Origin: Aquabacter spiritensis
Lineage (GTDB): Bacteria; Pseudomonadota; Alphaproteobacteria; Rhizobiales; Xanthobacteraceae
Reading direction: 5' to 3'
NCBI RefSeq assembly: GCF_004346185.1
Contig: NZ_SMAI01000001.1
Coordinates: 558,001-622,000, forward strand
DNA: 64,000 bases
Shown here: piece by piece, positions 1 to 64,000 of the stretch
Numbering within the stretch: position 1 is the stretch's first letter
Layout: every line of letters begins with the position of its first letter
Notes under the pieces: generated by a model
What the model saw: only the letters and a program-made list of their open reading frames with translations
The model's database searches: none
What the model was told of the DNA's origin: nothing
Program-made: the position numbers and the translations under genes

Positions 1-44
1 GGTCCGCTCCTTGCCTGTCGGCGACACCACGGTCACGATCGGTC

Positions 45-635
45 ATGGCGAACGAGCTTTCCCTGCGCATCGTCATCGTCGACGACAGCCCCGTCCGGGC
101 GGCCATCCTCAGCGAGGGGCTGCAGGAGGCGGGATTCCACAACGTGTTGCGCATCGAGGGGGTCAACAACCTGCTCGGGCGGATCTACGCCATCGATCCC
201 GACGTGATCCTGATCGACCTGGAAAATCCCAGCCGCGACACGATCGAGCAGATGTTCCAGATGAGCCGCGAGGTGAAGCGGCCGGTGGCGATGTTCGTCG
301 ACCAGTCGGACAGCGCGACCATCGAGGAGGCGATCGCCGCCGGTGTCGCCTCCTACGTCGTCGACGGGCTGCGCAAGGACCGGGTGCGGCCGATCCTCGA
401 GACCACGATCTCACGCTACCGCGCCTTCGCCCGGCTGCGCGAGGAATTGGAGGAGGCCCGCAGCCAGCTCGAGGAGCGCAAGCTCGTCGACCGCGCCAAG
501 CTGATCCTCATGCGGGCGAAGAATGTCGACGAGCAGACCGCCTACGGCCTGATCCGCCGGACCGCGATGAACGAGAAGAAGCGGCTTGCCGAGATCGCCC
601 AATCCATCATCACAGCCGCGGAGCTCCTGCGATGA
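45..635 (+). CDS. nasT: NasT nitrate-responsive ANTAR antiterminator
   Basis: 196 aa. Residues about 7-125 form a receiver-like domain (IVIVDDS start, acidic LIDLE strand), but the position of the conserved receiver lysine reads YVVDGL, so this is a pseudo-receiver, as is usual in NasT. Residues about 127-190 form a coiled coil plus the ANTAR helices (RAKLILM, EQTAYGLIRRTAM, EIAQSII, ELL). ANTAR proteins of this family bind paired hairpins in nascent RNA and prevent transcription termination. The 3' end overlaps the nasS start by ATGA. The likely target is the nrtA leader about 2.3 kb downstream. Known family behaviour: NasS sequesters NasT until nitrate or nitrite binds NasS. Confidence 0.93.
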   Translation: MANELSLRIVIVDDSPVRAAILSEGLQEAGFHNVLRIEGVNNLLGRIYAIDPDVILIDLENPSRDTIEQMFQMSREVKRPVAMFVDQSDSATIEEAIAAGVASYVVDGLRKDRVRPILETTISRYRAFARLREELEEARSQLEERKLVDRAKLILMRAKNVDEQTAYGLIRRTAMNEKKRLAEIAQSIITAAELLR

Positions 636-1765
636 GACGCCTCGCCATGGGCTTCATTCCCCTGACAGACGCCGCCGTTCTGATCGCCGCGGCGGAACGC
701 GGCTTCTCGATGGCGGAGGGGATCGAGATCGACCTGCACCGCGAGGTGTCCTGGGCGAACATCCGCGACAAAGTGAATGTCGGGCTGCTCGACGGCGCCC
801 ATATGCTCGGGCCGCTCGCCATTGCCTCCTCGCTCGGGCTCGGCCATGTGCGGGTGCCCCTGGTGGTGCCGTTCGCGCTGAACCTCAATGGCAGCGCCAT
901 CACCATCGCGCGCGGCGTCTATGAGGAGATGGGGGAGACGGGCGAAGACCTGTCGAGCGGCCTTGGTGCGGCGCGCGCGCTCGGAAAGGTCGTCCTGGCG
1001 CGCAAGGCCCAAGGGCGCGACCCGCTCACCTTCGCGGCGGTCTATGCCTTCTCCACCCATACCTATCTGATCCGGCATTTCCTCAAGGCCGGCGGCGTCG
1101 ATCCCGACCGCGACGTGCGCCTCGTGGTCGTCCCGCCGCCCTTCATGGCGGAAAGCCTGCGCAACGGCCTCATCCACGGCTTTTCGGTCGGCAGCCCGTG
1201 GAACAGCGTGGCGGTGGATGCGGATGTCGGACGGATCGCGGTGCTGGGCGCGGAGATTTTCGGCTGGGTCCCGGAGAAGGTGCTCGGCGTCCATGCCCGC
1301 TTCGTCAAGACCGAGCCGGACCTGCTGCGCCGCCTGGTGCGCGCGCTGCACTCCGCCGCGCGCTGGTGCGAGGATCCCGCAAACCACGAAGACCTCGCCC
1401 GTCTGCTGGGCGAGCCGCGCCATTTGAACCTTCCCGCCGACGTCCTGCGCCGCACGCTGGACGGCCGGCTTCACACCGCGCCGGGGGGCGCGCTGCGCGT
1501 CCATCCCGATTATCTGATCCTCCACCGCGACAATGCCAACCGGCCCTCGCGCGACCATGCGCTGTGGATCTACAGCCAGATCGTGAAGTCGGGCCAAGGC
1601 GAATGGACGCGCGATGCCGCCCGCGAGGCGGTCGGGGTCTACCGCCCGGATCTCTACGACGCCGCCGTCGGCCCGCAGCCGGAGCCCGCCGACCGGGTCC
1701 CCGACTGCGTCGCCACCCAGTTCGGCGAGACCTTCGATGCGGAGCGCTTTCTTCAGAACACGTAG
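632..1765 (+). CDS. nasS: NasS cytoplasmic nitrate/nitrite sensor (NrtA-like)
   Basis: 377 aa, starting at the ATG that overlaps the nasT stop codon. It is homologous to periplasmic nitrate-binding proteins: its opening GFIPLTDAAVLIAAAERGF aligns with GFIALTDAAPLFVAKEKG of NrtA in this window. It starts directly in the ligand-binding fold with no signal peptide, which fits a cytoplasmic sensor. By family knowledge NasS binds NasT and releases it on nitrate or nitrite binding, so it acts as the ligand-sensing half of the switch. The last 13 bases overlap the convergent outer-membrane protein gene. Confidence 0.92.
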   Translation: MRRLAMGFIPLTDAAVLIAAAERGFSMAEGIEIDLHREVSWANIRDKVNVGLLDGAHMLGPLAIASSLGLGHVRVPLVVPFALNLNGSAITIARGVYEEMGETGEDLSSGLGAARALGKVVLARKAQGRDPLTFAAVYAFSTHTYLIRHFLKAGGVDPDRDVRLVVVPPPFMAESLRNGLIHGFSVGSPWNSVAVDADVGRIAVLGAEIFGWVPEKVLGVHARFVKTEPDLLRRLVRALHSAARWCEDPANHEDLARLLGEPRHLNLPADVLRRTLDGRLHTAPGGALRVHPDYLILHRDNANRPSRDHALWIYSQIVKSGQGEWTRDAAREAVGVYRPDLYDAAVGPQPEPADRVPDCVATQFGETFDAERFLQNT

Positions 1766-2634
1766 TTGATCGTGACCGTAAGGGCCTGATTGTCCACCGT
1801 GCCGGAATAGGTTCCCGCCGACAGACCCGAAAAGGCGGTCGTCGGATAGACCGTGTCGAATTGGTTGGCGAACGTGTTCGTGCTGGTCGCCGAGGCTGTG
1901 TAGGAATAGCTCAGGTCCAGGAACCAGGACGGCGCGAAAAAATAGGTCACGCCCGCCATGGCCGTTGCGCCCCACACCCAGTTGGAGGCCGAGAAGAAAC
2001 CGGGCGTGCCGGAAACGTCGAAGCGGTGATCGAGCTCGGCGAACCCGATCAGCCCATTCATGCTGGCCGTGACCTTGGAGAGCGTCGGGCCGGCACCGCC
2101 ATAGACGAAACCCCGCCCGAACGAATAGCCGACCAGCGGCACGAGCGCGAATTGGTGCTCCAGGCTCATCTGATAGGAGCGCAACAGGTAATTGCCGTTG
2201 AAAGTGCCGGAGATCAGCCCGTCATACGAGCCGGCCTGCGGGATGAGGACATTGTCTTGCGCCCCGCTGACGCCGACCTGATTGTAGCTGAACTTGGCAC
2301 CCCACACCCAGGGGGTGCCCGCCACCGTGCGGTAGAAGCCGAGTTGAAGCGCGGGCGCAAGCGATGAATCCGTCCCGAGGTTCGGATAGGCCGAGCCGCC
2401 GGCCTGTCCCCGCGCGACCCAGTGTCCGAGCGCATAGACGTCGCTGATCCCGAACCCGAAAATATCCTGGTTCGGAAAGGTGGCGCCGTTGAACGCCCCG
2501 CCCGCCCCGATAAAGATGCCGTTGGCCGGCATGGCGCCGGATGCCTGTTGCGCCTGCTGTGCTTCCTGCGCCTGCGCGACGAGCGGCCAGGCTGCGAGGC
2601 AGATGCTTAAGACGATCGACCGTTTGCTCATCAC
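1753..2634 (-). CDS. Outer-membrane beta-barrel protein, possible nitrate-related porin
   Basis: 293 aa with a clear Sec signal peptide (KRS, hydrophobic core, cleavage near AQAQ), then many alternating short hydrophobic/aromatic strands rich in Gly, Tyr and Trp. The C-terminus is INYVF, the terminal phenylalanine expected for outer-membrane insertion. A Gly-Ala stretch near the start (GIFIGAGGAFNGATF) resembles small OmpA/OmpW-like barrels, but no family was recognised with certainty. A good ribosome site (GGGGAG) precedes the ATG. It is divergent from the nrt operon and has a sigma-54-like box just upstream, so it may let nitrate through the outer membrane; that role is inference. Confidence 0.75.
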   Translation of the reverse strand: MMSKRSIVLSICLAAWPLVAQAQEAQQAQQASGAMPANGIFIGAGGAFNGATFPNQDIFGFGISDVYALGHWVARGQAGGSAYPNLGTDSSLAPALQLGFYRTVAGTPWVWGAKFSYNQVGVSGAQDNVLIPQAGSYDGLISGTFNGNYLLRSYQMSLEHQFALVPLVGYSFGRGFVYGGAGPTLSKVTASMNGLIGFAELDHRFDVSGTPGFFSASNWVWGATAMAGVTYFFAPSWFLDLSYSYTASATSTNTFANQFDTVYPTTAFSGLSAGTYSGTVDNQALTVTINYVF

Positions 2635-2656
2635 TCCCCCCGATTCCGGCCTGAAC

Positions 2657-2671
2657 GCTATGAAGGTGCCA
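2657..2671 (-). promoter_or_regulatory. Candidate sigma-54 promoter of the outer-membrane protein gene
   Basis: On the minus strand the bases read TGGCACCTTCATAGC, against the sigma-54 consensus TGGCACG-N4-TTGC: the GG and GC elements have the right spacing and one base of the -12 box is changed. The predicted start of transcription is about 12 bases before the ATG, just leaving room for the ribosome site. This would be short, and the match could be chance. Confidence 0.4.
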
Positions 2672-2805
2672 AATCGGCCTCAATGGCATTTTCTGGCCCT
2701 AACCCGGTAGGGCCGGCGGCGGGCTTCGGAGGGCTTTCCCGCACCCGGGCGAAGACCGGCCACGCCCCGCAATGCTGACGGATGCGGCGCCAGATGCGGA
2801 ATTTT

Positions 2806-2822
2806 TGCGCACCGTACATGCA
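2806..2822. promoter_or_regulatory. Candidate NtrC-type enhancer site
   Basis: TGCGCACCGTACATGCA has the TGC-N11-GCA spacing of NtrC sites. It lies about 78 bases upstream of the -24 element of the nrtA sigma-54 promoter, a workable distance for a sigma-54 activator. The inner bases match the NtrC consensus poorly. A second dyad (AGCAA-N7-TTGCT, 2846-2862) lies closer to the promoter. Confidence 0.35.
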
Positions 2823-2898
2823 GGATGATGATCGATGAAAAATTAAGCAACGAAGCATTGCTCAACTTGACCAGTCATTTAAGTCCGCACCCCGCGTC

Positions 2899-2913
2899 TG
2901 GCACGGAACTTGA
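2899..2913 (+). promoter_or_regulatory. Sigma-54 promoter of the nrt/nas operon
   Basis: TGGCACGGAACTTGA matches TGGCACG-N4-TTGC at all positions but the last. Transcription would begin near 2924, a few bases before the first ANTAR hairpin, so the leader RNA would start with the antiterminator target. This implies control of the operon by RpoN and NtrC. Confidence 0.75.
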
Positions 2914-2927
2914 ATATGTGTATTCCA

Positions 2928-2977
2928 GGCGCGGCCAACGATGTCCGCGCCAAGACATATGTCCCAATGACGGGGCA
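2928..2977 (+). promoter_or_regulatory. ANTAR-target two-hairpin RNA in the nrtA leader
   Basis: Hairpin P1 (2928-2951) has a 7-bp stem, one C-U mismatch, a closing C-G pair and the hexaloop AACGAT. Hairpin P2 (2960-2977) has a 6-bp stem and the hexaloop AATGAC. Both loops have A at position 1 and G at position 4, the defining bases of the ANTAR RNA motif known from NasR, NasT and EutV targets. The pair sits just upstream of an intrinsic terminator. NasT binding should stabilise it and allow read-through into nrtA. Confidence 0.85.
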
Positions 2978-2988
2978 CCCGCAGCAGA

Positions 2989-3038
2989 GCCGCTGACACC
3001 CGATGGCCGTAGGCCGTCGAGGAGTCTGCGGCTTTTTT
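2989..3038 (+). terminator. Intrinsic terminator in the nrtA leader (attenuator)
   Basis: A long hairpin pairs GCCGC (2989-2993) with GCGGC (3028-3032). It continues through GAC/GTC and CC/GG with two mismatches, and ends in an 8-bp stem CGATGGCC/GGCCGTCG around a GTA loop. Six T residues follow (3033-3038). The structure ends 42 bases before the nrtA start and follows the ANTAR hairpins, so it is a regulated attenuator and not an end-of-gene terminator. Confidence 0.88.
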
Positions 3039-3080
3039 CGTTTCGGGTCTCGTACGACTGGCGACCAACAGGGGAACAGA

Positions 3081-4442
3081 ATGACCGACGCTTCCGATCC
3101 CAAATCCGGCGATTCAAGGTCTGGCCCGGCCGCGATTCCGGCCGCATCGCTCTCCCGCCGCGCGCTGCTGAAGGGCAGTGCGGCGGCGCTCGGCACGGCG
3201 GCGGTGCTCGAAGCCGCCCGCATCGCCTTCCCGGGCGGCGTCCCGTCGGCCTATGCCGCCGAGGGTCCGGAGACCACGAAGGCGGTGCTCGGCTTCATCG
3301 CGCTGACCGATGCCGCGCCACTGTTCGTGGCGAAGGAGAAGGGGATCTTTGCAAAATACGGCATGACCGACGTGACGGTCGCCAAGCAGGCCTCCTGGGG
3401 CACCACCCGCGACAATCTCGTGCTCGGTGCGGAAGGCAACGGCATAGACGGGGCGCACATCCTCACCCCGATGCCCTATCTCATCTCGGCCGGCAAGGTG
3501 ACGCAGAACAACGTCCCGACCCCGATGTACATCCTCGCCCGCCTCAACGTGAACGGGCAGTGCATCTCGGTCGGCCAGGAATATCTCGACCTCAAGATCG
3601 GCCTCGACACCAAGCCCTTCAAGGCCGCGCTCGACAAGAAGAAGGCCTCCGGCAAGCCGGTCAAGGCGGCGATGACCTTTCCGGGCGGCACCCACGATCT
3701 GTGGATCCGCTATTGGCTCGCGGCCGGCGGCATCGACCCCGACAAGGACATCGAGACCATCGTCGTCCCGCCGGCCCAGATGGTGGCCAATATGAAGGTC
3801 GGCACGATGGACTGCTTCTGCGTCTGCGAGCCGTGGAACGAGCAGCTCATCCACCAGAAGATCGGCTACACCGCGCTCACGACCGGCGAGATGTGGAAGG
3901 ACCATCCCGAGAAGGCGTTCGGCATGCGCGCCTCCTACGTGGACAAGAATCCCAAGGCCGCCATGGCGCTGCTCAAGGCGGTCATGGAAGCCCAGATGTG
4001 GTGCGAGAAGATGGAGAACCGCGCCGAAGTCGCGGCGATCTGCGCCAAGCGCCAATGGATCAACGTGCCGGTCGCCGACGTCACGGACCGCATGCTCGGC
4101 AAGTTCGACTATGGCACCGGCCGGGTGGTCGAGAAGAGCCCGGTCATGATGAAATACTGGGCCGACGCCGCCTCCTATCCCTATCAGAGCCACGACCTCT
4201 GGTTCATCACCGAGGACCAGCGCTGGGGCAAGTTCGAGCCCGACTACGACGCCAAGGCGCTGATCTCCAAGGTCAACCGCGAGGATCTCTGGCGCGAGGC
4301 GGCGAAATCCCTGAACGTGTCGGCCGCCGACATTCCGACCTCGACCTCGCGCGGTCTCGAGACCTTCTATGACGGCAAGGTCTTCGACCCCGCCAATCCG
4401 TCGGCCTATCTCGCGAGCCTCGGCATCAAGCGCATCGCCTGA
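3081..4442 (+). CDS. nrtA: NrtA nitrate ABC transporter substrate-binding protein
   Basis: 453 aa. The chosen ATG follows AGGGGAACA; an earlier in-frame ATG at 3003 lies inside the terminator and is rejected. The N-terminus carries a twin-arginine signal (SRRALLKGSAAALGTAAVLEA, cleavage near AYA), so the folded protein is exported through Tat. The body is CmpA/NrtA family: GFIALTDAAPLFVAKEKG, the GTTRDNLVLG segment, then C-lobe motifs such as PPAQMVANMK. In the periplasm it would deliver nitrate (nitrite is possible) to NrtB/NrtD. First gene of the operon after the attenuator. Confidence 0.93.
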   Translation: MTDASDPKSGDSRSGPAAIPAASLSRRALLKGSAAALGTAAVLEAARIAFPGGVPSAYAAEGPETTKAVLGFIALTDAAPLFVAKEKGIFAKYGMTDVTVAKQASWGTTRDNLVLGAEGNGIDGAHILTPMPYLISAGKVTQNNVPTPMYILARLNVNGQCISVGQEYLDLKIGLDTKPFKAALDKKKASGKPVKAAMTFPGGTHDLWIRYWLAAGGIDPDKDIETIVVPPAQMVANMKVGTMDCFCVCEPWNEQLIHQKIGYTALTTGEMWKDHPEKAFGMRASYVDKNPKAAMALLKAVMEAQMWCEKMENRAEVAAICAKRQWINVPVADVTDRMLGKFDYGTGRVVEKSPVMMKYWADAASYPYQSHDLWFITEDQRWGKFEPDYDAKALISKVNREDLWREAAKSLNVSAADIPTSTSRGLETFYDGKVFDPANPSAYLASLGIKRIA

Positions 4443-4448
4443 CAGAGC

Positions 4449-4474
4449 GGCGCCCCTCCGCGCGGAGGGGCGCC
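4449..4474 (+). repeat. GC-rich inverted repeat between nrtA and nrtB
   Basis: GGCGCCCCTCCG and CGGAGGGGCGCC abut to form a near-perfect hairpin 7 bases after the nrtA stop codon. There is no T-run, so it is not a classical terminator. Such hairpins often protect the binding-protein message or trim read-through, giving more binding protein than permease; that role is inferred here. Confidence 0.6.
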
Positions 4475-4610
4475 TCGCCTTGGAGCCTGATCCGGTCATG
4501 TCGCACGGCATGATCGGGGAATCAGTCTCTAAATCATTGGTAGAGAACGTTTTTGACCAACTGCCCCGCAGTTCGATCGGAACGTGCCCTGGCATTTTCG
4601 GAGTGAGCCG

Positions 4611-5519
4611 ATGACCACACCCGCTTTGAAACTGACCGGACGAGACGCCCCTCCGCGCGCCGGCGGCGCGGCGACCGCGACCGTGGTCGCGATGCCGAGC
4701 CCGAAGCGCAAGCCGGCGGCCGACCGCATCCTGCCGGTGCTCAGCAGCATCGCCGCGAACGTCCTGCCGCCTTTGATCGTGCTGACGGTGCTGGTCGGCC
4801 TGTGGCAGATCCTGTGCAGTTCGCCCACCTCGCCTCTGCCCTCGCCCACCGCCATCCTCGACAGTTCGTGGGAGCTGATCGTCGATCCCTTCTACGATCG
4901 CGGCGGCCTGGACAAAGGCCTGTTCTGGCACATCCTCGCCTCGGTCCAGCGCGTCGCGGTCGGCTATTCGCTCGCGGTCGTCGTCGGGGTGGCCCTCGGC
5001 ACCTTGATCGGCCAGTCCACCTGGGCGATGCGCGGCCTCGACCCGCTGTTCCAGGTGCTGCGCACCGTGCCGCCGCTCGCCTGGCTGCCGCTCTCGCTCG
5101 CCGCTTTCCGCGACGGCCAGCCGGCGGCGATCTTCGTCATCTTCATCACCGCCATCTGGCCAATCATCATCAATACCGCGGTCGGCATCCGAAATATCCC
5201 GCAAGATTATCGCAACGTCGCGGCGGTTCTTCGGCTCAATCCTATCGAATTCTTTGTGAAGATTATGGTCCCCGCTGCGGCGCCCTACATCTTCACGGGT
5301 CTTCGCATCGGCATCGGCCTGTCCTGGCTCGCCATTATCGCAGCGGAAATGCTGATCGGCGGCGTCGGAATCGGTTTCTTCATCTGGGATGCGTGGAATT
5401 CGTCGCTGATCGGCGACATCATCGTGGCGCTCATCTATGTCGGCATCGTCGGGTTCGTGCTCGACCGCATCATTGCCGGCCTCGGCGCCATCGTCACCCG
5501 CGGCACCGCCGCAGCCTGA
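4611..5519 (+). CDS. nrtB: NrtB nitrate ABC transporter permease
   Basis: 302 aa from the ATG after CGGAGTGAG; a GTG at 4584 would add nine residues. It has a basic, Pro/Ala-rich N-terminus followed by about six membrane segments. The BPD_transp_1 EAA-type loop is visible as the stretch around NVAAVLRLNPIEFFVKIMVP. Members of this family form the membrane dimer that moves nitrate or related anions delivered by NrtA. Closest relative in the window is CynB, with the shared signatures LAWLPLSL, WPIIINT and GIGLSWL. Confidence 0.92.
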   Translation: MTTPALKLTGRDAPPRAGGAATATVVAMPSPKRKPAADRILPVLSSIAANVLPPLIVLTVLVGLWQILCSSPTSPLPSPTAILDSSWELIVDPFYDRGGLDKGLFWHILASVQRVAVGYSLAVVVGVALGTLIGQSTWAMRGLDPLFQVLRTVPPLAWLPLSLAAFRDGQPAAIFVIFITAIWPIIINTAVGIRNIPQDYRNVAAVLRLNPIEFFVKIMVPAAAPYIFTGLRIGIGLSWLAIIAAEMLIGGVGIGFFIWDAWNSSLIGDIIVALIYVGIVGFVLDRIIAGLGAIVTRGTAAA

Positions 5520-5529
5520 GGAGGCCGCC

Positions 5530-6324
5530 ATGACCAGCTATCTCAAGCTCGACCATATCGACAAGACCTATAGCCGCGGCGGGACGACGACCAACGTCCT
5601 GAAGGACGTGACGCTGGAGATCCACAAGGGCGAATACGTCTCCATCATCGGCCATTCCGGCTGCGGGAAATCCACGTTGCTCAACATCGTCGCCGGGCTG
5701 ACCGACGCGACCAGCGGCGGCGTGCTTCTGGAGGACCGGGAGGTGAATTCCCCCGGCCCCGACCGCGCCGTGGTGTTCCAGAACCATTCCCTGCTGCCTT
5801 GGCTGACCGTCTACGACAATGTCCGCCTCGCCGTGGACAAGGTGTTCTCCGGCACCCGCACCCGCGCCCAACGGCACGACTGGACCCTCCACAATCTCGA
5901 ACTGGTGCAGATGGCCCATGCCAAGGACAAGCGTCCCGGCGAAGTGTCGGGCGGCATGAAGCAGCGCGTCGGCATCGCCCGCGCGCTGTCGATGGAGCCG
6001 AAGGTGCTGCTGCTCGACGAGCCGTTCGGCGCCCTCGACGCGCTCACCCGCGCCCATCTGCAGGACAGCGTGATGCAGATCCACGCGACGCTGGGCAACA
6101 CCATCCTGATGATCACCCACGATGTCGACGAAGCGGTCCTGCTCTCCGACCGCATCGTCATGATGACCAACGGCCCCTCGGCCCGGATCGGCGAGGTGCT
6201 CGACGTCCACCTCGCCCGCCCGCGCAAGCGGCTCGATCTGGTGACCAACGCCACCTACCTCAAGGCCCGCGAGGCGGTGCTCAAATTCCTCCACGAGCGG
6301 CACCGCTTCGTGGAAGCCGCCTGA
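5530..6324 (+). CDS. nrtD: NrtD-type nitrate ABC transporter ATPase
   Basis: 264 aa from the ATG after TGAGGAGGCC, 10 bases after nrtB. Walker A is GHSGCGKST (residues 41-49), the ABC signature is SGGMKQR, Walker B is VLLLDEPF, and the switch histidine is in ITHDVDE. It is a single nucleotide-binding domain without the NrtA-like C-terminal sensor domain of cyanobacterial NrtC, so it probably works as a homodimer. It energises uptake through NrtB. Confidence 0.92.
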   Translation: MTSYLKLDHIDKTYSRGGTTTNVLKDVTLEIHKGEYVSIIGHSGCGKSTLLNIVAGLTDATSGGVLLEDREVNSPGPDRAVVFQNHSLLPWLTVYDNVRLAVDKVFSGTRTRAQRHDWTLHNLELVQMAHAKDKRPGEVSGGMKQRVGIARALSMEPKVLLLDEPFGALDALTRAHLQDSVMQIHATLGNTILMITHDVDEAVLLSDRIVMMTNGPSARIGEVLDVHLARPRKRLDLVTNATYLKAREAVLKFLHERHRFVEAA

Positions 6325-6352
6325 TCTTTCCACCCAGCCACGGAGGACTTCC

Positions 6353-6781
6353 ATGCGTCCCAGCCAAGTGGAACTTATCCAGTCTTCGTTCGCGAAGGTC
6401 GCCCCGATGTCCGAACAGGCGGCCGGGCTGTTCTATGGCCGGCTGTTCGAGATTGCGCCGGAGGTGAAGCCCATGTTCCGGGGCGACATCGCCGAGCAGG
6501 GCCGCAAGCTGATGGGGACCCTCGCCGTCGTGGTGAAGGGCCTGTCCAACCTCGATGCGGTGGTACCGGTGGCGCAGGTCCTGGCGAAGCGCCACGTCGC
6601 CTACGGCGTGAAGGACGAACATTATGCGCCGGTGGGCGCGGCGCTGCTCTGGACGCTGGAACAGGGTCTCGGCCCCGATTTCACCCCCGAGGTGAAGGAC
6701 GCCTGGACGCAGGCCTATGGCCTCCTCTCCACCGTCATGATCGCCGCCGCGGCCGAGCCCGTGCCGGCCGAGCCGGTTTGA
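6353..6781 (+). CDS. Single-domain bacterial haemoglobin (Vitreoscilla type)
   Basis: 142 aa three-over-three globin. Haem-pocket residues can be placed by comparison with Vitreoscilla haemoglobin: Tyr28 (B10), Phe42 (CD1), proximal His81 in KRHVAYGV, and Tyr91 in EHYAPVG. It lacks the C-terminal FAD/NAD reductase domain of flavohaemoglobins. A strong ribosome site (CGGAGG) precedes it. It lies inside the nitrate operon, between the transporter and the reductases. The likely job is scavenging nitric oxide formed as a by-product of nitrite reduction, or binding oxygen; electrons might come from the neighbouring FAD protein. Confidence 0.9.
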   Translation: MRPSQVELIQSSFAKVAPMSEQAAGLFYGRLFEIAPEVKPMFRGDIAEQGRKLMGTLAVVVKGLSNLDAVVPVAQVLAKRHVAYGVKDEHYAPVGAALLWTLEQGLGPDFTPEVKDAWTQAYGLLSTVMIAAAAEPVPAEPV

Positions 6782-6787
6782 GCCGCC

Positions 6788-8029
6788 ATGCCCCGCTCGG
6801 CGCCCTCGACCTCGTCCGCCGCCCCCGCCGAACCGCTGCTCGTGATCGGCAACGGCATGGCGGCGGCGCGGCTCTGCGAGGAGCTGGTGCGCCGGGCGCC
6901 GGGCCGCCACGCCGTCACCGTGATCGGCGCCGAGCCGCACCTCGCTTATAACCGCGTGCTGCTGTCCGACGTGCTCGCCGGGCGCACCGGGCGCGCCGAG
7001 ATCACGCTGCACGACGCGGATTGGTGGCGCGCCCACGGCATCGGCGTGATCGCCGGCATGCCGGCGACCGCGATCGACCGCGTGGGCCGCGCCGTCGTCC
7101 TCGCCGACGGCCGGCGCCTGCCCTTCGCCCGCCTCGTTCTGGCGACCGGCTCCGACGCGATCCGGCTGCCGCTGCCCGGCGGCGATTTGCCGGGCGTCAC
7201 CACCTTCCGCGACATGGCCGATGTCGAGACCCTGCTGTCCGCCGCCCGGCCGGGCGTGCGCGCCGTGGTGATCGGCGGCGGCCTGCTCGGCATCGAGGCG
7301 GCGAGCGGCCTCGCCCGCGCCGGCGTCGAAACAACCCTGGTTCATCTCATGGACCGGCTGATGGAACGCCAGCTCGATCCCCGCGCCGCCGATTTGCTGT
7401 GCCGAGCGGTGGCGGCGCAGGGCATCACCGTGGTGCTGGGCGCGGCGAGCGCCGCCATCGAGGGCGACGGCCGGGTCGCGGCGCTGCGGCTCGCGGACGG
7501 GCGCCGCCTGCCCGCCGATCTCCTGGTGATGGCCTGCGGCGTTACGCCGAAGATCGGGCTCGCCATGGCGGCCGGGCTCGCCTGCCGGCGCGGCATCCTG
7601 GTCGACGATACGCTCGCGACCGACGACCCCGCCATCTTCGCCATCGGCGAATGCGCCGAGCATCGCGGCGCCTGCTACGGGCTCGTCGCCCCGGCCTATG
7701 AGCAGGCGGAGGTGCTCGCGCGGCGCCTCGCCGGGGAGGACGCGGCCTATCCCGGCAGCGTCGTGTCGACCCATCTGAAGGTCTCCGGCGTGTTCGTCTT
7801 CTCGGCCGGGGACATCGCCGCGCCGGGCGAGGAAATCGTCCTCGCCGATCCCGGCCTCGGCCTCTACCGGCGCCTCGTGCTTCGCGACGGGCGCCTCGTC
7901 GCCGCCGTGCTCTATGGCGACACCGCAGACGGCCCCTTCTATCTCGACCTCATCACGAACCGCACCCCCATCGCCGCGATCCGCGCCGACCTGGCCTTCG
8001 GCCGGCTCGCCTGCGCACGCGTGGCGTAG
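6788..8029 (+). CDS. FAD-dependent NAD(P)H oxidoreductase of nitrate assimilation (NasC/NirB-N-terminal-like)
   Basis: 413 aa. Two Rossmann folds are visible: FAD-binding VIGNGMAAARLCEEL near residue 20 and NAD(P)H-binding VVIGGGLLGIEAASGL near residue 160. The second FAD contact is AIFAIGECAEHRG. This is the organisation of the N-terminal half of NirB and of the NasC/NasB electron-transfer subunits. It has no [2Fe-2S] or sirohaem domain. It probably passes electrons from NAD(P)H to NasA, NirA or the globin; which partner cannot be read from sequence. Six bases separate it from the globin gene. Confidence 0.85.
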   Translation: MPRSAPSTSSAAPAEPLLVIGNGMAAARLCEELVRRAPGRHAVTVIGAEPHLAYNRVLLSDVLAGRTGRAEITLHDADWWRAHGIGVIAGMPATAIDRVGRAVVLADGRRLPFARLVLATGSDAIRLPLPGGDLPGVTTFRDMADVETLLSAARPGVRAVVIGGGLLGIEAASGLARAGVETTLVHLMDRLMERQLDPRAADLLCRAVAAQGITVVLGAASAAIEGDGRVAALRLADGRRLPADLLVMACGVTPKIGLAMAAGLACRRGILVDDTLATDDPAIFAIGECAEHRGACYGLVAPAYEQAEVLARRLAGEDAAYPGSVVSTHLKVSGVFVFSAGDIAAPGEEIVLADPGLGLYRRLVLRDGRLVAAVLYGDTADGPFYLDLITNRTPIAAIRADLAFGRLACARVA

Positions 8030-8041
8030 AAGGCAAGACAC

Positions 8042-9799
8042 ATGAGCGGCGATTTCACCATCGACCAGAAGCGCTATCTTGAGGGCTTCGTCTCCGGCGC
8101 CCAGGCGGTCCGCACGGCGCGAACCGGGCCGGGCGCCGCGCCTGCCGTGCCGACCGGGCCGGACGCGGCCAGCCACGCCGCCATGGCCCGCACCGAGGCC
8201 GAGGGCCGCAAGCTCTGCCCGGAGGAGAAGGCAAAGCGCGAAGAACTCGGGCTCGACAGCTATTCGCGCATGAAGGATGCCGCCGCGGCCGGCGCATTCC
8301 CGAAGGGCGCAGACATCCTGCGCTGGAAATATCATGGGCTGTTCTATGTCGCCCCGGCGCAGGACAGCTTCATGTGCCGCCTGCGCATGCCGAACGGCAT
8401 CCTCACGCATTGGCAGATGCGCGGCATCGCCGACATCGCGCAGGCGCATGGCGGCGCCTATGCCGACGTGACCACCCGCGCCAATCTCCAGATCCGCGAC
8501 ATTCCCGCGACCGACGGGGTGATCCTGCTGGAGACGCTGGTCGATCTCGGCCTCACCGCAAAGGGCTCGGGCGCCGACAATATCCGCAACGTCACCGGCA
8601 CCCCGACGGCCGGCATCGACCCGCAGGAACTGCTCGACACCCGGCCCTATGCCCGGGAGTGGCACCATTACATCCTGAACAATCGCGACATGTACGGGCT
8701 GCCACGCAAGTTCAATGTCGCCTTCGACGGCGCGGGACGGATCGGCGCGCTGGAGGACACCAACGATATCGGCTTCCAGGCGGTCGAGGTGGCGGACGGG
8801 TTCGGCCTTGCGCCGGGCATCTGGTTCCGCCTCGCCCTCGGCGGCATCACCGGCCACCGCGACTTCGCCCGCGACACCGGCATCGTCGTCCGGCCGGCGG
8901 ACGCGACCAAGGTCGCCGCCGCCATCGTCCGGGTCTTCATCGAGAGCGGCGACCGCACCGACCGCAAGAAGGCGCGGCTGAAATACGTCCTCGACACCTG
9001 GGGCTTCGCGAAATTTCTCGCCGCGGTCGAGGCCAAGCTCGGCGCCGCCCTCCCCCGCTGCCCCGCCGAGGCCGTTGCACCGCGTCCCGAGCCGGACCGG
9101 ATGGCGCATCTCGGCGTGCATCCCCAGAAGCAGCCGGGGCTGAACTGGATCGGCGTGGGACTGCCCGTCGGCCGCATGACGTCGGCACAGATGCGCGGCC
9201 TCGCCGACGTTGCGGCCGGCATGGGCGACGGCGATCTGCGGCTCACGGTCTGGCAGAATGTGCTGATCTCCGGCATCCCCGACGCCCATGTCGCGGCGGC
9301 GGCGGAGGTGATCGCGGGGCTCGGCCTCACCGCCGCGCCCGACGCGCTCCAGGCCGGCCTTGTCGCCTGCACCGGTGCGAAGGGTTGCCGCTTCGGCAAT
9401 GCCGACACCAAGGGCACGGCGCGCGCCATTGCCGCGCATTGCGGGCCGCGGCTCGCGCTCGACCAGCCGGTCAACATCCATGTCACCGGCTGCCACAATT
9501 CCTGCGCCCAGCATTATATCGGCGATATCGGGCTGATCGGCGCGCGGGTGGCGGTCAATGACGAGGGCGACACGGTCGACGGCTATCATCTGCTGGTGGG
9601 CGGCGGCTTCGGCAGCGCCGCGGCGCTCGGCGACGAACTCTATCGCGACCTCCCCGCCGCCGAGGTGCCGCGCCGGGTCGAGGGCCTGCTCAGGGCCTGG
9701 CTCGCGCACCGGCTTCCCGGCGAAGCCTTCGCCGCCTTCACCCGCCGGATCCCGGCCGACACCCTGACATCGCTCGCCGCCGCGGAGCCTGCGGAATGA
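8042..9799 (+). CDS. nirA: Assimilatory nitrite reductase, sirohaem [4Fe-4S] type
   Basis: 585 aa. It contains two ferredoxin-like/sirohaem half-domain repeats (TTRANLQIR in the first; LTVWQNVLI in the second). The cluster ligands are Cys443 and Cys449 in CTGAKGC, and Cys484 and Cys488 in CHNSC. The family reduces nitrite to ammonium with six electrons, usually from ferredoxin. The length fits NirA and not the much longer NirB. Sirohaem synthesis genes are not in the window. The stop overlaps the next start by ATGA, which couples translation to the flavoprotein-like reductase and suggests that protein is its electron donor. Confidence 0.92.
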   Translation: MSGDFTIDQKRYLEGFVSGAQAVRTARTGPGAAPAVPTGPDAASHAAMARTEAEGRKLCPEEKAKREELGLDSYSRMKDAAAAGAFPKGADILRWKYHGLFYVAPAQDSFMCRLRMPNGILTHWQMRGIADIAQAHGGAYADVTTRANLQIRDIPATDGVILLETLVDLGLTAKGSGADNIRNVTGTPTAGIDPQELLDTRPYAREWHHYILNNRDMYGLPRKFNVAFDGAGRIGALEDTNDIGFQAVEVADGFGLAPGIWFRLALGGITGHRDFARDTGIVVRPADATKVAAAIVRVFIESGDRTDRKKARLKYVLDTWGFAKFLAAVEAKLGAALPRCPAEAVAPRPEPDRMAHLGVHPQKQPGLNWIGVGLPVGRMTSAQMRGLADVAAGMGDGDLRLTVWQNVLISGIPDAHVAAAAEVIAGLGLTAAPDALQAGLVACTGAKGCRFGNADTKGTARAIAAHCGPRLALDQPVNIHVTGCHNSCAQHYIGDIGLIGARVAVNDEGDTVDGYHLLVGGGFGSAAALGDELYRDLPAAEVPRRVEGLLRAWLAHRLPGEAFAAFTRRIPADTLTSLAAAEPAE

Positions 9800-11412
9800 T
9801 CCTCCAATCGCCTCCCGCCGTGGTGCCCTATCTCCCCGAAAGTGCACCCTTCACGCCCGAACAGCGGGCCTGGCTCAACGGCTTCTTCGCCGGAATCTTC
9901 TCGGCCGATGCTGCGCCCGGCGCGACCGCCCTGTCGGCGGAAGCTTCCGCCGCTTTGATGCCCGGAGGCCCCGCCGCAGCGGCCGAAGACGACGGCGCGC
10001 CCTGGCACGACGCCGCGATGCCGCTCGGCGAGCGCATGAAGCTGGCCGAGGGCCGGCCGCTGGCGCGGCGCATGATGGCCGCGATGGCCCAGCAGGATTG
10101 CGGACAGTGCGGCTATCTCTGCGAGACCTATTCCAAGGCGATCGCCGACGGCACCGAGACCGCGCTCAATCTCTGCGCCCCCGGCGGCAAGGAGACGCTG
10201 CGCATGCTCAAGGCGCTCGCGGCCGAGCAAAGCGCGGACGGCGCCGCGCCCACCGCAGCGCCCGCCGCTTCGGCACCGCCCGTCGCGGCCCCCGCCGCGC
10301 CGCGCGGCACCCGCGAAAATCCCGGCGAGGTGACCTTTCTCGGCCGCACCCGGCTCAACAAGGACGGCTCGGCCAAGGAGACCTGGCACATCGAGTTCGA
10401 TCTCGCCGGGTCCGGCATCGATTACGCGGCGGGCGACAGTTTAGGCCTGTTCCCGGTCAATGATCCCGGTCTCGTCGCGGCGGTGCTGGCGGCACTCGAC
10501 GCTCCCGCCGATTATCCGGTCGGCGAAACCACGCTCGGGGCGGCGCTGAGCCACGGCGTCTGTCTCAAATCGGCACCCGACGCGCTGTTCACCCTGTTCT
10601 CCTATCTCACCGGCGGCACCCGGAAGGCGAAGGCCCGCGCGCTCGCGGCGGGCGAGGATCCCGACGGCGACGCCGCGACCCTCGACGTCCTCGCCGCGCT
10701 GGAGAAATTCGCCGGGACCCGGCCCGATCCCGAGGCGGTGATCGAATGTCTCGAACCGCTCCAGCCGCGGCTCTATTCGATCTCCTCCAGCCCGAAAGCG
10801 ACGCCCGGCCGGCTCTCTTTGACGGTGGACGCGGTGCGTTATGAGGCCGGTGGCCGCACCCGGCTCGGCGTCTGCTCCACCTTTCTCGGCGGACGGGTGC
10901 CGCCGGGCACGCGGATGAAGGCCTATCTGCAGAAGGCCCACGGCTTCGGCCTGCCGGCGGAGTCCGCGCGCCCGATCATCATGGTCGGGCCGGGCACCGG
11001 CATCGCGCCGTTCCGCGCCTTCCTGCACGAGCGCATGGCGACCCGCGCACCGGGCCGGAACTGGCTGTTCTTCGGCCATCAGCGGCGCGACACGGATTTC
11101 TTCTACGAGGACGAGCTCGCAGGGCTGCAGGCGGCGGGCGTGCTGACCCGGCTCGACACCGCCTGGTCGCGCGACGGCGCGGAGAAGGTCTATGTCCAGG
11201 ACCGCATCCGCCAAGCGGGAGCGGAACTTTGGGCCTGGCTCTCGGACGGCGCGCATTTCTATATTTGCGGCGACGCCCAGCGCATGGCGAAGGATGTCGA
11301 GGCCGCATTGGTCGATGTGGCTGCGGCGCAGGGTGGCCTCGCGCGCGCGGCGGCGGCGAACTTCCTCGCCGATCTGAAGAAAGCCGGCCGCTATCAGGCC
11401 GACGTCTATTGA
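9796..11412 (+). CDS. CysJ-like reductase with an N-terminal [4Fe-4S] motif and no flavodoxin domain
   Basis: 538 aa. Residues about 200-538 match the FAD/NADPH module of sulfite reductase flavoprotein: RLYSISSSP and GVCSTFL for FAD, GPGTGIAPFRAFL and the C-terminal YQADVY for NADPH. The FMN flavodoxin domain that normally precedes it is absent. In its place, near residues 95-125, is C-x2-C-x3-C-x17-C (DCGQCGYLC...LNLC), a probable Fe-S cluster. A low-complexity Ala/Pro linker (about 148-173) joins the two. It probably carries NADPH electrons through FAD and the Fe-S cluster to NirA or NasA. Annotation pipelines tend to call such proteins sulfite reductase subunit alpha. Confidence 0.85.
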   Translation: MILQSPPAVVPYLPESAPFTPEQRAWLNGFFAGIFSADAAPGATALSAEASAALMPGGPAAAAEDDGAPWHDAAMPLGERMKLAEGRPLARRMMAAMAQQDCGQCGYLCETYSKAIADGTETALNLCAPGGKETLRMLKALAAEQSADGAAPTAAPAASAPPVAAPAAPRGTRENPGEVTFLGRTRLNKDGSAKETWHIEFDLAGSGIDYAAGDSLGLFPVNDPGLVAAVLAALDAPADYPVGETTLGAALSHGVCLKSAPDALFTLFSYLTGGTRKAKARALAAGEDPDGDAATLDVLAALEKFAGTRPDPEAVIECLEPLQPRLYSISSSPKATPGRLSLTVDAVRYEAGGRTRLGVCSTFLGGRVPPGTRMKAYLQKAHGFGLPAESARPIIMVGPGTGIAPFRAFLHERMATRAPGRNWLFFGHQRRDTDFFYEDELAGLQAAGVLTRLDTAWSRDGAEKVYVQDRIRQAGAELWAWLSDGAHFYICGDAQRMAKDVEAALVDVAAAQGGLARAAAANFLADLKKAGRYQADVY

Positions 11413-11469
11413 GGGGGGCGGGATGGGCAATGCCACCATGTCGGCGCGCGGCACGATGAGGCGCGCGCG

Positions 11470-14145
11470 ATGAATGCGCTCGCCGATCCCGGCGCGGTGC
11501 GCACCACCTGCCCTTATTGCGGCGTCGGCTGCGGCCTCCTCGCGACCCCCGACGCGGCAGGCGGCGCCGCGATCGCGGGGGACGCGGTCCATCCGGCGAA
11601 TTTCGGCCGCCTCTGCTCCAAGGGCGCGGCGCTCGGCGAGACGATCGGCCACGAAACCCGACTGATCGAGCCGATGATGCGGCACGGCGAGGGCCCGCTC
11701 GGGCCGGTCTCCTGGGACGCCGCCCTCGACCGCGTCGCGGACGGTCTGCGATCGACCCTGGCGCGCCACGGCCCGGAGGCGATCGCCTTCTATCTCTCGG
11801 GCCAGCTCCTGACCGAGGATTATTACGCCGCCAACAAGCTCGCCAAGGGCTTCCTCGGCACCGCCAATGTCGACACCAATTCCCGCCTGTGCATGGCCTC
11901 CTCGGTCGCCGGCCACAAGCGCGCCTTCGGCTCGGACACCGTGCCGGGCAGCTATGAGGATCTCGATGCGGCCGATCTGATCGTGCTCGTCGGATCCAAT
12001 GCCGCCTGGTGCCATCCGGTCCTGTTCCGCCGCATGGCGGCCGCCCGCGCGGCGCGCGGCACCAGGATCGTGGTGATCGATCCGCGCCGCACCGCCACCG
12101 CCGACGAGGCCGACCTCGTCCTGCCGATCGCCCACGGCACCGATACCGATCTGTTCTGCGGCCTTCTGGTCCATCTGGCCGACACCGGCGGCATCGATGC
12201 GGCCTATGTGGCGGCCCACACCCAGGGTCTCGATGCCGCGCTCGCCGCCGCCCGCACGCGCGTGCCCGACATCACAGCGACCGCGCGCGCGACCGGCCTG
12301 GCCGAGGCGGACGTCGCCCGCTTCTTCGCCTGGTTCCGCGAGACCGCCCGCAGCGTCACGTGCTATTCGCAGGGCGTGAACCAGTCGGCGCACGGCACCG
12401 ACAAGGTCAATGCGATCCTCAACTGCCATCTCGCGACCGGCCGCATCGGCCGGCCCGGCATGGGGCCGTTCTCGCTGACCGGCCAGCCCAACGCGATGGG
12501 CGGACGCGAGGTCGGCGGCCTCGCCAATCAGCTCGCCGCCCATATGGGCTTCTCGCCGCCCGAAGTGGACCGGGTGCGCCGCTTCTGGGACGCGCCGGCC
12601 ATGGCGGCGAGCGAGGGCCTGAAGGCGGTCGACATGTTCGCCGCGATCGGACGGGGCGAGATCAAGGCGCTGTGGGTGATGGGCACCAATCCGGCGGTCA
12701 GCCTGCCGCGGGCCGATGCGGTGCGCGCCGCGCTCGGCCGCCTCGATCTGTTCGTCCTGTCGGAGAATGTGCGGACCAACGACACCGCCGCCTGCGCGCC
12801 GCATGTCGTGCTGCCGGCCGCCGCCTGGGGCGAGAAGGACGGCACCGTCACAAATTCCGAGCGGCGCATCTCGCGCATGCGCCCCTTCCTCGACCGGCCC
12901 GCGGGCGTTCGCCCGGATTGGTGGGCGCTGGCGCAGGTGGCGCGGCGGCTCGGCTTCGGCGCCGCCTTCGCCTGGACCCGGCCGGCCGACATATTCCGCG
13001 AGCATGCGGCGCTCTCCGGCTTCGAGAATGGCGGCACCCGCGACTTCGACATTTCCGCGCTCGCCGGCCTCTCGGATGCCGCCTATGAGACGCTGGAGCC
13101 GGTGCAATGGCCGCTGCCGGCCGGCGGAGGGGCGACCGCGCGCCTGTTCGCCGAAGGCGGCTTCTTCACCCCCGACCGCCGTGCCCGCCTCGTCGTGCCC
13201 GCCACCGCCGCGCCCCCCGCAGGGGAAGCGGAGCATCCGTTCCTGCTCAATACCGGCCGCATCCGCGACCAATGGCACACCATGACGCGCACCGGCCTGT
13301 CGCCGCGCCTCTCGGCCCATCTGACCGCGCCGTTCGTCGCGGTCCATCCCGACGATGCCGCGCCGCTCGGCCTCGCCGAGGGCGACCTCGCCACGGTGGC
13401 GACGCGCCACGGCCGCGCGGTGCTGGAAGTGCGGGGCGATGCCGGGCAGCCGCGGGGCACGCTGTTCGCGCCGATCCATTGGAGCGCGGCCAATGCCTCC
13501 CACGGCCGGGTCGGGGCGCTGGTGCACGACGCGCGCGATCCGATTTCCGGCCAGCCCGATTCCAAGGCGACGCCCGCCACCCTCGCCGCCTATGCCGCGC
13601 CGTATCGCGGCTTCATCCTCGCCCGCACCGCTTTGGCGCCGCCGCCGGGAAGCTGGTGGGCGCGCCTGCCGGTCGCAGGCGGCCATGCCTGGCGCATCGC
13701 CGGGGGCGACGGCCCCGACCTGTGGCGCGATTGGGCGCGCGGACAGGTCGGTGCCGCCGCCTTGGCCGAGTTCTCGGACCTCTCCGGCGGCCAGTATCGC
13801 GCCGCCGCCTTCGACACCAATGGCCGCCTCAGCTTCGCCCTTATGATCGGGCCGAAGGGTGCCGTCCCCGCCTGGGACGCGCTGAAGGACCTTCTGGCGG
13901 GGGACCGCGTCGGCGAGGCCGACCGGAGGCTGATCCTGTCCGGACGTTCCGGGGCAGGAACCATGCCTTCGGGCCCCCTGGTCTGCGCCTGCTTCGGGGT
14001 CGCCCGCGATGCTATTGCGGCGGCGATCCGCGCCGGAGCGCACGACGCGGCGGCGGTCGGGGCGGCGCTGAAAGCGGGGACCAATTGCGGCTCCTGCCTG
14101 CCGGAGGTGCGCGCTTTGATCGCCGAAACCCTGCAACCGGCCTGA
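11470..14145 (+). CDS. nasA: Assimilatory nitrate reductase catalytic subunit
   Basis: 891 aa molybdenum bis-MGD enzyme that reduces nitrate to nitrite in the cytoplasm. The N-terminal [4Fe-4S] cluster uses Cys14, Cys17, Cys21 (CPYCGVGC) and Cys49 (RLCSKG). The molybdopterin oxidoreductase domain follows (NVDTNSRLCMAS, GTNPAVSLPRAD) with the MGD-binding domain at about 580-690. The C-terminal 50 residues are a BFD-like [2Fe-2S] domain (CACFG ... NCGSC), as in NasA proteins that take electrons from a separate reductase. No signal peptide. The last gene of the operon. Confidence 0.95.
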   Translation: MNALADPGAVRTTCPYCGVGCGLLATPDAAGGAAIAGDAVHPANFGRLCSKGAALGETIGHETRLIEPMMRHGEGPLGPVSWDAALDRVADGLRSTLARHGPEAIAFYLSGQLLTEDYYAANKLAKGFLGTANVDTNSRLCMASSVAGHKRAFGSDTVPGSYEDLDAADLIVLVGSNAAWCHPVLFRRMAAARAARGTRIVVIDPRRTATADEADLVLPIAHGTDTDLFCGLLVHLADTGGIDAAYVAAHTQGLDAALAAARTRVPDITATARATGLAEADVARFFAWFRETARSVTCYSQGVNQSAHGTDKVNAILNCHLATGRIGRPGMGPFSLTGQPNAMGGREVGGLANQLAAHMGFSPPEVDRVRRFWDAPAMAASEGLKAVDMFAAIGRGEIKALWVMGTNPAVSLPRADAVRAALGRLDLFVLSENVRTNDTAACAPHVVLPAAAWGEKDGTVTNSERRISRMRPFLDRPAGVRPDWWALAQVARRLGFGAAFAWTRPADIFREHAALSGFENGGTRDFDISALAGLSDAAYETLEPVQWPLPAGGGATARLFAEGGFFTPDRRARLVVPATAAPPAGEAEHPFLLNTGRIRDQWHTMTRTGLSPRLSAHLTAPFVAVHPDDAAPLGLAEGDLATVATRHGRAVLEVRGDAGQPRGTLFAPIHWSAANASHGRVGALVHDARDPISGQPDSKATPATLAAYAAPYRGFILARTALAPPPGSWWARLPVAGGHAWRIAGGDGPDLWRDWARGQVGAAALAEFSDLSGGQYRAAAFDTNGRLSFALMIGPKGAVPAWDALKDLLAGDRVGEADRRLILSGRSGAGTMPSGPLVCACFGVARDAIAAAIRAGAHDAAAVGAALKAGTNCGSCLPEVRALIAETLQPA

Positions 14146-14247
14146 GGCCTGGCCGCTCCCCCTTTCGCGACGGCGAAATGTTTCTATTCTGCACCCGCCG
14201 CGGCCGGGACTTCCGATCCGGCCACGGCGCATTTTGCGGAGAGAACC

Positions 14248-14733
14248 ATGTCCATCTCAGTCGGCGACACTTTGCCCTCGGCCACCTTCCGCGTGAGCAC
14301 GGCCGATGGGCCGGTGCCCAAGACCACCGACGACGTCTTCAAGGGGCGGCGCGTGGTGCTGTTCGCGGTGCCGGGCGCCTTCACCCCGACCTGCCACAAG
14401 AACCACCTGCCCGGCTATGTCGCGCGCGCCGACGAATTCAAGGCGAAGGGCATCGACACCATCGCGGTCGTGTCGGTGAACGACCCGTTCGTGATGAGCG
14501 CGTGGGAGAAGGCCTCGGGCGCCGAGGGCAAGATCCTGTTCCTGGCCGACGGCGTCGCGGAATTCTCCAAGGCGCTCGATCTCACCTTCGACGGCTCCGC
14601 CGCCGGGCTCGGGCTGCGCTCCAAGCGCTATTCGATGCTGGTCGAAGACGGCGTCGTGAAGATTCTGAACGTCGAAGACGTGCCGTCCAAGGCCGACATT
14701 TCGAGCGCCCAGGCGCTGCTCGGCCAGATCTGA
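14248..14733 (+). CDS. Peroxiredoxin, Prx5/glutaredoxin-dependent type
   Basis: 161 aa, the usual length of the AhpC/TSA Prx5 subfamily. The peroxidatic Cys49 lies in PGAFTPTC, with Thr46 as the conserved partner. It reduces hydrogen peroxide and organic hydroperoxides in the cytoplasm. No fused glutaredoxin domain and no second cysteine at the usual resolving position were seen, so an external thiol would resolve the sulfenic acid. Ribosome site CGGAGAG. The gene stands alone between nasA and a terminator-like hairpin. Confidence 0.92.
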   Translation: MSISVGDTLPSATFRVSTADGPVPKTTDDVFKGRRVVLFAVPGAFTPTCHKNHLPGYVARADEFKAKGIDTIAVVSVNDPFVMSAWEKASGAEGKILFLADGVAEFSKALDLTFDGSAAGLGLRSKRYSMLVEDGVVKILNVEDVPSKADISSAQALLGQI

Positions 14734-14747
14734 CCAGCCGCATGCCG

Positions 14748-14773
14748 CCCCATGGCCGTCCGCGGCCATGGGG
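14748..14773. terminator. Hairpin between convergent peroxiredoxin and DUF465 genes
   Basis: CCCCATGGCCG pairs perfectly with CGGCCATGGGG around a four-base loop, 15 bases after the peroxiredoxin stop codon. It lacks a T-run on either strand, so termination is inferred from its position between two convergent genes. Confidence 0.5.
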
Positions 14774-14782
14774 AGCGGCGGG

Positions 14783-14989
14783 TCAGGCGATGATGTCGGG
14801 GAAGAGTTCGTCCTCGAGATGGGTGATGCGGTCGCGCAACTGGAGCTTTCGCTTCTTCAGCCGCTGAATCTGCAGAATGTCCGACCCCGTCACCGCCATC
14901 AGCGCGGAGATCGCGGCGTCGAGATCCCGATGTTCCTGGCGCAGACGCTCCAGGAGCGTGCGCAACTCGCGTTCCTCGTCGCTGGTCAT
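14783..14989 (-). CDS. DUF465 (YdcH-like) small coiled-coil protein
   Basis: 68 aa, almost wholly helical: two heptad-rich helices rich in Arg, Leu and Glu with the family-typical turn LKKRKLQLRDRI followed by HLEDEL. Function is unknown in the family. A second, related protein is encoded on the opposite strand 300 bases away, so the two form a head-to-head pair. Confidence 0.82.
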   Translation of the reverse strand: MTSDEERELRTLLERLRQEHRDLDAAISALMAVTGSDILQIQRLKKRKLQLRDRITHLEDELFPDIIA

Positions 14990-15290
14990 TCAGGAATCCG
15001 CAGCGCTCCATCGGGCCGATGGCTAGCGAATATGGCATGGGCGGCCGCACCTGCAAGCGCTTGTTCGGCGCCGCCCCCGCCGAATCCGCCACACACACGC
15101 CTCGGTGGCATTTCTTCATTTCGAAACAATGCCTTGAACGCCTCTGCCATGACGCCGCGCGCGCGGCGGACAAGGAGCGTTCGAAACCCGGCCGTGCTGC
15201 GCCGCAGCGTCTTTCGTTACCCCAGGGTGGTCGACTCTTCGCCGCCTCCATGACAGACTGATGTCCGTTGCAGACACGGAGACGCGCCTT
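14990..15290. other. Intergenic region between two divergent DUF465 genes
   Basis: No convincing gene was found here. Short open frames on both strands lack ribosome sites and family resemblance. The stretch must hold two divergent promoters, but no promoter could be placed with confidence. Confidence 0.5.
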
Positions 15291-15470
15291 ATGTCCGTCC
15301 AGTCGCACATTGCAGAGCTTCAGCGTCGTCACGCGGCTCTCGAGACTGAAATCAACAAGGAACTCGCCCATCCGGCGACCGATCCGCTCCGGCTCGCCGA
15401 GCTGAAGCGCCGCAAACTCGTCCTGAAGGACGAGATCCGGCGCCTCGTCGGACCCGTCACGGTCCACTGA
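15291..15470 (+). CDS. DUF465 (YdcH-like) small coiled-coil protein
   Basis: 59 aa beginning MSVQSHIAELQRRH, the typical start for this family, with GGAGA placed 8 bases upstream; an in-frame ATG at 15261 lacks a ribosome site. Residues LAELKRRKLVLKDEIRRL form the conserved second helix. The protein is a short antiparallel coiled coil of unknown role, probably oligomeric. It is related to, but clearly diverged from, the protein at 14783-14989. Confidence 0.85.
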   Translation: MSVQSHIAELQRRHAALETEINKELAHPATDPLRLAELKRRKLVLKDEIRRLVGPVTVH

Positions 15471-15601
15471 CCGGCGGGGACGCGGGGACGGAGCCACGCG
15501 GCGTCGGTTTCGCCGTTCGTGGAGAGATCCTCCGTGCGCGGCGCGAACGGAATTCCGGGCTTGCCTTGCGCGCAGGTCGCCGGGTGCTCTAAGTCGGGCG
15601 C

Positions 15602-17422
15602 ATGGCTCCTCCGCTCATCCAGCTTCAGGATATTCATCTGCGCTTCGGCGCCACGCCCCTGCTCGACGGGGCGGACCTCGCCGTCGCGCCTGGAGACCGG
15701 CTGTGCCTCGTCGGGCGCAACGGCTCCGGCAAGTCGACGCTGCTGCGCATCGCCGCTGGCCTGATCGAGCCTGACAGCGGCTCGGTGTTCGTCCAGCCCG
15801 GCGCGACGGTGCGCTATCTGCCGCAGGAGCCGGACTTTTCCGGCTTTTCGACCGCGCTTGCTTATGTCGAGGCGGGGCTCGGACCGGGCGACGAGGCCTA
15901 TCGCGCCCGCTATTTGCTCGAACAGCTCGGCCTGACCGGCGAGGAGGATCCCGCCCGCCTCTCCGGCGGCGAGGCCCGTCGCGCCGCGCTCGCCCGCGTG
16001 CTGGCGCCCGAGCCGGACGTGCTGCTGCTCGACGAGCCCACCAACCATCTCGATCTGCCGGCCATCGAATGGCTGGAAAGCGAGCTGAAGGGGCTGCGCT
16101 CGGCCCTCGTCGTGATCAGCCATGACCGGCGCTTCCTCCAGACCCTCTCGCGCGCGACCGTCTGGATCGACCGCGGCGCCACGCGCCGGCTCGACCAGGG
16201 CTTTTCCGCCTTCGAGGGCTGGCGCGACCAGGTGCTGGAACAGGAAGAGACCGACCGCCACAAGCTCGACCGCAAGATCGTGGCCGAACTCGACTGGCTG
16301 CGCTACGGCGTCACCGCCCGCCGCAAGCGCAATGTCCGCCGCCTCGGCCAGCTCCATTCGCTGCGCCGCGACCGCAGCGAGGAGCGGCGCGGGCCGGGCG
16401 CGGTCAAGATCACCGTCACCGAGGCCGACGCCTCGGGAAAGCTGGTGATCGAGGCCAAGGCCATCTCCAAGAGTTTCGACGGCACGCCCGTGGTGCGCGA
16501 TTTTTCCACCCGCATCCTGCGCGGCGACCGGATCGGCATTGTCGGCCCGAACGGCGCGGGCAAGACCACGCTGCTGAAGATGCTGATCGGCGATCTCGCG
16601 CCGGACGGCGGCACGGTACGGATCGGCGCCAATCTCGAGATCGCCGCGCTGGACCAGAAGCGCACCGCGCTCGATCCCGAGACCACCCTGCGCGCGGCCC
16701 TCACCGGCGGCGGCGGCGACACGCTCATGGTGGGCGGCCAGCCCAAGCATGTGATGGGTTATCTGAAGGACTTCCTGTTCACCCCGGACCAGGCGAATTC
16801 GCCGCTGCGCGTGCTCTCCGGCGGCGAGCGGGCGCGGCTGATGCTGGCCCGGGCGCTGGCGTTGCCGTCCAACCTCCTGGTGCTGGACGAGCCGACCAAC
16901 GATCTCGATCTCGAAACCCTCGATCTCCTCCAGGAAATGGTCGCGGACTATCCCGGTACGGTGCTTCTGGTCAGCCATGACCGCGACTTCCTGGACCGCA
17001 CCGTCTCCTCGGTGATCGCCGCCGAGGGCGATGGCCGCTTTTCCGAATTCGCCGGCGGCTATTCCGACATGGTGTCGCAGCGCGGCCGCGGGGTCGAAGC
17101 CAAGTCCCGTCCGGACGCGGCACGTCCGGACGCCGCCCGCGGCGGCGAGAAGGCCGCCGCGCCCGCCGACCGGGCGGAAAAGAAGCGCCGCCTCTCCTTC
17201 CACGAGAAGCACGCCTTGCAGACCCTGCCGAAGCAGATGGACGGGCTGCGCGCCGAGGCGCGCAAGCTGGAGGCGGCAATGGCCGACCCGACCCTCTATG
17301 CCCGCGACCCCGCCCGCTTCGAGGCCGCCTCGAAGGCACTCGCCAAGATCCAGGCCGACCTCGAGGTGGCGGAAGAGGAATGGCTGCGCCTGGAAATCCT
17401 GCGCGAGGAGGTCGAGGGCTGA
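15602..17422 (+). CDS. uup: ABC-F ATPase, Uup-like
   Basis: 606 aa soluble tandem ATPase. The first Walker A is GRNGSGKST (residues 38-46) and the second is GPNGAGKTT. Signatures are LSGGEARR and LSGGERARL; both sites have LDEPTNHLDLP or LDEPTNDLDLE. The C-terminal 100 residues are a charged coiled coil (EKKRRLSFHEKHALQTL), the DNA-binding tail of Uup that separates it from EttA. ABC-F proteins act at the ribosome; Uup is also linked to DNA stability in E. coli. No membrane partner, as expected. Confidence 0.92.
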   Translation: MAPPLIQLQDIHLRFGATPLLDGADLAVAPGDRLCLVGRNGSGKSTLLRIAAGLIEPDSGSVFVQPGATVRYLPQEPDFSGFSTALAYVEAGLGPGDEAYRARYLLEQLGLTGEEDPARLSGGEARRAALARVLAPEPDVLLLDEPTNHLDLPAIEWLESELKGLRSALVVISHDRRFLQTLSRATVWIDRGATRRLDQGFSAFEGWRDQVLEQEETDRHKLDRKIVAELDWLRYGVTARRKRNVRRLGQLHSLRRDRSEERRGPGAVKITVTEADASGKLVIEAKAISKSFDGTPVVRDFSTRILRGDRIGIVGPNGAGKTTLLKMLIGDLAPDGGTVRIGANLEIAALDQKRTALDPETTLRAALTGGGGDTLMVGGQPKHVMGYLKDFLFTPDQANSPLRVLSGGERARLMLARALALPSNLLVLDEPTNDLDLETLDLLQEMVADYPGTVLLVSHDRDFLDRTVSSVIAAEGDGRFSEFAGGYSDMVSQRGRGVEAKSRPDAARPDAARGGEKAAAPADRAEKKRRLSFHEKHALQTLPKQMDGLRAEARKLEAAMADPTLYARDPARFEAASKALAKIQADLEVAEEEWLRLEILREEVEG

Positions 17423-17459
17423 CGGTCGCGACGGCGGCTTCGCCCGGCGCCGGATCGCC

Positions 17460-18053
17460 TCAGAGCGGCAGACCGGCGCCGATCGTGGCGAGGACGGCGA
17501 CGATCAGCCAGGCGAGGTTCGCCCGCTTGGTCCGGACCAGAAGCAGCGCGACCATCGCGACCAGAGCGAGGCCGTTCATCGGCCCCGAAATCTGGCCTCC
17601 GCCACGCGCCTCCTCGATCTCGACATCGGCGAGCGCCAGGCCGATCGCGCAGGCGAGGCCGATCAGATTGACCGCCATCAGCCCGCCGATCACCAGCCGC
17701 CGCACTTTCATGTAATAATCGTCGAAATCCCGCCACTGCCCGACCTCGGCGGGAAGCACGAAGGTGGAGACGGCGAAATAGGCGCCGCTCACCAGAACGA
17801 GGCCGAACAGGCCGAGTTCGTCGGCCGGCAGATGCGGTCCGATGGCGGCGAAATTGAACCAGAACGTCACCTGGTCGAACAGCGTCAGCAGCACCAGGAG
17901 CGGGATCAGCGCGCCGATCCGGAGCGGTGCGCGGTCGGCGTGCTCGACGCCGTACCAGACCCGGCAGACCCGCGCGACGCCCTTCAGCAATTCGGCGATC
18001 GACAGGCCGAGCAGGATGGCGAAGACCCGCGACAGGAGATCGAACCCGCTCAT
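17460..18053 (-). CDS. Hypothetical inner-membrane protein
   Basis: 197 aa from the ATG preceded by GAGGGG (a GTG 33 bases upstream is weaker). About five hydrophobic helices are visible: FAILLGLSIAELLKGV, ALIPLLVLLTLFDQVTFWF, LFGLVLVSGAYFAVS, VIGGLMAVNLIGLACAIGLAL, and AWLIVAVLATIGAGL. Charged short loops separate them. The product was not recognised and the neighbours give no functional hint. It ends 37 bases from uup in convergent orientation. Confidence 0.65.
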   Translation of the reverse strand: MSGFDLLSRVFAILLGLSIAELLKGVARVCRVWYGVEHADRAPLRIGALIPLLVLLTLFDQVTFWFNFAAIGPHLPADELGLFGLVLVSGAYFAVSTFVLPAEVGQWRDFDDYYMKVRRLVIGGLMAVNLIGLACAIGLALADVEIEEARGGGQISGPMNGLALVAMVALLLVRTKRANLAWLIVAVLATIGAGLPL

Positions 18054-18157
18054 CCGCCCCTCGCCGCCCCGCTCCCGACGCGGCACGGATTAGCCGACGC
18101 CCCCGCCTTCCGCCAAGTCCCTGCCCGATCCCCGCCAAGCCCCCGCCGAAGGCAGGG

Positions 18158-20344
18158 TCACGCCGCCTGGCGCAGCGCACTCTCCAGCCGGTTGCCGGCC
18201 GCCTTGAGAGCGAGGATCTGCTGCACCTTCTCGGCGATCTGCCGCGCCGCCTCGAGCGGCGGCAGGCCGCCGTCATAGATGTTCGAGATCACGCTGTATT
18301 CGTAGCGGATGTCCGGATTTCCGCTGAAGACGGCGGCACTGGCCTGGGTCTCCGGATCCTCCAGACGATAGGCGAGATAGGCCGACATGGAGCGCGACGC
18401 ACGGGCATCGCCGCCGGGGCGCTCGCCGATCAAGGTCACGACGATCCGCGCCTGCACCGCATCGCCCACCGGCTCGGCCGCCTTCACCCGGCCGAACGGC
18501 AGGAGCAGCGGCTCGGCCGAGGAAATGCCCGCCCGGTCGAGACGCGCCAGCAGCGCCGGCACGAGATCGGGAATGTTGTGGTGGATCGCCTCTGCGGACA
18601 GCCCGTCCGAGACCAGGATCTGGACGTCGGCCCGCACCGCCTGAAGCTCCGCGAGCACCGCCGCGTCGAGGCCGGCGCCGGCATCGGGCTGGGCGAGATG
18701 ATCGGCGCGGCTCGCCGCGCGGCTGGCGATGCGGCGGAACGGCACGCCGCCGAGCCGGGTGGGGTCGAGATCGGCATGAATCGCCTCGCGGGCGATGGCG
18801 AGGTTCGCCCGCACCGTGCGCGACACCGCATCGGCGGGGCGCGGCCCGGCATTGTCGAAGCCATGGGCGCCCGGCACCTTTTGCATCAGATCCGCGAAGG
18901 CCGGCGCCGACCGGCAGAACAGGCGCGGATCCCCCCAGGACGGCCCGCGCACCACGCCGCCCTCGGCATCGCGCGCGAAGATGCCCTTGCCGATCGCCCA
19001 CTCCAAAAATTCCGGCGCCGGGGCGAGGCCGTGCACCTCGCGCAGCGTCTGGTCGTCGTGGCCGGACGTGTCGAAATAGGCCAGCATGCGGTCGGTGGTG
19101 AGGTAGACGTCCATGAAGAAATTGGCGCCGGCCGCCGCGAGCAGCTCGGTCGCCATCTGCTGGCCTTCCATGGTGATGTCGGAATGCAGCGTGTAGCAGG
19201 GCGCCATGCCCATGGGCAGGCCCATCAGCTTGCCCATGAAATGGTCCTGGAGATTGGAATAGATCATCTCGAAATTGTCGCGGTGCGTCTCCGGCCCGAT
19301 GAAGCCGGTCACATTGTTCACCATGAACGGGTCGTAGCGCCGTGCGAGGCCGTAGCACAGCGCCTCGCAGGTCGTCATGTCGATGCCGTTATGCTTGCCG
19401 TAGGTCAGTTCACTGCCCTGCCCCGTCTCGAAATACATGAAGTTGCAGTCCGGACCGAGCGGACCCTTGGCGGCCATCGCGGCATAAGCGGCATCCAGCA
19501 GCGGCACCGTGACGTCGAATTCTTCGGTCAAGGTGCGCTCGGTTCCGGCGAGGCTCTGGAACAGGATCTCGACCGGCGCCCCCTGTTCGAGGCAGGCCAG
19601 CTGGGTCTTCACATGGGCGAGCACGCAGATCTGTGTCGGCGCGCCGGTCTCGCGGCGTAAGGCGTCGAGGTGGAACAGGATCGCCGAGACGTTCTGCAGC
19701 GTATCCACCGCCGGATTGACGCCGAGGATGGCGTCCCCCGTGCCCATCGAGAGCCCGGCATAGACCAAGGCGGTGATGCAGGAGAGGTCGTCGGTCGGAT
19801 GGTTCGGCTGGAGCCGGGAGGAGAGCGTGCCCGGCAGGCCGACCCGCGTGCGGGCGGTGGCGGCGCGCTTCGCCTTCTTCGCCACCAGGATCAGTTCGTG
19901 CACGTCCATGATCTTGGCGAGCGCCGCCGCCATCACGCCGGTGAGGCCGCCGCCGAGCCGGCGCACCTCGGCCGGGCCGGCGCGCAGCAGCCGGTCCTTC
20001 AGGGCGCCGAGCGTCAGCGGGGCAATCTCCACGAAGGCGTCGGGATCGATGGCGTAGTTCGCCCGCATCACGTCGTCGACCCGGCCGGACGGATCGGTCA
20101 AAGGCCGGTCGTGGAGATGCTGGAGCGTCAGTCCGGCAAGCAGGGACCTGGCGGCCTCGCGCTCCACCTCGCTGCGGGCGGCGAGCCCGGCATGGCGCTC
20201 GCCCGCTTTGGCGAGGTCGGCGGCGCCCAGAAGCGCCTTCAGCCCGACAAAGGCGAAGGCGCGGTCGAGCAAGGTGATGCGATAAGTCTCGTCCGCCGCC
20301 GGGACGGGCACCGCGATCTGGGAGAGAGGCGTCAGCGTCCGCAT
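18158..20344 (-). CDS. eutBC: Ethanolamine ammonia-lyase, EutB-EutC fusion
   Basis: 728 aa. Residues about 1-455 match the large subunit EutB (LPGTLSSRLQPNHPTDD, FETGQGSELTYGKHNGIDM, NNVTGFIGPETH). Residues about 490-728 match the small subunit EutC (DGLSAEAIHHNIPDLVPALL, VVTLIGERPGG). They are normally two genes. The enzyme uses adenosylcobalamin to split ethanolamine to acetaldehyde and ammonia. No eutA reactivase, permease or microcompartment genes adjoin it, so it probably serves nitrogen supply in the cytosol. cobS/cobT, needed for aerobic B12 synthesis, lie 18 kb away. Confidence 0.93.
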   Translation of the reverse strand: MRTLTPLSQIAVPVPAADETYRITLLDRAFAFVGLKALLGAADLAKAGERHAGLAARSEVEREAARSLLAGLTLQHLHDRPLTDPSGRVDDVMRANYAIDPDAFVEIAPLTLGALKDRLLRAGPAEVRRLGGGLTGVMAAALAKIMDVHELILVAKKAKRAATARTRVGLPGTLSSRLQPNHPTDDLSCITALVYAGLSMGTGDAILGVNPAVDTLQNVSAILFHLDALRRETGAPTQICVLAHVKTQLACLEQGAPVEILFQSLAGTERTLTEEFDVTVPLLDAAYAAMAAKGPLGPDCNFMYFETGQGSELTYGKHNGIDMTTCEALCYGLARRYDPFMVNNVTGFIGPETHRDNFEMIYSNLQDHFMGKLMGLPMGMAPCYTLHSDITMEGQQMATELLAAAGANFFMDVYLTTDRMLAYFDTSGHDDQTLREVHGLAPAPEFLEWAIGKGIFARDAEGGVVRGPSWGDPRLFCRSAPAFADLMQKVPGAHGFDNAGPRPADAVSRTVRANLAIAREAIHADLDPTRLGGVPFRRIASRAASRADHLAQPDAGAGLDAAVLAELQAVRADVQILVSDGLSAEAIHHNIPDLVPALLARLDRAGISSAEPLLLPFGRVKAAEPVGDAVQARIVVTLIGERPGGDARASRSMSAYLAYRLEDPETQASAAVFSGNPDIRYEYSVISNIYDGGLPPLEAARQIAEKVQQILALKAAGNRLESALRQAA

Positions 20345-20450
20345 CGGAGCCTCGCATGCGCTTCGCCGCCGTCGCGGCAGTCACCTGGAAAACCATATTC
20401 TCCCAAGGAAAAGCGCTTGCCAAGCGGGCCGACCGAAGGGCCGGCGCGCC

Positions 20451-21551
20451 CTACCCGCCGAGATACAGGCGGCGATAGCGCGGCCCGAGCGACGTCAGGA
20501 TCTCATAGCCGATCGTGCCGGCATGCGCGGCGAGGTCGTCGACGCCGATCCCGTCGCCCAGGATCACCGCCATGTCGCCGCGCGCGACCGCGTCCTCGGG
20601 CAGATCGGTGACGTCGACGGCGGTCAGGTCCATCGAGACCCGCCCCACCAGCGGACAGCGGCGGCCGGCGAGGATCGCCTGCGCGCCCGGCCGGTCGTCG
20701 CTGGACCCGGCCGCGCGCAGAAACCCGTCGGCATAGCCGAAGGACAGGATCGCGATGCGGCTCGCGCGCTTCAGCCGCTCGGCCGCGCCATAGCCGACGC
20801 TGTCGCCCGGCACGCCCCGGCGCAGCTGGATCACCGGGACTTCGAGCCGCACCACCGGCTGCAGCGGCGGCTGCCCCGCGACCGCCACCCCGCCATAGAG
20901 CGCGATGCCGGGCCGCGCGAGATCGAAATGCAGATCCCGCCCACCGAGGCAGCCGGCGGAATTGGCGAGCGAGGCCGGCACGCCGGGAAACGCCGCCGCG
21001 ACCGCGGCGAAGAGGGCGCGCTGGATCGCGGTCAAAGGATGGTCCGGCGTGTCGGCGCAGGCGAGATGGCTCATGAGCAAAGCCGGCGTGAAGCCGGCGC
21101 CCGCCGCCGCCAGCGCGACGGCCTCCTCGGTCGACAGGCCGAGCCGGTTCATCCCGGTGTCGACATGCAAAGCGGCGGGACAGTCCGTGCCGTGCGCGGC
21201 ACAGAGCGCCGCCCAGTCGGCGACCTCGGCCGGGCTTCCGAGCACCGGGCGCAGCCGCGCAGCCGGATAGGTGGCGGCGGTGCCCGGCAGCAGGCCGCCC
21301 AGCACATAAATCGTCGCCTCGGGCAGGACGGCGCGCAGCGCCAGCCCCTCGGCGAGGAGCGCGACGAAGAAGGTGCGCGCGCCGGCCTTCCACAAAGCGG
21401 GGGCGGCATGAGCGATGCCGAGGCCGTAGGCGTCGGCCTTCACCACCGCGCCGCAGGCGGCGGGGGCGACCCGCATTGCGAGGCTGCGCCAATTTTTGGC
21501 GAGCGCGTCGAGATCGATCGTCAGGCGCGCGGCGTCGCAGGTCGTGCTCAT
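20451..21551 (-). CDS. alr: Alanine racemase
   Basis: 366 aa; the ATG overlaps the dnaB stop by ATGA. The PLP-binding lysine is Lys38 in AVVKADAYGLG; the second catalytic residue is the Tyr in DSVGYGAAER. HVDTGMNRLGL and RPGIALYGG are family blocks. It makes D-alanine for peptidoglycan. The dnaB-alr order is common in alphaproteobacteria, and the overlap suggests cotranscription. Confidence 0.95.
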   Translation of the reverse strand: MSTTCDAARLTIDLDALAKNWRSLAMRVAPAACGAVVKADAYGLGIAHAAPALWKAGARTFFVALLAEGLALRAVLPEATIYVLGGLLPGTAATYPAARLRPVLGSPAEVADWAALCAAHGTDCPAALHVDTGMNRLGLSTEEAVALAAAGAGFTPALLMSHLACADTPDHPLTAIQRALFAAVAAAFPGVPASLANSAGCLGGRDLHFDLARPGIALYGGVAVAGQPPLQPVVRLEVPVIQLRRGVPGDSVGYGAAERLKRASRIAILSFGYADGFLRAAGSSDDRPGAQAILAGRRCPLVGRVSMDLTAVDVTDLPEDAVARGDMAVILGDGIGVDDLAAHAGTIGYEILTSLGPRYRRLYLGG

Positions 21552-23032
21552 CGCCGGTCGGGCACCCTGTCCTCGCGGGCGAGATTGGCGAAGCGGGTGA
21601 ACTGCGCCTCGAAATGCACCTTCACGGTGCCGGTGGGGCCGTGGCGCTGCTTGCCGATGATGACTTCGGCGGTGGCTTCCGCCGCCTTCATGTCGACCTC
21701 CCACTTGAACCATTCTTCGGTGCCCGGCTTCGGCTCCTTGTTCTTCAGATAATATTCCTCGCGGAACACGAACATGACGACGTCGGCGTCTTGTTCGATC
21801 GAGCCGGATTCGCGCAGGTCCGAGAGCTGCGGGCGCTTGTCGTCGCGGCTTTCCACCTGACGCGACAATTGCGAGAGCGCCATGATCGGCACCTGGAGTT
21901 CCTTGGCGAGCGCCTTCAGCCCGGTGGTGATCTCGGTGATTTCCTGGACCCGGTTCTCGGACGCCTTCTTGGCCGAGCCCGAGAGGAGCTGGAGATAGTC
22001 CACCACCATGAAATCGAGGCCGCGCTGGCGTTTCAGGCGGCGGGCGCGGGCGACCAATTGGGCGATCGAGATGCCGCCGGTATCGTCGATATAAAGCGGG
22101 ATGACCTGCATGGTCTGGGCGGCGGCGGCGAGCTTGGAGAAGTCGCTCTCGGAAATGTCGCCGCGGCGCACCTTGTAGGAGGGGATCTCGGTCTGCTCGG
22201 AGAGGATACGGGTGGCGAGCTGCTCGGCCGACATTTCCAGCGAGAAGAAGCCGACAATGCCGCCGCTCACGGTCTCGATCGAGCCGTCGGGGCGGGTCTC
22301 GCCACGATAATTTGCGGCGATGTGATAGGCGATGTTGGTGGCGAGCGCGGTCTTGCCCATGCCGGGGCGGCCGGCGAGGATGATCAGATCGGACGCCTGG
22401 AGCCCGCCCATCTGCTGGTCGAGATCGTCGAGGCCGGTGGCGACGCCGGAGAGATGGCCGTCGCGCTGGAAGGCGCGGCCCGCCATGTCGACCGCCTCGC
22501 GCAGCGCCTCGCCGAAGCGCAGGAAGCCGCCATCATAGCGGCCGGTCTCGGCGATCGCATAGAGCCGCTTCTCGGCCTCCTCGATCTGGTCCTGCGGACT
22601 CGCCTCGACCGGCGCGTCATAGGCGTCGGTGACGATTTCCTCGCCGATCCGGATCAGTTCGCGGCGCACCGACAGATCGTAGATGGCGCGGCCATAATCC
22701 TCGGCATTGATCACCGTGGTCGCCTCGGCGGCGAGGCGGGCGAGGTAGCGCGGGCCGTTCAGACCGGCGACGTCGAGGTCGGCCGGCAGGAAGGTCTTCA
22801 GCGTGACCGGGGTCGCGACCTTGCCGGCGCGCACCAGGGCACCGGCCAGCTCGAAGATGCGGGCGTGGATCGGCTCGAAGAAATGCTCGGGACGCAGAAA
22901 GTCGGAGACCCGGTAGAAGGCCTCGTTGTTCACCATGATGGCGCCGAGCAGCGCCTGCTCGGCCTCCACATTGTGCGGGGCCTGGCGGTAGGAGGGGTCG
23001 AGCGGGCCCTTCTGGGTCGTGAGATCGAGCAT
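21548..23032 (-). CDS. dnaB: Replicative DNA helicase DnaB
   Basis: 494 aa. The N-terminal DnaG-interacting domain (APHNVEAEQALLGAIM) is followed by a linker and a RecA-like ATPase domain with Walker A GRPGMGKT (residues 221-228), Walker B FMVVDYLQLL and the DNA-binding LSQLSRQVE loop. It is the hexameric 5'-3' helicase of the replication fork. Length is standard. No intein or insertion was seen. Confidence 0.97.
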   Translation of the reverse strand: MLDLTTQKGPLDPSYRQAPHNVEAEQALLGAIMVNNEAFYRVSDFLRPEHFFEPIHARIFELAGALVRAGKVATPVTLKTFLPADLDVAGLNGPRYLARLAAEATTVINAEDYGRAIYDLSVRRELIRIGEEIVTDAYDAPVEASPQDQIEEAEKRLYAIAETGRYDGGFLRFGEALREAVDMAGRAFQRDGHLSGVATGLDDLDQQMGGLQASDLIILAGRPGMGKTALATNIAYHIAANYRGETRPDGSIETVSGGIVGFFSLEMSAEQLATRILSEQTEIPSYKVRRGDISESDFSKLAAAAQTMQVIPLYIDDTGGISIAQLVARARRLKRQRGLDFMVVDYLQLLSGSAKKASENRVQEITEITTGLKALAKELQVPIMALSQLSRQVESRDDKRPQLSDLRESGSIEQDADVVMFVFREEYYLKNKEPKPGTEEWFKWEVDMKAAEATAEVIIGKQRHGPTGTVKVHFEAQFTRFANLAREDRVPDRR

Positions 23033-23114
23033 GCTGCGCCTTCTGCGGGATGGCGGACAGATGTAGCAAACTCCAGCCGCTTTCCCCTTGCCGAACCGTT
23101 AAAAGCCTCCCGCT

Positions 23115-23139
23115 GTCCCGCGCGAAGAATCGCGGGGAC
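23115..23139. repeat. Inverted repeat in the dnaB upstream region
   Basis: GTCCCGCG and CGCGGGGAC flank an 8-base AT-richer loop, giving a stem with one bulged base. It lies between dnaB and the divergent ABC exporter. It could be an operator or an RNA hairpin in one of the leaders; nothing further can be said. Confidence 0.4.
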
Positions 23140-23243
23140 AAGTCCGAGACAGGCTACACCCGCCGCTTGTGTGAGGGAATCGCAAGGCAGGCTTGCAAAA
23201 GCGCCCGCGCAATCGTCATCGGCCTGGGCTATAGACACGCGCC

Positions 23244-24170
23244 ATGCAGCCCATCCTCAGTGTCCAAAACGTCTCCAAGACCTATGAGGGCGGCTTCGTC
23301 GCCCTGAAGAACGTCTCGCTCGACCTCAGCCAGGGCGAAATCTTCGCCCTGCTCGGGCCGAACGGGGCCGGCAAGACCACGCTCATCTCGATCATTTGCG
23401 GCCTCGTCAACATGACCGAGGGCCGGATCGCCGTGGCGGGGCACGACATCGTCGCCGATTACCGCGCCGCGCGCGAACTGATCGGCCTGGTGCCGCAGGA
23501 ATTGAAGACCGATTCGTTCGAAACGGTCTGGGCCACGGTGTCGTTCAGCCGCGGCCTGTTCGGCAAGAAGCGGAACGACGCGTATATCGAGAAGGTGCTG
23601 CGCGACCTCTCCCTCTGGGACAAGAAGGACAGCAAGATCATGACCCTTTCGGGGGGCATGAAGCGCCGCGTGCTGATCGCCAAGGCGCTGTCCCACGAGC
23701 CGCGCGTCCTGTTCCTCGACGAGCCGACCGCCGGGGTCGACGTCGAGCTGCGCCGCGACATGTGGCGGCTCGTCAGCGCGCTGCGCGCCGCGGGCGTCAC
23801 CATCATCCTCACCACCCATTATCTGGAAGAGGCGGAGGAGATGGCGGACCGGATCGGCGTCATCCGCAAGGGCGAATTGATCCTGGTCGAGGAGAAGACG
23901 GCGCTCATGCGCAAGTTCGGCCAGAAGCGGCTGACCATCCAATTGACCGCGCCGCTCGCCGCCGTCCCGCCGGCGCTCGCCGGCCATGGTCTGGAACTCG
24001 CGCCCGGCGGGCAGGCGCTGATCTATGCCTACGGCACCACGAACGGCAGCCATGCGCCGGTCTCGGCCCTGTTCCACGATCTCGACCAAGCCGGCCTCGC
24101 TTATAAGGACCTCGACACCGAGCAATCGACGCTCGAGGACATCTTCGTCGATCTGATGCGGGGGGAATGA
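23244..24170 (+). CDS. ABC-2 type exporter ATP-binding protein
   Basis: 308 aa. Walker A is GPNGAGKTT, the signature is LSGGMKRR, Walker B is [12 protein letters not shown], and the H-switch is [11 protein letters not shown]. The C-terminal 80 residues form the small extension common in YadG/NodI-type exporters. It should drive the permease encoded by the next gene, whose start overlaps its stop. Substrate unknown; a lipid-linked or small organic molecule is typical for the family. Confidence 0.9.
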
Positions 24171-24931
24171 TGAACATCCACGCCATCGGCGCCATCTACC
24201 GGTTCGAAATGGCCCGCACCGGGCGCACCCTGCTTCAGAGCGTGGTCTCGCCGGTCCTGTCCACGTCGCTCTATTTCATCGTGTTCGGCTCGGCCATCGG
24301 CAGCCACATGAACGCGATCGACGGGGTGACCTACGGCGCCTTCATCGTGCCCGGCCTGATCATGCTGGCGCTGCTCACCCAGTCGATCACCAATGCGGCC
24401 TTCGGCATCTATTTCCCGCGCTTCGTCGGGACGATCTACGAGGTGCTCTCGGCCCCGGTCTCGTTCGTCGAGATCACGCTCGGTTATGTCGGGGCGGCGG
24501 CGACCAAATCGATCGTGCTCGGCCTGATCATCCTCGCCACCTCGACCCTGTTCGTGCCGGTCCAGGTGCTGCACCCGGTCTGGATGGTGGGCTTCCTGGT
24601 TCTGACCGCGGTCACCTTCTCGCTGTTCGGCTTCATCATCGGCATCTGGGCCGACGGGTTCGAGAAGCTGCAGATGATCCCGCTTCTGATCGTGACCCCC
24701 CTCACCTTTCTCGGCGGCAGCTTCTATTCCATCGACATGCTGCCGCCGTTCTGGCGCAGCGTGACCCTGTTCAACCCGGTCGTCTACCTGATCTCCGGCT
24801 TCCGCTGGAGTTTCTTCGGCGTCTCCGACGTGAACATCGCCCTGAGCCTCGGCATGACCCTGGCCTTCCTGGTCGCCTGCCTCGTCGCGGTGTGGTGGAT
24901 CTTCAAGACCGGGTATCGGTTGAAGAGCTGA
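24167..24931 (+). CDS. ABC-2 type exporter permease
   Basis: 254 aa with six hydrophobic segments and the ABC-2 membrane signature near the C-terminus ([18 protein letters not shown], then [16 protein letters not shown]), as in YadH/NodJ. The ATG overlaps the upstream stop codon (ATGA), so the two subunits are translationally coupled. It forms the export channel as a dimer. Confidence 0.9.
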
Positions 24932-25070
24932 GGGGACGGGGGGCGATGTGCCTGTCCCGTCGGCCCTTTCTTGCCGGCTTGCGTGTCGGGCGACAGGCCT
25001 GGCGGGACCCGGCCATCGGGCCCTGCCGATCGGGGCCGGCCGGCGATGAAGAAAATTTCCAGGGCGCGCT

Positions 25071-25196
25071 CCCTTTCCCACGCTGAAGAGCGGGTGGGTC
25101 GAGGGGGCGATCGAATCGGGCTTGCGCGCCGCGCGCCAGATCGATCCCGAGGCCCCGGTGGAAGGAAATCCGGAGATCAGGCCGGAGCAGAGGTAG
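25071..25196 (+). pseudogene. C-terminal remnant of a flavin amine oxidase
   Basis: In one frame, bases 25089-25196 read SGWVEGAIESGLRAARQI, a short tail and a TAG stop. This is the usual end of FAD-dependent monoamine-oxidase-like enzymes (G-W/Y-x-E-G-A-x-x-S-G-x-R-A-A). No start codon or upstream part of the enzyme is present in that frame; the ABC permease gene ends 160 bases earlier. It therefore looks like a scar left when most of a gene was lost. The rest of 24932-25277 shows no gene. Confidence 0.45.
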
Positions 25197-25277
25197 TCGC
25201 CGCCACGGCGCGGCCCGTTCATGCCCGGTTCCCGCCGCCGAGCCGGAACCGGGGCCGCCGCCTTCGGCAAGACACGC

Positions 25278-25649
25278 TTATTCTGGCCGGAACCGCCCCG
25301 AATCGAGCCCCGAAAGCGTTGAGCCGGCGTCCATCGTAAACGGAAACCACTTGCTGTCTTTGATCTCCTGCAGCGTGCGCCGTGCCGCCTCGGGCGCCAC
25401 GGCCAGTGTCTCATTCCCTGCCATGAGCCGCACCTGAATGTTTTCATGCGCAAGCAACGGGATCAAATCACGCCGCCGATCACCCAGCCGTTCTTTGAGC
25501 TCCTTTGCAATTTCAAGTATACGAGTAAATAATTTGTTGTACTTTGAAAATTTATTATTTTCAGATGCATCCTTTTGTTCAATTGCACCGTCCCTGAATG
25601 CAGCGACCAGCTCCTCCTCTGTCATTTCGGATAATGATTTTCGTTTCAT
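25278..25649 (-). CDS. DUF2019 protein, probable immunity protein (copy 2, with orphan toxin tip)
   Basis: 123 aa, all-helical: KRKSLSEMTEEELVAAF at the start and the family core NIQVRLMAGNETLAVAPEAARRTL, ending SGRFRPE. DUF2019 proteins are short HEAT-like superhelices, often found next to polymorphic toxins. It is clearly related to the protein at 25986-26357 (near-identical core and tail). Its ATG overlaps the stop of a toxin C-terminal fragment, exactly as in the intact pair. Its 5' half is much AT-richer than flanking genes. Confidence 0.8.
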   Translation of the reverse strand: MKRKSLSEMTEEELVAAFRDGAIEQKDASENNKFSKYNKLFTRILEIAKELKERLGDRRRDLIPLLAHENIQVRLMAGNETLAVAPEAARRTLQEIKDSKWFPFTMDAGSTLSGLDSGRFRPE

Positions 25650-25774
25650 GGCGCTATAACTCCTGCTTCCTTTAGGGCCTCGATGCCGATCCGTATATGC
25701 TCTTCAAACGGCCTTCCTTTCAGATAGTCTCGTGGGGACATATTTTCTGTATCTTTATTTGATCTTGCGAACGC
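25646..25774 (-). pseudogene. Orphan toxin C-terminal tip (truncated duplicate)
   Basis: Forty-two codons and a stop, with no start codon. It encodes AFARSNKDTENMSPRDYLKG followed by a segment ending IGIEALKEAGVIAP. This aligns without gaps with the end of the intact toxin (WFARPQKITQYEVPRDFLKG ... IGIEALQEMGVLVR). Homology stops abruptly at 25774, next to a GC-rich palindrome. It is a leftover tip of a second toxin-immunity module, or a cassette available for tip exchange. Confidence 0.8.
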
Positions 25775-25793
25775 GGACGTGGTGACCTGAGCG

Positions 25794-25838
25794 AGCCCCC
25801 TCCCCTGCCCTCCCCCGCACGCGGGAGAGGGAGCCCGG
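25794..25838. repeat. REP-like GC-rich palindrome
   Basis: CCCTCCCCCGC and GCGGGAGAGGG form an imperfect hairpin with a two-base loop (25808-25831), preceded by a partial copy (CCCCCTCCCCTG). Similar C-rich/G-rich dyads occur at 42291-42317 and near 27529-27550. It lies at the break point of the truncated toxin tip. The remaining bases to 25985 show no gene. Confidence 0.45.
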
Positions 25839-25985
25839 CGCGCAAGCGGGCGCGTGGCGAATGCAGAGAAGAGGCGGCGTGGAGAGGCGGGCGCTGTTCG
25901 AGGCGACGCCTTTGTTTGCGCGGAGAGCAGGCTGTGTCAGCCACCCGTGATGGCGCGCGCAGCCACCGCGTTCGGCGAGACCCGC

Positions 25986-26357
25986 TTACTCCGGTCGGAA
26001 CCTCCCCGACCTGAAGGCGGACAGCGTCATCCCGGCATCCAGCGCAAAGGGATACCAACCGCTATCCCTGATCTCCTGCAGGGTACGCTGCGCAGCTTCA
26101 GGGGCCACAGCCAGGGTCTCGTTCGCCGCCATAAGGCGGACCTGAATGTTTTCATGCTCAAGCAACGGCAGAAGAACACTCCGGCGATCTCCCGGTCGAT
26201 CTTTCAGATCCTGAGTCAATTCAACGACGCGCGCACAAATTTTTTTATATACCGAGTTTTTGTTCTTTTCAGCTGCTTCTTTTTGAATTTCTGTTATAGT
26301 TCGAAATTCATCGAAAATTTCCGCTTCAGTCATTTGGGAACATTGATTATTTTTCAT
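25986..26357 (-). CDS. DUF2019 protein, probable immunity partner of the adjacent toxin
   Basis: 123 aa; residues about 70-100 carry NIQVRLMAANETLAVAPEAA and the protein ends SGRFRPE. The ATG overlaps the stop of the toxin-like gene (ATGA), so the two are co-translated, the standard arrangement for a toxin and its cognate antidote. The first half has diverged strongly from the second copy while the core stays nearly the same, which fits changing toxin specificity. Local AT content is high. Confidence 0.8.
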   Translation of the reverse strand: MKNNQCSQMTEAEIFDEFRTITEIQKEAAEKNKNSVYKKICARVVELTQDLKDRPGDRRSVLLPLLEHENIQVRLMAANETLAVAPEAAQRTLQEIRDSGWYPFALDAGMTLSAFRSGRFRPE

Positions 26358-27124
26358 CGCACCAGAACTCCCATTTCCTGAAGAGCCTCAATTCCGATCC
26401 GGACATGGTCGCTCCATGGCTTTCCTTTTAGGAAGTCTCGAGGAACCTCATATTGGGTAATCTTTTGTGGACGCGCGAACCACGCATTGATCTCCCAGTG
26501 CCTGAAGGTCGAAATCCGCACCAGATTCGCTTTGCCGTACACGAGGTCCGCCGGAAATCCCTCGCGCGCGCCGGCTGCGCGCTCCACGAGATGGTGGACG
26601 TCGGTGCCGCGGGCCGGGACGTCGACGTCCGCACGCAAGGCGTCCAAGGTCTTCGGCGCCGCCAGATAAGCATTTATATAGGGAATATACCGTTCGGCAA
26701 ACCAGATCGTCGCCTCGAGAAGCACCGTAAAAGCAATGGCAGCCGGGTGAATTCTGAAATATTTCAAGTTCCTGGAGATCCATCGGGCGGCATCCCGCGC
26801 CAAAAGATATTTTCGGCTGTCTCCCGCCGGCTCCCGGGGCGGTACCTCGGGCGGCACCTCGGGCGGCGGGTCGAGCGGCGGCCCCTGATTGTGTCCGATG
26901 CCCGGCGGCGGCTCCGGCGGCGGCGGGGTGATGAGGATGACGGGACCAGCCGGCGCGTCCGAGGCAGGAACGCGGCGCGGCCAGCCGGCGCCGTCGTCAC
27001 GCGTCGGCGCGCCGGCATCGTCGCCGTCGGTCCATTGCCCGCCATTTTCATAGCCGCGCGCGACGCGCGGTTGGTTCGGGTCGAACTTCGCCTGCCGCCG
27101 GGCAAAGGCCATCAGCTTGAGCAT
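26354..27124 (-). CDS. Polymorphic-toxin-like protein with HH-containing C-terminal domain
   Basis: 256 aa from the ATG; a GTG at 27175 would give 273 aa, and neither has a good ribosome site. Order: short basic start, the motif KFDPNQPRVARGYENGGQWT that I recall from rhizobial phage-like and toxin proteins, a Pro-rich linker with GIGHNQGPPLDPPP, a hydrophobic helix (IHPAAIAFTVLLEATIWFA), and a C-terminal domain with TDVHHLVERAA, NLVRISTFRHWEINAWFA and PRDFLKG. The His-His-x-x-x-Glu and following His-Trp resemble HNH/ENDO VII-type nucleases. No secretion signal was seen. The toxin role is inferred from family and from the DUF2019 partner. Confidence 0.65.
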   Translation of the reverse strand: MLKLMAFARRQAKFDPNQPRVARGYENGGQWTDGDDAGAPTRDDGAGWPRRVPASDAPAGPVILITPPPPEPPPGIGHNQGPPLDPPPEVPPEVPPREPAGDSRKYLLARDAARWISRNLKYFRIHPAAIAFTVLLEATIWFAERYIPYINAYLAAPKTLDALRADVDVPARGTDVHHLVERAAGAREGFPADLVYGKANLVRISTFRHWEINAWFARPQKITQYEVPRDFLKGKPWSDHVRIGIEALQEMGVLVR

Positions 27125-27716
27125 GAAGCGCACGGCGGCGAGGTCGGACCTGCCCGCGCAGCAGCAGTCCGCCACAGCATGAAAATAATCCTACGGACTA
27201 TATTCCCTTCCTCTCCCGATCCTGCTATGGTGGGCTCACCTCGCACCAAGGAGGGGCGCGTCCGGAGCGGCCTGACGGGTGGTGCGGGGCAGCGGGTGTC
27301 CGACGGGACGGGGACAACGCACCCCGTTCAGTTAGAAAGGAGGCCGAAGGGGACTGCGCACCGATCCGGGAGTGGTTCGTCCGGTCCCGATGGGAGAACC
27401 GATCACCCACGCGGCGCAGCCGACACGCCATAAATCCCCGCGCGGGAGCGGACGGAGCGCAGGCTCCGACGTCGAAGATTACCCCTGGCATGCCTCGCCG
27501 GCGTGCCGACCGCTCCCGCATCCCTCCCCCCCGCCGGGAAACCGGCGGGGCTGGAGGCGCTGGGGGATGGGCGGCCGATGCCTGCGTGTCGAGGCGAGAG
27601 CGGCCGCGGCCCCGGCAGGCGCGACAGCCGGCGCGCCGTGGCCTATTCTCCGCACGTCCCGCCTCAGGACGACGCATAAGACGACGCCCCGGGCCCCTGC
27701 CACAGGAGACCGCACC
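27125..27716. other. Long non-coding region upstream of the pirin gene, strongly structured
   Basis: No convincing ORF was found. Several hairpins are clear: a long-range stem CCTCGCACC/GGTGCGGGG (27239-27247 with 27281-27289, one G-U), ACGGGG/CCCCGT (27308-27327), nested GGTTC/GAACC with TCCC/GGGA (27374-27400), and a perfect 9-bp stem with a GAAA tetraloop (27529-27550). A TATGGT-like -10 box lies near 27226. It may encode a small structured RNA or a long leader. Strand is taken as + only because the pirin gene follows. Confidence 0.35.
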
Positions 27717-28640
27717 ATGAGCTGGATGCCGTCCGCCGATCCGATCGCAGGCGATGCGCAATCCTGCGCCGCCCTCGACCTCGTCATCGTGCCGCGCGTG
27801 CGCGATCTCGGGGACGGGTTCTCGGTCCGTCGCGCCCTGCCCCACGGCAAGCGCCAGATGGTCGGGCCCTTCATCTTCTTCGACCAGATGGGGCCGGTCC
27901 AATTCATGGCCGGCCAGGCGCTCGACGTGCGCCCGCACCCGCATATCGGCCTCGCCACGGTCACCTATCTGTTCGACGGCCGGATCATGCACCGCGACAG
28001 CGAAGGCAATGCGCTGGAGATCACCCCCGGCGCCATGAATCTGATGACCGCCGGGCGCGGCATCGCCCATTCCGAGCGCACCCCGCTCGACGCGCGCGCG
28101 GCGGGGACCGGGGCGCGCATGTACGGCATCCAGAGCTGGATCGCCCTCCCCGCCGCCTATGAGGAGACCGACCCCTCGTTCCAGCATTTCGCTGCCGCCG
28201 ACCTGCCGGTGGTGGCCGATCGCGGCGTCACCGCGCGCGTCATCGCCGGCTCCGCCTTCGGCCTGCGGGCGCCGGTCGGCATGCTGTCCGACTGGCTCTA
28301 TGCCGAGGTGATCCTGGATGCGGGCGCCAGCGCCCCGCTCGACCCCGATACCGAGGAGCGCGCCATCTATGTCGCGGAAGGCGAAATCGAGATTGCCGGC
28401 GACCTGTTCGAGGGACCCCGCCTCCTGATCTTCCGCCCCGGCGACCGGATCACGGTGCGCGCCCGGCAGGCGAGCCGGCTCATGTTTCTCGGCGGCACGG
28501 CCCTGGAGGGGCCGCGCTATCTCTGGTGGAATTTCGTCTCCTCGCGGCGCGAGCGGATCGAGGAGGCCAAGGAGGCCTGGCGCACCGGCCGCTTCCCCGC
28601 CGTGCCCGGAGAGGCGGACTTCATCCCCTTGCCCGACTGA
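27717..28640 (+). CDS. Pirin family protein
   Basis: 307 aa bicupin. The N-terminal cupin carries the metal-binding block RPHPHIGLATVTYLFDG and HRDSEGN; AHSERT supplies the further ligands (His, Glu). The C-terminal cupin (RAIYVAEGEIEIAGD) lacks metal ligands, as is normal. Pirins act as quercetin dioxygenases or redox-dependent regulators; the substrate here is unknown. ATG is preceded by AGGAG. Confidence 0.9.
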   Translation: MSWMPSADPIAGDAQSCAALDLVIVPRVRDLGDGFSVRRALPHGKRQMVGPFIFFDQMGPVQFMAGQALDVRPHPHIGLATVTYLFDGRIMHRDSEGNALEITPGAMNLMTAGRGIAHSERTPLDARAAGTGARMYGIQSWIALPAAYEETDPSFQHFAAADLPVVADRGVTARVIAGSAFGLRAPVGMLSDWLYAEVILDAGASAPLDPDTEERAIYVAEGEIEIAGDLFEGPRLLIFRPGDRITVRARQASRLMFLGGTALEGPRYLWWNFVSSRRERIEEAKEAWRTGRFPAVPGEADFIPLPD

Positions 28641-28672
28641 CCGCCCGGACCGACCGCCCCACCGGACCCGGC

Positions 28673-28978
28673 CTATTCCTCCGGCTCGGTGGTGAAGAGC
28701 AGGGGATAGCCCTTCGACCGGGCCATGTCGGTGGCGCGGGTCGCCTTGGTCTCGGCGACGTCGCGGGTGAACACCGCGACCACGCAGGCGCCGCGGCGGT
28801 GGGCGGTGAGCATGACCTGATGCGCCGCGCCCTCGTCCATGCGGAACTCGGCCTTGAGGATCATCACCACGAAGTCGCGCGGGGTGAAATCGTCGTTGAG
28901 CAGGATCACCTTGTGCAGGCGGGGGCGCGCGACCTTGGGAAGCGTGTCGGCGCGCGGCTTCAGGCGTGTCTCGTCCAT
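28673..28978 (-). CDS. clpS: ATP-dependent Clp protease adaptor ClpS
   Basis: 101 aa. The core KVILLNDDFTPRDFVVMIL forms the N-degron pocket start, and the later EGAAHQVMLTAHRRG helix is conserved. ClpS delivers N-degron substrates to ClpAP. No clpA gene adjoins it. A short N-terminal tail precedes the core, as usual. Confidence 0.95.
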   Translation of the reverse strand: MDETRLKPRADTLPKVARPRLHKVILLNDDFTPRDFVVMILKAEFRMDEGAAHQVMLTAHRRGACVVAVFTRDVAETKATRATDMARSKGYPLLFTTEPEE

Positions 28979-29074
28979 CGGGGCGCTCCCAAGGATGGCG
29001 CTGCGGCGCGAAAATCGGAATGAGGTTATTTTGCCACGCGGACGGCGCGCCGTCCAATGCCGCGGGAGGATCCG

Positions 29075-29410
29075 ATGACGGGACCGATAAAGCCGGAGGG
29101 TGCCAGGGAATCCGAGGGAGCCTTGGAGCCCGAGGGAGCCTTGGAGCCGCAGACCGATCCCCGCCCCGCCGCGGGGCCCGGCCGCGTCCGGCCGCGCCCC
29201 GTCCGGCTGCGCGCCGCCGCGCTCGGCGCGGGCGCCATGGGCACCGGGGCGACCGGCGCCTTCGCGCTCGGCAGCCTCGCCCTCGGGGCGCTCGCCATCG
29301 GTGCCGTCGCAGTCGGCGCGCTCGCGATCGGCCGGCTCGCCGTCGGCCGCGCCCGCATCCGCCGGCTGGAGATCGACGAACTCGTGATCGGCCGCATCCG
29401 CCGCCGCTGA
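29075..29410 (+). CDS. Hypothetical protein with five-residue A-[LIV]-G repeats
   Basis: 111 aa from the ATG after GGAGG. An acidic, Pro-rich N-terminus with a duplicated EGALEP unit is followed by an Arg/Pro stretch and about eight tandem pentads of the form L-A-[LIV]-G-x (FALGS LALGA LAIGA VAVGA LAIGR LAVGR). A basic tail with RRLEIDELVIGRIRRR closes it. The pentad period recalls pentapeptide-repeat beta-helices or a long glycine-zipper helix. Function unknown. Confidence 0.6.
   Translation: MTGPIKPEGARESEGALEPEGALEPQTDPRPAAGPGRVRPRPVRLRAAALGAGAMGTGATGAFALGSLALGALAIGAVAVGALAIGRLAVGRARIRRLEIDELVIGRIRRR
29113..29148 (+). repeat. 18-bp tandem duplication within the pentad-repeat protein gene
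   Basis: CGAGGGAGCCTTGGAGCC occurs twice in direct succession without a mismatch, adding six residues in frame. Its identity suggests a recent slippage event. Confidence 0.85.
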
Positions 29411-29461
29411 CCGCGCCGCCGGACCCGGGGTCGATCGGACCGTGCGGGCCCGGCGGGCGCC

Positions 29462-32023
29462 TCACAGATGGCGCAGCACCCGCACCGGAGGCGCGCTCAG
29501 CGCCCGCCAGGTGCCGAGCAGGCCGAAGCCGAGCGTGAAGGCGAGCGCGATCCCCACTGCGCCCAGCGCCGCCGCGGGCGAGAAGGCGAAGCCGATCTCC
29601 ATCACCCGCGTCACCACCAGATAGGCCGAAAGCGTCCCCGCCCCGACCGCGAACACGGCGGTGGCGAGGCCGAGCCCGGCATATTCCAGCCCATAGGCGC
29701 CGATCAGGCGCGCCCGTGTCGCGCCCAGAGTCTTCAGCACCACCGCGTCATAGACCCGGTGCTGGTGGCCGGCCGCCAGCGCCCCGGCGAGCACCAGGAC
29801 CGAGGTCAGCAGCGTCACCAGGCTGGCGATGCGGATGCCGAGCGAGAGGTCGGCGACGATCTTGTTGGCCTGCTCCAGCGCCTCCTTGACCCGGACCGTC
29901 GTGATCGCCGGATAGGCCCGCGCCAGCTCGCGCAGGAGCGCCACCTCGTCATCCGCGCCCGCGCCGTCGGGTGCGGTCAGGGTCGCCAATACGGTGTGCG
30001 GCGCCCCGGCGAAGGTGGCGGGGGAAAACACCATGACGAAATTGATGCCGAGCCGCTGCCATTCCACCTCGCGCAGATTGGCGATCCGCGCGGTGATCTC
30101 GCGGCCGAGCACATTGACCGTGACGCGGTCGCCGATCGCAAGGCCCAGCCCCTCGGCGAGCTTCTGCTCGAACGAGACCAGCGCCTCGGTCTCCTGCGGC
30201 CCCCACCACTCGCCCGCCACCAGCTTCGAGCCCTCCGGCACGGCGTCGGAAAACGAGATGCCGCGATCGCTCTGCAGCACCCAGGCGGCGTCGGCGGACG
30301 GCTTGACCTGCTCGGCGGGCACGCCGCCCAGCGCCACGATCCGCCCGCGCAGCATCGGCACCGACTTGTACGCCGCCCCCGGCGCCCGCGCGGCCAGGAA
30401 GTCCCGGAACTCCGCCTCCTGCGCCCCGGGCACGTCGACGAAGAAGAAGCTCGGCGCCCGCTCCGCCAGCGAGCCGGAAATCTCATCCGTCAGGCTGCGG
30501 TCGATCAAGGCGATGGCGGTCAGGAGCGAGAGGCCGAGGCCGAGCGAGAGCACCACGGTCGGGGTCAGCGCGCCGGGCCGGTGGATATTGGCGAGCGCGA
30601 GCCGCGCCATGGTGCTGCGCGGGCGCGGCAGGCGCCGGGCGACCGCCATCAGAAGCAGCGCGACGCCGCGCAGGAGCACGAACACGCCCGCCGCCGCCGC
30701 GAGGAAGATCAGGGCCGCCCGCAAATCCTCGGCGGTCAGCGCCGCGACCCCGACCAGAGCCGCGATCGCGAGCCCGCACAAAACGGCATAGATCAGCGGC
30801 GGCCGGCGGCGCTCCTCGCCGAGCGCGTCGCGGAACAGCGCCGAGACCGGCGCTTCCTGCGCCCGGGCCAGCGGCCAGAGCGTGAAGGCGAGCGTCACCA
30901 GCGCGCCATAGAGCGCCGCCAGGGCGAGCGCCGCCGGGCTCACCTCCGGCGCCAGCGGGAAGGGGATCATCTGCGCCGCCGCGAAGGTGGCGACGAAGGG
31001 CAAGGCGGCGCCGAGCACCAGCCCCAGGGCGATGCCGATCGCCGCCAGCAGGCCGACCTGCGTCAGATAGGTGCCGAAGACGGCGCCCCGGGTGGCGCCG
31101 AGCGCCTTCAGCGTCGCGATGGTCTCGCGCTTGGCCGAGAGATGGCTTGCCACCGCATTGGCGACGCCGACGCCGCCGACCAGCAGCGCGGTCAGCCCGA
31201 CCAAAGTGAGATATTGCGCGATGCGGCCGACATTGCGCTCGAGTTGGGGCGAGGCGGCATCGCGCGTGCGCACCTCGAACCCGGCCTCGGGGGCGCCGGC
31301 CCGCACGCGCTCCACGAACGCGGCGAGGGCGGGATCGGCGCCATCGTCCAGGCGCACGCGGTAGATCCAGCGGACCAGCGAACCCGGCTGGATCAGCTCG
31401 GTCGCCGCCAGCGCGTCCTGCCCGATCATCAGGCGCGGCCCAAAGCCGACGCCGGCCGAGAGCCGGTCCGGCTCCGCGGTCACTTCGCCGCGAATGACCA
31501 GCGTCGCCGCCCCCACGGCGACCCGGTCGCCGACCTTCACGCCGAGCCGGCCGAGCAGCGTCGCGTCGGCGAGCGCCCCGAACGCGCCGTCGCGCGCCGC
31601 GAGCAGATCGGCCACCGGCTCCGCCGGCCGGGTTTCGAGCGTGCCGACCAACGGATAGGCGCCGTCCACCGCCTTTAGCTCCACGAGGGTCGCTTCGCCG
31701 GTTTCCGCGCGCGCCATCGCCCGCAGTGACGCGACGCGCGACACCGGGCCGCCGGCCGCGAGCAGCGCAAGCTCCTCGGGACTCGCTTCACGCTGGATCA
31801 AAGTGAAGGCGGCATCACCGCCGAGAATGGTCCGCCCCTCGCGCGCCAGCCCCTCGGTCAAGGCGCGGGCGAACGAGCCCACGCCGGCAATCGACATCAC
31901 CCCCAGCGTCAGGCAGGCGAGAAAGACGAAGAAGCCGCGCCGCGCGCCGCGCAATTCGCGCAGGGCGAACCGCAGCGCGAGCGGCAGGCGGGCGGCAGGC
32001 GCCACGTGCGGGGGGGCCGTCAT
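29462..32023 (-). CDS. ybbP: FtsX-family ABC permease, YbbP-like
   Basis: 853 aa. An N-terminal membrane segment (FFVFLACLTLGVMSIAGVGSFA) is followed by a large periplasmic domain, then FtsX-type four-helix membrane domains around residues 260-430 and 730-850. It pairs with the ATPase whose gene ends in the ATGA overlap at its start. The YbbA/YbbP transporter is mechanotransmission-like and is usually next to tesA, as here. The substrate is unknown; lipid or envelope homeostasis is proposed for the family. Confidence 0.88.
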   Translation of the reverse strand: MTAPPHVAPAARLPLALRFALRELRGARRGFFVFLACLTLGVMSIAGVGSFARALTEGLAREGRTILGGDAAFTLIQREASPEELALLAAGGPVSRVASLRAMARAETGEATLVELKAVDGAYPLVGTLETRPAEPVADLLAARDGAFGALADATLLGRLGVKVGDRVAVGAATLVIRGEVTAEPDRLSAGVGFGPRLMIGQDALAATELIQPGSLVRWIYRVRLDDGADPALAAFVERVRAGAPEAGFEVRTRDAASPQLERNVGRIAQYLTLVGLTALLVGGVGVANAVASHLSAKRETIATLKALGATRGAVFGTYLTQVGLLAAIGIALGLVLGAALPFVATFAAAQMIPFPLAPEVSPAALALAALYGALVTLAFTLWPLARAQEAPVSALFRDALGEERRRPPLIYAVLCGLAIAALVGVAALTAEDLRAALIFLAAAAGVFVLLRGVALLLMAVARRLPRPRSTMARLALANIHRPGALTPTVVLSLGLGLSLLTAIALIDRSLTDEISGSLAERAPSFFFVDVPGAQEAEFRDFLAARAPGAAYKSVPMLRGRIVALGGVPAEQVKPSADAAWVLQSDRGISFSDAVPEGSKLVAGEWWGPQETEALVSFEQKLAEGLGLAIGDRVTVNVLGREITARIANLREVEWQRLGINFVMVFSPATFAGAPHTVLATLTAPDGAGADDEVALLRELARAYPAITTVRVKEALEQANKIVADLSLGIRIASLVTLLTSVLVLAGALAAGHQHRVYDAVVLKTLGATRARLIGAYGLEYAGLGLATAVFAVGAGTLSAYLVVTRVMEIGFAFSPAAALGAVGIALAFTLGFGLLGTWRALSAPPVRVLRHL

Positions 32024-32730
32024 GCCACGACCGAGGCGCGGGCCTCGTCGGCCTCGATGCGGCCCGAGCGCAGCCGCACCACCCGGCCGCAGCGCGCGGC
32101 GAGACCGGCATCGTGGGTCACGAGGACGAGCGTCGTGCCGCGTGTGCGGTGGGCGGCGAAGATGAGATCCATGATCTGGCGCCCCGTCGCCTCGTCGAGA
32201 TTGCCGGTCGGCTCATCCGCGACCAGGATCGCCGGCTCCGGCGCCAGAGCCCGCGCCACCGCGACGCGCTGCTGCTCGCCCCCCGAAAGCTGGGAGGGAT
32301 AATGCGACAGCCGTCCCCCGAGCCCCACCGCCTCGAGCTCGGCCGCCGCCCGGGCGAAGGCGTCGGTCCGTCCGGACAATTCGAGCGGCACCGCGACGTT
32401 CTCGAGCGCGGTCATGGTGGGAATGAGGTGGAAGGATTGGAAGACGATCCCCACATTGCGTCCACGGAACCTGGCGAGGGCGTCCTCGTTGAGGCCGGTC
32501 AGCTCGGTTCCCGCCACCGTCACCGTCCCTCCATCCGCCCGCTCCAGACCCGCCATGACCATCAGCAATGTCGACTTTCCCGACCCGGACGGCCCGACGA
32601 GCCCCACCGTCTCGCCGGCCCTGATGGCGAGCGACAAGCGCTTCAGCACGTGGACCCGCGCCGCCCCCGCGCCCAGGGAGAGATCGATCGCGTCGAGCGC
32701 GATGGCCGAGGGAACAGAAAGGACAGTCAT
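32020..32730 (-). CDS. ybbA: ABC ATPase, YbbA/LolD-like
   Basis: 236 aa from MTVLSVPSA; longer upstream starts run into the divergent tesA promoter region. Walker A GPSGSGKST, Q-loop region QSFHLIPTM, signature LSGGEQQR and Walker B ILVADEPTGNLDE are all intact, and the last three are typical of MacB/LolD-type ATPases. It overlaps the permease gene by four bases and drives it. Confidence 0.92.
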   Translation of the reverse strand: MTVLSVPSAIALDAIDLSLGAGAARVHVLKRLSLAIRAGETVGLVGPSGSGKSTLLMVMAGLERADGGTVTVAGTELTGLNEDALARFRGRNVGIVFQSFHLIPTMTALENVAVPLELSGRTDAFARAAAELEAVGLGGRLSHYPSQLSGGEQQRVAVARALAPEPAILVADEPTGNLDEATGRQIMDLIFAAHRTRGTTLVLVTHDAGLAARCGRVVRLRSGRIEADEARASVVA

Positions 32731-32839
32731 GAGATCAGGAACCGGAAGCTGGCGGAAGGTTTTAAGGTGCGCCGGCTTATACGCGGCGTCTGCCCCATAT
32801 GGCGCGGGCCACCGCCTCCGAAAAGGGTTGCTCCTGCTT

Positions 32840-33448
32840 ATGGCCATGTTCACGATCGCGTCAGGCCCGGCGGCGGCCGCGCCGGTGCGGCTGGTGGCGT
32901 TCGGCGACAGCCTCACCGCCGGATACAATCTCCCCACTGCGTCCGGCTTTGCCGCAAAGCTCGAAGCTGCCCTGAAGGCGAAGGGCTACGACGTCACGGT
33001 CGTCAATGCCGGCGTGTCGGGTGATACCACCGCGGCCGCCCTGGCGCGGTTCGACTGGAGCATCCCCAAGGATGCCGACGCGGTGATCGTCGAACTCGGC
33101 GCCAACGACATGCTGCGCGGCCTCGACCCGGACATTCCGCTGAAGAACCTGACGGAGATCCTCACCCGCCTGAAGGCGCGCGACGTTCCGGTCCTGCTTG
33201 CCGGAATGCGGGCCGCGCCGAATTTCGGCGTGGACTATCAGCGGCGCTTCGACGCGCTCTATCCCCAGCTCGCCGCCGAGTTCGGCGTGCCGCTCTATCC
33301 CTTCTTCCTGGAGGGGGTGGCCGGCAATCGCGGACTGAACCAGCGGGACGGGCTGCATCCGACGGCCGCGGGCGTCGACCGGATCGTCGCCGGCATTCTG
33401 CCCTATGTCGAGCGGCTGGTCGCCTCGGCGCGCGCCGCCGCTCAATAA
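32840..33448 (+). CDS. tesA: Arylesterase / lysophospholipase TesA (SGNH hydrolase)
   Basis: 202 aa. Block I is FGDSLTAGYNL (nucleophile Ser), block III is ELGANDMLRG, and block V is DGLHPTAAG with the catalytic Asp/His. The hydrophobic stretch before AAAAPVRL is a signal peptide, so the enzyme is periplasmic. The chosen ATG leaves a short signal sequence without a basic start; the TTG at 32828 may be used instead. Divergent from ybbA, the conserved neighbour of tesA. Confidence 0.9.
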   Translation: MAMFTIASGPAAAAPVRLVAFGDSLTAGYNLPTASGFAAKLEAALKAKGYDVTVVNAGVSGDTTAAALARFDWSIPKDADAVIVELGANDMLRGLDPDIPLKNLTEILTRLKARDVPVLLAGMRAAPNFGVDYQRRFDALYPQLAAEFGVPLYPFFLEGVAGNRGLNQRDGLHPTAAGVDRIVAGILPYVERLVASARAAAQ

Positions 33449-34317
33449 CGCACCAGCAGCGCCCCCACGAGGCCGGTTTCCTCAAGCGCGTTGCGGGCGT
33501 GCCAGGTGGTCACCAGACACAGCATCACCGACAGCTGGGGGCTGATCTCCACCATGCCCCCGGCCTGGACCTTGTAATAGGCATAGGACGTGGCGAAGGG
33601 ATCGGCGTCGCCAGCGCCTTCCGAAATCACGTTGAAGGATTGCAGCAGCGCCAGCCAGCCCGGCACGATCTCGACCCCGAGTGTCGCATCGAAACGCACT
33701 TCGTCCGGCGCCGCGCCGAACCGGAAGCGCTGGGCGAGTTCCAGATCGACGAAGCTCGGCAGGCCCACAAGGTCGAAACTCAGGCCAGCGAGCAGCCGGG
33801 CGTCAAACTCGGCATCGACATAGCCGATCGCGGCCCGGCCTTCGCCGGGCTTTGCACCCGGCACGCGCAGGATCCCTTGGGCCGAGACGACCCAGCCGCC
33901 GTCGTTCCAGGACCCGTGCGCGAGGCGCAGCCGCGCTCCGATATCGGTATAGCCGGACCCGGAATAGCGGGCGGCCGGCGCGTCGACCGCCCGCCCCACG
34001 TCGACCTGAAGCAGTTCCGGCGCGAACAGGAGGGTCAGCCAGTCGGTCGCGCCGTATTCCAGGAAAAGCTGGGTGGTGACCTTGTCGTAGGCCGGCGCCG
34101 AAAGGCGCTCGCCATCGGACTCGAAAGCCGCGTCCGACCAGGTTGCCGTGGTCTGGAGAAAGGCCGCGCCGGCGGATTCCTCCTGCGTCCAAGCGCCGCT
34201 TCGCGCGGCCTCGGGCGGGCTGGCGCACACGGCCACCGCCGCCATTGCCCGGGCGAACTGGACCAGCCGCCGCAATCCAGGCCGCACCCGCGGCGCATCT
34301 CCGAAGCGCCCCCGCAT
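33442..34317 (-). CDS. Putative outer-membrane beta-barrel protein of unknown family
   Basis: 291 aa from the ATG that gives a basic start and a hydrophobic segment (FARAMAAVAVCASPPEA); the longer frame begins 42 codons earlier without a signal-like start. The body alternates short amphipathic strands with polar turns (LTLLFAPELLQVDVG, YTDIGARLRLAHG, GWVVSAQGILRV) and ends LVGALLVRY, an aromatic end typical of barrels. WTQEESAGAAFLQTT begins the mature part. The 3' end overlaps tesA by seven bases in convergent orientation. Function unknown. Confidence 0.65.
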   Translation of the reverse strand: MRGRFGDAPRVRPGLRRLVQFARAMAAVAVCASPPEAARSGAWTQEESAGAAFLQTTATWSDAAFESDGERLSAPAYDKVTTQLFLEYGATDWLTLLFAPELLQVDVGRAVDAPAARYSGSGYTDIGARLRLAHGSWNDGGWVVSAQGILRVPGAKPGEGRAAIGYVDAEFDARLLAGLSFDLVGLPSFVDLELAQRFRFGAAPDEVRFDATLGVEIVPGWLALLQSFNVISEGAGDADPFATSYAYYKVQAGGMVEISPQLSVMLCLVTTWHARNALEETGLVGALLVRY

Positions 34318-34503
34318 GCCGGTTGTCCCCGCGCGAACCGCAACCAGACCACCATGCCAGCGTGCATTCGTCCAGTCCCGCCGGTGTGACGTTACGGAAA
34401 TTTCATAGCGGGAAGCCTTGCTCCGCTTGTGGGAAACGCCCATATTTGCTGCGACCGAGCCTGGGCGGCGTATGCCTGACCGCTCGGGGAATGGAGAGAC
34501 ACG

Positions 34504-35286
34504 ATGTCCAACTTTGACCGCAACGTCGCCGGCCGGTTCGGAACGACGGCGACGCGTTCACAGGCCGCGATCGACCAGGGTCTGCGGTCTTATATGCTCA
34601 GCGTGTACAATTATATGGCGCTCGGCCTGGCGATCACGGGTCTGGCCGCGCTGGGCGTCTTCATGATGTCCGTCAGCGCGACGCCGACCGAATGGCAGAT
34701 CGCGGGCGGCCAGTATCTGACGCAGTTCGGCTACACCCTGTTCGTCAGCCCGGTGAAATGGGTCGTGATGCTTGCGCCGCTCGCCGCGGTGTTCTTCCTG
34801 AGCTTCCGCATCCAGAGCATGAGCGTGGGCGCGGCGCAGGCGACCTTCTGGGTCTATGCGGCGATGGTCGGCGTCTCGCTGGCGACCATCTTCCTGGTCT
34901 ACACGCACGAGAGCATCGTCCGGGTGTTCTTCATCACGGCCGCCTCGTTCGGCGCGCTGAGCCTGTGGGGCTACACCACCAAGCGGGACCTGTCCGGGAT
35001 GGGCTCGTTCCTGATGATGGGCCTGTTCGGCATCATCATCGCCTCGGTGGTGAACATCTTCCTCGGCTCGACGATGCTGCAGTTCATCGTCTCCGTGGTC
35101 GGCGTCCTGGTGTTCGCGGGCCTCACCGCCTACGACACGCAGCGCATCAAGGAGATGTATTTCGAGGGCGACGATGCCGCCGTCATGGGCAAGAAGGCCA
35201 TCATGGGTGCGCTCGCGCTCTATCTGGACTTCATCAACCTGTTCATGATGCTCCTGCAGCTGTTCGGCAACCGCAACAGCAACTGA
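34504..35286 (+). CDS. BAX inhibitor-1 family membrane protein (YccA/YbhL-like)
   Basis: 260 aa with seven hydrophobic helices after a soluble N-terminus of about 30 residues. SYMLSVYNYMALGLAITGL opens the membrane part, and the family block FAGLTAYDTQRIKEMY precedes the last helix. Members are pH-sensitive calcium leak channels or inhibitors of FtsH in bacteria. Strong ribosome site (GGAGAGA). A good terminator follows, so it is transcribed alone. Confidence 0.93.
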   Translation: MSNFDRNVAGRFGTTATRSQAAIDQGLRSYMLSVYNYMALGLAITGLAALGVFMMSVSATPTEWQIAGGQYLTQFGYTLFVSPVKWVVMLAPLAAVFFLSFRIQSMSVGAAQATFWVYAAMVGVSLATIFLVYTHESIVRVFFITAASFGALSLWGYTTKRDLSGMGSFLMMGLFGIIIASVVNIFLGSTMLQFIVSVVGVLVFAGLTAYDTQRIKEMYFEGDDAAVMGKKAIMGALALYLDFINLFMMLLQLFGNRNSN

Positions 35287-35310
35287 TCCCTCGGCCCCGC
35301 CGAGACCCAG

Positions 35311-35337
35311 GGCCCCGGCACGCGCCGGGGCCTTTTT
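35311..35337 (+). terminator. Intrinsic terminator after the BAX inhibitor-1 gene
   Basis: GGCCCCGGC and GCCGGGGCC form a perfect 9-bp stem around ACGC, followed by five T residues. It starts 25 bases after the stop codon. Confidence 0.9.
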
Positions 35338-35459
35338 CATGGGCTCTTGCCGAGGCGGGAGCCTTTCGGCATGGAGACGGCATCGTCCTCGATCCCGGCG
35401 ACGGGCGGCGGCTCCCGGAGCGCCGCCGACATCTGCGCCTCCGGAACCTCGGCCCATTC

Positions 35460-36005
35460 ATGCTGATCCGCCCCGCCCTCCCCGACGACATTCCCGCCAT
35501 CGCCGCCATCTATGGCGAGGCCGTACGCACCGGCACCGCCTCGTTCGAGCTGGAGGCCCCTGACGACGCCGAGATGCGCCGGCGGTTCGCCGCCATCACC
35601 GGCGCCGGCTATCCCTATCTCGCAGCGGTCGATCCGGCCGGCGGCCCCCTGCTCGGCTATGCCTATGCGAGCGCCTTCCGGCCCCGCATCGCCTATCGTT
35701 TCACCGTCGAGAATTCGGTCTATGTGGCGCCCGCCGCGCAGGGGCGCGGCGTCGGGCGCGCGCTGATGGTGGCGCTCATCGCGGCGTGCGAGACCGCCGG
35801 CTTCCGGCAGATGGTGGCGATCATCGGCGGCAGCGACAATCTGGGATCGATCGCCCTGCACCGCGCCCTGGGCTTCGCCGATATCGGGGTGATGCCGGCC
35901 ACCGGCTTCAAGTTCGGCCGCTGGCTGGACACCGTCGTCATGCAGCGGGCGCTCGGCCCGGGCGCAGGGACGCTGCCGCCCGAGGTGCCGGGGGCGCTTC
36001 GATAA
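35460..36005 (+). CDS. GNAT N-acetyltransferase, phosphinothricin-acetyltransferase-like
   Basis: 181 aa. The acetyl-CoA motif A is VAPAAQGRGVGRALM (Q/R-x-x-G-x-G/A). IRPALPDDIPAIAAIYGEAV at the start and NLGSIALHRALGFADIGVM near the end match the Pat/MnaT subgroup that acetylates methionine sulfone, phosphinothricin or similar amino acids. The substrate cannot be fixed from sequence. No clear ribosome site precedes the ATG. Confidence 0.85.
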   Translation: MLIRPALPDDIPAIAAIYGEAVRTGTASFELEAPDDAEMRRRFAAITGAGYPYLAAVDPAGGPLLGYAYASAFRPRIAYRFTVENSVYVAPAAQGRGVGRALMVALIAACETAGFRQMVAIIGGSDNLGSIALHRALGFADIGVMPATGFKFGRWLDTVVMQRALGPGAGTLPPEVPGALR

Positions 36006-36014
36006 ACCTTGCCC

Positions 36015-36440
36015 TCAATAGGGTCCGCGGGCCGCGATGTCGTCGAGCACCGCGCGAAGTGCCGCGATGCGGGCCCGATAGGCCGCGGTCAGACACGGCG
36101 CCGCCGCCCCGCAGGCCGCCCGTGCGCGCAGAAAAGCGCGCTGTTCGTCCTGAAGGTCGCCGCGGCGGCCCATCCCCACCAGCCGGGTCACCACGCCGTA
36201 GAGCGTCGCCATCTCCACGTCGAGATCGTCGAGGGTGCGGTCGCCGCACACGGCCGCCTCGTCCGGTGCGTGAGCCGCCGCACAGTCGAAACTGGCCGCG
36301 CGCACCGGGCTGTCAAACCCGCGCGGCGACAGCGTGGCCAGGATGGCGGCGCTCAGGAGCACCAGAGCGAAGCGGACACGGGTGCCGTGCACGAGCGCGC
36401 GACGGGTGCCGGCAGAGCGCAGGCCGCCTGCCCCGCTCAT
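36015..36440 (-). CDS. LprI-like / DUF1311 periplasmic protein
   Basis: 141 aa. A basic start and hydrophobic segment ([15 protein letters not shown]) give a signal peptide or anchor. The mature part has [17 protein letters not shown] and [16 protein letters not shown], the four-cysteine pattern of the lysozyme-inhibitor LprI N-terminal family. It would sit in the periplasm with two disulfides. The ATG overlaps the queC stop by ATGA, so it is in the bolA-queC transcript. Confidence 0.8.
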
Positions 36441-37159
36441 GCCGCGTCTCCCTTCGCGGCGTGGAAGCGCGCAAACCCGTCGGCCCGCAGCCGGCAGGCC
36501 GGGCACGTGCCGCAGCCATAGCCCCAATCGTGCCGCGCGCCGCGCTCGCCGAGATAGCAGGTGTGGGTGTCCTCGATGACGATCTCCACCAGCGGCGCGC
36601 CCCCCAGCGTCTCGGCGAGCGCCCAGGTCTGCGCTTTGTCGATCCACATCAGCGGGGTATGCAGCACGAAGCGCTTCTCCATGCCGAGATTGAGCGCCAC
36701 CTGGAGCGCCTTGATCGTGTCGTCGCGGCAATCGGGGTAGCCGGAATAATCCGTCTCGCACATGCCGCCGACGATGTGGCGCAGGCCGCGCCGATAGGCG
36801 AGCGCGGCCGCGAAGGTGAGGAAAATGATGTTCCGGCCCGGCACGAAGGTGTTGGGCAGACCGCCCTCGGCCATCTCGATCTCGACGTTGCGGGTCAGCG
36901 CCGTGTCCGACACCTTGCTCAATGCGGTCAGGGAGAGGGTGTGGTCCTCGCCGAGCTGGCGCGCCCAGCGGCCCTTCAGCCGGGTCAGCGCCTGACGCAG
37001 CACGCCGCGCCGCTCCAATTCCACCCGGTGGCGCTGGCCGTAATCGAAGCCGACCGTCTCCACCCGCGCGAACCGTTCCAACGCCCAGGCGAGACAGGTG
37101 GTCGAATCCTGACCGCCCGAAAACAGCACCAGGGCGCCGTCATCGCCGGGTTCGCTCAT
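36437..37159 (-). CDS. queC: 7-cyano-7-deazaguanine synthase QueC
   Basis: 240 aa. PP-loop ATP pyrophosphatase motif SGGQDST (residues 14-20), [13 protein letters not shown], and C-terminal zinc-binding cysteines in [11 protein letters not shown]. It converts carboxydeazaguanine to preQ0 in queuosine synthesis. Other que genes are not in the window. Overlaps bolA upstream and the LprI-like gene downstream by four bases each. Confidence 0.95.
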
Positions 37160-37437
37160 TCGCCGGGCGCCTTGGCCTCGATCGCGAGGGCGTGCAGGCC
37201 CTGCGCCATTTCGCCCGACAGAAGCGCGTTCACCAGCCGGTGCCGGTCGACCCGGCTTTTGCCCCGGAATGCCTCCGCCACCGCCCGGACGCGCAGATGG
37301 GTGATCCCGCCATCGGCGCGGGAGGTCGCGCCGGCATGGCCGGCATGGTGCGCGCTTTCGTCCTCGACCTCTAGGGCCAGCGGGGTCAGGCCCTTCGAGA
37401 GGGTCGCGCGGATGCGGGCGAGATCGAGATCGGACAT
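37156..37437 (-). CDS. bolA: BolA family protein
   Basis: 93 aa. The family block is [18 protein letters not shown]-like: here [18 protein letters not shown], with the conserved histidine, followed by [12 protein letters not shown]. An HAGHAG stretch lies between the first helix and the sheet. BolA proteins partner monothiol glutaredoxins in Fe-S cluster handling. The neighbourhood bolA / J-domain / cobS / cobT is typical of Hyphomicrobiales. Confidence 0.93.
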
Positions 37438-37637
37438 GGCTCTACCGGTACCGCCGCGGCGCGGCGCCCGTCAATGGAGACGCTGCGGCGTCGATGCGCA
37501 GGGAGGATGAAATTGTCGGCGCGAGCGCCTATATAGGCAGTCGCAGGCATGCGCGGGTGCCGCGGCGGGCGAGGCGGCAACACCGTCTGGCTCCGACATT
37601 TCTTGCCGCGCCGCGGCACGGCCTTCATAATCGCACG

Positions 37638-38228
37638 ATGAAAATCGACTCCCCTCTGTTCGACCGGATCCGGGTGAAGCCGGCGGCCGATCGCCTGCGT
37701 CAGACCGCGTGCCCGAATTGCCAATGGCCGGGCTGCGATCGCGACGGCACGCACCGTGCGCCCAAAGGGCGGCATGCGGAGGGCGAGTATTTCACCTACT
37801 GCCTCGATCACGTCCGGCTCTACAACCAGTCCTACAATTATTTCGCCGGCATGAGCGACGACGCCGTCTATGCCTATCAGAAGGACGCGCTGACCGGGCA
37901 TCGCCCGACCTGGCGCATGGGCATGCGCGGCGCGGGCGATCCTGGGGCCGGACCGTTGCGCGACCCCTTCGGCTTCTCCGAAGAGCTGGGCGCGGCGCAG
38001 GGCTTCGAGCCGCAGCCGGAAAGCCGGGCGATCCGCGCCACCGAGCGGCGGGCTCTGGAGATGCTCGGCCTGGAACTTTCCGCCAACGCCGTGGAAATCA
38101 AGGCGAAGTTCAAGGAGCTCGTGAAGCGGCACCACCCCGACGCCAATGGCGGCGACCGGTCCGCCGAAGAGCGGCTGAAGAACGTGATTCAGGCCTACAA
38201 CACCTTGAAGCAGGCCGGGTTCTGCTGA
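37638..38228 (+). CDS. J-domain (DnaJ-like) protein
   Basis: 196 aa. A C-terminal J domain (about 135-196) has HPD at residues 166-168. The N-terminal part has Cys25, Cys28 and Cys33 (CPNCQWPGC), then the conserved CLDHVRLYNQSYNYFAGM, which suggests a small metal-binding region. J domains stimulate an Hsp70 partner. It is not full-length DnaJ: no G/F-rich region or CxxCxGxG repeats. It sits just upstream of cobS, an arrangement common in this order, and may be cotranscribed with it. Confidence 0.9.
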   Translation: MKIDSPLFDRIRVKPAADRLRQTACPNCQWPGCDRDGTHRAPKGRHAEGEYFTYCLDHVRLYNQSYNYFAGMSDDAVYAYQKDALTGHRPTWRMGMRGAGDPGAGPLRDPFGFSEELGAAQGFEPQPESRAIRATERRALEMLGLELSANAVEIKAKFKELVKRHHPDANGGDRSAEERLKNVIQAYNTLKQAGFC

Positions 38229-38347
38229 TGGCGGACGGTTCCGCGGAGTCGGCCGCCCAGCAGTTTTTGCACACGCGGAAAACCTTTAAGGTGCCGCACG
38301 GATCAGCATGAAGAGGCGCGCGACAGACGCGGGCAGACGGAGGACCT

Positions 38348-39331
38348 ATGAGCGGCACGGAGACCATTGCCCCGACCCCGGACATGAAGGTGTCGGTGCG
38401 CCAGGTGTTCGGCATCGACATCGACATGGAGGTCCCGGCCTTCTCCGAGGCGGATCCGCACGTGCCGGATCTGGACCCGGACTATCTGTTCGACCGCGCG
38501 ACCACGCTCGCCGTCCTGGCCGGCTTCGCCCATAACCGCCGCGTCATGGTCACGGGCTATCACGGCACCGGCAAGTCGACCCATATCGAGCAGATCGCGG
38601 CGCGTCTCAACTGGCCGTGTGTCCGGATCAATCTCGACAGCCATATCAGCCGCATCGACCTGATCGGCAAGGATGCCATCGTCGTCAAGAACGGCCTTCA
38701 GGTGACGGAATTCCGCGACGGCATCTTGCCCTGGGCGCTGCAGAACAACATCGCGCTGGTGTTCGACGAATACGATGCCGGCCGGCCCGACGTGATGTTC
38801 GTGATCCAGCGCGTGCTGGAAGTCTCGGGCCGCCTGACGCTGCTCGACCAGAACCGCGTGATCCGCCCGCACCCCGCCTTCCGCCTCTTCTCCACCGCCA
38901 ACACGGTCGGCCTCGGCGACACGACAGGCCTGTATCACGGCACCCAGCAGATCAATCAGGGCCAGATGGACCGCTGGTCGATCGTGACGACGCTGAACTA
39001 TCTGCCGCACGACAAGGAAGTGGACATCGTCCTTTCCAAGGCGAAGCACTATCGCACCCCCGAGGGGCGCGACACGGTCAACCGCATGGTCCGCCTCGCC
39101 GATCTCACGCGCAGCGCCTTCATCAACGGCGACCTCTCGACCGTGATGAGCCCGCGCACCGTGATCACCTGGGCGGAGAATGCCGATATTTTCCGCGATC
39201 TCGGCTTCGCCCTGCGCGTCACCTTCCTCAACAAATGCGACGAGCTGGAGCGCGCGCTGGTGGCGGAATTCTACCAGCGTTGCTTCGGCCAGGAACTGGC
39301 CGAAAGTTCTGTGAACGTCGCGCTGTCCTGA
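38348..39331 (+). CDS. cobS: Aerobic cobaltochelatase subunit CobS
   Basis: 327 aa AAA+ protein of the MoxR/BchI type. Walker [10 protein letters not shown], Walker B ALVFDEYD and the sensor segment [12 protein letters not shown] are present. With CobT it forms the chaperone-like motor that loads cobalt into hydrogenobyrinic acid a,c-diamide on CobN. GGAGG lies upstream of the ATG. Ten bases separate it from cobT. Confidence 0.96.
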
Positions 39332-39341
39332 AGGGTTCGCC

Positions 39342-41237
39342 ATGGCCGGGTCCAACAAGGTCGCAAAGACCGCGCCGAAGGAGGCGCCCGTCGAGCCGTT
39401 CAAGCGCGCCGTGACCGGGTGCTTCAAGGCGATCGCGGGCGTCGCCGAGTTCGAGGTGTCGTTCGCATCCGAACGTCCCTCGCTCGGACCCGACCGGGTG
39501 CGCCTGCCGGAGCCACCGCGCCGCTTCACCCAACAGGATGTGGCGGTGTTGCGGGGCCATGCCGACTCGCTGGCGCTTCGCCTCGCCTGCCATGACCCAT
39601 CCGTCCACCGGCGCATGCTGCCCACCGGCGACACCGCGCGCGCGGTGTTCGAGGCGGTGGAGCAGGCGCGGGTCGAGGCGGTGGGCGCGACCCGCATGGT
39701 CGGGGTTCAGCGCAACCTCGCCGCCATGTTGACCGACCGATACCATCGCGGTCCCTATGCCGACATCACCGATCGCGCCGACGCGCCGCTCGAGGATGCG
39801 GTGGCGCTCATGGTGCGCGAGCGGCTGACCGGGCAGGCCCCGCCACCCGCCGCCCGCAAGATCGTCGAACTCTGGCGCGATTTCATCGAGAGCCGGGCGG
39901 AGGGCGATCTCTCGCGCCTCGCCGACAGTCTCGAGGACCAGAAGAAATTCGGTCAGATCACCCGCGATCTCCTCTCCTCCCTCGAAATGGGCGAGGAATC
40001 CACCGCGGAGAGCGACGAGGAGACCGACGACGACGACAAGAATGACGGCCGCGACGAACAGGCCGGCGAAGAGGGCGAAAGCCGCGAGGACGAGAGCCAG
40101 CAGGGCGCGACCGAGGTCGAGGCCGAACTCGCCCAGGAGGAACTGCCCGAGAGCGCGGTCGAAAGCGAGGCCGGCCCGCCGGCCGATATGCCGGACGATG
40201 CCGATCTCGGCGACAGCGACGAGCCGGCCGAGCCCTGGCAGCCGCGCACCCCGCCGGGCGGCGACAAGAGCGGCCCGGAATACCACGCCTTCACCGCCAA
40301 GTTCGACGAGGAGGTGCTGGCCGAGGAGCTGTGCGACGCCGAGGAACTGGCACGCTTGCGTTCCTATCTCGACAAGCAGCTCTCGCATCTCCAGGGGGTG
40401 GTGGCGCGCCTCGCGAACCGCCTCCAGCGCCGCCTGCTCGCGCAGCAGAACCGGGCGTGGGAGTTCGACCTCGAAGAGGGCGTGCTCGACCCCGCGCGGC
40501 TCTCGCGCGTCGTCACCGATCCGACCGCCGCGCTTTCGTTCAAACGCGAGCGCGACACCGAGTTCCGCGACACCGTGGTCACCTTGCTGATCGACAATTC
40601 CGGCTCGATGCGCGGACGGCCGATCACGGTGGCGGCGACCTGCGCCGATATCCTCGCGCGTACGCTGGAGCGCTGCGGGGTGAAGGTCGAGGTGCTCGGC
40701 TTCACCACGCGGGCCTGGAAAGGCGGGCAGTCCCGCGAGACGTGGCTCGCCGCCGGCAAGCCGATCAATCCTGGCCGCCTCAACGATCTGCGCCACATCG
40801 TCTACAAGTCTGCCGACGCGCCGTGGCGGCGGGCGCGGCGCAATCTCGGCTTGATGATGCGCGAGGGGCTGCTGAAGGAGAATATCGACGGCGAGGCGCT
40901 CGACTGGGCGCACAAGCGCCTGCTCGGCCGGCCCGAGGCGCGGCGCATCCTGATGATGATCTCGGACGGCGCGCCGGTCGACGATTCCACCCTGTCGGTC
41001 AATGCCGGCAATTATCTCGAGCGGCATCTGCGGCACATCATTTCCGAGATCGAGACGCGCTCGCCGGTCGAGCTGATCGCGATCGGGATCGGCCACGATG
41101 TGACGCGCTATTACCGCCGCGCCGTCACCATCGTCGATGCGGAGGAGCTGGGCGGGGTGATGACCGAGAAGCTCGCCGAGCTGTTTTCCGACGCGGCACC
41201 GTCCCCGGCGCCGCGCGGCGGCCGGCGCCTGCATTGA
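39342..41237 (+). CDS. cobT: Aerobic cobaltochelatase subunit CobT
   Basis: 631 aa. A helical N-terminal part is followed by a long acidic, Glu/Asp-rich stretch (about residues 225-300) and a C-terminal von Willebrand A domain with the MIDAS motif DNSGSMRG starting at Asp418. CobT partners CobS in the CobNST chelatase. The catalytic subunit gene cobN is not in the window, which is common because it sits in the main cob cluster. Confidence 0.95.
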
Positions 41238-41245
41238 GGCGATCC

Positions 41246-42253
41246 GTGCGGCGGCTGGCGGTCTCACTCGCGGCGGCAGCCGGCGTCGGCCTGTTTGCGG
41301 TCTGCGCTTTGGCGAAGCCGGACGCGCTGCCGCGCGAGCCGGTGGCGGTCGAGGTGCGCGCCGCGCCGATCGCCACCTTTCGCCCCCATTCCGAAGAACG
41401 GCGCTTCGGCCGGCTGGAGTTTCGCGGCGGGATGCGGCTGTCCTCGCCCTTCGCCGGTTTCGGCGGCCTGTCGGGCTTCGTACTCGCACCGGACGGCACG
41501 AATTTTCTCGCCGTCACCGATGCCGGGCTGTTCCTGAAGGGCCGGCTGGTGACCGAGGGCGACCGTCCGATCGGTCTGACCGACGTGACCGCGGCGGCCA
41601 TGCTGGACGAGAAGGGCCGCATCCAGGCCAATCAGGGCCGTGGCGATGCCGAAGCGCTCGCGGTCGCGCCGGACGCGGTCTATGTGACGTTCGAGGACAT
41701 CAACGAATTGTGGTCCTATCCCGGACCCGACCCGCTCGGAAAGACCGGCGTGCCGGTGCCCGTGCCGCCGGCCGTCAAGCGCCTGCGCAACAATCTCGGC
41801 CTGGAAGCGCTGGTCTATGTGCCCGGCCCGCCCATGACCGGCGCACTGATCGCGGTCGGCGAGGAGGGCGCGCGCGCCGGCGACGATCTACCGGGCGTGA
41901 TCATTGGCGGCCCGCGCCCCGGCGGCTTCACCATCCGTAAGAGCGGCGCCTTCAATGGGACCGACGCGGCCCTCGGGCCGCGTGGCGACTTCTATCTTCT
42001 CGAGCGCCATTTCACCCCGGCGAGCGGCGTGTCGATGCAGATCCGCCGCTTCCCGCTCGCCGACATCCGTCCGGGCGCGGTGCTGGAGGGCGACATCCTG
42101 CTCACCGCCGACATGGGCCACGAGATCGACAATATGGAAGGCCTGTCGGCGACCGTGAACGCGGCCGGCGAGACCATCCTGACGCTGGTCTCGGACGACA
42201 ATTTCAGCCTGCTCCAGCGCACCATTCTGCTGCGCTTCGCGGTCATGGACTGA
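41246..42253 (+). CDS. Secreted esterase-like phytase-family protein
   Basis: 335 aa from a GTG with GAGG seven bases upstream; a TTG overlapping the cobT stop is an alternative. A signal peptide (RRLAVSLAAAAGVGLFAVCALA) precedes a six-bladed propeller-like domain of the esterase-like activity of phytase type: GFGGLSGFVLAPDGTNFLAVTDAGLF, GDAEALAV, NLGLEALVYV and DNMEGLSA. The conserved acidic turns probably bind calcium. It is placed directly after cobT; a functional link is not evident. Confidence 0.85.
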   Translation: MRRLAVSLAAAAGVGLFAVCALAKPDALPREPVAVEVRAAPIATFRPHSEERRFGRLEFRGGMRLSSPFAGFGGLSGFVLAPDGTNFLAVTDAGLFLKGRLVTEGDRPIGLTDVTAAAMLDEKGRIQANQGRGDAEALAVAPDAVYVTFEDINELWSYPGPDPLGKTGVPVPVPPAVKRLRNNLGLEALVYVPGPPMTGALIAVGEEGARAGDDLPGVIIGGPRPGGFTIRKSGAFNGTDAALGPRGDFYLLERHFTPASGVSMQIRRFPLADIRPGAVLEGDILLTADMGHEIDNMEGLSATVNAAGETILTLVSDDNFSLLQRTILLRFAVMD

Positions 42254-42368
42254 CCGCACGCCTTGCGTCGTCCGCTCCCGAAGCCGCCCGCCCCTCTCCC
42301 GTTCGCACGGAAGGGGGCACGGTCGCGACGCAGGTCCGCAGGCGACCGGAGGCCCCTCCGGCCGTCCC

Positions 42369-42851
42369 TCAGGCTTCCTTGAAGCCGTATTCCGGGGTGC
42401 CCTGCTCCGCGCCATAATATTTGTAGGGCAGGAATTTTCCGGTGAAGGTCATCTTCACCCGGTCGCCCTTCGGGTTCTCCTGACGCGAAATGTCGATGTC
42501 GAAATCGATCGCCGACATGATGCCGTCGCCGAACTCCTCTTCGATCAGCGCCTTCCAGGCCGGGCCGTTGACCATGACCATTTCGTAGAAACGATAGATC
42601 AAAGGGTCGGTCGGGGGCATCGGCATGCCGCGATACGGCACCTCGTTGAGCATCCGCTCTTCCTGCTCACTGAGCCCGAACAGCTCGGCGGCGGCCTTGG
42701 CCAGGGGCTTCACCAGCTTCATCTGGCCGAGCAGCGCGCCCACCACCAGGACCGGCGACATGCCGCCGATCTCGTCGGTGATGTATTTCCAGGTCCAACC
42801 CTTCTCGCGCTTGATGTCGAGGATCTTTTCGGTGAGCTGTTCGCGCTTCAT
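42369..42851 (-). CDS. cynS: Cyanate hydratase (cyanase)
   Basis: 160 aa. The catalytic triad by comparison with E. coli cyanase (Arg96, Glu99, Ser122) is Arg87, Glu90 and Ser113, with the same spacing. An N-terminal helix-turn-helix-like domain precedes the small catalytic domain, as in the decameric enzyme. It turns cyanate and bicarbonate into CO2 and carbamate, which decays to ammonia. AAGGAGAG precedes the ATG. Last gene of the cyn operon. Confidence 0.97.
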   Translation of the reverse strand: MKREQLTEKILDIKREKGWTWKYITDEIGGMSPVLVVGALLGQMKLVKPLAKAAAELFGLSEQEERMLNEVPYRGMPMPPTDPLIYRFYEMVMVNGPAWKALIEEEFGDGIMSAIDFDIDISRQENPKGDRVKMTFTGKFLPYKYYGAEQGTPEYGFKEA

Positions 42852-42877
42852 GCGTCTCTCCTTGGGTCTGATCGGGG

Positions 42878-43762
42878 TCAGGCGGCGCGCGCGTCGCCAT
42901 CCGGGGTGGGATTGGGAGCGGCCGAGGGGCGCACCCGCGGCGGGTGGCGGCGCTGGTAGCCGTCGGGCAGGCTGGCCTTGAAGGTGCGCGAGCGCTCGAC
43001 CAGGAAGTCGATCAAATGGTTGCGCACCGCGTAGAAGTCCGGCTGCTTGTGTATGTCGAGGCGGCGCCGATCGCGCGGCAGCGGATTCTCGACGATCTCG
43101 GCGATGACGGCCTCGGGGCCGTTGGTCATCAGCACGATGCGGTCGGCGAGATAGATCGCCTCGTCGACGTCGTGGGTGATCATGAAGACGGTCTGCGCGG
43201 TCTCGAGGCAGATCCGGCGCACCTCGTCCTGAAGCGTGCCGCGGGTCAGCGCGTCCAGCGCGGAGAACGGCTCGTCCATCAGCAGGATCTTCGGCTCGAT
43301 CGACAGAGCGCGGGCGATCCCCACGCGCTGCTTCATGCCGCCGGACAATTCCGCCGGATGCTTGGTCTCGGAGCCCTTCAGCCCGACCAGTTCGATGAAT
43401 TTCAGCGCATGCGCCCGCACCTGGTCCCGGCTCCAGCGCGGATGCCGCGAGGAGACGGCATAGGAGACATTGCCGAGCACGGTACGCCACGGCAGCAAGG
43501 CATGGCTCTGGAAGATCACCGCCCGGTCGAGCGAGGGTCCCTCGATCGCCTTGCCGTCGACCGCCACCACCCCGTCGTCCGGCGCATCGAGGCCGGCGAG
43601 GATATTGAGCACCGTGGTCTTGCCGCAGCCGGAATGGCCGATGATGCAGGCGAAGTCGCCCTTGTCCATCGCGAACCAGAGGTCCTCGAAGACGGTGGTG
43701 CGCTTGCCCCCTGCGGAGAAGCGCCGGGCGATGCCCTCGATGGAGAGGTAGCGGGACGTCAT
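42878..43762 (-). CDS. cynD: Cyanate ABC transporter ATPase
   Basis: 294 aa. Walker [10 protein letters not shown], signature LSGGMKQR, Walker [14 protein letters not shown]-loop ITHDVDE. About 30 residues longer than NrtD at the C-terminus, with a Pro/Arg-rich tail of no known fold. It energises the CynB permease; the start follows the cynB stop by four bases. Confidence 0.9.
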
Positions 43763-43766
43763 GCCA

Positions 43767-44606
43767 TCACTCCGGATAGGTCACGAGACGGGTGATGACG
43801 GCGAGGATCTGGTCGAGCAGCATGCCGACGACGCCGATCGCGAGGATCGACACGATCACATTGGTGATCGACAGATTGTTCCACTCGTTCCAGACGAAAT
43901 AGCCGATGCCGGTGCCGCCCACGAGCATCTCGGCCGCCACGATGACCAGCCAGGCGATGCCGATCGAGATCCGCATGCCGGTGAGGATGGTGGGCGCCGC
44001 CGCCGGCAGGATCACGGTGAAGGCCTGGCGGAACGGCCCGACTTCCAACGTGCGGGCGACGTTGAGCCATTCCTTGCGCACGCTGCCGACGCCGAACGCG
44101 GTGTTGAGCAGCATCGGCCAGATCGAGCAGATGAAGATCACGAACACCGAGGAGAGGGTCGAATCCTTGATCGTGTAGAGGGCGAGGGGCATCCAGGCCA
44201 AAGGCGAGATCGGCTTCAGCACCTGGATGAACGGATCGAGCGCCCGGTTCATCAAAGGCGACATGCCGATCAGGAAGCCGAGCGGGATCGCGACCAGCGC
44301 CGCGAGCCCGTAACCGACCAGAACCCGGCCGATGGAATAAGCCAGCTGGATGCCCAGCCCCTTGTCGTTGGGTCCGTTGTCGTAGAACGGGTTCGCCAGA
44401 TGCTTCCACATGGTCTCGCCGACCGCGAGGGGACCCGGCATGGCCGAGCCCCCCTGCGTGGCGGTGAGGCCCATGAGCTTGGCATATTCCGGATCCATGC
44501 CGGTGTCCTTGATCCCGCCCTGCACCGCAAAGTGCCAAGCGAGGAGAAAGCCGGCCAGCAAGAGGACCGAGACGATAAGCGCCCGGACGCGCAGGGACCC
44601 CACCAT
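43767..44606 (-). CDS. cynB: Cyanate ABC transporter permease
   Basis: 279 aa BPD_transp_1 permease with six to seven membrane segments; [28 protein letters not shown] and the EAA-type loop [19 protein letters not shown] are diagnostic. An extra periplasmic stretch after the first helix (about residues 30-75) has no counterpart in NrtB of this window. Two bases separate it from the binding-protein gene. Confidence 0.9.
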
Positions 44607-44608
44607 GG

Positions 44609-45970
44609 TCAGCTCCGCTTGATGGCGAAGCTCGCCACATACTCTTCCGGCTTGGCAGGATCGAACGGCTTGCCCATGACGACGATGGTCTTCTGCGCGG
44701 TCGGCGGGGTCTGGCCCAATTCCTTCATGAGCGCGCCGGTCTGGGTTTCGAGATAGACCTTCTTGGCGATGCCGGCATAGTCCACGTCGCCCTTCACCTG
44801 GCCCCAGCGCTTCATCTGCGTCAGGATCCAGATCGCGAAGGCATTGTAGGGGAATGGGTCGAACGCGATGCGGTTGGGATCCTTCTCGATCTTGCCGAGC
44901 CCATCGGCGAAGGTGCCGGTGAGGATCTGCTCCAGCACGATCTGCGGCTGGTTGAGATAGTTCGCCGGAGCGATGGCTTCAGCGATCTGCTTGCGGTTCT
45001 CCGCCTTCTGGGCATAGCCGGTCGCGTCGATGATCGCCTTGGTCACGGCATGGAAGGTATTCGGCATCGTGGTGACGAAGTCCTGGCTCGCCGCAAAGGC
45101 GCAGCAGGGATGGCCGTTCCAGATCTTGTTGGACAGGATGTGGATGAAGCCGACGCCGTCATAGACCGCGCGCTGGTTGAACGGGTCGGGACCGAGATAG
45201 CCGTCGATGTTTCCGGCGCGCAGATTGGCGACCATTTCCGGCGGCGGCACCGAGCGGATCTGCACGTCGGCGTCCGGGTCGATGCCGGCCTCCGCCAGAT
45301 AATAACGCAACAGATAATTGTGCATCGAATAGTCGAACGGGACGGCGAACTTGAAGCCCTTCCAGTTCTTCGGATCGCGGTTGTCCTTGTGCTTCATGGC
45401 CAGCGTGATCGCCTGGCCGTTGATGTTCTCCACCGCCGGCATGGTGTAGGGCGTCGCGGTCGAGCCGACGCCCATCGAGATCGCGAGCGGCATCGGCGCC
45501 AGCATATGGGCCGCGTCATATTCCTTGTTGAGGGTCTTGTCGCGGACGACCGCCCAGCCCGCTGTCTTGATCACCTCGACGTTGAGTCCGTACTTGGAAT
45601 AGAAGCCGAGCGGGTGCGCCATGATGATGGGGGTGGCGCAGGTGATCGGGATGAAGCCGATCTTCAGATCCTTCTTCTCCAGCGCTCCAGTGCCCTGCGC
45701 GAACGCCTCGGTCGCCTTGCCGAGCGGCAGGAACTGGGAAATCGCCGCGAGCGCGGTGGAGACGCCGACGGTCTTCAGGAATGTGCGCCGCGCCAGAGCA
45801 TCGGGGATCACGGCCTGCAGGACGCTCGCCTCGACGGCGGACGCATAGAGCCGGTCCTCGCCGCCCTCGGTGGAAAGCGCGAGATCGTGCGCTTCGCGCG
45901 AGGCATGCCGGCCGCACGGGCAGCCGGAGGAGAAGAAGCGGGAACGCCGGAAGGGATCGAAGCTCGCCAT
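44609..45970 (-). CDS. cynA: Cyanate ABC transporter substrate-binding protein (CmpA/NrtA family)
   Basis: 453 aa. A long N-terminal extension of about 70 residues contains GCPCGRHAS and then a twin-arginine-type signal (ARRTFLKTVGVSTALAAI, cleavage near AFAQG). The mature protein matches NrtA/CmpA: GFIPITCATPIIMAHPLGFYSKYG, PPPEMVANLRAG. It is assigned to cyanate because it leads an operon that ends in cyanase; nitrate cannot be excluded on sequence alone. First gene after the sigma-54 promoter. Confidence 0.85.
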   Translation of the reverse strand: MASFDPFRRSRFFSSGCPCGRHASREAHDLALSTEGGEDRLYASAVEASVLQAVIPDALARRTFLKTVGVSTALAAISQFLPLGKATEAFAQGTGALEKKDLKIGFIPITCATPIIMAHPLGFYSKYGLNVEVIKTAGWAVVRDKTLNKEYDAAHMLAPMPLAISMGVGSTATPYTMPAVENINGQAITLAMKHKDNRDPKNWKGFKFAVPFDYSMHNYLLRYYLAEAGIDPDADVQIRSVPPPEMVANLRAGNIDGYLGPDPFNQRAVYDGVGFIHILSNKIWNGHPCCAFAASQDFVTTMPNTFHAVTKAIIDATGYAQKAENRKQIAEAIAPANYLNQPQIVLEQILTGTFADGLGKIEKDPNRIAFDPFPYNAFAIWILTQMKRWGQVKGDVDYAGIAKKVYLETQTGALMKELGQTPPTAQKTIVVMGKPFDPAKPEEYVASFAIKRS

Positions 45971-46032
45971 GAACCGCCTCGCTTGCGTTTTCGGCCCCTG
46001 TCCGGGGCCTCGGGAAGGTGACTTCCCCCTAC

Positions 46033-46047
46033 GCAAGCGCCATGCCA
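46033..46047 (-). promoter_or_regulatory. Sigma-54 promoter of the cyn operon
   Basis: The minus strand reads TGGCATGGCGCTTGC, a match to TGGCACG-N4-TTGC in all but one position, with correct GG-to-GC spacing. Transcription should start near 46021, about 50 bases before the cynA ATG. Confidence 0.82.
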
Positions 46048-46105
46048 CAGGGGGGCGCGCCGATTTCGCCATAAAGATCAACGCTGCCCACGAAGGTCTC
46101 GATTT

Positions 46106-46155
46106 ACGACTTTTCGTGATTTATGATTTTTCGTAACGCAGTCGCGAATTTTCGT
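46106..46155. promoter_or_regulatory. Triplicate 12-bp dyad, likely activator-binding sites
   Basis: Three sites fit RYGANTTTTCGT: ACGACTTTTCGT (46106), ATGATTTTTCGT (46123) and GCGAATTTTCGT (46144). Each is an imperfect dyad of the form ACGA-N4-TCGT. They lie 60-110 bases upstream of the cyn -24 element and end 16 bases before the activator gene. This is where a sigma-54 activator would bind, and repression of its own gene is plausible. Confidence 0.75.
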
Positions 46156-46170
46156 AATTTCGGGATCAAA

Positions 46171-48078
<1,908 letters not shown>

Positions 48079-48186
48079 CGACGCAGAAAAAAATCGCGGG
48101 GCCTGTCGGCACCCGCCGTCTTCGGCCGTCCTCTGGGCAATGCGGGGGTGGAGCACATGCCCCGCGGGTCAGGAAGGATGCGCGGC

Positions 48187-48591
48187 ATGGTGGAGCAGAT
48201 CTTCGTCAATCTTCCGGTCGCCGATCTGAAGGCCACGATCGCCTTCTGGCGGACGCTCGGATTCGATTTCAACCCTCAATTCACCGACGACAAGGCCGCC
48301 TGCCTGATGCTGGGCGACAGGATCTTCGCCATGCTGCTGGTCGAATCCTTCTTCACCGGCTTTACCGGTCGCGCCGTGCCAGATGCGGCGGCGTTTGCGG
48401 GGAGCATCACCGCTCTCCAGCTTCCGAGCCGCGAGAAGGTGGATAGCCTGGTTGCCGCCGCCGTCGCCGCGGGCGGTACGGCCCCGCGCCCGGCCAAGGA
48501 TTACGGCTTCATGTACCAACACGGCTTCGACGATCTCGACGGCCATATCTGGGAAGCGTTCCATATGGCGGCCCCGCCGCCGGCCGCCTGA
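48187..48591 (+). CDS. VOC (glyoxalase/extradiol dioxygenase-fold) protein
   Basis: 134 aa; the ATG at 48187 is preceded by AGGAAGG at a good distance. Start FVNLPVADLKATIAFWRTLGF, end DLDGHIWEAFHM with the usual terminal Glu. Members of this subgroup are small metal-binding lyase-like proteins of unknown substrate. The gene is followed by another VOC gene after 86 bases. Confidence 0.85.
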   Translation: MVEQIFVNLPVADLKATIAFWRTLGFDFNPQFTDDKAACLMLGDRIFAMLLVESFFTGFTGRAVPDAAAFAGSITALQLPSREKVDSLVAAAVAAGGTAPRPAKDYGFMYQHGFDDLDGHIWEAFHMAAPPPAA

Positions 48592-48677
48592 TCGCCACCA
48601 TGCTGCCCTCCGGCCCGCTCCGGCGTTTTCTGTCCGGCCCCGCGGTCCCGTTTCAGCCTTTATCCGGAGACACGACG

Positions 48678-49121
48678 ATGATCGCCGAACCCTATCTCAG
48701 TTTCGAAGGGCGTGCCGAGGAAGCCATCGCCTTCTATGTCGCGACGCTGGGTGCCGAGGTGGACATGATGCTTCGCTTCCGTGACGCGCCGCCACCCGAT
48801 GCCGGTGGCTGCCAGCCGCCGGAGGGGACGCCCTTGCCGCCGCCCGAAAAGATCATGCATGCCCGCCTGACCTTCGGCACCGCGGGCGTCATGGTGTCGG
48901 ACGGCATGTGCATGGGCGACAGCAAGGCCGTGTTCACAGGCTTCGCGTTGTCCCTCTCGGTCGCCGATCCAAGCGAGGCCGAACGGGTGTATGCGGCGAT
49001 CGCGACCAATGGCGGCACCGCCCAGATGCCGCTCCAGGCGACCTTCTTTTCCCCCGCTTTCGGCATCGCGGCGGACAAGTTCGGCGTACCTTGGATGGTG
49101 GTGGCCCAGCAAGCAAACTGA
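48678..49121 (+). CDS. VOC family protein, PhnB-like
   Basis: 147 aa from the ATG after CGGAGACACGACG. YLSFEGRAEEAIAFYVATLGAEV is the standard PhnB-type opening, and ATFFSPAFGIAADKFGVPWMV the closing strand. PhnB-like proteins are not required for phosphonate use despite the name; function is unknown. It is only distantly related to the preceding VOC protein. Confidence 0.88.
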   Translation: MIAEPYLSFEGRAEEAIAFYVATLGAEVDMMLRFRDAPPPDAGGCQPPEGTPLPPPEKIMHARLTFGTAGVMVSDGMCMGDSKAVFTGFALSLSVADPSEAERVYAAIATNGGTAQMPLQATFFSPAFGIAADKFGVPWMVVAQQAN

Positions 49122-49141
49122 ACAAGGAAGGGGAGGCGAGG

Positions 49142-50224
49142 ATGGCGCAAAAGGTTCTGGTACTGATCGGTACCAAGAAGGGCACGTTCATCCTGGAGAG
49201 CGACGCGCAGCGGCGTGCCTTCGAGCTCCGCGGACCCTATTGCGAGACCTGGCCGATCAACCATGTCGTGGGGGACGAGAAGACCGGCACGATCTATGCG
49301 GGCGGCGGCAATGAATGGTTTGGTCCTGCGGTCTGGAAGTCGGAGGATCTCGGCGCGACCTGGAGCCATTCCAGCGCCGGCCTCGCTTATGGCGAGGGCG
49401 AAACCCCGATCAAGGCGGTCTGGAGTCTCAATGCGTCATATGGCCGGCTCCTTGCCGGCGTCGAACCGGCAGGCCTGTTCGTGAGCGCCGATGGCGGGGC
49501 GAGCTTCGCCCCTTTGCCGGGGCTGCGCGATCACCCGAGCCGGAGCGACTGGAATCCGGGCGGCGCGGGGCTGATCCTTCATTCGCTCGTCACCGCGCCG
49601 GGAGACCCGAACAAGATCTGGGTCGGCATTTCGGCGGCCGGTGTGTTCCACAGCGCCGATGGCGGGATCACCTGGGAGCCGCGCAACCGCGGCACGCGCG
49701 CCGATTTCATGCCGGAGGGCCAGACCCTTCCCGAGGTCGGGCAGTGCGTGCATTGCGTGGTGCTGGCGCCGGGATCAGGCGAGCGGCTCTACCAGCAGAA
49801 CCATTGCGGCATGTACCGCTCCGACGATGGCGGACGGAATTGGCACAGCATCGAGAAGGGTCTGCCCTCCTCGTTCGGCTTCCCGGCCGCGGTGCATCCG
49901 CGCGACCCGGACCGGCTCTATCTGATCCCGCTCAACGGCGACAGCACGGGTCGCTTCATGCCGGACGCCAAGGCTGCGGTGTGGGCCACCGCGGATGGCG
50001 GCGCGACCTGGAGCGACAAGCGCGAAGGTCTGCCCCAGCGCAACGCCTTCTTCAACGTGCTGCGTCAGGCGCTCGCCACCGACACGCTGGAGCCGGCCGG
50101 CGTCTATTTCGGCACCGGCTCGGGGTCGATCTATGCGAGCGTCGATGCCGGCGAAACGTGGCGCGAAGCGGCGCGCCATCTGCCGACCATTTCGTCGGTC
50201 GAAACCCTGGTGGTCGAGGCGTGA
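49142..50224 (+). CDS. BNR/Asp-box beta-propeller protein (sialidase-like fold)
   Basis: 360 aa with repeated Asp-box motifs S-x-D-x-G-x-T/N-W: KSEDLGATW, SADGGASF, SADGGITW, RSDDGGRNW, ATADGGATW and SVDAGETW, each closing one blade. No signal peptide and no catalytic sialidase residues were recognised. It begins MAQKVLVLIGTKKGTFIL, a start seen in a conserved cytoplasmic group whose gene sits next to a MoaD/ThiS-like gene, as here. Function unknown. Confidence 0.82.
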   Translation: MAQKVLVLIGTKKGTFILESDAQRRAFELRGPYCETWPINHVVGDEKTGTIYAGGGNEWFGPAVWKSEDLGATWSHSSAGLAYGEGETPIKAVWSLNASYGRLLAGVEPAGLFVSADGGASFAPLPGLRDHPSRSDWNPGGAGLILHSLVTAPGDPNKIWVGISAAGVFHSADGGITWEPRNRGTRADFMPEGQTLPEVGQCVHCVVLAPGSGERLYQQNHCGMYRSDDGGRNWHSIEKGLPSSFGFPAAVHPRDPDRLYLIPLNGDSTGRFMPDAKAAVWATADGGATWSDKREGLPQRNAFFNVLRQALATDTLEPAGVYFGTGSGSIYASVDAGETWREAARHLPTISSVETLVVEA

Positions 50225-50225
50225 C

Positions 50226-50492
50226 ATGCCGGTCCATGTCCGGCTGCCGGCGCACCTCGTCGCCCTGTTTCCCGGGGCGCCCCGCCGACTCGACATCGAA
50301 GCGGCGAGCGTCGGTGAGATGATGGCGGCGCTCGACGCGCTCTGGCCGGGCATGCGCGACCGCCTGTGCGACAGCACCCCGGCAATCCGGCGCCATATCA
50401 ATGTGTTCGTGGGGGGCCGGCGGGCCAACCTCGCCACCCCGCTGCACGACGGCACGGACGTCCATGTTCTCACCGCGATCAGCGGCGGCTGA
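50226..50492 (+). CDS. MoaD/ThiS-like ubiquitin-fold protein
   Basis: 88 aa ending ...TAISGG, the C-terminal Gly-Gly needed for adenylation and thiocarboxylation in sulfur-carrier proteins. The fold matches MoaD/ThiS: VHVRLPAHLVALF, INVFVGG, DGTDVHVL. The start is one base after the BNR-protein stop codon. No E1-like enzyme, moaE or thiG is nearby, so its sulfur acceptor is unknown. Confidence 0.82.
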   Translation: MPVHVRLPAHLVALFPGAPRRLDIEAASVGEMMAALDALWPGMRDRLCDSTPAIRRHINVFVGGRRANLATPLHDGTDVHVLTAISGG

Positions 50493-50537
50493 GGGCCGGA
50501 ACGACGCGCGTCCCGGCCCCTCGGTCGACCGGACGCT

Positions 50538-51254
50538 TCAGGCGACCATATTGACCTTTCCGCTGGCGAGGTCGTAGACGGCGCCGACCACCATGACCTT
50601 CTTGTCCGACACCATCTGCGACAGGATCGGGTTGGCCGTCTTCAGCCGCTCCACATTGAAGGCGACGTTGCTTGAAATCGCGGCGTCGAGCAGATTGCCG
50701 GGCTTCTCCGCCTTGGCCTTCTCCACCGCCGGTTTGATCGCATTCACCAGATCCGGAAGGTGGCCCGGCAACTGGATATTGTCCTTCAGCACCTTGATCG
50801 TGGCGTCGACGGCACCGCAATTGCTGTGGCCGAGAACCATGATGAGCGGCGAGCCGAGAAATTTCGCGCCGTATTCCAGGCTGGCGAGGCCGTCATTGTT
50901 CACGAAATTGCCGGCGACGCGCACCACGAAGAGTTCGCCCGGCCCCTCATCGAAGGCGAGTTCGGGGGCGACGCGGGAATCCGCGCAGCTCAGGATCGAC
51001 GCGAACGGATATTGGGCCGTAGCCCGCGCCGCGCGGCCGGCGGAAAAGTCCCGCTGGTTGGGCGCATTGGCCGCGTAGCGGGCATTGCCGTCCATCAGGC
51101 GTTTCAGGGCCGCATCGGGCGAGATGGCATTGGGCGGGGTCCCCTGAGCGAAAGCCGGCAGCGGCACACCGCCAGAGAGGAATGCGGCGGCGCCGGTCGC
51201 TCCGGCGAGAATGAGGCCGCGGCGCGACATGCCGAATCCGTGGGTGGTGCACAT
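50538..51254 (-). CDS. Exported beta-class carbonic anhydrase
   Basis: 238 aa. A twin-arginine-like signal (SRRGLILAGATGAAAFLSGG, cleavage near AFAQG) precedes the enzyme. Zinc ligands are Cys90, His143 and Cys146 with the Asp92/Arg94 dyad (SCADSR, GHSNCGA). It interconverts CO2 and bicarbonate, probably in the periplasm. Cyanase consumes bicarbonate, but this gene is 4 kb from the cyn operon and its product is exported, so a link is uncertain. Confidence 0.92.
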   Translation of the reverse strand: MCTTHGFGMSRRGLILAGATGAAAFLSGGVPLPAFAQGTPPNAISPDAALKRLMDGNARYAANAPNQRDFSAGRAARATAQYPFASILSCADSRVAPELAFDEGPGELFVVRVAGNFVNNDGLASLEYGAKFLGSPLIMVLGHSNCGAVDATIKVLKDNIQLPGHLPDLVNAIKPAVEKAKAEKPGNLLDAAISSNVAFNVERLKTANPILSQMVSDKKVMVVGAVYDLASGKVNMVA

Positions 51255-51382
51255 GGGAAGCCCTCGCTTCTCGATGACAAGACAGACCGCCAAGAGGCCG
51301 AGGCTCGACCGCTCGCGGCGACGACGTATATTTTTCCCTGCGCCTCTGGCACAAAAGAACAAACTTTGCAGGTATTGCCCCA

Positions 51383-52315
51383 TTGCCGAGACGTTCTGCT
51401 TTCTCATCCGTTCTCAAAGGGCCTTCAGCGCCGGCTCACCTTCCTCAGAACATCGAGGTTGCGGCAGCGAAATATCGCGCGAATCCGGAATTCAGAACAC
51501 ACCTTTTACGCTACTGCATTACCGCAACGGCCGCATCGGGCGGGTCTTGGCCGTTTGCCAAGCTCTTCGACCAGCTTGACCGTTACATGATCTGCTACAT
51601 TCTCATTCACAATTATTATTTTTGGCGCAATGCGAGTGGACCGGCGCCCACCCTGACCGCCCTGCAACACCGCGTGACGGCCTCGCCGCGCCAGACGGCA
51701 GGGCTCGTTGCCGCGCTCAAGGTGGGCCGCCTCGTGACGGCGGAGTCGTCGGACGACGACGGACGCATCAAAAGGCTGCGTCCCGCCCCGGCCATGATCG
51801 CGAGGATCGGCCGCTCGGTGCGCGCCTTCGTCGATGCGGCCGAAGCGCTGGATGGCGCGGACGGGACTTTTGCGCGGTTCGCCGAGCCCGACGCCTTGGG
51901 CGACCTCATGTTCCGCTCGGCCGCCCATGTGCTCGCCCACGGCACGCTGATCCATCCCTTCCCGCGGATTCTCGCCTTCGCCGCGCGCGATTGCGGCTAT
52001 CTGGTGCTCTGCACGGTCATGCGCGCCCATTATGCAGAGATGCGGGCCGAAGCGGTCCCGCGGTTGAGCCAGCGCGCGCTCGCCGCGCGGCTCCAGGTCT
52101 CCCCCGCCCATATCGGCAATCTGCTCGGCGAGGCAGACCGCGGCGGCTGGCTCACAATCGGCCCGCGCGGTCGGCTGACGGCGATCGACCCGACCCTCGT
52201 GGCCGAGTTCGAGCACTGGGCCTCATGCCAGATGGCGCATTTCCGCCGCCTCGCCGGTGAAAGCGCGTCTTTCCTCGCGCGGCAGGATGGGCTCACTCCG
52301 GCGCCAGCGCCATAA
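51383..52315 (+). CDS. Putative DNA-binding regulator with two helix-turn-helix regions
   Basis: 310 aa. LTALQHRVTASPRQTAGLVAAL (about 92-113) and LSQRALAARLQVSPAHIGNLL (about 228-248) each resemble winged-helix/HTH regions; the latter is Crp-like, followed by GWLTIGPRGRLTAI. A MarR-like placement of the first is possible. No sensor domain was recognised. The start is not fixed by a ribosome site. The 5' third is AT-richer than its neighbours. It overlaps the convergent putA end by 23 bases and diverges from the carbonic anhydrase gene; either could be its target. Confidence 0.6.
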   Translation: MPRRSAFSSVLKGPSAPAHLPQNIEVAAAKYRANPEFRTHLLRYCITATAASGGSWPFAKLFDQLDRYMICYILIHNYYFWRNASGPAPTLTALQHRVTASPRQTAGLVAALKVGRLVTAESSDDDGRIKRLRPAPAMIARIGRSVRAFVDAAEALDGADGTFARFAEPDALGDLMFRSAAHVLAHGTLIHPFPRILAFAARDCGYLVLCTVMRAHYAEMRAEAVPRLSQRALAARLQVSPAHIGNLLGEADRGGWLTIGPRGRLTAIDPTLVAEFEHWASCQMAHFRRLAGESASFLARQDGLTPAPAP

Positions 52316-55300
52316 GGGTCGTATTGCCGCCGGCGGCCGCGGTGTTGGTGCTCGTCACCTGCTCATGCAGCAGCCATGCGACCGGATAATCGGCGCCCGC
52401 CGAGATCTCCTCGGTCCGCAGCGCATGAACCGCCAGAAGCGGCCCCTCACGGGCAGCTATCTCTTGGTCGAGAGCGGCCAACGCCGCGCCTGTGCCCTCG
52501 AACAGGACAGCGTCGAACGTCGCAGTGCGCAACTCGGATGCGAGCGGCCCGACGCGACCCTCGAGTTCGGCGGGCAGGTCCGTGACGAAATCAGACCATG
52601 GCCCGTCGGGATCGACCAGCACCCGGTTGCCTGCCGCCAGTGCCGCGGCGATCTGCATGGCACAGCCGAGCGGGGTCGCCGGCAGACAGAGGACCGTGCC
52701 GCGCGGCTGCAGCCTATAGAGGTTGCGCTCGCCGACCGGTCCGGGGAGAGCCACCCCTGGGCCAGGCGTGCAACGCGCCGCCAGCGCCCGTCCGCGCACC
52801 GCCCAGTCCGGCGCCCGCACCGCAAGATGCGCGCACCAGGCGAGCGCCGTCGGCTCAGGCACCCCCGGGGGTGCCGGCAGCGGCGCGGTCGAGGCACCCG
52901 CGACCAGCCGACGCAAATAAAGCGGGCCGCCGGCCTTTGGCCCGGTTCCCGAAAGATTGCGCCCGCCGAACGGCTGCACCCCGACCACAGCGCCGATCAG
53001 GTTGCGATTGACATAGAGGTTGCCGGCCGCAATCGCCCCACACACCTCCGCCACCGTCTCGTCGATGCGGCTGTGCACACCAAAGGTGAGGCCATAGCCG
53101 GTGGCGTTGATGGCCGCGAGCAGCGCGTCCCGCGCCGCGCGGGGATAACGCAGGACATGGAGAACCGGGCCGAAAACTTCCCGTTTAAGTTCACCGATCT
53201 CGGCGATCTCGATCAAGGTCGGCGCGAGGAAGGTGCCATAATGGCAGTCCTCAGAGAGCGGCGCCTGGGTGATCCTGCGGCCCCGCTCCCGCATCGCCTC
53301 GATGTGAGCGGCGATGGTGTCCCGCGCCGCGACGCCGATCAGCGGCCCGACATCGGTGGAAAGATGCGCCGGATCGCCCACGCGCAGCTCGGCCATCGCG
53401 CCGGTCAGCAATGCCAGCGTGCGATCGGCGATCTCCTCCTGCAGGCACAGAACCCGCAAGGCCGAGCATCGCTGCCCGGCGGAGTCGAAGGCGGAGGCGA
53501 GCACGTCACCCACCACCTGCTCGGGCAGAGCGGAGGAATCGACCAGCATCGCATTCTGTCCGCCGGTCTCGGCGATCAATGGAACCGGCCGGCCGTCGGG
53601 ACCGAGCCGCGTCGCGAGCTGCCGCCGGATTGCCCGTGCGACGTCTGTGGATCCGGTGAAGACCACGCCGCATACGTCGCGATCGGCGACCAACGCGGCC
53701 CCCACCGCGCCATCACCCGGCAACAGGCTGAGCGCGCCGGGCGGAAGCCCTGCCATGTGCAGGATCTCCACCATTGCAGCCGCGATCAACGGGGTCTCCT
53801 CCGCCGGCTTGGCGAGCACGGGATTGCCTGCGGCAAGCGCGGCAGCGACCTGACCGGTGAAGATAGCGAGCGGGAAATTCCAGGGGCTGATGCAGGCGAC
53901 TGGCCCGAGCGGCAACGCATCCGCCCCGAGCCGCTCCCCTTCCGCTGCATAATAGCGCAGAAAATCCACCGCCTCGCGCACCTCGCCCACAGCATTGGCC
54001 AGCGTCTTTCCGGCCTCGCGGACGATCAGGCCGAGCAGCGCGGGCATCCGCGCCTCCAGCAGCTCGGCTGCGCGGCGCAGCACGGCTCCGCGCTCGGCGG
54101 GCGCGACGGAGAGCCAGGAGGCCTGTCGCACCGCGCGAACGGCCTCCGCCACCAACACCGGATCCGCCTCCACCACGCTTCCCACCACGTCGCGCAGATC
54201 GGCCGGGTTACACACCGGCCGCACGACGCCGGTCCGCGGACCGTTTGCGAGGACCGGCATCGCCAGCGTCGGCGCGCGTGCCGCCGCCAGAAGCGGGCCC
54301 GCCAAAGCGGCCAATTGCCTTTCGTCCGCGAGGTCGAGGCCGGCGGAATTCGCCCGCCCGTCGGGAAACAAATCGCGCGGCGCGGCGATGCGTGGGTGCG
54401 GCGTGCCCACGGGCGCTAGCGCTGCCGCCTGCGCCACCGGGTCCGCAACCAGATCGTCCAGCGGGGTGTCGGGATCCGCGATGCGATGGATGAAGGAGGA
54501 ATTGGCGCCGTTCTCCAGCAGCCGTCGCACAAGATAGGCCAGCAGGGTCTCGTGGGTGCCTACGGGCGCATAGATCCGGCATGGCCGGCCGAGCCGTCCG
54601 ATGACCTCCTGGTAGAGCGGCTCGCCCATGCCGTGGAGGCATTGAAACTCGTAGCGTTCAGGGGGAAACTCAGGACCGGCCATGGCCATCACGGCCGCGA
54701 CGGTCTGCGCATTGTGGGTGGCGAATTGCGGAAACACCGCCTCGGGCGCCGCCAAGAGACGCCGCGCGCAGGCGAGATAGGCGACATCGGTGTGGACCTT
54801 TCGGGTGAAGACCGGAAAGCCCTCCAGGCCGTCGACCTGGGCGCGCTTGATCTCGGCGTCCCAATAGGCGCCCTTCACCAGCCGCAGCATGATGCGCCGT
54901 CTGGTACGCCGGGCGAGATCGATCACGACGTCCACCGCGCCCGGCGCGCGCTTCTGATAGGCCTGGATCACGAAGCCGAGCCCGTCCCAGCCGCGGAGTG
55001 ACGGGTCGACCGCCAGCGCCTCCAGGATGTCGAGCGAGAGGTCGAGCCGGTCGGCCTCCTCGGCATCGATGTTGAAGCCGATATCGTAGCCTTTGGCGAT
55101 CCGTGCGAGGGCGGCGGCGCGCGGCAGAAGCTCCGCCATCACCCGCGCCCGCTGGCTTCTCTGATAGCGCGGATGCAGCGCCGAGAGCTTGATCGAGATG
55201 CCCGGACCGGCATAGACGCCGCGCCCCGCCGCAGTCTCGCCGATCGCGTGCGCGGCCGTCTCATAGGCGGTGAAATAGCGGTCCGCATCCAACGCCGTGA

Positions 55301-55955
55301 GGGCCGCTTCGCCCAGCATATCGTAGGAATGGCGGAAGCCCTTCGCCTCCAAACGCCGCGCGTTCGCGAGGGCCTCGCCGATGGTCTGCCCGATCACGAA
55401 CAATTCGCCCATCATCCGCATGGCGAGATCGACCCCGGCGCGGATCACAGGTTCGCCGCTGCGCGCGATCAGCCGCGTCGCCGCGGCGGAAAGGCCGCGC
55501 TCGCTGTTGGTCGACGTGAGGATGCCGGTGACGAGCAGCCCCCAGGTGGCGGCGTTCACGAAAACCGACCGGCTGCGGCCGAGATGGGCCTGCCAGTCGC
55601 CGTGACCAATCTTGTCGCGGATCAGCGCGTCGCGGGTGGCGGTGTCGGGGATACGCAGCAGGGCCTCGGCGAGGCACATCAGGGCAACGCCCTCCTGACT
55701 CGAGAGGTCGTATTCCCGCAGCAGGGCCTCGACCGCGCTCCGTCCCGCTTTGCGGCGCACCGCGGCGGCGAGCGCGTGCGCCTGCGCGGTCGCCGCGTCT
55801 GGAGTGAGGCCGGCTTCGGCGATGAGGCCGGGAAGGATCTCGGTCTCGGGCACGCGACAGGCCGCACTGGTGCGTGCCCGCACGGGATCCCGCACCACCA
55901 CGTCGAGCGCGAAGTCGCGAAACGGCCCGCCGGCCGCATCGGGCTCAGAGGTCAT
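52293..55955 (-). CDS. putA: Bifunctional proline dehydrogenase / P5C dehydrogenase PutA
   Basis: 1220 aa. Proline dehydrogenase (about 60-480) is marked by LRLVKGAYWDAEIKRAQ and CLHGMGEPLYQEV. The aldehyde dehydrogenase domain (about 530-980) has CISPWNFPLAIF, ETGGQNAML and the nucleophile Cys830 (GQRCSAL). A degenerate aldehyde-dehydrogenase-like C-terminal domain follows. There is no N-terminal ribbon-helix-helix domain, so this PutA cannot repress its own gene. It oxidises proline to glutamate in two channelled steps. No putP transporter nearby. Confidence 0.94.
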   Translation of the reverse strand: MTSEPDAAGGPFRDFALDVVVRDPVRARTSAACRVPETEILPGLIAEAGLTPDAATAQAHALAAAVRRKAGRSAVEALLREYDLSSQEGVALMCLAEALLRIPDTATRDALIRDKIGHGDWQAHLGRSRSVFVNAATWGLLVTGILTSTNSERGLSAAATRLIARSGEPVIRAGVDLAMRMMGELFVIGQTIGEALANARRLEAKGFRHSYDMLGEAALTALDADRYFTAYETAAHAIGETAAGRGVYAGPGISIKLSALHPRYQRSQRARVMAELLPRAAALARIAKGYDIGFNIDAEEADRLDLSLDILEALAVDPSLRGWDGLGFVIQAYQKRAPGAVDVVIDLARRTRRRIMLRLVKGAYWDAEIKRAQVDGLEGFPVFTRKVHTDVAYLACARRLLAAPEAVFPQFATHNAQTVAAVMAMAGPEFPPERYEFQCLHGMGEPLYQEVIGRLGRPCRIYAPVGTHETLLAYLVRRLLENGANSSFIHRIADPDTPLDDLVADPVAQAAALAPVGTPHPRIAAPRDLFPDGRANSAGLDLADERQLAALAGPLLAAARAPTLAMPVLANGPRTGVVRPVCNPADLRDVVGSVVEADPVLVAEAVRAVRQASWLSVAPAERGAVLRRAAELLEARMPALLGLIVREAGKTLANAVGEVREAVDFLRYYAAEGERLGADALPLGPVACISPWNFPLAIFTGQVAAALAAGNPVLAKPAEETPLIAAAMVEILHMAGLPPGALSLLPGDGAVGAALVADRDVCGVVFTGSTDVARAIRRQLATRLGPDGRPVPLIAETGGQNAMLVDSSALPEQVVGDVLASAFDSAGQRCSALRVLCLQEEIADRTLALLTGAMAELRVGDPAHLSTDVGPLIGVAARDTIAAHIEAMRERGRRITQAPLSEDCHYGTFLAPTLIEIAEIGELKREVFGPVLHVLRYPRAARDALLAAINATGYGLTFGVHSRIDETVAEVCGAIAAGNLYVNRNLIGAVVGVQPFGGRNLSGTGPKAGGPLYLRRLVAGASTAPLPAPPGVPEPTALAWCAHLAVRAPDWAVRGRALAARCTPGPGVALPGPVGERNLYRLQPRGTVLCLPATPLGCAMQIAAALAAGNRVLVDPDGPWSDFVTDLPAELEGRVGPLASELRTATFDAVLFEGTGAALAALDQEIAAREGPLLAVHALRTEEISAGADYPVAWLLHEQVTSTNTAAAGGNTTLMALAPE

Positions 55956-56244
55956 GGGACACGCCTCCGCTGCGGGGCAAAAACTGAACTGTACGAACAG
56001 CGAGAAGGTAAACTGATCGGGCCGGCGATCCAATCACACCGGCGTATCGCATACGAATGTGCTCGGCCACACGTCGGCGCGGAGGGAACCTTCCGCGCGC
56101 CCTGGCATTTCTGCCGAGGTCGCGCTCGACGCTCAAGCTCGGACTTTGCCGCGTGTCGCCTGCGGCAATTCCATGCTATCGGGGCGCGCGCCCCGAATGC
56201 GGCAGAGAACCGTGCCGCACATCAGACCGCCAGCGGAGAGCCGC

Positions 56245-57744
56245 ATGTTCCCGACGCCGAAGCCGTCTTTGATCCCCAACACCTATGCCTACGAATCCGA
56301 GCCCATGGTGAAGCCCACCGGCTTCCGGGAATACGATGCGCGCTGGCTGTTCCAGAAGGAAATCAACCTGATGGGGGTGCAGGCGCTGGGCATGGGGCTC
56401 GGCACGCTGATGCACCAGATGGGCGTGCGCCCAGAGATCGCCACGGGCCACGATTTCCGCGGCTATTCCGCCTCGATCAAATATGCCCTCGTCTCCGGTC
56501 TGATGGCGGCGGGCGTGAAGGTGCACGATATCGGGCTCGCGCTCTCGCCCATGGCTTATTTCGCGCAATTCGCCCTCGACGTGCCGGCGGTGGCCATGGT
56601 CACCGCCTCGCACAACGACAATGGCTGGACCGGCGTGAAGATGGGCGTCAACCGCCCCCTCACCTTCGGTCCGGACGAGATGACCCGCCTGAAGGAGATC
56701 GTGCTCGGCGCGCAGTTCGATCTGAGAGGCGGCGGCAGCTACGTCTTCGTGGAGAACTTCCCCGAAACCTATATCAAGGACCTGACCGACCGGCCGAAGC
56801 TGAAGCACCCGATCAAGGTGGTGTGCGCCTGCGGCAACGGTACCGCCGGCGCCTTCGCGCCCAAGGTGCTGGAAGCGCTCGGCTGCGAGGTGATCCCGCT
56901 CGACACCGAGCTCGACCATTCCTTCCCGAAATACAATCCCAATCCCGAGGACATGGAGATGCTCCATGCGATGCGGGACGCGGTGCTCGCGCACAAGGCC
57001 GACGTCGCCCTTGGCTTCGACGGCGACGGCGACCGCTGCGGCGTGGTGGACGACGAGGGGGAAGAGATCTTCGCCGACAAGATGGGCGTGATGCTCGCCC
57101 GCGACCTCGCCAAGATCTATCCGAACAGCACCTTCGTGGTGGATGTGAAGTCGACCGGTCTGTTCGCCACCGATCCCGAACTCATCAAGCTCGGCGTCAA
57201 AGCGGATTATTGGAAGACCGGCCATTCCTACATGAAGCGGCGCGTCAACGAGACCGGCGCGCTGGTGGGCTTCGAGAAATCGGGCCATTATTTCTTCAAC
57301 AAGCCGATCGGCCGCGGCTATGATGACGGCCTCGTCTCGGCGATCGCCGTGCTGGACATGCTGGACCGCAATCCCGGCAAGAAGCTGTCCGAACTGCGTC
57401 TCGCTTTGCCCAAGACCTGGTCCTCGCCCACCATGTCGCCCCACTGCGCCGACGAGGCCAAATACGGCATCGTCGAAAGCGTCGTGAAGCATTTCCAGGA
57501 TCTCGAGGCGAAGGGCGAACAGGTCACGGGCCAGAAGATCCGCGACCTCGTCACCGTGAACGGCGTGCGCGTGACGACGGAGGATGGCTCCTGGGGCTTG
57601 GTGCGCGCCTCCTCCAACAAGCCGGAACTGGTGGTGGTGGTGGAAAGCCCGGTCTCCGAAGCGCGCATGCGCGAGATGTTCCATGCCATGGACGACGTGC
57701 TGCGGACGCATCCCGAGGTGGGCGAATACAACCAGACGATCTGA
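56245..57744 (+). CDS. Phosphomannomutase/phosphoglucomutase
   Basis: 499 aa alpha-D-phosphohexomutase. The phosphoserine is Ser122 in TASHNDNG, the magnesium loop is FDGDGDRCG, the sugar loop contains GFEKSGHYFF, and the phosphate loop lies in LVRASSNKPELVVVVES. The start follows GCGGAGAG. It interconverts hexose 1- and 6-phosphates for surface polysaccharide and osmolyte synthesis. In the family, close relatives carry PMM/PGM (AlgC-type) activity; the exact sugar preference cannot be told. Confidence 0.92.
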   Translation: MFPTPKPSLIPNTYAYESEPMVKPTGFREYDARWLFQKEINLMGVQALGMGLGTLMHQMGVRPEIATGHDFRGYSASIKYALVSGLMAAGVKVHDIGLALSPMAYFAQFALDVPAVAMVTASHNDNGWTGVKMGVNRPLTFGPDEMTRLKEIVLGAQFDLRGGGSYVFVENFPETYIKDLTDRPKLKHPIKVVCACGNGTAGAFAPKVLEALGCEVIPLDTELDHSFPKYNPNPEDMEMLHAMRDAVLAHKADVALGFDGDGDRCGVVDDEGEEIFADKMGVMLARDLAKIYPNSTFVVDVKSTGLFATDPELIKLGVKADYWKTGHSYMKRRVNETGALVGFEKSGHYFFNKPIGRGYDDGLVSAIAVLDMLDRNPGKKLSELRLALPKTWSSPTMSPHCADEAKYGIVESVVKHFQDLEAKGEQVTGQKIRDLVTVNGVRVTTEDGSWGLVRASSNKPELVVVVESPVSEARMREMFHAMDDVLRTHPEVGEYNQTI

Positions 57745-57780
57745 CGGAGGCGGCGGCGCGCCGGGATGGAGCGCCGGTTC

Positions 57781-57975
57781 CTAACTCCAACCACCGTCGG
57801 TGTCCGGTCCAGGGTTAGCGCCATTCAGGGTATCGGATACACGCATGACGGCTATGTACGGTGCAAGCCATTTGCGCTTTCCGGGCGCGGTGCCGAACGC
57901 CGGATCGGTGTCGCGATCCGCTTCCTCTGTATTGCGCGTGCCGGCCGAATTGTCGTCGCTTGCAAGATCCTGCAT
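57781..57975 (-). CDS. Overlooked small ORF, RiPP-precursor-like peptide
   Basis: 64 aa if started at the ATG with GGGGCGAG upstream; in-frame ATGs at 58011 and others, and a TTG at 58053 (90 aa), are alternatives. An acidic, Asn/Asp/Thr-rich leader-like part is followed by GKRKWLAPYIAVMRVSDT and NGANPGPDTDGGWS. A W-x2-P-x-I...T-x2-G pattern near the C-terminus is what lasso-like and related ribosomal peptide precursors show. It fits neatly between a convergent gene (36 bases) and the divergent tail-collar operon. No maturation enzyme is in the window. Confidence 0.5.
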   Translation of the reverse strand: MQDLASDDNSAGTRNTEEADRDTDPAFGTAPGKRKWLAPYIAVMRVSDTLNGANPGPDTDGGWS

Positions 57976-58121
57976 CTGCTCTCGCCCCATCTGCCCCATC
58001 GGTTCGGGCATCTGGACGCGCAGACACCCGGAAATACAATCCTTCTTGCGCAATCAGGAATTGACATGCCCCAACGCCAGCGTCAACCTCTGCCTGTGCC
58101 GTTGGCTGTAGGGGGACAGCG

Positions 58122-58703
58122 ATGGAAGAGGACTGGTATCTCGGCGAGTTGCGGATCTTTCCCTACGCCGATGATTGGGTTCCCGCCGGCTGGCTGCCCT
58201 GCGAAGGACAGATGCTCGGGATCATGTCCTACGCGGCGCTCTACAGCCTGATCGGCACAACCTATGGCGGGGATGGGCGCTCCACGTTCCGCCTTCCCGA
58301 CCTGCGCGGGCGCACGCCCCTCGGCCTCGGCCAGTATTTCGGACCCGACGGGCCGGGGGATGGCTATGTGCTCGGCCAGAGCGGGGGAGTGGAAAAGGTT
58401 CGGCTCGACGTCGGGGACATGCCCGCCCACACCCACGCCGTCCGCGCGGTGCGCAGCAGCGGCACCTCCACCAACCCCAGCAGTGCCTTCTTTGCCATGC
58501 CCAAGCAGTCCTCGGGCACGACCAAGCCGCTCTACCAGACCGCCGCAACCGATCTCGTCAGCCTGGCCCCCGGCGTGGTCTCGGCGAGCGGGCATGCCGA
58601 TTCCGCAGACCCGCAGGGCCGCGCCGCACCCCATTCCAATGTGCAGCCCTTCCTGGTGCTCGGCTATTTCATCGCGACAACCGGCTATTATCCGGAGGCT
58701 TGA
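58122..58703 (+). CDS. Tail-collar (Mdp-type) protein 1
   Basis: 193 aa. Phage tail collar domain: LGELRIFPYADDWVPAGWLPCEGQ, then YGGDGRSTFRLPDLRGRTPLGLGQ, and GVEKVRLDVGDMPAHTHAV, ending in a short Gly/Pro-rich receptor-like strand with AAPHSNVQPFLVLGYFIA. Such collar proteins were named microcystin-dependent proteins and form trimeric fibre tips. AGGGGGAC lies upstream of the ATG. First of three tandem genes. No phage head, sheath or base-plate genes are near. Confidence 0.88.
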   Translation: MEEDWYLGELRIFPYADDWVPAGWLPCEGQMLGIMSYAALYSLIGTTYGGDGRSTFRLPDLRGRTPLGLGQYFGPDGPGDGYVLGQSGGVEKVRLDVGDMPAHTHAVRAVRSSGTSTNPSSAFFAMPKQSSGTTKPLYQTAATDLVSLAPGVVSASGHADSADPQGRAAPHSNVQPFLVLGYFIATTGYYPEA

Positions 58704-58709
58704 GCCCGC

Positions 58710-59264
58710 ATGGCTTATCTCGGACAGATCATCCTCTTCGCCGGCGAATGGGTGCCCGAGAACTGGGCGCGATGCGACGGGACGCTGCTCCCCATCCAAC
58801 AGTATCAAGTCCTGTTCACGCTGCTCGGAACCCGTTTCGGAGGCGATGGCGTCACGCGCTTCGCGCTGCCTGATCTGCGGGGCCGGGTCGCGGTCGGACG
58901 GAGCGCCCAGCCGCGCGGGGACGACATCATCCCCTCTCATGTCGGGGCATCCGGGGGCACCCAGACGGTCGCCCTCGCCACCGACCAGATGCCGCGCCAC
59001 ACCCACGCCTTCCAGGCCAGCCCCGATGTCCAGCATACGCCGATCGCCCCGGCGGACGCCGTCGCGGCCAGCCTTCCCAACCGGGCCTATTTCTACTTTG
59101 ATCCGACATCCGTCGCGACCCCGCAGGAGCCTACGCTGAAGGCTTCAGCGGTTCATGATGTCGGCGAGGACGTTCCGCACGACAATCTCATGCCCGGTCT
59201 CGGGCTGCACTACCTCATCTGCTTGTGGGGCGACTATCCCGCGCCGAACTTCGAAATGAAATGA
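58710..59264 (+). CDS. Tail-collar (Mdp-type) protein 2
   Basis: 184 aa with the same order of blocks as protein 1: GQIILFAGEWVPENWARCDG, GGDGVTRFALPDLRGRVAVG, TVALATDQMPRHTHAF and HDNLMPGLGLHYLICLWG. The variable part between the His motif and the C-terminal strand is different in length and sequence. Six bases after protein 1, with CCGGAGG upstream. Confidence 0.88.
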   Translation: MAYLGQIILFAGEWVPENWARCDGTLLPIQQYQVLFTLLGTRFGGDGVTRFALPDLRGRVAVGRSAQPRGDDIIPSHVGASGGTQTVALATDQMPRHTHAFQASPDVQHTPIAPADAVAASLPNRAYFYFDPTSVATPQEPTLKASAVHDVGEDVPHDNLMPGLGLHYLICLWGDYPAPNFEMK

Positions 59265-59890
59265 GCCGCACCATGATCGACGATGCCTTCATCGGCGAGA
59301 TCAGGTTCTTGCCCTATCGGCACAAGAACCCTCAAGGCTGGCTTCCGTGCGAGGGGCAAAGCCTGCCGACCAGCCAGTATCAGGCGCTCTACGCCGTCAT
59401 CGGCGATCGATTCTCCAGCGGCGGCGGGTTCTATTTCGCCGTGCCCGACCTGCGCGGACGCACGCCGGTCGGGGTCGGCGTCAGCGCCTCTGCGGGGCCC
59501 GTCACGCTTGGCGAGCGGATCGGGGTGGAGACGGTGGTCCTTGCACCGGAGGAACTGCCGAAGCACAACCATACCATCCGCGCCAAGTCCGCCGGCTATA
59601 GCGGCAACGAGTCGGCCTTCAAGTCCGCCCCCTCGGGCACCGTCTGGCCGGGCCGCTATCTCGACAATACGACGGGCGCCCTCGGCACGATCAATGCCTA
59701 TCTCAATGCCCCGGACTTCGAAACCGAGGCGATGGACCCGCGCACCCTGGGCGCGACCGGAGGGTCGGGCGCCCATGAGAACCGCCAGCCTTATCTGACA
59801 CTTGCGCCCTATATCTGCTATTACGGCATCTTCCCGTCCCCGGACGGCACTCCGCCGCCGTCGGGTGGCGTTGCAGTCGTCAGCGAATAA
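59261..59890 (+). CDS. Tail-collar (Mdp-type) protein 3
   Basis: 209 aa from the ATG overlapping the previous stop (ATGA); an internal ATG at 59273 is possible and would align better with protein 1. Blocks: IGEIRFLPYRHKNPQGWLPCEGQ, FYFAVPDLRGRTPVGVG, TVVLAPEELPKHNHTI and NRQPYLTLAPYICYYG. It ends in a longer Pro-rich tail. A hairpin without T-run (59897-59921) lies just after the stop codon. Confidence 0.88.
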   Translation: MSRTMIDDAFIGEIRFLPYRHKNPQGWLPCEGQSLPTSQYQALYAVIGDRFSSGGGFYFAVPDLRGRTPVGVGVSASAGPVTLGERIGVETVVLAPEELPKHNHTIRAKSAGYSGNESAFKSAPSGTVWPGRYLDNTTGALGTINAYLNAPDFETEAMDPRTLGATGGSGAHENRQPYLTLAPYICYYGIFPSPDGTPPPSGGVAVVSE

Positions 59891-60035
59891 TGCAATGGCG
59901 GGTGGCAGCCACAGGCCCGCCGCCACGCATTCGACAGGATCGCGCAGCTCTATAGGGCGGAAGCGGCGGCGCGGCCATGGCATGGCGGACATGACAGGGC
60001 GGGAGCGGCGGCGTGTCCCCTGATCGGGAGCGATC

Positions 60036-60551
60036 ATGTCCTTCACGCCGGCCGCTTTGCTCGCCTTTCTCGCAGACCATGGCATCGCCGCCGTTACCCA
60101 CCATCATCCCCCCCTCCACACGGTCGCGGAATCGCAGGCACTGCGCGGCGACCTGCCCGGGGCCCATACCAAGAACCTGTTCTTACGCGATTCCAAAAAG
60201 ACCTATTTCCTCGTCACCCTCGAAGAGAACACCCCGGTCGACCTGAAGGCGCTGCGATCCAAGATCGGTGCGCGCGGCGGACTGTCCTTCGGCTCGACGG
60301 AGGCGCTGTATGAAAAGCTGGGCGTCCTGCCAGGTTCGGTAACGCTGCTGGCGACGATCAATGATCCCGACCACCAGGTCATCGTCGCGGTGGAGGCGCG
60401 GCTGCTCGCGGCGGACCTTGTCAATTGTCACCCCCTGACCAATGAGAAAACCACGGCGCTGACGCCCGACGCTTTGCTGCGTTTCCTCGAATTGACCGGC
60501 CATGCGCCGCTGCGCATCTCCCTCGACGCGGATGCACCACCGGTCGACTGA
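60036..60551 (+). CDS. Prolyl-tRNA editing-type deacylase (YbaK/ProX domain)
   Basis: 171 aa, standing alone and not fused to prolyl-tRNA synthetase. HHPPLHTVAESQALRGDLPGAHTKNLFLRDSKKTYFLVTL is spread over the N-terminal half, and LPGSVTLLATIND and NCHPLTNEKTTALT are family blocks (PrdX/ProXp-ala). It would hydrolyse Ala-tRNA(Pro) in trans. The lysine in KNLFL is the typical catalytic residue. Confidence 0.9.
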   Translation: MSFTPAALLAFLADHGIAAVTHHHPPLHTVAESQALRGDLPGAHTKNLFLRDSKKTYFLVTLEENTPVDLKALRSKIGARGGLSFGSTEALYEKLGVLPGSVTLLATINDPDHQVIVAVEARLLAADLVNCHPLTNEKTTALTPDALLRFLELTGHAPLRISLDADAPPVD

Positions 60552-60730
60552 TCCACTGACGCGCCTTTCCTCATCCTGGCCCGATCGAACGAAGGCTGCC
60601 GCCAACGCCCCCGTCATGCTATCGCTCGCTCCGGACTGTTCGGCGGCGTCTTCGCTGGACGGCCTTAATAGATCCAACGCCCGCACGAGGCCGGACAGCC
60701 TCGCCGCGCGGGTGACGACGGAGAACGAAC

Positions 60731-62458
60731 ATGGCGCTCAGGGTTGCGGACGTGATGGCGCGGACGCTGGCTTCTGCAGGGGTGGAGCGGGTCTGGGGCG
60801 TGGTCGGCGACAGCCTCAACGGCTTCACCGACGCTTTGAGATCGACCCCCTCCGTCACATGGATGCATGTCCGGCACGAGGAGGTCGCGGCGTTCGCGGC
60901 GGGCGCCGAAGCGCAGCTCACGGGCAAGCTCGCGGTCTGTGCGGGAAGCTGCGGCCCCGGCAATCTCCATCTCATCAACGGCCTATTCGACTGTCATCGC
61001 ACCCGCACCCCGGTGCTCGCGATCGCGGCGCATATTCCGAGCCCGGAAATCGGCTCCGGCTATTTTCAAGAAACCCATCCGGAAAGTCTGTTCCGCGAGT
61101 GCTCGCATTATTGCGAACTGGTCTCGAGCCCCGAACAAATGCCGCGGGTGCTCGAAATCGCCATGCGCACCGCAATCCAGAAGCAGGGCGTCGCCGTAGT
61201 GGTGATACCGGGCGACGTCGCTCTGCAGCCGGCGGTCGGGCCGACCGCAGGCACGTTCACGCCGATCGCCCCGCCGGTCATCGTCCCGCCCGAGGCGGAA
61301 GTGGTGAAGCTCGCGGCGATGCTGGACGGTGCGCAGCGCATCACGCTTTTGTGTGGCGCCGGCTGCGCGGGCGCGCATGACGAAGTGGTGGCGCTCGCCG
61401 CCGCGCTGAAAGCCCCGATCGTCCATTCCTTGCGCGGCAAGGAGCATGTCGAATTCGACAATCCCTACGATGTCGGCATGACCGGGTTCATCGGCTTTGC
61501 TTCGGGCTACCACGCGATGCGCGAGGCCGATCTGCTGCTGATGATCGGTACCGATTTCCCCTATCGGCAATTCTACCCGACCGAGGCGCGCGTGGCGCAG
61601 ATCGACATCCGGGCGGAAAATCTCGGCAAGCGCACGTCGCGGCTCGATCTCGGACTGGTCGGCGCGGTCAAGCCGACCCTCCGGATGCTGCTCGCCCATG
61701 TCGCGCCGCGGACCGATGCGGGTTTCCTCGAGGCGACGCAGAAGCATTACATCGCCTCCCGCAAGGATCTGGACGGGCTCGCGGTGGAGACCGGCCCGAA
61801 GACGCCGATTCACCCGCAATATCTCGCCCGGATGATCGACGAGGTGGCGGCCGAAGACGCAGTCTTCACGTGCGACGTCGGCGAGACCACGGTGTGGGCC
61901 GCGCGCTATGTGAAGATGAACGGGAAGCGCGCGCTGATCGGCTCGCTGATCCACGGCTCGATGGCGAATGCCCTGCCCCAGGCGATCGGAGCCCAGGGCG
62001 CCTTTCCCGGCCGGCAGATCGTCTCCATGTCCGGCGACGGCGGCTTCACCATGCTGATGGGCGACATCGTCTCGCTGCGCCAGCTCGATCTGCCGGTGAA
62101 GATCGTGATCTTCAACAATGGTCTGCTCGGCTTCGTCGACATGGAAATGAAGGCCGCCGGCTTCCTGAATGTCGGGACCGACCTGAAGAATCCCGATTTC
62201 GCCGCGATGGCGAACGCGATCGGCATTCTTGGGATCCGGGTCGAGACCGCAGCGGACGTCAGGGGCGCCTTGCAGCGCGCCTTCGACCATGATGGGCCGG
62301 CGGTGGTGGACGTCGTCACCGACAAGATGGAACTGGTCATGCCGCCGGCCATTAAAGCCGAACAGGCGATCGGCTTTTCGCTCTATGCCGCGCGCGCGAT
62401 CCTAAACGGGCGCGGCGACGAGCTTCTGGAACTCGCCCGCAGCAACCTGTTCCGCTGA
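60731..62458 (+). CDS. poxB: Pyruvate dehydrogenase (quinone), PoxB
   Basis: 575 aa. The catalytic glutamate lies in VRHEEVAAF (Glu50/51). The thiamine diphosphate motif is [30 protein letters not shown], split here into its GDG start and NN end. The C-terminus [16 protein letters not shown] matches the membrane-binding amphipathic helix of E. coli PoxB. It oxidises pyruvate to acetate and CO2 and passes electrons to ubiquinone. Length is the same as E. coli PoxB within a few residues. Confidence 0.94.
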
Positions 62459-62491
62459 GCGGGCGAGCAACCGCCGCCACAAAGGAGCCCC

Positions 62492-64000
62492 ATGCGCCGG
62501 ACGGCGATCGCCCTTACGGCCGGAGGCGCGGCGATCCTTGCGATCGCCGCCCTGCTCGGCGTCCTCCTGGTCCTCCCGCAGACGGTGGAGTGGCGCCGGA
62601 ACCTCGCGGGTCGGGTCCTGACCGCTTATTGGGGTGAGCCCGTGACCGTGCACGGCGGAGCGGACCTCGCTTTGTGGCCGCAGGCCAGATTCCGCTTCAC
62701 CGACCTCGCCTCCACGACGTTCCAAGGCGCGCCCGTCCGGCTGGGATCGCTCGACGTGGTGCTCGCGCCGTGGCTGCGGCTACCGTTCGACCCGACCGTG
62801 TTCGCGCTCAGGCTGGAAAATGGGCGCTTCGAGTTCCCCCTCACCGGGGACGAGGAAAGCGCGCCCGGCACGCTTCTCGATACCCCGGTTGCGCTGTTCT
62901 CCCTGCTGCCCCGGCTGCGGCTGGAGAATGTCAGCTTCGTCCTTTCCGATGCGCAGGACGGTTGGGAATTCGACCTCAATGTCAGTCGCCTGCTCAGCCG
63001 GCTCGTCGGCAATGTCGAAGACATGTCCAGCACGGCGACCCTCAACGGCACGCCGATCACGCTCGACTTCAAGTTCGACCGCGCCCCCGCGCCGGCCGAG
63101 CCGGGTCTGCTGCCGTTCGGCGCGGTGATCGAATTTGGTGCGACAGGATTCAACGGGCGGATTAAGGCGCGCTCCCCAACGGCTGGGTTCGATCGAAATC
63201 TCGTCATGACGATGGAGGCCCACGCGACCTCCATCGCCGACCTGCTGGCGCTGGCGGGAATCGCCCGTTCCGTAGACGGGACGGCGGACCTGCGCGCCCA
63301 GCTCCTCGCGGCGCCGAACCAGATGGAGTTGCGCGGGCTCGCTTTGGACATCGACAGCTCCGAGGGGGAACGCCTCTCGCTCACCGGCGGCATTTCCGAT
63401 CTGTTCGGATTGACCGGCGTCACCCTTCGGGCGGTGCTCGATATCGATCCGACGGCTCCGCCCGCCATTTCGCCGCGCGATATCGCCGTCACGCGCATCG
63501 CGGGTGAGTTACGGGATGGATCGGACGGGCTGATGGTCGTCGACGCCACGATCGACACCAATGCCTTTTCCCAAAGCTTGCGGGAGCTCGGCCCGCTCAC
63601 CATCGAAGCCATCAAGCGCGATCCACAGGGCCATGTCGCGCTGGAGGGGATCACCCTCCTCGCCGGCCCGGAGGTCGAACCCGCCTTCCGTCTGACGGGC
63701 CGTGTCGGGGACCTGCTCGGTCTGTCCGCCATCGCATTGGATGGCACGTTCAACATCCCGCTGAAGGACGTGGTCGTCTTGCCGTCCGACACCGGCGCGC
63801 AGCTCGGCCGGCTCGTCGGCGCCGCCGCCGTGTCGGATGCGGGCGGTGAACTCGCATTCGACCACCTGTCTGCCGAATTGCGCGGCAGTACGTTGATCTC
63901 AGGCCGGATCGCGCTAGGCTCTCCGGCTGCCGGCTCGGATGCGAAAAAGGAGGCAAGCGACCTGCTCGACATCGTGCTGGCGGTCCCGAAGGTCGATGCG
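62492..64000 (+). CDS. AsmA-family protein (partial, cut by the window edge)
   Basis: 503 residues seen, open at the right end. An N-terminal membrane anchor (AIALTAGGAAILAIAALLGVLLVL) is followed by the AsmA start block WRRNLAGRVLTAYWGEPVTVHGGADLALWPQARFRFTDLA in separated pieces, then repeating beta-strand stretches typical of a long bridge-like lipid-transport groove. AsmA-like proteins span the periplasm and affect phospholipid flow and outer-membrane assembly. AAAGGAG precedes the ATG, 33 bases after poxB. Confidence 0.85.
   Translation, partial: MRRTAIALTAGGAAILAIAALLGVLLVLPQTVEWRRNLAGRVLTAYWGEPVTVHGGADLALWPQARFRFTDLASTTFQGAPVRLGSLDVVLAPWLRLPFDPTVFALRLENGRFEFPLTGDEESAPGTLLDTPVALFSLLPRLRLENVSFVLSDAQDGWEFDLNVSRLLSRLVGNVEDMSSTATLNGTPITLDFKFDRAPAPAEPGLLPFGAVIEFGATGFNGRIKARSPTAGFDRNLVMTMEAHATSIADLLALAGIARSVDGTADLRAQLLAAPNQMELRGLALDIDSSEGERLSLTGGISDLFGLTGVTLRAVLDIDPTAPPAISPRDIAVTRIAGELRDGSDGLMVVDATIDTNAFSQSLRELGPLTIEAIKRDPQGHVALEGITLLAGPEVEPAFRLTGRVGDLLGLSAIALDGTFNIPLKDVVVLPSDTGAQLGRLVGAAAVSDAGGELAFDHLSAELRGSTLISGRIALGSPAAGSDAKKEASDLLDIVLAVPKVDA

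Follow-up and report, generated by a model that had tools for sequence, protein, structure and literature searches.

The closest described counterparts of the leader reported here are antitermination systems built on ANTAR-domain proteins, for which we draw on passages of PMC3369931, PMC8934654, PMC3795266, PMC5424462, PMC6759348, and PMC8164766. In the EutV targets that these passages describe, one hexaloop hairpin (P1) recruits the protein and another (P2) is embedded in the terminator. The G at loop position 4 (G4) is the only base-specific contact, and A1, G4, and the spacing of the hairpins all matter; a structure of the EutV ANTAR domain with RNA has been solved. Linkers in eut leaders are given as 5-12 nucleotides, and induction was lost when the eutP linker was cut to 3, while curated actinobacterial ANTAR targets are given a range of 2-25. 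According to the passages on Paracoccus, nitrate splits NasS from NasT, which then binds the nasA leader; free NasT looked roughly hexameric, and a leader hairpin mutant no longer grew on nitrate.

Genes of this type occur in the window (the whole 64,000-nucleotide stretch of DNA that was analysed). The original prediction placed nasT upstream in the same window, and Pfam bears this out: a gene at 45-635 on the forward strand encodes a pseudo-receiver-like response regulator with an ANTAR RNA-binding domain (ANTAR, 7.7e-17; Response_reg, 1.4e-10). A domain search of the whole genome yields this NasT as the single ANTAR match; here and in the motif searches below, genome-wide refers to one genome of 5.16 Mb. 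NasT aligns with EutV (6wsh) over 6-190 (E 9.6e-19) and with the C-terminus of Klebsiella NasR (E 1.1e-7), and by our reading of the alignment counterparts of EutV Tyr164, Met172, and Lys143 appear to be kept. A nasS-like gene (632-1765, forward strand; Pfam NMT1_2, 5.3e-69) overlaps nasT by 4 nucleotides. Its product is an NrtA-family candidate nitrate sensor, has PDB relatives 8w9m (the NrtC C-terminal domain) and 2g29 (NrtA), and consists of binding domain from its very start, with no leader peptide seen. The arrangement, in which an ANTAR response regulator adjoins a cytoplasmic NrtA-like sensor, is that of NasS-NasT systems.

The first gene of the operon that would be controlled is nrtA (3081-4442, forward strand; Pfam NMT1_2, 8.9e-110), encoding a nitrate ABC-transporter binding protein. 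It is followed, in order, by permease, ATPase, globin, oxidoreductase, nitrite/sulfite-reductase-type, flavoprotein, and molybdopterin oxidoreductase genes. The globin gene (6353-6781) lies within the nitrate operon and encodes a single-domain protein, possibly acting on nitric oxide from the reductase, as has been proposed for a Bradyrhizobium cluster. Between nasS and the nrtA leader lies a divergent gene (1753-2634, reverse strand) for a protein of 293 amino acids that is outer-membrane-like by eye and that gave no match in a Pfam search, whereas many relatives have nasS directly 5' of the leader. The relatives point to a member of the Xanthobacteraceae: the nearest named nrtA loci belong to the MAG Rhizobiales bacterium 32-66-11 (92%) and Xanthobacter sp. 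YC-JY1 (87%). A record titled Streptomyces sp. AcH 505 scaffold00019 (L010) carries an nrtA 80% identical to that of the window and an identical leader type, and is probably a contaminant contig.

A complete NasT riboregulator had been proposed for positions 2928-3038, comprising two ANTAR hairpins and then a terminator. Reading and folding confirm both A1/G4 hairpins, on the forward strand like all leader features described here. The promoter-proximal one, HP1 (2928-2951), has hexaloop AACGAT at 2937-2942 and a stem of 7 bp (GGCGCGG/CCGCGCC), a C-U mismatch, and a C-G closing pair. HP2 (2960-2977), the probable recruitment hairpin, has 6 bp and hexaloop AATGAC at 2966-2971. Both are drawn from folds and covariation. 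The strong intrinsic terminator is also where it was predicted: by folding it occupies about 2986-3035, or 2986-3038 counted to the end of T6 (3033-3038), and is separated from the nrtA ATG (3081) by 42 nucleotides (3039-3080). The kind of element is very likely right, but the anatomy was incomplete, since a third hairpin and a sigma-54-type promoter had been overlooked.

The third hairpin, HP3 (2982-2995), reads CAGC-AGAGCC-GCTG, with a 4-bp stem and an A1/G4 loop (AGAGCC, 2986-2991). It sits inside the terminator, and its loop and 3' arm form part of the terminator's ascending arm. The three A1/G4 hexaloops are closed by stems of 7+1, 6, and 4 bp, where at least two hairpins with stems of at least 3 bp were required, and they are joined by linkers of 8 (HP1-HP2) and 4 (HP2-HP3) nucleotides. 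The 136-nucleotide leader folds 5.2 sd better than its dinucleotide shuffles, none of 200 being as good.

The promoter came to notice through an end-to-end match of the Rfam narK RNA (RF03032), whose 5' end resembles a -24/-12 promoter; this match, over 2900-2965, scores 17.0 bits (E 0.33) and falls below the gathering threshold of 43.2 bits. The site TGGCACGGAACTTGAA (2899-2914) is predicted from its sequence to be a sigma-54-type promoter, the name following the sigma-54 consensus, tested as TGGCAC-N5-TTG[CA]. Such a site occurs within 250 nucleotides upstream in 69 of 80 loci, the window included, compared with 0.75 in shuffles (one further locus of the 81 had too little upstream sequence). 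A search of the 1.6 kb that extends into nasT turned up no sigma-54-like site and no P2-like motif. A simple promoter and terminator scan missed both the sigma-54-type site and the terminator. Transcription is predicted to start at about 2925, just 5' of HP1, which would then form the 5' end of the RNA.

Folding of the growing transcript suggests how these parts might work together. In minimum-energy folds, HP2 and HP3 are present from 3' end 2998 to 3026, and HP1 is folded across the same range apart from 3010 and 3014, where it gives way to a long-range pairing. Once the 3' end reaches 3034, the terminator has taken the place of HP3, while HP1 and HP2 stay. HP3 and the terminator are thus mutually exclusive in silico. 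HP3, at roughly -5 kcal/mol including its flanks, is weak, and enforcing it within 2924-3040 costs 10.7 kcal/mol (-49.1 versus -59.8), so something must hold it.

HP1 and HP2, in contrast, do not overlap the terminator and fold together with it, so that mutual exclusion cannot be the means by which the originally proposed pair, acting by itself, antiterminates. One could still suppose that these two act on RNA polymerase or on the terminator in some other way, being the two stablest A1/G4 hairpins and having an 8-nucleotide linker that fits the eut range. However, the described ANTAR systems, in the passages available, have a hexaloop embedded in the terminator, a feature of HP3 and not of HP2, and HP3 both overlaps the terminator and is strongly conserved. 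We regard action by HP1 and HP2 without mutual exclusion as highly improbable, and a model of those hairpins only was set aside because neither overlaps the terminator. With HP3 left out, the leader shows no visible antitermination by mutual exclusion, and in this respect its anatomy is corrected here.

The arrangement is rare by chance. Three non-overlapping A1/G4 hexaloop hairpins, as found in 2915-3000, arose in none of 5000 dinucleotide shuffles, 9 of which gave at least two. Among 12784 positions of 86 nucleotides on both strands of the 64-kb window, two hold three hexaloops, and both cover the leader. We built a model of HP2 and HP3 (R1) from 13 training sequences, one of them the window's; in the window's own genome it finds one strong site, which is the leader (E 4.8e-9, with the window in the training set), the next having E 0.22. 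The weaker R1 sites (E 0.22 and worse in the genome; L083-L086) were inspected by eye and discounted, as they did not show the arrangement. At gathering thresholds Rfam gave no match in the leader or the window, and permissive matches other than narK (microRNAs, assorted sRNAs, and a Y RNA) were taken as chance.

These results also bear on whether the element is an ordinary terminator, or a set of chance hairpins, with no NasT control. No gene ends here: the gene at 1753-2634 runs in the opposite direction and nasS ends 1.2 kb upstream. The terminator instead sits between a promoter-like site and nrtA, and the three hexaloops exceed chance and are conserved with their G4, which makes this explanation very hard to credit. 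The location between nasTS and nrtA, the sole ANTAR protein of the genome, and the single strong R1 site make a NasT/ANTAR leader the best reading. We therefore conclude that the element is, with high probability, a sigma-54-initiated transcription-attenuation leader through which NasT controls the nitrate-assimilation operon. Leaders for NasT/ANTAR antitermination are a known kind, of which the form with three hexaloops is a variant.

All three hairpins are kept in Xanthobacter/Azorhizobium-like leaders, although these share ancestry, so that the counts given here are not independent events. Across 13 leaders (12 distinct), pairing in HP2 reaches 96.7%. Three of its pairs differ in both partners, and the pairing is lost when the partner is slid. 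HP3 is almost invariant in the same leaders, which makes it conserved and gives no evidence from covariation. All 19 Xanthobacter/Azorhizobium-like leaders carry A1 and G4 in the loops of both HP2 and HP3.

The position of HP1 is more equivocal. We see about an even chance that it is a stem-loop at the 5' terminus, shielding the end of the mRNA or acting as a spacer in the leader, with HP2 and HP3 forming a canonical dual hexaloop by themselves. Its predicted place at the extreme 5' end of the transcript fits that role, and so does its loop position 1: of 19 leaders, 10 have A there and 9 have G, even though A1 matters in the ANTAR targets studied. Also, none of 26 other leaders in the family has an A1/G4 hexaloop with at least 4 pairs at the place of HP1. 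In 18 of these 26 leaders outside the Xanthobacter/Azorhizobium-like group, the survey's automatic choice, which took another hairpin for HP2 in some leaders, gave an HP2 with A1/G4. The HP1 hexaloop is also missing from leader L040. Set against this are A2 and G4 of the HP1 loop, which are found in 19 of 19 leaders while the stem letters vary and pairing is kept. The pattern used demanded R-A-Y-G, but a loop-blind search, with identical leaders counted once, picked such a loop anyway in 18 of 19. Across 17 distinct rows the HP1 stem is 81.7% paired, compared with 26.8 to 49.3% when slid, with four pairs changed on both sides. On one measure, further pair types, its covariation was not above that of shuffles (291/500), which favours the structural role.

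Beyond these leaders, R1 was searched in 149 genomes of the window's family and found in 78 at E<=0.1 and in 51 at E<=1e-3. An ANTAR gene is present in 49 of those 51, compared with 100 of 149 overall (hypergeometric 4.7e-9), and the two exceptions are assemblies that are 79% and 58% complete. An ANTAR match is absent from 49 of the 149 genomes, and among the 100 that have one, 51 show no R1 at E<=1e-3, so the HP2-HP3 form is not universal in the family. Across the 289 genomes of the window's class, R1 is found at E<=0.01 in 13, counting the window's own, and is mostly weak. Fifty loci were fetched from the family, and 44 of them have a sigma-54-like site, a P2, and a T-run by pattern (L114, L158, L160, L163, L165, and L166 do not); within the stretch fetched, an NrtA-like gene lies downstream in 41 of the 44 and a NasS-like gene upstream in 34. 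Among the 67 distinct leaders that combine a sigma-54-like site with P2, identical ones being counted once and the row for L066 probably reflecting a spurious second motif match, a downstream complement of at least 5 nucleotides to the P2 loop or 3' arm is present in 62 and missing in 5, and a T-run is present by pattern in 60 and missing in 7. Of 68 upstream regions, 40, mostly from Bradyrhizobium, have a GTGC-N3-GCAC palindrome about 115-120 nucleotides 5' of the sigma-54 site, compared with 0.32 in shuffled ones; the palindrome is possibly an activator site and was not found in the window.

Some leaders appear to make do with fewer loops. Of 39 Bradyrhizobium-like nrtA leaders (such as L014, L028, and L072) that have a sigma-54 site and no P2, 32 keep one A1/G4 hexaloop 33-34 nucleotides from the promoter start. 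It is typified by GACGCC-ATTGAA-GCCGTC and, judged by its sequence, is possibly a NasT site with a single hexaloop. Outside the family, the unrelated-looking loci L119 (AATGAT, AATGGC, and AACGAC) and L139 (AACGGC three times) each have three tandem A1/G4 hexaloops.

The narK motif was reportedly described by Weinberg et al. in 2017. Our literature searches, whose coverage did not extend to that original description, found no paper naming RF03032, no function described for it, and no description of an ANTAR leader with three hexaloops. Among 398 Pseudomonadota genomes, 21 have an RF03032 match, above the cut-off in 16 of them; in the window's class 4 of 289 genomes have one, and none reaches the cut-off. 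All 21 genomes have an ANTAR match, compared with 155 of the 398 (hypergeometric 1.0e-9), and, among the ANTAR matches listed, at least 28 of 36 RF03032 matches lie within 10 kb of an ANTAR domain, at least three of them at 28 nucleotides. Eight downstream genes were identified by Pfam as MFS (NarK-type; three), NMT1_2 (NrtA/NasS-type; four), and molybdopterin oxidoreductase (one), and the single upstream gene checked in this way is Response_reg plus ANTAR.

Of 33 RF03032 loci (L116-L148), 29 have a sigma-54-like site and 31 a T-run. Two A1/G4 hexaloops 18-48 nucleotides apart are found in 25, with a complement to P2 in 19 of these, and are not found at that spacing in the other 8; shuffled regions yield such a pair in 1 of 1320. 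The narK RNA and the leader thus share a sigma-54-type site, A1/G4 hexaloops, a T-run, nearby nitrate genes, and genomes that encode ANTAR proteins. They differ in that the RF03032 consensus pairs the first hairpin alone, most of its loci have two hexaloops, and the leader scores below its cut-off. We suggest that RF03032 is probably a NasT-type antitermination leader together with its sigma-54 promoter, and the window's leader looks like an RNA that works in the same way and is not to be filed as a member.

This comparison also speaks to HP1. The first A1/G4-type loop lies about 33-42 nucleotides from the start of TGG in RF03032 leaders, Bradyrhizobium-like leaders, and the window, which counts against a purely structural hairpin. 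This spacing suggests that HP1 is the counterpart of P1 in other lineages and that HP2 is the extra loop. All three loops might be NasT sites, the first recruiting the protein on emergence, the middle one relaying it, and the third blocking the terminator. Three sites would be consistent with the Paracoccus passages, in which free NasT appears close to a hexamer, but we hold this reading only tentatively and below even odds. If it is true, RF03032 would combine a sigma-54 promoter with a NasT target, and Bradyrhizobium-like nrtA leaders would keep only the first loop.

For the NasT-controlled leader we propose the following mechanism, in which nitrate sensing, NasT binding, and read-through are modelled on Paracoccus NasST and Enterococcus EutV. 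RNA polymerase would start near 2925 under nitrogen limitation, as the promoter type implies. When nitrate is lacking, NasS would hold NasT, HP1 and HP2 would fold, HP3 would be transient, and the terminator would invade it, stopping transcription at T6. When nitrate is available, freed NasT would bind the hexaloops. By analogy, HP2 (perhaps also HP1) most likely recruits the protein and HP3 antiterminates; with HP3 held, the ascending arm of the terminator would be unavailable, and nrtA and the following genes would be transcribed. Least certain in this scheme is what HP1 does, whether it serves as one more NasT site or as a hairpin at the 5' end. Points against the mechanism are the 4-nucleotide linker between HP2 and HP3, which is below the eut range, and the short, costly stem of HP3; the simple scan's failure to detect promoter and terminator and the patchy occurrence of the form in the family also weigh against it.

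Relatives with one, two, and three hexaloops form a natural series on the number of ANTAR loops and the order of their use, a point that the EutV structure leaves as a model. The proposed reading of RF03032 as a NasT target also gives that family a specific, testable function. Among known systems, NasS-NasT of Paracoccus denitrificans (nasA) and Bradyrhizobium resembles the window's locus in having nasT-nasS by nitrate genes, leader hairpins, and an ANTAR-bearing NasT, although the Paracoccus leader has two named hairpins (HI and HII) in the passages available, whereas this one has three A1/G4 hexaloops. Klebsiella NasR-nasF likewise combines nitrate-responsive ANTAR antitermination with an assimilation operon, but NasR is described there as sensing nitrate within the same protein, while sensor and RNA-binding protein are separate here. 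Enterococcus EutV and eutP share a homologous ANTAR protein and the order of a recruitment hexaloop followed by one embedded in the terminator. Unlike eutP, the window's leader has an extra upstream hexaloop, a 4-nucleotide linker before the embedded loop, and a sigma-54-type promoter, and its control would presumably depend on release from NasS instead of phosphorylation.
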